Positions 1 through 22,257 are shown, counted from the first letter of the stretch. The stretch is 22,257 nt of DNA from a virus (IMGVR_UViG_3300028553_000189:1-22257), one strand, 5' to 3'. Numbers and translations: made by a program. Notes: a model not told the origin generated them from the letters alone.

Positions 1-2
1 TG

Positions 3-188
3 GCATTTAGATGGTTTAGAGAGAAGTATAAAATAAGATTTATTATCCAATCAAGTATGTCAGATTTAGGTGAGTATTTTAAAGTAATATTTCCTAATGG
101 CGAACAAAGAAATGTAAGTTATAATACCCCCGAAGCGGCTGAACTTGAATGTTTAAAAAAATTAATTGAAATCGTTAAAAACCAATAA
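3..188 (+). CDS. C-terminal part of a small uncharacterised phage protein (5' end outside window)
   Basis: An open frame enters from the left edge and runs 61 codons to a TAA at 186-188. The visible peptide starts AFRWFREKYKIRF and ends ECLKKLIEIVKNQ. From memory, this combination (an FRWFREKY stretch, then an 'EAELECLKKLIEIVK' tail) is a recurring uncharacterised small protein in Bacteroidota phages and prophages; I do not know its function. The next gene starts 1 nt after its stop (TAA-T-ATG), so the two are probably translationally coupled. The true start lies upstream of the window. Confidence 0.6.
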   Translation, partial: AFRWFREKYKIRFIIQSSMSDLGEYFKVIFPNGEQRNVSYNTPEAAELECLKKLIEIVKNQ

Positions 189-189
189 T

Positions 190-468
190 ATGAACATACC
201 AACAGCAGAAGAATTTGTAATGAAAGGTCATCTTCGGGTAGAAGATGATGAACAAAAAGATAGTTTAGCTAAGTCTCATATTGATTTTGCTAAACTTCAT
301 GTAGAAGCAGCTTTGAAAGAAGCATTTTTAAGTAGCGAAATGAGAGTTTCAGAAAATGATACTAATGAATATCCTAGTTTTGTCAGTAATTATGATGATG
401 GGTATGTAACAATTACAGTTAGTAAAGATTCAATATTAAACGCTTATCCACTAGAAAACATAATATAA
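190..468 (+). CDS. Small hypothetical phage protein, 92 aa
   Basis: The chosen start is ATG at 190 (MNIPTAEEFVMKGH). A longer reading from a TTG at 166 would overlap the preceding gene by 23 nt and add an unlikely lysine/asparagine-rich leader. The first ~30 residues are acidic and polar. The middle (HIDFAKLHVEAALKEAFL) reads as one amphipathic helix, and the tail is a short beta-rich segment (YVTITVSK). No catalytic motif, signal peptide or membrane segment is visible. The 'FAKLHVEAALKEA' helix is common in small Bacteroidota phage proteins of unknown role. It lies in a tight + strand run, 1 nt after the upstream stop and 1 nt before the next start. Confidence 0.6.
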   Translation: MNIPTAEEFVMKGHLRVEDDEQKDSLAKSHIDFAKLHVEAALKEAFLSSEMRVSENDTNEYPSFVSNYDDGYVTITVSKDSILNAYPLENII

Positions 469-469
469 T

Positions 470-1879
470 ATGAAAAACATACACGTATTACCAACAACTC
501 CAAATAACGAAACAGCTGGAGGTGTTTGGATAAAAGAAACAAGAGATTGGTGCAATATATACATTACTAATTCAGAAAAAATTAAAGAGGGTGATTATGT
601 TATTACACCAACAAATGATATTATACAATGGGCAAAAGTATTTCAACCTATTGGTAAAAAAATCATCCTAACAACAGACCAAGACTTAATCAAAGATGGT
701 GTACAAGAGATTGATGATGAGTTTTTAGAATGGTTTGTTAAGAATCCAAGTTGTGAAAAGGTTGAAGTTGGGTATGGATTTATCAGGCTCACTGAAACTG
801 ACAATGAAGGATATTGGGTTTCTATTCCTGATAAACAATTTGAAATGCAACAAGAAGAACCTAAACAAGAAATTGTAGGATATAGATTAAAACCTTCTAT
901 TGATAGAAAAATAATTGATGTAATATTAAAAAATAGCATGCCTATATGGAATCAAGAAGATAAATCAGTTTACTTTATTAGAGGTCATATTGCAGGTTCT
1001 TTAGTTGCAAAAATGAAAGAATTACAAGTTCTTGATTTGTGGTTCACACCTATTTATGAATTTGAAGAAGTTAAAAGTGATTGGTTAAAACAAAATCATT
1101 TGGACTATTATTATAAAGAAGGTATAATGAATAATGAACCTAAACAAGAACCCACGGAAGAAGCTAAGCAAAGAGCTAAAAACTATATGAGTTTAAAGGG
1201 AGCGTTAGAACCTAAACAAATTAAATGTTATTGTGGTCATACAACATATTGTGATTGTAGTCCTTTAGAAGAACCTAAAGATGTTGTGTTAGGATATAAA
1301 ACTTCTTTAGATGCTCAAATGTTAGATAAGATTGGATTAGAAGAACCTAAACAAGAAATTTGGAAAGATATTCCTAATTATGAAGGTTTATACCAAGTTA
1401 GTAACTTTGGTAATGTAAAGTCTTTAGAAAGATATGTGAAAGGTAAAGTTGAAGACAGGCTGCAAAAAGAAAACATACTTTCAAAAAGATTAGTTGGAGA
1501 TATAGGGAATCAATATTATGCTGTTACATTATGTAATAATAAAAATAGAAAACAAATTAAGATTAGTGTTTTAGTTGCAATGGCTTTTCTAAATCATATT
1601 CCAAATGGTTATGTTGGATTTACAGTTGACCACATAGATAATAATCCATTGAACAACAATGTGAATAATTTACAAGTAATAACTAAAAGAGAGAACTCTT
1701 CTAAAGATAGAAAAGGTATTTCAAAATATACAGGTGTCACTTTTAATAAAAAAACAAATAAATGGCGTTCTCAAATTTGGATTAATGGTCAAAATAAAAC
1801 ATTAGGTAGTTTTGATGATGAATTGGAAGCACACAGAGCATATCAGAAAGAGTTACAACAACATTTAAAATTACAGTAA
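470..1879 (+). CDS. Chimeric phage protein ending in a NUMOD4-HNH-AP2 homing-type endonuclease module
   Basis: This 469-aa protein appears to be built from unrelated pieces. Residues 1-125 resemble a small protein I recall from flavobacterial phages (IILTTDQDLIKDGVQ, then EFLEWFVKNPSCEKVEV). Residues ~130-290 are short modules separated by repeated EPKQ(E) linkers, including a Cys-rich knot (CYCGHTTYCDC). The last ~165 residues are an endonuclease: NUMOD4 (IWKDIPNYEGLYQVSNFG), HNH core (VDHIDNNPLNNNVNNLQ, with the following KRENSSKD), then an AP2-type DNA-binding domain (KYTGVTFNKKTNKWRSQI...GSFDDELEAHRAY). Enzymes of this class cut DNA and are usually free-standing or intron-borne; here the module is fused in frame to a resident phage protein. 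No splice elements are seen around it. Whether the fusion is active or still does the original job is unknown. Confidence 0.8.
   Translation: MKNIHVLPTTPNNETAGGVWIKETRDWCNIYITNSEKIKEGDYVITPTNDIIQWAKVFQPIGKKIILTTDQDLIKDGVQEIDDEFLEWFVKNPSCEKVEVGYGFIRLTETDNEGYWVSIPDKQFEMQQEEPKQEIVGYRLKPSIDRKIIDVILKNSMPIWNQEDKSVYFIRGHIAGSLVAKMKELQVLDLWFTPIYEFEEVKSDWLKQNHLDYYYKEGIMNNEPKQEPTEEAKQRAKNYMSLKGALEPKQIKCYCGHTTYCDCSPLEEPKDVVLGYKTSLDAQMLDKIGLEEPKQEIWKDIPNYEGLYQVSNFGNVKSLERYVKGKVEDRLQKENILSKRLVGDIGNQYYAVTLCNNKNRKQIKISVLVAMAFLNHIPNGYVGFTVDHIDNNPLNNNVNNLQVITKRENSSKDRKGISKYTGVTFNKKTNKWRSQIWINGQNKTLGSFDDELEAHRAYQKELQQHLKLQ
854..1359 (+). repeat. Five dispersed copies of a GAACCTAAACAAGAA-type repeat inside one gene
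   Basis: The sequence GAACCTAAACAAGAA or a shortened form occurs at about 854-873, 1136-1150, 1208-1219, 1268-1281 and 1340-1359. The first and last copies share 20 nt (GAAGAACCTAAACAAGAAAT). Each encodes the linker EPKQ(E) or EEPK at the border between two protein modules. The spacing is irregular, so this is not a tandem array. Short identical seams like these are plausible recombination points for shuffling modules. Confidence 0.7.
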
Positions 1880-1880
1880 A

Positions 1881-2138
1881 ATGAAAAATAAAGAAACACT
1901 TGAAGAAGTTGCCCATGAAATGCTTGTTGATTATGGAATTAAGTCAATAGGTCAAAGTATAGGAGTTTTAACAGTTAAAAAACTTATGGTGAATATGGCT
2001 AAATGGCAAGCTGAAAGAATGTATAGTGAGGAAGAAGTAATTAAAATAATCTATCAGTTACATTTAGAAATGCAAACAGATAAAGATTTTACCTTTATGA
2101 AAGTTGATGAATGGTTTGAACAATTAAAAAAGAAATAA
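1881..2138 (+). CDS. Small hypothetical phage protein, 85 aa (KETLEEVA...EWFEQLKKK type)
   Basis: It starts 1 nt after the stop of the chimeric endonuclease gene. The protein opens KETLEEVAHEMLVDYG, has a central MAKWQAERMYSEEEVI segment and ends VDEWFEQLKKK. As I recall, these pieces normally form the C-terminal part of a longer Bacteroidota phage protein whose N-terminal part is the type seen at the start of the preceding gene, joined through an EEPKQ-ETLEEA seam. The present gene may therefore be the displaced tail of that protein. It is predicted mostly helical, with no enzyme motif. Function unknown. Confidence 0.65.
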   Translation: MKNKETLEEVAHEMLVDYGIKSIGQSIGVLTVKKLMVNMAKWQAERMYSEEEVIKIIYQLHLEMQTDKDFTFMKVDEWFEQLKKK

Positions 2139-2140
2139 TT

Positions 2141-2419
2141 ATGACTTACATAGTAATGACAAATGGTAGAAATGGAATGTATTTATTTTTAGTTGACAGA
2201 AAAAAAATTAATAATAGATGGTGGTCTACAGATTGGAGCGATGCAATGCAATTTCAAAAAGAATCAGCTGCAAAGATTCAAGCTGCAAAACTAAAATACA
2301 AATCTCCAAGAGTTATATCAATAAATACTGCCATAGAACTATCAAAAGAAAACGATAAAAATTTTGATTACGAATCATTGGTACATCCATTTTCATCAGA
2401 TGGTTTAGGACAAGATTAA
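2141..2419 (+). CDS. Hypothetical protein, 92 aa
   Basis: ATG at 2141 follows the previous stop by 2 nt. The N-terminal half is beta-rich and aromatic (MTYIVMTNGRNGMYLF, then NNRWWSTDWSDAMQF). A helix rich in A and K follows (ESAAKIQAAKLKYK) and then an acidic tail. The pattern 'W..AMQF..ESAAKI.A' suggests a small fold that repeats in phage accessory proteins, but I cannot name a family. No membrane segment or metal-binding cluster is visible. Confidence 0.55.
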   Translation: MTYIVMTNGRNGMYLFLVDRKKINNRWWSTDWSDAMQFQKESAAKIQAAKLKYKSPRVISINTAIELSKENDKNFDYESLVHPFSSDGLGQD

Positions 2420-2439
2420 ATAATTTAAAAAGAAATAAG

Positions 2440-2691
2440 ATGAGTAAGCAAACAGCAGTAGAATGGTTAGTAGAACAACTTACAGAAGTTGACTATGGGT
2501 GCATAAATAAAACATTTTTACAAAACAATAACAGTTTAGCAGGGCATAAGCTAAGAGAACTTCTTGAACAAGCTAAAGAAATGGAAAAGGAGCAGATAAT
2601 TGATGCTTTTGATGAAGGAAATCCACATGCTTTTATTCCTAAAGATGGTCAACAATACTACAACGAAACCTATAAACAACAAACACCATGA
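2440..2691 (+). CDS. Small phage protein of the TAVEWLVEQL type, 83 aa
   Basis: The protein starts SKQTAVEWLVEQLTEVDYG, then has a helix LLEQAKEMEKEQIIDAFDEG and the tail GQQYYNETYKQQ. I recall this layout as very common in Bacteroidota phages and prophages: an 'AVEWL' N-terminus, an 'EQAKEMEKEQII.A' helix and a 'YYNETY' C-terminus. The family is uncharacterised. It is predicted helical and charged, with no signal peptide. Its stop overlaps the next start in an ATGA, which points to coupled translation. Confidence 0.6.
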   Translation: MSKQTAVEWLVEQLTEVDYGCINKTFLQNNNSLAGHKLRELLEQAKEMEKEQIIDAFDEGNPHAFIPKDGQQYYNETYKQQTP

Positions 2692-2897
2692 CACCAGAAG
2701 AAATAAAAAATGATATATCTGTAAAAAGCAGATTAGTTGGTATGACAGATGATCAACTTAAGATTATTGATTTTATAATTGATTATAGTTTTAAAGATAA
2801 AAAAGAAGTCTATACCAATGGTACTGTATTAGTTCCATTATTTAGAGTATTAGATGCTATTGCACAAAACGGAGAACAATATCAATCAAGTTGTTAA
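2688..2897 (+). CDS. Hypothetical protein, 69 aa
   Basis: The start ATG at 2688 overlaps the preceding TGA as ATGA. The protein is mainly helical (MTPEEIKNDISVKSRLVGMT, then QLKIIDFIIDYSF) and has no recognisable domain. Its first codons (ATGACACCAGAAGAAA) nearly match those of the gene at 2916 (ATGACACCAAAAGAAA), so the two may share a duplicated start region, though the rest of the proteins differ. Function unknown. Confidence 0.5.
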   Translation: MTPEEIKNDISVKSRLVGMTDDQLKIIDFIIDYSFKDKKEVYTNGTVLVPLFRVLDAIAQNGEQYQSSC

Positions 2898-2915
2898 CCT
2901 TTAATACCAAAACCA

Positions 2916-3134
2916 ATGACACCAAAAGAAAAAGCAAAGGAGTTAGTAGATAAAATGATATATGAAATAATGTATAATTGTCAACCTACATTATCAGGTA
3001 TGGTTGCTAAACAATGTGCATTAATAGCAGTAGATGAGATGATTCAATTTGCAAATAAAATGGACGGTGGCTTTTCTTTTAAAGATGAAATTATTTTCTT
3101 ACAAGAAGTGAAACAAGAAATAGAAAACCTTTAA
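2916..3134 (+). CDS. Small phage protein of the KEKAKELVDKM type, 72 aa
   Basis: The protein opens MTPKEKAKELVDKMIYEIM, continues AKQCALIAVDEMIQFA and ends EIIFLQEVKQEIENL. Small proteins with KEKAKELV, then 'CALIAVDE.I', then 'Y...VKQEIE.L' are frequent in Bacteroidota phages; the role is unknown. The layout suggests three amphipathic helices. It is 18 nt downstream of the previous stop and 12 nt upstream of the next start. Confidence 0.6.
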   Translation: MTPKEKAKELVDKMIYEIMYNCQPTLSGMVAKQCALIAVDEMIQFANKMDGGFSFKDEIIFLQEVKQEIENL

Positions 3135-3146
3135 CACTAAAGAGAA

Positions 3147-3776
3147 ATGAGTAAATTAAGAGAAAATAGTATATTCTATAAACCACCTACACGAGAAGAA
3201 CGCTTACAAGATTTGAAGTATTTCTTTTTATTTTGGAAAGGTAGAAAAAAAGGTATAATTCACACTCGTGATATTACCCTAGATGATTTTAGGTATATTT
3301 TCTTTCCTAAAGGATTTCATGAAATATATGGCTACTTAGGTTCTGTGCCTTATGAAGGTAATGGAGATGTTTTTAAGGCACTATATCCTTTGATCTTAGC
3401 CATGGACTACAAAGCCAAGCCTAAGTGGTGTCCTAGATGGTTTTTAAGGTTCTTGTATGTATTTGGTAGCGACAAATCTATTGTTAGAGTTAGAAACCGC
3501 AGATTACATAATCTACTTAGGAAGCTTACAAAAGGTATTACAATCTATGATTACAAAACTAAGTGGAATAATTATGATTTAAGAGTATCAATGGCTGCTC
3601 CACAAGACATTTGTGATCTAGAAGATGCTATTATCACTCATTTTTATGATCGAGGTTATAGACAAGAACTACTCAGTGATATTAGAGCTATAGAACCTGA
3701 TTTTAAATATGAGTGGTGGTCTACTCAAAAACTGCAAGACTACAATGATACGCTTAAACCAAAAGAAGATGAGTAA
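3147..3776 (+). CDS. Hypothetical protein, 209 aa
   Basis: ATG at 3147 is preceded by an A-rich stretch (AAAGAGAA). The protein is basic and aromatic with no motif I can assign (KPPTREERLQDLKYFFLF, RYIFFPKGFHEIYGYLG, KPKWCPRWFLRFLYVFG). Hydrophobic stretches are broken by charges, so a membrane protein is unlikely. It is the largest gene in the left-hand small-gene cluster apart from the endonuclease fusion. Its last codons (GATGAGTAA) contain the start of the next gene in an 8-nt overlap. Confidence 0.55.
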   Translation: MSKLRENSIFYKPPTREERLQDLKYFFLFWKGRKKGIIHTRDITLDDFRYIFFPKGFHEIYGYLGSVPYEGNGDVFKALYPLILAMDYKAKPKWCPRWFLRFLYVFGSDKSIVRVRNRRLHNLLRKLTKGITIYDYKTKWNNYDLRVSMAAPQDICDLEDAIITHFYDRGYRQELLSDIRAIEPDFKYEWWSTQKLQDYNDTLKPKEDE

Positions 3777-3936
3777 AACTATTAAATGTATTGTAAGACT
3801 TCATGGTATCCGGCGCGAGATTATTACTAGTGAATTTAATAGCATAGCTGCTGCTAAAAGGTGGTTAGATTTATGCTGGTATAGACCATATACTATAGTA
3901 AGAATTTCCCAGGATACTTCCCAAAAAAAGAACTAA
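3769..3936 (+). CDS. Small hypothetical protein, 55 aa
   Basis: The start is ATG at 3769, inside the stop region of the upstream gene (ATGAGTAA). The frame stays open further 5', but that reading lies inside the 209-aa gene. The protein (MSKTIKCIVRLHGIRREIIT, then SIAAAKRWLDLCWYRPYTIV) reads as two beta strands, a helix and a strand. This looks like a small single-domain fold whose helix starts 'AAAKRWLD'. No enzyme motif is visible. Confidence 0.55.
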   Translation: MSKTIKCIVRLHGIRREIITSEFNSIAAAKRWLDLCWYRPYTIVRISQDTSQKKN

Positions 3937-3956
3937 CACTTTTTTAAAATAATCAA

Positions 3957-3964
3957 TATCTTTG
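3957..3964 (+). promoter_or_regulatory. Possible Bacteroidota promoter -7 element TATCTTTG
   Basis: TATCTTTG matches the TAnnTTTG -7 element of Bacteroidota sigma-ABfr promoters and lies 11 nt before the ATG at 3976. It falls in one of the few non-coding gaps of the left region. The upstream -33 element is poor: a T run at 3940-3945 is at the wrong distance. This is a moderate call. Confidence 0.4.
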
Positions 3965-3975
3965 AAGAAAAAACT

Positions 3976-4221
3976 ATGACAACAATATCATTTACTAATG
4001 GCTGGAAAGAAAACTACCAGCATATAAATTTAATCCCGCACACTCAAGTAGTGCGTAAACCATTTGGGCCACAAGGATCCTGCTTAAAAGGTTGTATTAA
4101 CACTCGTATATGCAAAGATCCATTTTGCAAACAAGTTCTTGAGAAGAAAACAGAAGTAGTTATTAGCTGGCTTGGTTTTACACTAACCATCCTTTCAAAA
4201 AATGAAAAACTAAGTAAGTAA
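3976..4221 (+). CDS. Small Cys-containing hypothetical protein, 81 aa
   Basis: ATG at 3976 follows an A-rich leader (GAAGAAAAAACT) and a TATCTTTG promoter-like element. Four cysteines sit in the middle (SCLKGCINTRICKDPFCKQV: C-x3-C-x5-C-x4-C), which could bind a metal ion or form a small knot. The tail is hydrophobic (VVISWLGFTLTIL) but too short and polar-flanked for a confident membrane segment. It is likely the first gene of a new transcript. No family recognised. Confidence 0.55.
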   Translation: MTTISFTNGWKENYQHINLIPHTQVVRKPFGPQGSCLKGCINTRICKDPFCKQVLEKKTEVVISWLGFTLTILSKNEKLSK

Positions 4222-4228
4222 ATATCTA

Positions 4229-4615
4229 ATGTTTCACGGGATTCTCAAAAAAGAAAATGGTAAACTTGTTTATTCTGATACATCTGAGAAACTAAAATAT
4301 GACATGTTCTTGAAAAACCTCCCAGAAGGAGCTACTATTGAGATCTATGTAGAAACTGTTAAATCAGATGGTAGTGTAGCACAACTTGCTAAAGTGCACG
4401 CGATGATTAGAGAATTAGCAAACTTCTTAGGTTACACCTTTGAAGAAATGAAATACGAGATAAAAGATAAAGCCGGTTTATGTCTGGTAAAAGACATAAA
4501 CGGCTCCCAAGTAAAAGTATGTAAGTCTTTTGCAACTTGCTCTAAAGTTGAATTAGGTATGGCTATCAACGCCTGCCTAGAAGTCGGTGATATAGTAGGT
4601 TTTAACCTTCACTAG
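4229..4615 (+). CDS. Possible NinB-like recombination protein, 128 aa
   Basis: The layout resembles the NinB/YbcN family of phage recombination mediators. An N-terminal beta region (KKENGKLVYSD) is followed by FLKNLPEGATIEIYVE, then a polar turn and helix carrying the S..QL...HAMIREL pattern, then YTFEEMKYEIKDKAGL. NinB proteins bind single-stranded DNA and work with phage annealing recombinases. The match is by layout only and the sequence is divergent. It sits just before uracil-DNA glycosylase and the replication block. Its 3' end overlaps the convergent minus-strand gene by 14 nt with no terminator between them. Confidence 0.45.
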   Translation: MFHGILKKENGKLVYSDTSEKLKYDMFLKNLPEGATIEIYVETVKSDGSVAQLAKVHAMIRELANFLGYTFEEMKYEIKDKAGLCLVKDINGSQVKVCKSFATCSKVELGMAINACLEVGDIVGFNLH

Positions 4616-4925
4616 TAGGTTCAACATAACCTTCATCACCGGGTTCTAGTACCTCTTTATCAGCATACTGTTTTTGATCTATTGATGAATCTTCTATTTC
4701 TTTAATTAGAATGAAAAGAGTTTGTATATCAAAAGCTTCTGGATGTTGAGTATAAAACTGAGGGTTTTTTTCTACTGTAGTATTATCTAAAAGTTGTTTA
4801 ACGAGATCTTCACTAACAGTGTTAAGCTGCCGAAACAACATTGATTTAACTCTTTTGTAGAAGAAACCACTTACTTTAATGGATACTATGTGTTCATCTT
4901 GTAATTCTTTTACTATAACCGCCAT
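4602..4925 (-). CDS. Hypothetical protein, 107 aa; the only minus-strand gene in the window
   Basis: No + strand gene fills 4616-4945, while the minus strand carries a clean frame from the ATG at 4925 to TAA at 4602-4604. The protein begins MAVIVKELQDEHIVSIKVSG with a beta-rich start, continues with a basic helix (FFYKRVKSMLFRQLNTV) and ends with an acidic tail (LEPGDEGYVEP). No family recognised. It converges on the NinB-like gene and diverges from the UDG gene; its promoter lies inside the 5' end of UDG. Its separate orientation suggests separate timing, perhaps a regulator, but no DNA-binding motif is clear. Confidence 0.65.
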   Translation of the reverse strand: MAVIVKELQDEHIVSIKVSGFFYKRVKSMLFRQLNTVSEDLVKQLLDNTTVEKNPQFYTQHPEAFDIQTLFILIKEIEDSSIDQKQYADKEVLEPGDEGYVEPTSEG

Positions 4926-4945
4926 AATTTAAATGTTTAAAGTTT

Positions 4946-5656
4946 ATGACAAATATAGATATAGATAACATAAGAGACAAATTATATGCAAAACTTGAAC
5001 CTTCTGGTTGGTCAACAGTGCTTCGCCATTTTATATATAGTAATGATTTTACTAAGATTATACAGAAGTTAGCACAAGACAGCGTAGAAGGTAAACGATT
5101 CACTCCTTCACTTAGTAAAATGTTTAGTGCATTTTATGATTGTCCATACAAAGATCTTAAAGTAGTAGTTATTGGTCAAGATCCCTATCCTTATGCAGGT
5201 ATTGCAGATGGTAAAGCTTTTTCTGTACAGAGTGGTACAACTAATGTTCCACCATCTCTTAAATTCATTTTGAAAGAGATTGATGATACTGTTTATAAAG
5301 AACGCAGACAGGTAGACCCTGATCTAACACGTTGGTCAGAACAAGGTATATTGTTACTAAACATTGCTTTAACTACTAGTATCAACAAAATAGGACAACA
5401 CTATTTGATTTGGCAGCCTTTTCTAGCTTATTTGTTTGATATGCTTAACTGGCATAATCCTCAGTTAATTTACGTTTACATGGGTAAAAAAGCTGCAGAA
5501 TGGCAAGATGCTGTATCAGACAACAATAAAAAGTTGTTAACTTCACACCCCGCATCAGCAGCTCATAATAAACAAGAGAACTGGGATTCCGGGGATGTAT
5601 TTAACAAAGTAAATAAATGTCTGGAAGCATTACAGAAACCCCTAATAAAGTGGTAA
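4946..5656 (+). CDS. ung: Family 1 uracil-DNA glycosylase, 236 aa
   Basis: This enzyme removes uracil from DNA by cutting the base-sugar bond. The water-activating loop is present as GQDPYPYAGIADGKAFS (residues 77-93, catalytic Asp79). The leucine-loop motif is present in variant form as SHPASAAHN around His201. The family usually has GQDPYH; here Pro replaces the His, as in many phage versions. A region between (LTRWSEQGILLLNIALTT) matches the family's 'W..QGVLLLN..LTV' core. At 236 aa it is of normal length. It heads the replication block and its 3' end overlaps the next gene by 40 nt. In a phage it could repair deaminated cytosine or act in replication, as described for some phage and poxvirus glycosylases. 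Confidence 0.92.
   Translation: MTNIDIDNIRDKLYAKLEPSGWSTVLRHFIYSNDFTKIIQKLAQDSVEGKRFTPSLSKMFSAFYDCPYKDLKVVVIGQDPYPYAGIADGKAFSVQSGTTNVPPSLKFILKEIDDTVYKERRQVDPDLTRWSEQGILLLNIALTTSINKIGQHYLIWQPFLAYLFDMLNWHNPQLIYVYMGKKAAEWQDAVSDNNKKLLTSHPASAAHNKQENWDSGDVFNKVNKCLEALQKPLIKW
4950..4981 (-). promoter_or_regulatory. Bacteroidota-type promoter for the minus-strand gene
   Basis: Read on the minus strand: TTTG at 4981-4978, a 20-nt spacer, then TATATTTG at 4957-4950. This matches the Bacteroidota consensus TTTG-N19-21-TAnnTTTG at both elements. The predicted start of transcription is near 4943-4945, leaving ~20 nt before the ATG at 4925. The promoter lies inside the first codons of the UDG gene on the other strand. 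Confidence 0.65.
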
Positions 5657-6126
5657 TAAACGAAAATTACTATTTTGACTTACAACAAGAGATACACCGC
5701 TTTTGCAACAAAATCTCTAAAGTGTATGGAGTTACTGTTCATGTTACAACTCTGGAAAAAATTGATATTCTGGCAAAACCTACTCTACAAAGAATAGAGG
5801 AGGTAATCCTAAATATCATACATGATGAAGATCTACAAGAAGTTCCTAACAAGTTGGCAGATTTGAACAGAACGTATAGTATTTATAGACAAATCTTCTG
5901 TAAAATAGCCAAAGATGTAGGTTATAGAAAAGGAGTAATCGCTGTTTATCTAGGACAAACCCACGGGAACGTAATTTACTCTATAAAGACAATAGACAAT
6001 CTTCTAGAAATAAACGACTACAAAACTTCATATACCTATAAAAAATGTTTGTATGAACTTAGAACCAAAGAACAAACTATTGACTTTGTTGCTGGAGACA
6101 CTGAATCTCAAGATAACACCCAATGA
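5617..6126 (+). CDS. DnaA domain-IV-like DNA-binding protein, 169 aa
   Basis: The C-terminal half resembles the DNA-binding domain IV of the initiator DnaA. It has a helix RQIFCKIAKDVGY, a turn, then VIAVYLGQTHGNVIYSIKTI, compared with the DnaA signature 'G.R.HTTV.HA..KI'. The N-terminal half (residues 1-85) is helical, with no AAA+ motifs, so this is not a full DnaA. The gene starts inside the end of UDG (40-nt overlap) and overlaps the next gene by 74 nt, in a block with helicase and SSB. A role in origin recognition or helicase recruitment is a reasonable inference. Stand-alone domain-IV-like proteins are known in phages, so other DNA-binding roles are possible. Confidence 0.55.
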   Translation: MSGSITETPNKVVINENYYFDLQQEIHRFCNKISKVYGVTVHVTTLEKIDILAKPTLQRIEEVILNIIHDEDLQEVPNKLADLNRTYSIYRQIFCKIAKDVGYRKGVIAVYLGQTHGNVIYSIKTIDNLLEINDYKTSYTYKKCLYELRTKEQTIDFVAGDTESQDNTQ

Positions 6127-6706
6127 GTTATTTGCTTTATTATGCTTTAAAGAAAAAGTTGCTGTAAGCAGCTCATCTATCAACTTACACTTTGAGATAC
6201 GCAATCTTAAAGCTTTAGGTTATGTAACTCCAACAGCGTTTGTAGGAATTGATAATTTAGAGAATGGTTGGGTTATTACTGAAAAAGGTCAAAATCTTTT
6301 GAAAGAGATGGATGTGCTGTACAGTAAAATTGTTGAAGATGTTAACACTGCAGTAGTGGGTACCTCTTATTCAGAAAACATTAAAGCGTATAATCTTTTG
6401 TTTCCCCGCGGTAAACTACCTAGTGGTAAACAAGCTCGAGTAAATGAAAAGAATCTAGAAACTGCTTTTAAGTGGTTCTTTAAGAATTTTGATTACTCTT
6501 GGGAAACAGTTCTCGCAGCAACTGCTTTGTATGTAAATGAGTACTTACTACGTAATTACTTGTACATGCGAACTTCTCAGTATTTTATACGCAAGATGTC
6601 TGGAGATAGATCATTTGATTCAGAGTTAGCCAACTACTGTGAAATGGTAGTTACTGGTAACTATGATGATGATGAAAACAAACATTTTAGCGACAAGGTA
6701 GTTTAG
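6053..6706 (+). CDS. Winged-helix-like protein upstream of the helicase, 217 aa
   Basis: Residues ~20-85 have the pattern of a winged helix: TPNELFALLCFKEK, then HFEIRNLKALGYV, then a wing and GWVITEKGQNLLKEMD. The 'L..LGYV....W.ITEKG..L' run is typical of MarR/PadR-like folds. The C-terminal part is helical and aromatic (AFKWFFKNFDYSWETVLAAT, then NYLYMRTSQYFIRKM). It lies directly before the DnaB-type helicase (16-nt gap), where phages often place a helicase loader or initiator. There is no Walker A motif, so it would not be a DnaC-type AAA+ loader. The start at 6053 lies 74 nt inside the previous gene; a later start is possible but would remove the first helix. Confidence 0.5.
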   Translation: MNLEPKNKLLTLLLETLNLKITPNELFALLCFKEKVAVSSSSINLHFEIRNLKALGYVTPTAFVGIDNLENGWVITEKGQNLLKEMDVLYSKIVEDVNTAVVGTSYSENIKAYNLLFPRGKLPSGKQARVNEKNLETAFKWFFKNFDYSWETVLAATALYVNEYLLRNYLYMRTSQYFIRKMSGDRSFDSELANYCEMVVTGNYDDDENKHFSDKVV

Positions 6707-6722
6707 GATTAAATTTAGTAAT

Positions 6723-7721
6723 ATGGTAAATGGTAAACATGCTTGGAGAAGCCAAAAAGAAGGGTTTCTTGATTCTCTTAACTATCTTAAAGGTAGACAA
6801 GAAGGCTTGATCAAGAGTATCAAGACACCCTGGGAAAAATTTAATGACGCATCTACAGATGGCGTTGAGTGGAACTCTATGACTGTAATTGGTGGTAGAC
6901 CGGGTAGTGGTAAAACTCTTATTGCTGACCAGATAATTAGAAGCGCTTTTACCTTTAATAAAGGACAAAAGTTTAGAGTATTACAGTTCCAGTTTGAGAT
7001 GCTTGCCCGTGTATCTGCTATCCGCGAATACAGTAGTTATCTAGGTAAGTCTTATAAGTATTTGTGTAGTGCAGATGGTATTTTAGCTCCTGAAGATCTC
7101 ACAAGATGTTATGCTTATGCCAAGAGTCGTGTTAAGTATCCAATTGATGTAGTAGATGAACCTTGTACTACATCAACATTCAAAAAGATCATCGAATCTT
7201 ACATGGAAAAACACACAGAAATTATTGACGAAGAAAAAGTTTTTACAAAAACAATCATTACTTTAGATCACTCATTACTAATCAAAAAAGAGAGTTACGA
7301 AAAAGATAAATATGAAATGCTTTACAACTTAAGCGAAACAATAACAGATTTAAAAAGAAGATATCCAATAGCATTTATCATATTAAGCCAACTAAATAGA
7401 AGCATTGACTCTCCTGAGCGCAATGAAGATGGTAAATATGGAAACTATATTTTAGAATCAGATTTATTTGGCGCAGATGCATTACTGCAGCACGCGGACA
7501 TGGTTGTTGGTATCAACAGACCAGGTAAACAAAAAATTAGATTTTATGGGCCAGATAGATACATTATAGAAGATGACAAGGTTCTTGTCATGCACTTCTT
7601 AAAATGTAGAAACGGGGACAACAGAATGAGTTTCTTTAAGGCAGAGTTTGAAAAGATGCAGATCGTAGAAGCTGATACACCACCAACACAAGAAAAGAGA
7701 ACACTAACCAAAATCGTTTAA
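6723..7721 (+). CDS. dnaB: DnaB-type replicative helicase (RecA-fold, superfamily 4), 332 aa
   Basis: This protein would unwind DNA at the phage replication fork as a hexamer. Walker A is GGRPGSGKT (starting at residue 57). The next conserved segment, LQFQFEML, matches the DnaB 'SLEM' region. The Walker B strand is TIITLDHS. The sensor-like segment FIILSQLNRSIDSPERN matches the 'LSQLNR' motif of DnaB. The tail includes an HADMVVGINRPG segment corresponding to 'AD.V..L.R'. At 332 aa it lacks most of the N-terminal domain of bacterial DnaB (usually ~450 aa), as phage versions often do. It starts 16 nt after the winged-helix gene and ends 1 nt before the next start. Confidence 0.85.
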   Translation: MVNGKHAWRSQKEGFLDSLNYLKGRQEGLIKSIKTPWEKFNDASTDGVEWNSMTVIGGRPGSGKTLIADQIIRSAFTFNKGQKFRVLQFQFEMLARVSAIREYSSYLGKSYKYLCSADGILAPEDLTRCYAYAKSRVKYPIDVVDEPCTTSTFKKIIESYMEKHTEIIDEEKVFTKTIITLDHSLLIKKESYEKDKYEMLYNLSETITDLKRRYPIAFIILSQLNRSIDSPERNEDGKYGNYILESDLFGADALLQHADMVVGINRPGKQKIRFYGPDRYIIEDDKVLVMHFLKCRNGDNRMSFFKAEFEKMQIVEADTPPTQEKRTLTKIV

Positions 7722-7722
7722 T

Positions 7723-8268
7723 ATGTCAAAAACAAGAACAGAAATCGTTAAAGAATTAAGAGAACATCACCAGTTAGTATTTAATGCGCTTAGAATACCA
7801 GATGCTGCATATATTCCTAAGCTTGCGTGGAAACCTCAAGACAAAGATTACTATTGTATGGGATTTTTTGCGAATGAACTTAGCAGTGGAGTAGATGTAT
7901 ACACAGAGTATGTAAGTTCTAATTTAGAACCAGAAGATCCTGAGCGCAAACTTTATTGCTGGAAATACAATCCACACTTTGCTGATGAATATGATACTAT
8001 TCCAACAAGTGGTGGACATGTTAGATACTTAATTCCTGTTGAAGAGCTTCATGTAGTAACCGTAGACTCAAAAATTGAGACTACACCTAATGAGTTACCA
8101 AAGCTTAAAACTAAAAGTAAAGTATTTGAGATTATGGATCCTGACAATGACGCTCCTATTGATCAGATGACAATTAAGGATCTGGCTGCAATATTGTGGC
8201 AAGCTCCTGTTAGTGACAAATCATTTTTAAACCAATTAATTATAGAAAGATGGCCGAAGCATGCTTGA
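7723..8268 (+). CDS. Hypothetical protein of the replication block, 181 aa
   Basis: ATG at 7723 follows the helicase stop by 1 nt (TAA-T-ATG). The protein starts SKTRTEIVKELREHHQLVFN, then has an aromatic middle (PKLAWKPQDKDYYCMGFF, LYCWKYNPHFADEYD). It ends with a helix-rich segment after a polar linker (PIDQMTIKDLAAILWQAPV). The tail 'MT..DLAAI.W..PVSDK.FLN.LI' suggests a short protein-interaction domain. No nucleotide-binding or zinc motif is visible. The gene overlaps the Sak4-like ATPase by 19 nt. Sitting between helicase and recombinase suggests a replication accessory role, but this is not shown by sequence. Confidence 0.55.
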   Translation: MSKTRTEIVKELREHHQLVFNALRIPDAAYIPKLAWKPQDKDYYCMGFFANELSSGVDVYTEYVSSNLEPEDPERKLYCWKYNPHFADEYDTIPTSGGHVRYLIPVEELHVVTVDSKIETTPNELPKLKTKSKVFEIMDPDNDAPIDQMTIKDLAAILWQAPVSDKSFLNQLIIERWPKHA

Positions 8269-8927
8269 TTATTGCTGAATCTGGATCAGGTAAATCTACC
8301 AGTATTCGCACATTAGACCCTGCAACAACGTTTATTATCAATGTTGCAAACAAACCTCTACCATTTAAAGGATGGCGTGAAAAGTACACACTTCTATCTA
8401 AAGAGAACCCTAAAGGTAATATGAGTAACACCTCAACACCCGGCGGAGTTGTCAAAGCATTAGAGTATGTATCTACCAACAGACCTGAAATTAAAACCAT
8501 TGTTGTAGATGACTGGCAGTATATGTCAAGTTTTGAGTTCTTTGATAGAGCACTAGAAAAAGGTTACGAGAAATTTACGCAGATTGGCGCTGGTTTAGCA
8601 GCTGTTGCTAAAACACCAAAAGATCTACGTAGTGATTTAGTAGTATTTTTCTTGACTCACTCAGAGGATTTCTACGACAGCACTGGTGCACGCAAAACCA
8701 AAGCTAAAACAATTGGTAAAATGGTCGACGAGAAATTAACACTCGAAGGTTTATTTTCAATTGTCTTATTTGGTAAGGTTAAGAAAAGCAAAGATGGTGA
8801 ACTCCGCTATGTTTTCGAGACTAAAAACTCAGGTGATAACACCTGTAAAGCTCCTTTAGAAATGTTCGAGGAAGATGAAATATCTAACGACTTAGAACTA
8901 GTACGCAAATCAATTATTAACTTCTAA
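8250..8927 (+). CDS. Sak4-like RecA-fold ATPase (AAA_24 type), 225 aa
   Basis: A Walker A motif is near the N-terminus (AESGSGKSTSIRTLDP, residues 9-24). A Walker B strand follows (KTIVVDDWQYM), then a third conserved segment (LVVFFLTHSED) equivalent to the RecA-fold sensor strand. The short length and N-terminal P-loop fit the phage Sak4 family: single-strand annealing recombinases related to the RecA/Rad51 core that work with a phage SSB. It overlaps the previous gene by 19 nt, and the SSB-like gene follows 10 nt later, which is the expected Sak4-SSB pairing. It could also be described simply as a phage nucleotide-binding protein. Confidence 0.75.
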   Translation: MAEACLIIAESGSGKSTSIRTLDPATTFIINVANKPLPFKGWREKYTLLSKENPKGNMSNTSTPGGVVKALEYVSTNRPEIKTIVVDDWQYMSSFEFFDRALEKGYEKFTQIGAGLAAVAKTPKDLRSDLVVFFLTHSEDFYDSTGARKTKAKTIGKMVDEKLTLEGLFSIVLFGKVKKSKDGELRYVFETKNSGDNTCKAPLEMFEEDEISNDLELVRKSIINF

Positions 8928-8937
8928 TTTAATCACT

Positions 8938-9663
8938 ATGGCGCTTAGCACAAAAAAAGTAACCACCGAGGGTGGTGGTAGTTACATCTCAAAAACAATT
9001 GAGCCCGGAAATGTAAAAGCAATGATTCACGAGGTAAAACTTGAGCCTTTTACTTTTGTAGAAAACTCCTATCATATTGTTATGGAGTTAGAAACAGAAG
9101 AAATCCCAGGTTTTGAAGGTTTTGCAATTAATCGTGATAAACCAGATGGTCTCAAATACAAAGGTCAAGTTGGCAGAGTTAAACTTAGTCAATATGCTTA
9201 TGTAGATGGTGTAACCAAAACTGGTCGTGAAGTATCCCGCGATACTGAAATCTTGCGGGGTATTAAAAACATCTGCGAAGCAACAGATTGTGTAGGATGG
9301 TTCAACAACCAAGATGAAAAACACGATACTATTGAATCGTTTGTTAATGCTTTTAATAGCGAGAAGCCTTTCGGTGCTGTGCTAATTAACTTTTGTATAG
9401 CTGGTAAAGAGTATCAGAGCCGCGAGGGTTATACTCGATATGAGTTATTCCTACCACGCACGGGTAAAGGTGAAGTAGCTATGGAATTAGCAGATTTAGA
9501 TGAAGGTAAAACATCTAGATTAGTAACATTTGATATAAATACACATGTTACTAAGAAACCTGGTTCTAAACCTGTAACATCATTTGGTAGTAATGCAAGT
9601 AATGATGATATACCATTTGAACCAGGAGATTTCAGTACACCAGCAGGTGATTTTGAACTCTAA
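8938..9663 (+). CDS. Probable single-stranded DNA-binding protein, 241 aa
   Basis: The N-terminal ~170 residues are beta-rich with aromatic and basic strands, compatible with an OB-type fold (KAMIHEVKLEPFTFVENSYH, KYKGQVGRVKLSQYAYVDG, REGYTRYELFLPR). A low-complexity linker follows (KKPGSKPVTSFGSNASN), then an acidic, hydrophobic tail with DDIPF at residues 223-227. DDIPF is the partner-binding tip of bacterial SSB proteins. Here it is 14 residues from the end, and a second acidic tip (AGDFEL) closes the protein. The position right after the Sak4-like ATPase supports the call. It is the last gene before a strong terminator. Confidence 0.72.
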   Translation: MALSTKKVTTEGGGSYISKTIEPGNVKAMIHEVKLEPFTFVENSYHIVMELETEEIPGFEGFAINRDKPDGLKYKGQVGRVKLSQYAYVDGVTKTGREVSRDTEILRGIKNICEATDCVGWFNNQDEKHDTIESFVNAFNSEKPFGAVLINFCIAGKEYQSREGYTRYELFLPRTGKGEVAMELADLDEGKTSRLVTFDINTHVTKKPGSKPVTSFGSNASNDDIPFEPGDFSTPAGDFEL

Positions 9664-9683
9664 ACAATAAGTAGGTAGTTAAA

Positions 9684-9710
9684 TAGCCCCTGAGCAATCG
9701 GGGGCTTTTT
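9684..9710 (+). terminator. Rho-independent terminator after the SSB-like gene
   Basis: The stem AGCCCC (9685-9690) pairs with GGGGCT (9701-9706) around a 10-nt loop, followed by a T run to 9710. It lies 22 nt after the SSB-like stop and closes the UDG-to-SSB transcript. It is 18 nt before the primase start, and no host-type promoter is visible in between. Confidence 0.85.
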
Positions 9711-9728
9711 ACTATGTAACAAAAACCG

Positions 9729-10694
9729 ATGATTAAAACCAAGAATATAGTATTTGATATAGAAAATGTACCTGCTACCTGGGTTTTTGAACACTACTTG
9801 TGTTGTGAGCCACTCACTGGTCAAAATGTAAAGATCAACTCTGTATTTAACCCAAATGATAAAAATCCTTCAATGTTTCTCTATGTCAACCCAACAGGTA
9901 GATATAAATACAAGGATTTTTCTACTGGAGCCCAAGGTGATCAAATTGATTTAGTAGCAGAACTATTTAGTATATCCCGTGTAGAAGCTATCAACAAGAT
10001 AATGCACGAGTATTCTAAAAGCAACAACACAGAAAGTCAACAAAGAATAATCAAAAAAGAAGTTTTTAGGATTGAAGAACACTCAATGCGCCACTGGACT
10101 GATCAAGATGCTAAGTTTTGGCAGCGATACCATATTGGTAGCGCAATACTTGACCATTATAATGTACAGCCTTTAGAAAGCTATACTTATTCTAAAACAA
10201 AAGGTGCTGAGATTAAATATTCTAAGATTTCTAAGAACTATGTATATGGTTATTTTAAAGAAGATGGTACTCTATATAAGATATATCAGCCATATAGTAC
10301 CACCGCCAAGTTTTTAAAAGTCAAATCTTACATTCAAGGTCTAGATCAGTTACAAAATGACAAAGATGTCTTGTTTATACTGTCTTCACTAAAAGATCTT
10401 ATGGCTTTTAGAATACTAGGTTTTAACAATGCTACATTTCTGGCACCAGATAGTGAAAACTCTGTTATACCAGAAAAAACCATGTCAAAGTTAAAAAGCA
10501 GCTTTTCTCAAGTGATTGTTATATTTGATAATGATCAGGCAGGTATAAACTCTATGATTAAATATGAGCAGTTATACTCGATTAGAAGTGTGCACTTAAC
10601 TCTTGATAAGGATGTGGCTGATTGTGTTAAGCGTCACGGTGTAGATACCACCCGGCAAGCAATTGTAACCTCCTATAAACAGAAATATGGGTAA
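9729..10694 (+). CDS. DnaG-type primase with TOPRIM domain, 321 aa
   Basis: This protein would make RNA primers for phage DNA synthesis. The N-terminal part has a zinc-domain-like stretch (YLCCEPLTGQNVKINSVFNP, then DKNPSMFLY and YKDFSTGAQGDQIDLVAELF), like phage primases of the CHC2 type but with few Cys. The TOPRIM domain is visible in the second half: DVLFILSSLKDLMAF, then VIVIFDNDQAGINSM carrying DxDxxG. The usual TOPRIM glutamate (V.EG..D) is replaced, reading LSSLKD. At 321 aa it lacks a helicase-binding domain of normal size. It follows the terminator at 9684-9710 and overlaps the next gene by 8 nt. Confidence 0.78.
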   Translation: MIKTKNIVFDIENVPATWVFEHYLCCEPLTGQNVKINSVFNPNDKNPSMFLYVNPTGRYKYKDFSTGAQGDQIDLVAELFSISRVEAINKIMHEYSKSNNTESQQRIIKKEVFRIEEHSMRHWTDQDAKFWQRYHIGSAILDHYNVQPLESYTYSKTKGAEIKYSKISKNYVYGYFKEDGTLYKIYQPYSTTAKFLKVKSYIQGLDQLQNDKDVLFILSSLKDLMAFRILGFNNATFLAPDSENSVIPEKTMSKLKSSFSQVIVIFDNDQAGINSMIKYEQLYSIRSVHLTLDKDVADCVKRHGVDTTRQAIVTSYKQKYG

Positions 10695-10881
10695 ACCATT
10701 TGATGATTTTAGAACGTATGTTGAAAAAATAGCTAAAGAATTTCCAGAAGAAAGCGAAAGCCTTTTTATTCTTTATCTTAGTTGTGGTCAAGAAATTGAC
10801 GACGGCGCACCAGTAGATGAAACAATCTATGAATACATTGCAGAAATTGAAGATATAATAAAACAGTTAAAAAATGAGTAA
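10687..10881 (+). CDS. Small acidic hypothetical protein, 64 aa
   Basis: The start overlaps the primase stop by 8 nt (ATGGGTAA) and the stop overlaps the resolvase start by 8 nt (ATGAGTAA). The protein is very acidic and helical (FRTYVEKIAKEFPEESESLF, then ETIYEYIAEIEDIIKQLKNE). It has no motif. Such small acidic proteins in replication blocks are sometimes partner-binding subunits, but nothing here shows that. Confidence 0.6.
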   Translation: MGKPFDDFRTYVEKIAKEFPEESESLFILYLSCGQEIDDGAPVDETIYEYIAEIEDIIKQLKNE

Positions 10882-11377
10882 ATACATAACCGTTGATCCT
10901 GGTAAAAAAGGAGCAATCATTTTTAGAGACAGTGATAATAAGATTACAGTTTTTAAAATGCCATTGATTAAAGATCAGCTAGATTATTATGAGTTTAACA
11001 AACTAATCAAAAGTATTAAACAAGAACATCCTGATGTAAAACTAGTATGCGAAAAAGTTGGAGTAATCTTTGGTACCAGCAAAACTACTGCATTCTCTAT
11101 GGGTCACCAATCTGGTGCTATTGAAATGTGTGCTATTGCTAATGATATAATCTACACTTTAGTACCTCCTAAAACTTGGCAGAAAGTAATGTTTTTAGGA
11201 ATACCAGCTATTCAAAAAGCAAAAAGCTCTGCTAATGATACAAAAGCTATGGCTCTAATCGCAGCTAAAAGATTGTTCCCAGAGGATATGCTAAAAACAA
11301 ATCCTAAGAATAAACCCCACGACGGAATAGTAGACGCATTATTAATCTCTGAATACGCATGTCGAACAAATTTGTAA
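10874..11377 (+). CDS. RuvC-like Holliday junction resolvase, 167 aa
   Basis: The RNase H-like fold is marked by ITVDPGKKGAIIF at the N-terminus (Asp8-Pro-Gly, first metal ligand). A central strand follows with the acidic residue (KLVCEKVGVIFGTSKTT), and the C-terminal NKPHDGIVDALLISEYA holds the final acidic residues. The length is close to RuvC (~170 aa). RuvC enzymes cut four-way junctions; in phages they process replication or packaging branches. The 8-nt overlap with the upstream gene and 19-nt overlap with the next one put it in the primase-to-AAA transcript. Confidence 0.8.
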   Translation: MSKYITVDPGKKGAIIFRDSDNKITVFKMPLIKDQLDYYEFNKLIKSIKQEHPDVKLVCEKVGVIFGTSKTTAFSMGHQSGAIEMCAIANDIIYTLVPPKTWQKVMFLGIPAIQKAKSSANDTKAMALIAAKRLFPEDMLKTNPKNKPHDGIVDALLISEYACRTNL

Positions 11378-11565
11378 CAACAGAAATAGAAAATAAAGCT
11401 CAAGAGCTTATTGAAAATTATAGCCTCGAAGGTGCTATAAAACAAGCTCAACAGGTAATATTCTTTGCAGAAGAAAATCCTTTACCTATAGCTGAAAATA
11501 AATTAAAAGTCTGGAATAAAACATTAACATATTTACTAAGTAAGCAAAATGACAGAAACAAATAG
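11359..11565 (+). CDS. Small hypothetical protein, 68 aa
   Basis: It starts 19 nt inside the end of the resolvase gene and ends 17 nt inside the next gene. The protein is helical (ENKAQELIENYSLEGAIKQA, then NKLKVWNKTLTYLLSKQNDR). The pattern 'A.ELIENYSLEGAIKQAQQVI' resembles small helical phage proteins of unknown role. No other motif. Confidence 0.55.
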   Translation: MSNKFVTTEIENKAQELIENYSLEGAIKQAQQVIFFAEENPLPIAENKLKVWNKTLTYLLSKQNDRNK

Positions 11566-11938
11566 CTATGTTGAAAAGTTAGAGAACATATGTAAAATGC
11601 TAAATGGTCAAAAAGAAGACATAACTATCGCAATGTTTTCTTTAAAACAAGAACAAAAAAACTTACTAGAATTATTAGTCCTTTTAATAAAGCTTAGAGG
11701 TATTAAACTAGAATGTGACCAGGTAAATTTTAGTCTAATAGCACAAATTATGAATGACCAGCTGAGTATAAACAGTTATACTAAAGCTTTTCATTTAGTA
11801 TATGATGATGATTCTCTTTATCTATTGATGCATGAAACTATAAGAAATGCAACAACTAGAATTAATTATGAAATACTAAATAGTTGTTCAGATGTAAAAA
11901 AAGTCAAAATACAATTTCAAATCGTAGACAATGAATAG
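11549..11938 (+). CDS. Hypothetical protein, 129 aa
   Basis: The protein is helical in its first half with a coiled-coil-like region (MFSLKQEQKNLLELLVLLIK). A mixed second half follows (KAFHLVYDDDSLYLLMHETI) and the C-terminus is beta-rich (KKVKIQFQIVDNE). No family recognised. The gene overlaps its neighbour on each side: 17 nt upstream and 8 nt (ATGAATAG) with the metallopeptidase exon 1 downstream. That suggests translational coupling with the metallopeptidase. Confidence 0.55.
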   Translation: MTETNSYVEKLENICKMLNGQKEDITIAMFSLKQEQKNLLELLVLLIKLRGIKLECDQVNFSLIAQIMNDQLSINSYTKAFHLVYDDDSLYLLMHETIRNATTRINYEILNSCSDVKKVKIQFQIVDNE

Positions 11939-12148
11939 ACATGAAACACTAGCAAAGGCTGTTAAAAACCTTATGCTAAAAGAACCATTTTATGGCATAT
12001 TTGCTCTTAGTTTAAACAAAGAGTTTTCTGATGTTGTACCCACAGCAGGTGTAGCAAAAATGGGTATTAACTACAAGTTAGCTATTAACCCAACATTCTG
12101 GGATAGCTTGGAAATGAATGTAAAAGAAGGAGTACTTCAACACGAGCT
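11931..12148 (+). CDS. Zinc metallopeptidase/VWA protein, exon 1 of 3 (spliced product 395 aa)
   Basis: The gene is a join of 11931-12148, 13253-14033 and 14997-15185. The spliced protein fits the VWA-like metallopeptidase family (DUF2201 type). Its zinc motif HELLH is at residues 71-75 with a following His80. The VWA domain has MIDAS DTSGS at 277-281, Thr334 and Asp358. Exon 1 encodes residues 1-72 and two bases of codon 73, stopping inside HEXXH. Unspliced reading would end at 12185 with a broken motif. Proteins of this family pair with MoxR AAA+ ATPases, one of which is encoded immediately downstream. Substrate unknown. Exon 1 starts in an 8-nt overlap with the upstream gene. Confidence 0.85.
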
Positions 12149-12331
12149 CAATGTAAGGGCTCCTCGTATAGGAATATACGTGTAAAATATCTTAAATTGA
12201 CGGGAACCGCCTTAGAGCTTTGTGCACCAAACATGAGTAGTGATACATTATGTGGCCAGAATAATTACCTGGGTATGGTAAAAGAAACAAAGATTGGCAA
12301 ATCCGCAGCGAAATTTTTTGGTTTTATCAAT

Positions 12332-12339
12332 TATTTTTG
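12332..12339 (+). promoter_or_regulatory. Weak promoter-like TATTTTTG before the intron 1 endonuclease gene
   Basis: TATTTTTG fits TAnnTTTG and lies 26 nt before the ATG at 12366. No -33 element is found at the right distance: the nearest TTTG, at 12317-12320, is only 11 nt upstream. The motif occurs by chance fairly often in DNA this AT-rich, so this is a weak call. Confidence 0.25.
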
Positions 12340-12365
12340 GTATATTATAACATATATATTTACAT

Positions 12366-13202
12366 ATGCTAAACCCAGAAATAAAAGAACAGATTGTTAA
12401 GGAGTATGTTACCTTTAAAAAATCAGCATATACGATAGCTAAGATGTTAAACATCAATATAAAATCCGTATATAGAACGCTAAAAGCAAAAGGAAAATCT
12501 TCAAGAACAATGTCACAAGCAGCAATGAGATACACAGACAATACATCTTTTTTCAACAATATAAATTGTGAAAAAAAAGCTTATTGGTTGGGTGTATTAT
12601 ATGCTGACGGTAATGTTTCAACTATTAAAAAAGGTTCGGGACAAGTATTTTTAACATCTTCAGACAAAGAATGGGTAGAAAGTTTTTTAAAAGATTTAGA
12701 CTCAAACAGAATGTGTCATAAAGAAACACATAACAAGTTTAAATCTGTCATATGGAAAGCTCAAATTACCTCAAATGAAATGCACCAAGCTTTAGTAAAG
12801 TTAGGTTGCGTTCCTAAAAAGTCTTTAGTTATAAGATTGCCTTTATTGTCTTCAAGACTTATGCCTCACTTTATCCGAGGATATTTTGATGGAGACGGTA
12901 GTGTAGGTGCTTATAAAAACATTCAATCTTCTGAATGGAAAATACTCAAAAGTAGTATCTGTTCGGGCTCTGAAGAGTTTATAAAAGATATTCTTAAAAT
13001 ATTACCTGTGAAAAACAAAAAATATAGTTATAAAGGAGTCTACATATTACAGCTTTCTTTACATGATACACTGAGATTATACAATTACATGTATAACGAC
13101 GCTACAGTATACTTAGAGAGAAAGAAAAAAGTATTTGATGACTATTTTAAAATCTATATTCCAAAAAAGACGTTCAACGACTACAATAGATTACCCAAAT
13201 AA
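12366..13202 (+). CDS. LAGLIDADG-family homing endonuclease of intron 1, 278 aa
   Basis: This protein would cut intron-free copies of the metallopeptidase gene so that repair copies the intron in. Residues ~1-45 form a helix-turn-helix (VTFKKSAYTIAKMLNINIKS). Two LAGLIDADG-like motifs follow: KKAYWLGVLYADGNVS and HFIRGYFDGDGSVG, each ending in the catalytic acidic residue. It is related to the intron 2 enzyme, which lacks the N-terminal helix-turn-helix. The last ~11 residues are encoded by the intron's R element, so its translation must compete with RNA folding. The DOD-type motifs also occur in inteins, but no protein-splicing blocks are present and the ORF is free-standing in an intron RNA. 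Confidence 0.88.
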   Translation: MLNPEIKEQIVKEYVTFKKSAYTIAKMLNINIKSVYRTLKAKGKSSRTMSQAAMRYTDNTSFFNNINCEKKAYWLGVLYADGNVSTIKKGSGQVFLTSSDKEWVESFLKDLDSNRMCHKETHNKFKSVIWKAQITSNEMHQALVKLGCVPKKSLVIRLPLLSSRLMPHFIRGYFDGDGSVGAYKNIQSSEWKILKSSICSGSEEFIKDILKILPVKNKKYSYKGVYILQLSLHDTLRLYNYMYNDATVYLERKKKVFDDYFKIYIPKKTFNDYNRLPK

Positions 13203-13252
13203 GGGTAAAGGTATAGTCTGATCTCATATGAAAGTATGAGTTAACACAAATG

Positions 13253-14033
13253 ATTACACATAGCATTCTTTCATCTCTATTTGCAAGATGCATATAATGA
13301 TAAAGAACTATTTAATGTGGCTGCTGACATGGAGGTAAATCAGTACATTGAACGTGAGAATCTTCCAGAAGAGGGCATTTTCATAGAAAATTATCGAGAG
13401 CTTAATCTTGATAAGAAAGCCGGTAGTGATTACTATTACAAAGCTCTTCAAAAAGCTCAAGATCAAAAAGATAAAAAGGGCACATGTGGTTGTGGAGCAA
13501 TGGATGATCTTCTTGACAAAATTAGAAATGGTGAACCATTACCTTGTGATCATCCTAACTGGAAAGATTTTGAAGGATTAACAGATGCTGAAAAGCAACT
13601 ACTCAAAAGGCAAACTACACATTTAATTAAAGATGTACAAAATGCTCTAAAAGGTAGAGGTACAATGCCTGGTGAAATTGCAGAGCTTATTGAAATGATG
13701 AAAGATATACCGCCAAAATTTGACTGGCGCCAATATCTTCGTCGTTTTACTGGTGGCTCCATTATTCCTTACACTAAAAAACTAAGACGTAAATACAACA
13801 AACGCTATGAAGACAATCCAGGTTTAAAGATTAAATACCACAAACATCTATTAGTAGCTATTGACACATCTGGTTCTGTTAATACAAGTGAGCTCAAAGA
13901 ATTTGTAAACGAGCTTGTTCACATTCACAAAACCGGTGGTCAAATTACTGTTGCACAAACAGACACCGCTATTTCTAAAATGGAAAAATTTAATCCTCGA
14001 GAGATTGAATATAAAATTCATGGTCGTGGAGGT
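13253..14033 (+). CDS. Zinc metallopeptidase/VWA protein, exon 2 of 3
   Basis: Exon 2 encodes the last base of codon 73 through residue 333. It starts LHIAFFHLYLQDAYNDKELF, completing HELLH, then NVAADMEVNQYIE, where the acidic residues near 98-100 are candidate third zinc ligands. A Cys/Asp-rich spacer follows (GTCGCGAMDD), then a linker and the VWA fold with HLLVAIDTSGSVNTSEL (MIDAS DxSxS, residues 277-281). It ends at HGRGG; the next residue, Thr334 of the MIDAS, comes from exon 3. Without splicing the frame would run on to a stop at 14066. A gene finder would call this piece from a TTG at 13281 and miss the first nine codons. Confidence 0.88.
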
Positions 14034-14996
14034 AAAATTGGTGCCTCCCTATACAGTAATGTATAGAAAAAAATGCTGTAAATTGCGGGAAGTTGCTTAG
14101 AGCTTTCATTACCAACTATATATGGTGACATGATATAGGGCTGAAGTAATTACTCAGATATGGTAAAAAGATGAAAGATTGCATAATCCGCAGCAAAATC
14201 TCTTGTATATAAATATAAATTTCGTATATTGGTTGTATAACAATACCACAATGAAACGAATTTATAATGTAAACGATGATTATTTTGAGACTATTAATTG
14301 TGAACAAAAAGCTTACTGGTTAGGTTTTTTGTGTGCTGATGGCTGGATTAACAAACGTTCTACTGGACAAGATCGTTTAGTTTTAGATATTTCAATAAAA
14401 GACAAAGAACACTTATATATATATAAGAAAGATCTTAGTTTTGAGGGAAATATTAAAGACTACATAATAAAGTCTGGAGAATTTAAAGGTTATCAGCATA
14501 GTTCTGTATCAATAACTTCACAAAAACTAGTTGATTCATTATCAAAATATGGTTGTACACCAAATAAATCATTGACTCTTACATTTCCAGATATACCTAT
14601 AAAATGGATAAACCATTTTGTTAGAGGATATTTTGATGGAGATGGTAGTGTATTTATTTCAAATGAAAAACATTGGAGAAGTAAAAAAATTTCACCGGTA
14701 ATTCATTATAGATTTATTGGAACTAAAAAGTTTCTTAACGATATAAATACACATATTGGTCTTGATGGTTATATTTCACAACCTAAAGGTAAAGCTTACG
14801 AACTAGCTTATAAAAGGAACAAAAAGTTAATTCCTTTTTATATTTACCTGTATACAAATGCTACTGTTTATTTAAAACGTAAACAAGAAATTTTTTCTTC
14901 TCATATACAAGAGAGATGTTCAGAGACTATAATCAGCCAACTTAATAAAGTTGAAGGGATAGTCCGAGTATAAATGAAAGTTTATACAGAAAATCG
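14034..14996 (+). ncRNA. Group I intron 2 (at the MIDAS threonine of the VWA domain)
   Basis: Self-splicing intron of 963 nt. P1: exon GGAGGT (14028-14033) pairs with GCCTCC (14043-14048), with U14033.G14043 at the splice site. Core elements: P (about 14080-14092, AATTGCGGGAAG), Q (14183-14195, TAATCCGCAGC), R (14918-14934, GTTCAGAGACTATAATC), S (14953-14968, GAAGGGATAGTCCGAG); P7 GACTA/TAGTC is intact. P4 is TGCGG with CCGCA. The P9 hairpin is GTATAAA-TGAAAG-TTTATAC (14968-14987). The terminal G is 14996. The exon junction reads HGRGG|TDFQPV. The endonuclease gene lies between Q and R. Confidence 0.92.
14251..14973 (+). CDS. LAGLIDADG-family homing endonuclease of intron 2, 240 aa
   Basis: The chosen start is ATG at 14251 (MKRIYNVNDDYFETINCEQK). 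A TTG at 14179 would start inside the Q element of the intron and is unlikely. Two LAGLIDADG-like motifs are present: EQKAYWLGFLCADGWIN and HFVRGYFDGDGSVF. The C-terminal residues (after about residue 222) are encoded by R, P3', P8 and S of the intron, so the stop codon at 14971-14973 lies just past S. The enzyme is a shorter relative of the intron 1 protein. It is expected to cut near the GRGG|TD junction of intron-free alleles. Confidence 0.87.
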   Translation: MKRIYNVNDDYFETINCEQKAYWLGFLCADGWINKRSTGQDRLVLDISIKDKEHLYIYKKDLSFEGNIKDYIIKSGEFKGYQHSSVSITSQKLVDSLSKYGCTPNKSLTLTFPDIPIKWINHFVRGYFDGDGSVFISNEKHWRSKKISPVIHYRFIGTKKFLNDINTHIGLDGYISQPKGKAYELAYKRNKKLIPFYIYLYTNATVYLKRKQEIFSSHIQERCSETIISQLNKVEGIVRV

Positions 14997-15185
14997 ACAG
15001 ATTTTCAACCAGTAATAGATTATTATAGAGAAAACCTTAAAAAGTACACAGCGCTAATCTTCTTTACTGATGGTGAAGCGCCAACCCCACAAGATGCAGC
15101 AGGTAAAATCTTATGGGTGTTATCATCAAGTTCAAGAGACTGTGACCATTTACCTGGACAAACTGTTAAACTAGAAACAAAATAA
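14997..15185 (+). CDS. Zinc metallopeptidase/VWA protein, exon 3 of 3
   Basis: Exon 3 encodes residues 334-395. It begins TDFQPVIDYYRENLKKYTAL, where Thr334 is the MIDAS threonine, continues IFFTDGEAP (Asp358 as the third MIDAS acidic residue) and ends at TAA 15183-15185. It has no start codon of its own and is too short for most gene finders, so it is easily lost from an annotation. The MoxR gene starts 11 nt after its stop. The exons total 1188 nt including the stop, a whole number of codons. Confidence 0.85.
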   Translation, partial: TDFQPVIDYYRENLKKYTALIFFTDGEAPTPQDAAGKILWVLSSSSRDCDHLPGQTVKLETK

Positions 15186-15196
15186 TTTAAACAAAC

Positions 15197-15327
15197 ATGA
15201 ACAACGTAGTAAAACTAAATCTTGACGAGCTAAAAGACTTTTTACGTCACATTGTAGTAAATAATCAACATATTCAAAAAGAAGGAAAGATTCCTGTAGC
15301 AGTAAATATTGAAGGCGAAGCGGGGCT
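15197..15327 (+). CDS. MoxR-type AAA+ ATPase, exon 1 of 3 (spliced product 391 aa)
   Basis: The gene is a join of 15197-15327, 16415-16709 and 17758-18507. MoxR ATPases act as chaperone-like remodelling machines, typically with a VWA-domain partner encoded next door, as here. Exon 1 encodes residues 1-43 plus two bases of codon 44, ending in NIEGEAG. Splicing gives Walker A GEAGLGKT (residues 40-47). Unspliced, the frame stops at 15338-15340 after 47 codons, so exon 1 alone looks like an unimportant tiny ORF. The start ATG at 15197 follows an A-rich leader (TTTAAACAAAC), 11 nt after the metallopeptidase stop. Confidence 0.85.
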
Positions 15328-15345
15328 TAATTCAAAATAAATGTA

Positions 15346-15353
15346 TATCTTTG
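15346..15353 (+). promoter_or_regulatory. Promoter element TATCTTTG directly before the intron 3 endonuclease gene
   Basis: TATCTTTG matches TAnnTTTG and ends only 4 nt before the ATG at 15358 (TATCTTTGTAACATG). Transcription from it would begin at or near the start codon, giving a nearly leaderless message. The intron 4 endonuclease gene has the same arrangement (TATCTTTGTAATATG), which raises confidence. No good -33 element is visible here. Confidence 0.5.
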
Positions 15354-15357
15354 TAAC

Positions 15358-16128
15358 ATGAAGAAGTTACTTTCGGAGTGTTTACACAAAGACTTAAACC
15401 AAAAGTGTGGTATTTACAAAATTACTTGTAATGAACACAGTTATATTGGAAACAGTATTAATATTTATTATAGGCTAAAAAGACATATATCTGATTTGTT
15501 AAAAAACAAACATGCAAATAGATATATGCAAAATGCTTTTAATAAATATGGAAAGGATAGTTTTGAGTTTGATATAATAGAAGAATGTAGTAAAACAGTT
15601 TTAATTAAAACTGAAGCTTATTATATACAATCTATGAATCCAGATTTAAACCTAATTCAAGATCCTGTTGTAGTTATACATAGTAATGAAACATTACTTA
15701 AAATTTCTACAACATTGAAAGAAGCATATGCTTCTAAAAGAATTAAGAATCCTATATCAAAAACTGTTCATCAATATAATATAAATGGTTTTTACCTTAA
15801 ATCTTATGAATCTTGTACTGAAGCAGAAAAACAATTAGACTTGCCAAAAGGTAAAGTTTCAAAAGTTGCTTCAGGAAAAGGTTTTTCTTGCGGAAACTAT
15901 AGATGGTGTTATGAAAAAAAAATTAAACTAGAAAAATCCAATATTACACATAAAGGAAATAAGATAGTTTATGCATATAATCATAACAACATATTAGTTG
16001 GAGAATGGAAAAGTATTAATGATGTATGTCATCACTTAAAACTAAGTCATTCAGCAATGTCAATAAGAATAAAAAAAGGTAATTACTATAACGGTTTAAA
16101 ATATACATTTAACCCAGGTTCCGGGTAA
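15358..16128 (+). CDS. GIY-YIG homing endonuclease of intron 3, 256 aa
   Basis: The GIY-YIG domain spans residues ~18-100: CGIYKITCNEHSYIGNSINI (GIY...YIG), RLKRH with the catalytic Arg, FNKYGKDSFEFDIIEECS, and KTEAYYI with the metal-binding Glu. Two NUMOD1-like DNA-binding segments follow: HQYNINGFYLKSYESCTEAE with YRWCYEKK, and VYAYNHNNILVGEWKSIND. The last codons (NPGSG) carry the intron's guide sequence for P1, so the protein's end and the ribozyme's substrate-recognition site share DNA. It is expected to promote spread of intron 3 into MoxR alleles without it. It is a diverged relative of the intron 4 enzyme. Confidence 0.88.
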   Translation: MKKLLSECLHKDLNQKCGIYKITCNEHSYIGNSINIYYRLKRHISDLLKNKHANRYMQNAFNKYGKDSFEFDIIEECSKTVLIKTEAYYIQSMNPDLNLIQDPVVVIHSNETLLKISTTLKEAYASKRIKNPISKTVHQYNINGFYLKSYESCTEAEKQLDLPKGKVSKVASGKGFSCGNYRWCYEKKIKLEKSNITHKGNKIVYAYNHNNILVGEWKSINDVCHHLKLSHSAMSIRIKKGNYYNGLKYTFNPGSG

Positions 16129-16414
16129 AAATTGGGTGAATTGCTGGAAGTTCCTAAAGCTTTGTTAGCTACAACATAACTGGAAACGGTAAGTGTGAAT
16201 GCTTGAAAATAACAAAGATTTCCTAATGGATAATCAGCAGCCAAGTCTAGACCTAAATGGTCTGGAAAGGTTCAACGACTAGGTATTGAAACTATAGAAA
16301 TATAGAATATAATATACCCAAGAGTGCCCAACACCAAATAATTGGTGAAGATATAGTCTGAACTATAGTGAAAGCTATAGAAACAAGGATAAAGAGCCTT
16401 GTGATAACAAAATG

Positions 16415-16709
16415 TGGTAAGACATCATCTTTACTGCAGTTAGCTGAAGAGCTAAATATGCAAATTGTAAAATTATCACTATCTCAGATTGAAGAGCTTG
16501 GTGACCTTGTTGGTTTTCCAGTTAAAGAATTTGAGATGGTAAAAGATGACGGTAAAAAAGTTTGGATTCAGGATGCAGTAATGCCTATGTATATTCAAGC
16601 AAAATACAAACCCACGGGAGAAAAGCGTATGACTCACGCTGCTCCAGAGTGGATTCAAGGTCGCGGTGAAGGCGGCTTCTTAATACTCGATGATTACACG
16701 AGGGCGGAT
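16415..16709 (+). CDS. MoxR-type AAA+ ATPase, exon 2 of 3
   Basis: Exon 2 encodes the last base of codon 44 through residue 142. It starts GKTSSLLQLAEELNMQIVKL, the second half of Walker A and the following helix. It continues SLSQIEELGDLVGFPVKEFE, and ends GGFLILDDYTRAD with Walker B LILDD at residues 133-137. The next intron follows Asp142 directly; its first three bases are TAA, so unspliced RNA terminates translation at once. A gene finder may extend this exon 5' to an ATG at 16368 that lies in the P9 region of intron 3; that start is not real. Confidence 0.87.
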
Positions 16710-16731
16710 TAACAAAATATGCAGTCTAGTA

Positions 16732-16761
16732 TTGTTTGTGTGAATGTTTCTATTATCTTTG
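16732..16761 (+). promoter_or_regulatory. Promoter inside intron 4 driving the GIY-YIG gene
   Basis: TTG at 16732-16734, a 19-nt spacer, then TATCTTTG at 16754-16761 fit the Bacteroidota consensus TTG/TTTG-N19-21-TAnnTTTG. The -7 element ends 4 nt before the ATG at 16766, so a near-leaderless transcript is predicted. The same element and spacing occur before the intron 3 endonuclease gene. Confidence 0.6.
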
Positions 16762-16765
16762 TAAT

Positions 16766-17515
16766 ATGAAAACATTAACCACAGACAGCATCAAGATTGC
16801 ATTAAATCGTGTAGGAATCTATAAAATTAAAATTAGTGATAAAGAATACATTGGTAGTTCTTGTAATATTGGTAGTCGTTTAAAACATCATTTGTGGTCT
16901 CTTCAACATTTAAAACATCATAACAGAACAATGCAAAACTTATTCAATAAGTATGGTATTAATAATATCTACTTTGAGATTATAGAAGAATGTTCTGAAG
17001 AAGTTCTTATTGAAAGAGAAGCTTTTTATATTGAAACACTTAATCCTTATATAAATCATATACTTGACCCTCAAAGTTTAGTAAGAGATGACGTATACAG
17101 AAAAAGAATAAGTGAATCTAGAAAAAAAGCTTATGCAAATGGTTTAAAACCACATAATCTTAAAGCAGTTCATAAGTATTCGCTTGATAAAGGTGAGTAT
17201 TTAGAAAGTTTTGAGTCTCTTACAGCTGCTGCTAAGTCTATTAATGCTAAGAGTATTAATAGTATAAAAGCCGTATGTAATGGAAAACAAACTTCTGCGG
17301 GTGGTTATATTTGGTCTTATAATAAAGTTTCTTTAGTATTTTCTAAAGATAAAAAATATAAGCTGCAGCCAGTATTACAATATACTATTGATGATATTTT
17401 TATCAAGAAATGGGAATCTATAAAACAAGCAAGTAAAGAACTTGGTATCTCTAATATAAATAGAGCAATATCTAAGAACTTAACTGCAGGTGGTTATAGA
17501 TGGAAAAAAGCATAA
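16766..17515 (+). CDS. GIY-YIG homing endonuclease of intron 4, 249 aa
   Basis: The chosen start is ATG at 16766 (MKTLTTDSIKIALNRVG). The frame is open back to a TTG at 16736, but that stretch is the promoter. The GIY-YIG domain: VGIYKIKISDKEYIGSSCNI, RLKHH with Arg, FNKYGINNIYFEIIEECSE, EREAFYIETLNPY with the metal-binding Glu. Two NUMOD1-like modules follow: VHKYSLDKGEYLESFESLTA with GGYIWSY, and VLQYTIDDIFIKKWESIKQ with AGGYRWKK. The stop (17513-17515) falls 8 nt before the P1 guide, so unlike intron 3 this ORF does not overlap it. It is a diverged relative of the intron 3 enzyme. Confidence 0.88.
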   Translation: MKTLTTDSIKIALNRVGIYKIKISDKEYIGSSCNIGSRLKHHLWSLQHLKHHNRTMQNLFNKYGINNIYFEIIEECSEEVLIEREAFYIETLNPYINHILDPQSLVRDDVYRKRISESRKKAYANGLKPHNLKAVHKYSLDKGEYLESFESLTAAAKSINAKSINSIKAVCNGKQTSAGGYIWSYNKVSLVFSKDKKYKLQPVLQYTIDDIFIKKWESIKQASKELGISNINRAISKNLTAGGYRWKKA

Positions 17516-17757
17516 AGTGGTAGGTTCGCCATAAATCATGTGAACTCAGGGGATATCCAGAGATGGGCAATCCTGAGCCAAGCCTTATAGGGATATAAGG
17601 AAGGTGCAACGACTAGTGTATGGAGTCTAGAACAGACAGTAAAACACCACGAGCGCATGACACATATAAATATGTGAAGATATAGTCTGAACTGTGTGTA
17701 TAATCTAAAACAAAGACACAGAACTACAAGATAAAGAACTTGTAGGATAACATAATG

Positions 17758-18507
17758 CACCGCTTTATGCAAGCTTGTATGGAGATCATTGACCGGCAAG
17801 AGTATATTTCTTGGCGTCTACCAAAGAACTGGCATGTTGTTCTTACAACCAACCCAGACAATGGTAACTATCAAGTTACATCTCTTGACAATGCTCAAAA
17901 GACTCGATTCATCACTGTTGAAACTAAATTTGACATTGAAGTATGGGCTCGCTGGGCAGAGAAAGTAAACATTGATACTCGTTGTATCAACTTTCTATTG
18001 TTAAATCCAGAGTTAGTAACTGACAAACTAAATCCTCGTAGTATTACTACATTCTTCAACTCAATCTCATGTCTTGAATCATTTGATGATTCATTACCGC
18101 TAATTCAAATGATTGGTGAAGGTTCTGTTGGTAACGAATTTGCTAGCATGTTTAGCATGTTTATTAACAACAAACTGGATAAGTTGCTTTCTCCAAAAGA
18201 AATCTTTACAAAAGATATGGGTTATATATTAGGTGCTATTCGCTCTAATGTTGGTCGCGGCGATAATTACCGCGCAGACATTGCTAGTGTAATGGGTACT
18301 CGTATTGTAAACTATTCTTTGATGAAAGCAGAAGAAGGCCCTATCTCTCCAGATATGATTTCAAGAATCATAGCTCTAACAACAGATGAGGAACTCTTCA
18401 CAAAGGATATTAAGTATTTCATTGTTCGCGCGCTAATTGCTGGCAACAAACAGAAATTCCAGAAAATCCTTACTAATCCAGAATTAGTGAAGATGACTGC
18501 AAGCTAA
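17758..18507 (+). CDS. MoxR-type AAA+ ATPase, exon 3 of 3
   Basis: Exon 3 encodes residues 143-391. It starts HRFMQACMEIIDRQEYISW, continues NWHVVLTTNPDNGNYQVTSL (sensor I region: TTNPDNG), then DNAQKTRFITVETKFD, where QKTRF carries the arginine expected in the MoxR 'A..DRF' position. The helical lid follows (NPELVTDKLNPRSITTFFN, where the R of PRS is a sensor II candidate). A gene finder may take ATG at 17755 as the start because the intron's last bases happen to form ATG. The gene ends the primase-to-MoxR transcript: a strong terminator follows 60 nt later. Confidence 0.87.
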   Translation, partial: HRFMQACMEIIDRQEYISWRLPKNWHVVLTTNPDNGNYQVTSLDNAQKTRFITVETKFDIEVWARWAEKVNIDTRCINFLLLNPELVTDKLNPRSITTFFNSISCLESFDDSLPLIQMIGEGSVGNEFASMFSMFINNKLDKLLSPKEIFTKDMGYILGAIRSNVGRGDNYRADIASVMGTRIVNYSLMKAEEGPISPDMISRIIALTTDEELFTKDIKYFIVRALIAGNKQKFQKILTNPELVKMTAS

Positions 18508-18567
18508 TACAGCTTCCAGTCTTTTAAAATGCTAGTAAGCACAAAGAAGTAATTAATCATGTTTAAC

Positions 18568-18600
18568 CAAGCGGGGTAGTTGTTTGCTACCCCGCTTTTA
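18568..18600 (+). terminator. Rho-independent terminator after the MoxR gene
   Basis: A perfect 10-bp stem, AGCGGGGTAG (18570-18579) with CTACCCCGCT (18587-18596), encloses a 7-nt loop, with an A.T extension and TTTT afterwards. It lies 60 nt past the MoxR stop and 16 nt before the next start. The 60 nt before the stem hold no gene or promoter that I can see. Confidence 0.9.
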
Positions 18601-18615
18601 ATTATCATCAATATT

Positions 18616-19851
18616 ATGAAACCAAATGCCATAAACGCGTCGCTAAGAATAAGTTATGAAAATGGTATAACAGAATTTGAATGCCTCGGCCCCGCAATAA
18701 CTCAAAATAGCGAAATAGATTTATATTCTTTATTTCAAGACACTATTCAATTGTCTAAATTTGATACTAGTAACTGCCCTAAAATTTTCATAGGCAAAAG
18801 CTGTAAAATTCCTAGAGCTAAATTGGGCTCCCTTAAAGACAACAAAGTTCTAGAAGTTAAAAGAAACATTAAAGACTGTGAATATTTAGTAATCAATGTA
18901 AAAAGTATTGTTTCTAATAATATAGAGCATGACTATTACTCATTTATAGTTGATATCAGTGAGCTACATAACATTATTAAGTTTGAGCTTAGTCATAGAA
19001 CCTATAACCAAGACGTTGCAGATAACATTAAAAACGAGTTTGCTAAAATACTAGATTGTTGCAAAACATATGGTATTACTAAAATACGTTTAGCTAGATT
19101 AACCCATGACACCAGAAGAATACTTATATATAAAGATTCAAAAAACAAATACTATGATAAACTGCAGCCAGAAGGTTATACTAAACAAAGGTTCATTAAC
19201 ACTTTTAATTTTCTAAATCATCCAGATAGAAAATTTGACAGTGATGGTGATGTTGAAGACTATGATAATTCTTTTAATGTAATTCTATTTAGCAATCCCG
19301 AAATAGAAGCTCTTTTAAGCAATAATATGAAAATAATAGATTCTTCTGAAATAACTAAACTAATAAATACTACACTTATTGATGAAGAACTATTTGAGAA
19401 TATATCTAACATGTTAGAGAGTAATGATTATAGTAACGTTGATACTGCATTAGAACTAATGGCATCTTGTGATTTTGAAGAGTCTATGTTCTACATAGTA
19501 ATGCTGTTAGATTTGCACTATTATAATATAAGCAATTCAAGTTATTTCAAGCATGTTAATTTTCAATCTTTGATACAATATGTAAAAAGTATTTTATTAA
19601 TTGGTAACGTAGATACTCCAAATAGATTTAAACGAATTATGGGTGGTCAAAGTACAATGGAAAGCCACGCAAATGAACTTCTTCAAAAAGGCTATATGTT
19701 TCCTGAACATAAATCATTTATCAAGAAACATATGTTCCCTCATCATGATGTAAATTGTGAATTTATCAGAGCTGAATTTCATATTTCAGAAAGCGTGCTA
19801 GATAAAATGGATAAAAACTTAGAAGCTAAACAAAATAATACCGAAGAATAA
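18616..19851 (+). CDS. Hypothetical protein, 411 aa
   Basis: The start ATG at 18616 (MKPNAINASLRISYENGITE) is chosen over an upstream TTG at 18580 that lies inside the terminator. The N-terminal third is beta-rich (EFECLGPAI, CPKIFIGKSCKIPRAKLG). A middle part is beta/helical (DYYSFIVDISELHNIIKFEL) with ITKIRLARLTHD. The C-terminal half is helical (DEELFENISNMLESNDYSNV, then EESMFYIVMLLDLHYY). No catalytic motif is recognised. It starts the transcript that also holds the PD-(D/E)XK nuclease, with a 1-nt TAATG overlap, so a replication or recombination link is likely but unproven. Confidence 0.6.
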   Translation: MKPNAINASLRISYENGITEFECLGPAITQNSEIDLYSLFQDTIQLSKFDTSNCPKIFIGKSCKIPRAKLGSLKDNKVLEVKRNIKDCEYLVINVKSIVSNNIEHDYYSFIVDISELHNIIKFELSHRTYNQDVADNIKNEFAKILDCCKTYGITKIRLARLTHDTRRILIYKDSKNKYYDKLQPEGYTKQRFINTFNFLNHPDRKFDSDGDVEDYDNSFNVILFSNPEIEALLSNNMKIIDSSEITKLINTTLIDEELFENISNMLESNDYSNVDTALELMASCDFEESMFYIVMLLDLHYYNISNSSYFKHVNFQSLIQYVKSILLIGNVDTPNRFKRIMGGQSTMESHANELLQKGYMFPEHKSFIKKHMFPHHDVNCEFIRAEFHISESVLDKMDKNLEAKQNNTEE

Positions 19852-20888
19852 TGGAATTTGACTCACTAAAACTAGAAGGAGATTTTTACTCAAAAGATTT
19901 TTACTTTAGCTATTCATCACTGAATAAGCTACTATATTCGCCAGCGGCGTTCTATAAACATTACGTGTTACAAGAAAGAGAAGATAAAGTAGAGTCTTAT
20001 CTTATTACTGGTAAAGTTATTCATACTTTGATTCTTGATAAAGGACGATTTGATGAGTTCTTTGTTGTGGTACCCACAAATTTACCCGGCGACAGCATTC
20101 GTAAAATTGTAGACCACATCTTTAAGAACCACTTTTTGATACAAGACAACTATGACAAAAACTTAGAAGACTTTGATACTGAGATACTTGCATACATGCA
20201 AGAAATTAATTTGTACCAAAGTTTGGTTGATGACAAAAAAGATGTAACTTTGACTGGAGATGCAAAGCGTCTCGAGAAGATTCTCAACGACCAATCCAAA
20301 CAATACTTTTCATACCTCAAATCAAGCTTAGGTAAAGATTTAATCGACGAGGAGACATTGAAAATTTGTGAAGAGGCAGTGGTGGCTGTAAAAGAAAACA
20401 AGAAAGCTTGGAGTCTTTTAAACACCGGAGCACAGTTTGAGTTACAAGAAGTTTACAATGAGATGTTTATATCTAGGGATTATAGGGCCCAGTATCCTTT
20501 TGGCTTAAAAGGTATACTGGACAACATAACCATAGACCATGCTAATAAGACAATCACAATCTGTGATCTTAAGACTAGCAGTAAAACACTCTCAGAGTTT
20601 CCGCAAACAGTAGAGTTCTACAATTATTGGTTACAAGCAGCAATATACACCCGCATCGTATTTGATGAGTTTATTCTCAGCAAACCAGATGGTGAAAAAT
20701 GGAAGATTAACTTTCATTTTGTAGTGGTTGATAAGTTCAACAATTGCTATGTGTTTGATGTCCAAGAAGAAACTCTTATTAGTTGGCAGAACCGGTTAAC
20801 CGACGTACTTAAACAAGCAAGTTATCATTACTCTAATCGCTCATTTAATCTCCCCTATGAGTTCTTAGTTGGTAATGTAAAACTTTAA
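19851..20888 (+). CDS. PD-(D/E)XK exonuclease (RecE/Cas4-like, PDDEXK_12 type), 345 aa
   Basis: The nuclease signature is complete. SYSSLNKLLYSPAAFYKHYV is the N-terminal helix that opens this family. GKVIHTLILD supplies the GxxxH motif. FGLKGILDNITID supplies the conserved Asp, TITICDLKTSSKT the (D/E)xK pair, and YNYWLQAAIYTRI the Q..Y helix. Such enzymes digest DNA ends and often feed an annealing recombinase such as Sak4 and the phage SSB, both present in this window. No four-cysteine iron-sulfur cluster of Cas4 is visible, so a RecE-like or YqaJ-adjacent exonuclease is more likely than Cas4. Its start overlaps the upstream stop as TAATG. Confidence 0.82.
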   Translation: MEFDSLKLEGDFYSKDFYFSYSSLNKLLYSPAAFYKHYVLQEREDKVESYLITGKVIHTLILDKGRFDEFFVVVPTNLPGDSIRKIVDHIFKNHFLIQDNYDKNLEDFDTEILAYMQEINLYQSLVDDKKDVTLTGDAKRLEKILNDQSKQYFSYLKSSLGKDLIDEETLKICEEAVVAVKENKKAWSLLNTGAQFELQEVYNEMFISRDYRAQYPFGLKGILDNITIDHANKTITICDLKTSSKTLSEFPQTVEFYNYWLQAAIYTRIVFDEFILSKPDGEKWKINFHFVVVDKFNNCYVFDVQEETLISWQNRLTDVLKQASYHYSNRSFNLPYEFLVGNVKL

Positions 20889-20893
20889 CCCCC

Positions 20894-21460
20894 ATGGTAA
20901 TTGAATCTTTGTACACGGATTATTTCCAAAAATCTAAGGCATTTATGTATCCTGTCTTAGGTGTAAAAAGAGGCAGTAGTGTAACACCCATAGAGACTTA
21001 TATGTCTTGGGTGGGACACTACTCTCTCGAAGACATGCGTTTGATATGTAACTATCATATGCGTGAGGATATAGATTTCATTAACTTTGAAAAGTTTACC
21101 CTTAGAAGTTCACCTTATTATGAAAGTTTTCACTACTTAAGTGATACATCTGGACTTTACATATTTGATATGTCAAAGTTTAAGAGTGATTGGTTCTACT
21201 TACTAGCTGGTAAATATTCAAAGTTTAGTGACAAACACAAAAAAATTATCAGTACCTTTTTTGGCAACAACAGTTCCAGTTCTGTGTACATAGATAGTTT
21301 TCTTAACCCCAAAAAGTATTTCAATATCTACGCTAAACTACTAGATGAGCCTAAAAAGCTTTTAGAAAGCGTTGGAGAACTTTGTTCTATTCCAGATTTA
21401 GAGAAGGAGACATTTGTAGCAACAGTTAAAGATTTGGATAGAAGAAGTATTATTGGTTAA
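20894..21460 (+). CDS. Hypothetical protein, 188 aa
   Basis: ATG at 20894 lies 5 nt after the nuclease stop. The protein starts MVIESLYTDYFQKSKAFMYP, with a VKRGSSVTPIETYMSW segment, then a mixed strand-helix region (YHMREDIDFINFEKFTL, GLYIFDMSKFKSDWFYLLAG) and a helical tail. The 'YP.LG..RGS...P..TY..W' opening is a pattern I recall from uncharacterised phage proteins near replication genes. No catalytic motif; function unknown. Confidence 0.6.
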   Translation: MVIESLYTDYFQKSKAFMYPVLGVKRGSSVTPIETYMSWVGHYSLEDMRLICNYHMREDIDFINFEKFTLRSSPYYESFHYLSDTSGLYIFDMSKFKSDWFYLLAGKYSKFSDKHKKIISTFFGNNSSSSVYIDSFLNPKKYFNIYAKLLDEPKKLLESVGELCSIPDLEKETFVATVKDLDRRSIIG

Positions 21461-21479
21461 TTTGAACCAAAATTAAATT

Positions 21480-21902
21480 ATGAGCACATCAATCAAACCA
21501 ACAATGCTTGCCATTAAATCTACGTGGAATGGTAAGCCCACATTTAAAATGATTCCTGCGACAATAGATTGTCCATTTGTAGAATGTATTTTAGACCCTG
21601 AGAGCAAAGTTTTAGTTGTTATCTCTAAAGTATCTAAACAGACATTACACATGCTACCACGACTTGACGACAATGGTGATCCCAGAATGCTGAAGATTAC
21701 CAAGCGTCCTAGTGGTAAAACTGTAATGGAGGAGCGTAAAACAATTGAAACTTTTCAAGAGTATTATGTTGACGACGAGACAGCCATGCTTAATATCTTA
21801 ACCATGCACACGTCTAATGCAGAAGATGTTAGAGAAATTTTTGACAACTTAATGATGCCAGCAATAGCAAAGGCTCCAGAGATAAAAATCTCTAAAAAAT
21901 AA
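21480..21902 (+). CDS. Hypothetical protein, 140 aa
   Basis: ATG at 21480 lies 19 nt after the previous stop. The first half is beta-rich (LAIKSTWNGKPTFKMIPATI, CPFVECILDPESKVLVVISK). The second half is acidic and helical (ETFQEYYVDDETAMLNILTM, then REIFDNLMMPAI). The beta-sandwich-like start and helical tail give no clear family. It is the last gene before the terminator at 21930 and the polymerase. Confidence 0.58.
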   Translation: MSTSIKPTMLAIKSTWNGKPTFKMIPATIDCPFVECILDPESKVLVVISKVSKQTLHMLPRLDDNGDPRMLKITKRPSGKTVMEERKTIETFQEYYVDDETAMLNILTMHTSNAEDVREIFDNLMMPAIAKAPEIKISKK

Positions 21903-21929
21903 TCCTCACGGGTTAATTGGTAACAGACT

Positions 21930-21960
21930 GCCGGGGGTAACACCCCGGCTTTTCTGTTTT
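21930..21960 (+). terminator. Rho-independent terminator before the polymerase gene
   Basis: The stem GCCGGGG (21930-21936) pairs with CCCCGGC (21943-21949) around a 6-nt loop, followed by TTTTCTGTTTT. It lies 27 nt after the 140-aa gene and 18 nt before the next start. Confidence 0.87.
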
Positions 21961-21978
21961 AATTCAAAAATTAAGATT

Positions 21979-22257
21979 ATGGCATATGGATATGTAATGG
22001 ATTATGAAACTATGCAAAATCTTTTCGTAGCTGTATTCGAGGATATCAATACTGAACAACAGAATATCTTCGTTATACACAAACTACGTAATGACTTAAC
22101 TAAGTTTCTAGAGTTCCTAGATGGTAACATCAAAAAAGATGAACGTCATGTGTCATTCAATGGTCTAGCATTTGACGCTCAGATAACAGAATATTTTCTT
22201 AAACATGCTGATAGACTCTTAGAGATTTCAGCTGATGCTGTTGCTAGGGAAATATAT
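21979..22257 (+). CDS. N-terminus of a DNA polymerase or 3'-5' exonuclease (cut by window edge)
   Basis: 93 codons are visible. The exonuclease motif I appears as YVMDYETMQNLFVAVFED (Asp8 and Glu10), and motif II as SFNGLAFDAQITEYFL (the N-G-x-x-F-D pattern). This spacing at the extreme N-terminus is typical of the proofreading domain of family B (or A) phage DNA polymerases. With a complete replication set just upstream and no polymerase elsewhere in the window, the phage replicative polymerase is the best guess. A stand-alone DnaQ-like exonuclease cannot be ruled out because the polymerase domain lies outside the window. Confidence 0.7.
   Translation, partial: MAYGYVMDYETMQNLFVAVFEDINTEQQNIFVIHKLRNDLTKFLEFLDGNIKKDERHVSFNGLAFDAQITEYFLKHADRLLEISADAVAREIY

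Follow-up and report, generated by a model that had tools for sequence, protein, structure and literature searches.

Group I introns that carry homing endonuclease genes (HEGs) have been described in the DNA polymerase genes of phages SPO1 and Bastille, in nrdE of Twort and in T4 (PMC3984707; PMC2988022; Bastillevirinae, PMC11878797), and the choice of functionally critical codons by homing endonucleases is established (PMC3984707). In Delta and Zeta crAss-like phages, several group I introns can occur within one gene, the MCP gene being divided into five fragments, and a genome can hold up to 14 (PMC7886860). In jumbo phages of group 2.2, a MoxR ATPase adjoins a VWA protein with an N-terminal metallopeptidase; a role in virion assembly has been proposed for this MoxR-vWA chaperone pair, with the ATV tail assembly system cited (PMC7824862).

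Here we describe a pair of adjacent phage genes, encoding a metallopeptidase/VWA protein and a MoxR-like AAA ATPase, each of which is interrupted by two group I introns. The pair lies in a 22,257-nucleotide stretch of viral DNA from IMG/VR (the window). Over 19.1 kb, the window shows 99.84% identity to a phage contig of 109 kb, which serves as our near-complete sister genome (G001). Like the introns of SPO1, Bastille, Twort and T4, as characterized in the passages drawn on here, the four introns have a group I core, HEGs in peripheral loops and a U-G pair in P1; they interrupt conserved protein-coding genes at codons critical for function and are patchily present, and HEG-less forms and free-standing HEGs are found nearby (compare collaborative homing, PMC3984707). 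Unlike in those systems, each of the two genes has its own endonuclease class, and neither the metallopeptidase/VWA gene nor the MoxR gene is named among the target genes given in the same passages. Multiple introns per gene and per genome, in core genes, are shared with the Delta and Zeta crAss-like phages (PMC7886860), but there many core genes are loaded, whereas here most genomes are intron-free and the introns that do occur are concentrated mainly in two partner genes. The juxtaposition of a MoxR ATPase and a VWA protein with an N-terminal metallopeptidase is that of the group 2.2 jumbo phages; in contrast to that pair, the present one bears introns and is surrounded by replication and recombination genes in phages of 110-120 kb, and the virion-assembly role has been proposed for the jumbo phages only. 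Conserved-codon targeting, multi-intron phage genes and the MoxR-VWA pair itself are already known. The pair as an intron hub appears to be unreported, and open-licence full texts yielded no phage report that joins a group I intron with MoxR.

We consider it very probable (roughly 0.93) that the locus is explained by four mobile group I introns that have spread by homing through a large phage clade. Each intron carries its own homing endonuclease gene, whose product presumably cuts intronless alleles of the VWA and MoxR genes; the intron would then be copied into the break during co-infection and could spread in this way among the phages of the clade, which measure roughly 110-120 kb. The insertion sites lie in motifs that differ little in DNA sequence even among otherwise diverged phages. 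As predicted self-splicing group I introns, the RNAs should then splice themselves out and leave the host protein unaffected.

The VWA/metallopeptidase gene (11931-15185, plus strand) has exons at 11931-12148, 13253-14033 and 14997-15185. Its spliced 395-aa product matches a putative metallopeptidase domain (PF13203, E=2.6e-22), a VWA domain (PF09967, E=7e-16) and phrog_1314 (E=2e-64). The ATPase gene follows on the same strand (15197-18507; exons 15197-15327, 16415-16709 and 17758-18507), and its spliced 391-aa product matches phrog_1297 (E=6.5e-33). Members of the MoxR family match AAA_5 (best E=8.6e-6) and AAA_3 (5e-4) at the family level, and Midasin (dynein-related AAA) chains are matched as well; our assignment of the window ATPase to the MoxR subfamily is only moderate, because this protein alone has no Pfam match at 0.001. 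The two genes, a MoxR/dynein-type AAA ATPase gene adjoining a VWA gene, probably encode one protein machine.

Excision of 12149-13252, 14034-14996, 15328-16414 and 16710-17757 restores the 395- and 391-aa frames exactly at all four junctions, as the initial annotation had proposed. The joins (12148/13253, 14033/14997, 15327/16415 and 16709/17758) are more than merely convenient, since intron-free relatives are uninterrupted at the same places: when the spliced proteins are aligned with their orthologues, one relative (L030; 79% aa identity for VWA and 91% for MoxR, both genes uninterrupted) and others join at the same bases. A T precedes and a G ends each of the four introns. Both bases were demanded in our wider junction search, so this finding is independent only for the window's own introns. 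Automatic junctions were off for four of the relatives, which were read by hand or left out.

Intron 1 (12149-13252, plus strand, 1104 nt) interrupts the first Leu codon of the HELLH motif, and its P1 pairs GAGCU of the exon with GGCUC of the intron. Its LAGLIDADG_3 endonuclease ORF (12366-13202, plus strand; PF14528, E=6.5e-10; phrog_4645, E=2.5e-49) lies in the loop between the Q and R elements, with its 3' end overlapping R at 13173. Intron 2 (14034-14996, plus strand, 963 nt) falls between GRGG and the MIDAS Thr, a site at which six other loci carry relatives of it and a seventh (L004) carries one from which the endonuclease gene is gone. The intron 2 ORF (14179-14973, plus strand; PF14528, E=6e-8; phrog_4645, E=2.6e-52) also encodes a LAGLIDADG_3 enzyme, 34% identical in amino acids to that of intron 1.

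A covariance-model search with Rfam, one of the checks proposed for this locus, bore out introns 3 and 4 and served less well for the first two. Against a gathering score of 50 for the group I model (RF00028), intron 1 reached 17.9 bits and intron 2 was absent; both fall below the cut-off because the LAGLIDADG ORF splits the core between Q and R. Rfam alone also missed an intron in the DNA polymerase gene of the sister genome. Since the model was too insensitive, we used split-gene comparison and a covariance model of our own. The group I identity of introns 1 and 2 is carried by covariation. In an alignment of 11 VWA-type cores, from which the ORF-bearing loop was cut out and in which some rows are close relatives of one another, 42 of the 71 consensus pairs show compensatory change and 14 of 779 cells are broken. 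In all 11 rows the 5' splice site is marked by a U-G pair in P1, and reading by eye shows P3 to covary as well (for instance AUCU/AGAU, GCUG/CAGC and GUUU/AAAC). Our model, built from ten 5' halves, scores introns 1 and 2 at 194 and 191 bits by construction, as both are among its training sequences.

The two introns of the MoxR gene are of a different build. Intron 3 (15328-16414, plus strand, 1087 nt) interrupts the Leu codon of the Walker A sequence GEAGLGKT and scores 84.2 bits with RF00028 at 16088-16380; intron 4 (16710-17757, plus strand, 1048 nt) enters at RAD/H, five residues after the DD of Walker B, and scores 71.8 bits at 17471-17708. Both join exactly, and both hold their HEG in the P1 loop. 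By eye, we read the guide sequence of intron 3 as GGUUCC at 16117-16122, encoded by the last codons of its ORF, and that of intron 4 as GUUCGCC at 17524-17530; the P1 U-G pair that accompanies the terminal G in all four introns is likewise a reading by eye in these two. The endonucleases are of the GIY-YIG type with NUMOD1 (intron 3, 15358-16128, plus strand, PF01541, E=7e-9; intron 4, 16736-17515, plus strand, PF01541, E=1.2e-5, and PF07453, E=1e-8) and are 39% identical in amino acids. The intron 4 ORF likely starts at an ATG at 16766, after TATCTTTG. With dN/dS of 0.10-0.37 in the intron 3 family and 0.09-0.56 in the intron 4 family, well below 1, the GIY-YIG endonucleases are under purifying selection. 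Intact endonuclease domains, LAGLIDADG_3 or GIY-YIG, are present in all four introns, and the dN/dS values cover the GIY-YIG families. The claim of four group I introns in two genes is therefore upheld by Rfam scores for introns 3 and 4, by covariation for introns 1 and 2 and by exact joins for all.

The insertion sites had been placed at catalytic motifs, and HEL/LH, GRGG/T of the MIDAS, the Walker A Leu and RAD/H after Walker B are confirmed as such. The view that the introns favour conserved motifs also holds at the DNA level: in intron-free relatives, 20-nt conservation around sites 1 to 4 lies at the 98th, 88th, 88th and 70th percentile of their own genes, and the four sites are jointly more conserved than random ones (permutation p=0.0045). 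Three further sites are used in relatives, at VWA nt 294, MoxR nt 420 and MoxR nt ~460, which brings the total in the pair across the clade to seven. Inserts near MoxR residues 82-94 in five relatives were considered and rejected as introns; they are coding, and those checked have no S motif.

We located relatives by endonuclease-directed scans and compared dozens of related phages. Every endonuclease lineage keeps strictly to a single site: relatives of the intron 1 enzyme (at least 50% aa identity) are at VWA nt 218 and those of the intron 2 enzyme (at least 62%) at VWA nt 999, while those of the intron 3 (at least 55%) and intron 4 (at least 49%) enzymes are all at MoxR nt 131 and nt 426, respectively. 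The intron at MoxR nt 131 is present in 12 other phages, where it shares 87-91% identity with that of the window, against 67-78% in the exon flanks (±60 nt). Across 120 phage pairs, mean identity in this Walker A intron is 88.4%, compared with 72.5% in the exon. Judged by these identities, the comparison demonstrates horizontal spread, and the transfers of introns between phages postdate the divergence of the phages concerned; together with same-site occupancy, this marks them as mobile introns. Intron 4 likely spread earlier and partly by vertical descent, because the identity gap in its family is narrower (79.5% for the intron, 72% for the exon) and exon and intron distances are correlated (Spearman 0.83). 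It is absent from G002 and present in G003, whose MoxR proteins are 97-99% identical. HEG-less forms of intron 1 (303 nt) are found in three relatives, beside the HEG-less intron 2 of L004; free-standing GIY-YIG genes lie between the VWA and MoxR genes of four relatives, and free-standing LAGLIDADG genes adjoin the VWA gene of two. Empty site, mobile intron, HEG-less intron and free-standing HEG are all seen, and thus all states of the homing cycle exist around one gene pair. With seven sites and empty, HEG-less and HEG-bearing alleles, the pair amounts to a natural homing experiment.

The initial annotation had offered two reasons for four introns in one machine: that the machine is a special hotspot, or that splicing controls it. 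For the first, ten near-complete genomes fetched via VWA or MoxR exons were scanned by whole-genome split-gene comparison and RNA models. They hold seven introns; the pair, at 2.1% of the sequence, accounts for five, and four of the five belong to one genome. Two RNA models run on the intron-free genomes gave no further introns. In an exon-directed census of 39 clusters of loci, we counted 15 introns in 87 kb of the pair versus four in 228 kb of eleven neighbour genes, an approximately tenfold rate (p=5e-6 assuming independent events). Such events are non-independent, as introns at one site share ancestry, and when distinct sites are counted the neighbour contrast has p=0.017. More than 570 related loci were matched in each of two scans of the clade. 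A second, larger census selected loci by one gene and scored the other, in two partly overlapping halves. MoxR was interrupted in one of 40 clusters and VWA in three of 49, and none of about 390 scored neighbour gene copies held an intron; occupancy in the wider clade is therefore low. The tally is sensitive to the sampling of relatives, but the three counts agree in direction, and we regard the pair as a supported hotspot for mobile introns, although part of the counts reflects common descent.

The pair is not the sole target in the clade. No further intron interrupts the genes within the window, as had been stated, but this does not extend past its end. The DNA polymerase B gene, whose 5' part occupies about 21980-22257 (plus strand), is interrupted beyond it in the sister genome G001 by a fifth intron of 1106 nt with a GIY-YIG-like ORF; the two parts of the gene in G001 (20121-21308 and 22409-23215) are 86% and 80% identical in amino acids to the intron-free gene of G002. 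Among relatives, Sak4, UDG, two helicases and a radical-SAM gene are interrupted by introns as well. In nearer relatives, three of nine Sak4 copies carry an intron, a per-copy rate at least that of the pair; the second census found none among 15 copies. In one genome, a structural gene that looked split proved to be neighbouring paralogues.

That splicing acts as a switch, with efficient splicing required for the protease/VWA protein and the ATPase to be made, is highly improbable. The idea draws on the presence of four introns in two partner genes and on the stops that would truncate both unspliced products at catalytic motifs. However, neither gene is interrupted in most relatives, phages with 97-99% identical MoxR proteins differ in intron presence, every lineage has a different combination of introns, HEG-bearing, HEG-less and empty states all occur, and the introns move horizontally. 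Such patchiness and the changing sets leave splicing control unsupported; homing accounts for the pattern. There is next to no likelihood that gene decay, inteins or faulty assembly explains the breaks, although stops and frame changes do break both genes. The same structure is present in three assemblies (the window and two others), the endonuclease ORFs are intact with signs of purifying selection, the junctions are exact and in frame, each intron being preceded by T and closed by G, and the RNA covaries. Inteins are excluded because the inserts are out of frame with the exons; they contain stops and ORFs in separate frames.

We are doubtful that the hotspot is an illusion in which introns insert at random among conserved genes and the pair stands out because the window and the search started from it. 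The interruption of polymerase B, Sak4, UDG, two helicases and the radical-SAM gene would fit such a view, as would the modest distinct-site statistic. Set against these are the concentration of introns in the pair among ten genomes scanned whole, the lack of extra introns when the RNA models were run on intron-free genomes, and the second census, which finds introns in the pair only. Homing into a favoured pair remains our reading, and its preference over its neighbours most likely stems from universal presence and good conservation, perhaps also from early expression. A bolder version, somewhat less probable still than random insertion, makes the pair a battlefield of phages, where endonucleases stacked at up to seven sites cut rivals and introns protect their carrier. 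If so, the pair would be a preferred target of inter-phage fighting in co-infection, beyond being conserved.

The metallopeptidase/VWA-MoxR machine joins the short list of phage genes favoured by mobile introns, which suggests that it is hard for these phages to lose. A practical consequence concerns gene callers, which will overlook both genes or break them up. A host search across genome contigs returned five distant MoxR homologues in mixed MAGs and nothing else, and a genome-wide test for Bacteroidota-type promoters gave no enrichment. In megablast comparisons with cultured phages, the matches consist of short HEG and small-ORF stretches only.

Immediately 5' of the ATG of each GIY-YIG endonuclease gene, within the group I introns of the MoxR ATPase gene, lies a TATCTTTG box (window 15345-15357 in intron 3 and 16754-16765 in intron 4), which is retained in the majority of relatives of both GIY-YIG intron families. 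The -7 promoter box of Bacteroidota reads TAnnTTTG. Because the TATCTTTG box of both introns resembles this motif, the sequence hints at a putative endonuclease promoter within the P1 loop and at a Bacteroidota host for the phage. A genome-wide test found no enrichment of the Bacteroidota-type promoter motif.

In G001, the near-complete sister genome, an intron splits the gene for DNA polymerase B (phrog_1252; 20121-23215) between motif B and motif C; this intron is not reported by the Rfam model, and an intron-free copy is present in a related phage (L119:6279-8267). In the vicinity of residues 82-93, the MoxR ATPases of several phages (L017, L028, L067 and L202) carry inserts of ~75-100 aa with charged, repetitive sequence. 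These are in-frame protein segments and not introns. The metallopeptidase/VWA protein is labelled 'HNH endonuclease' in PHROG (phrog_1314) and in many phage records. This label appears to be a misannotation, possibly carried over from the intron-borne endonucleases.

At the left end of the window (1-3162), alignment to G001 is limited to short blocks of 30-120 bases (e.g. 1998-2045, 2421-2468 and 2566-2685). Comparable blocks recur in changed order in numerous members of this phage clade, and Flavobacterium phages have one block of 44 bases in common with the region. This looks like a small-gene region undergoing rapid shuffling. A 469-aa ORF at 470-1879 has repeated EPKQE segments followed by a C-terminal homing-type endonuclease of NUMOD4-HNH-AP2 composition.
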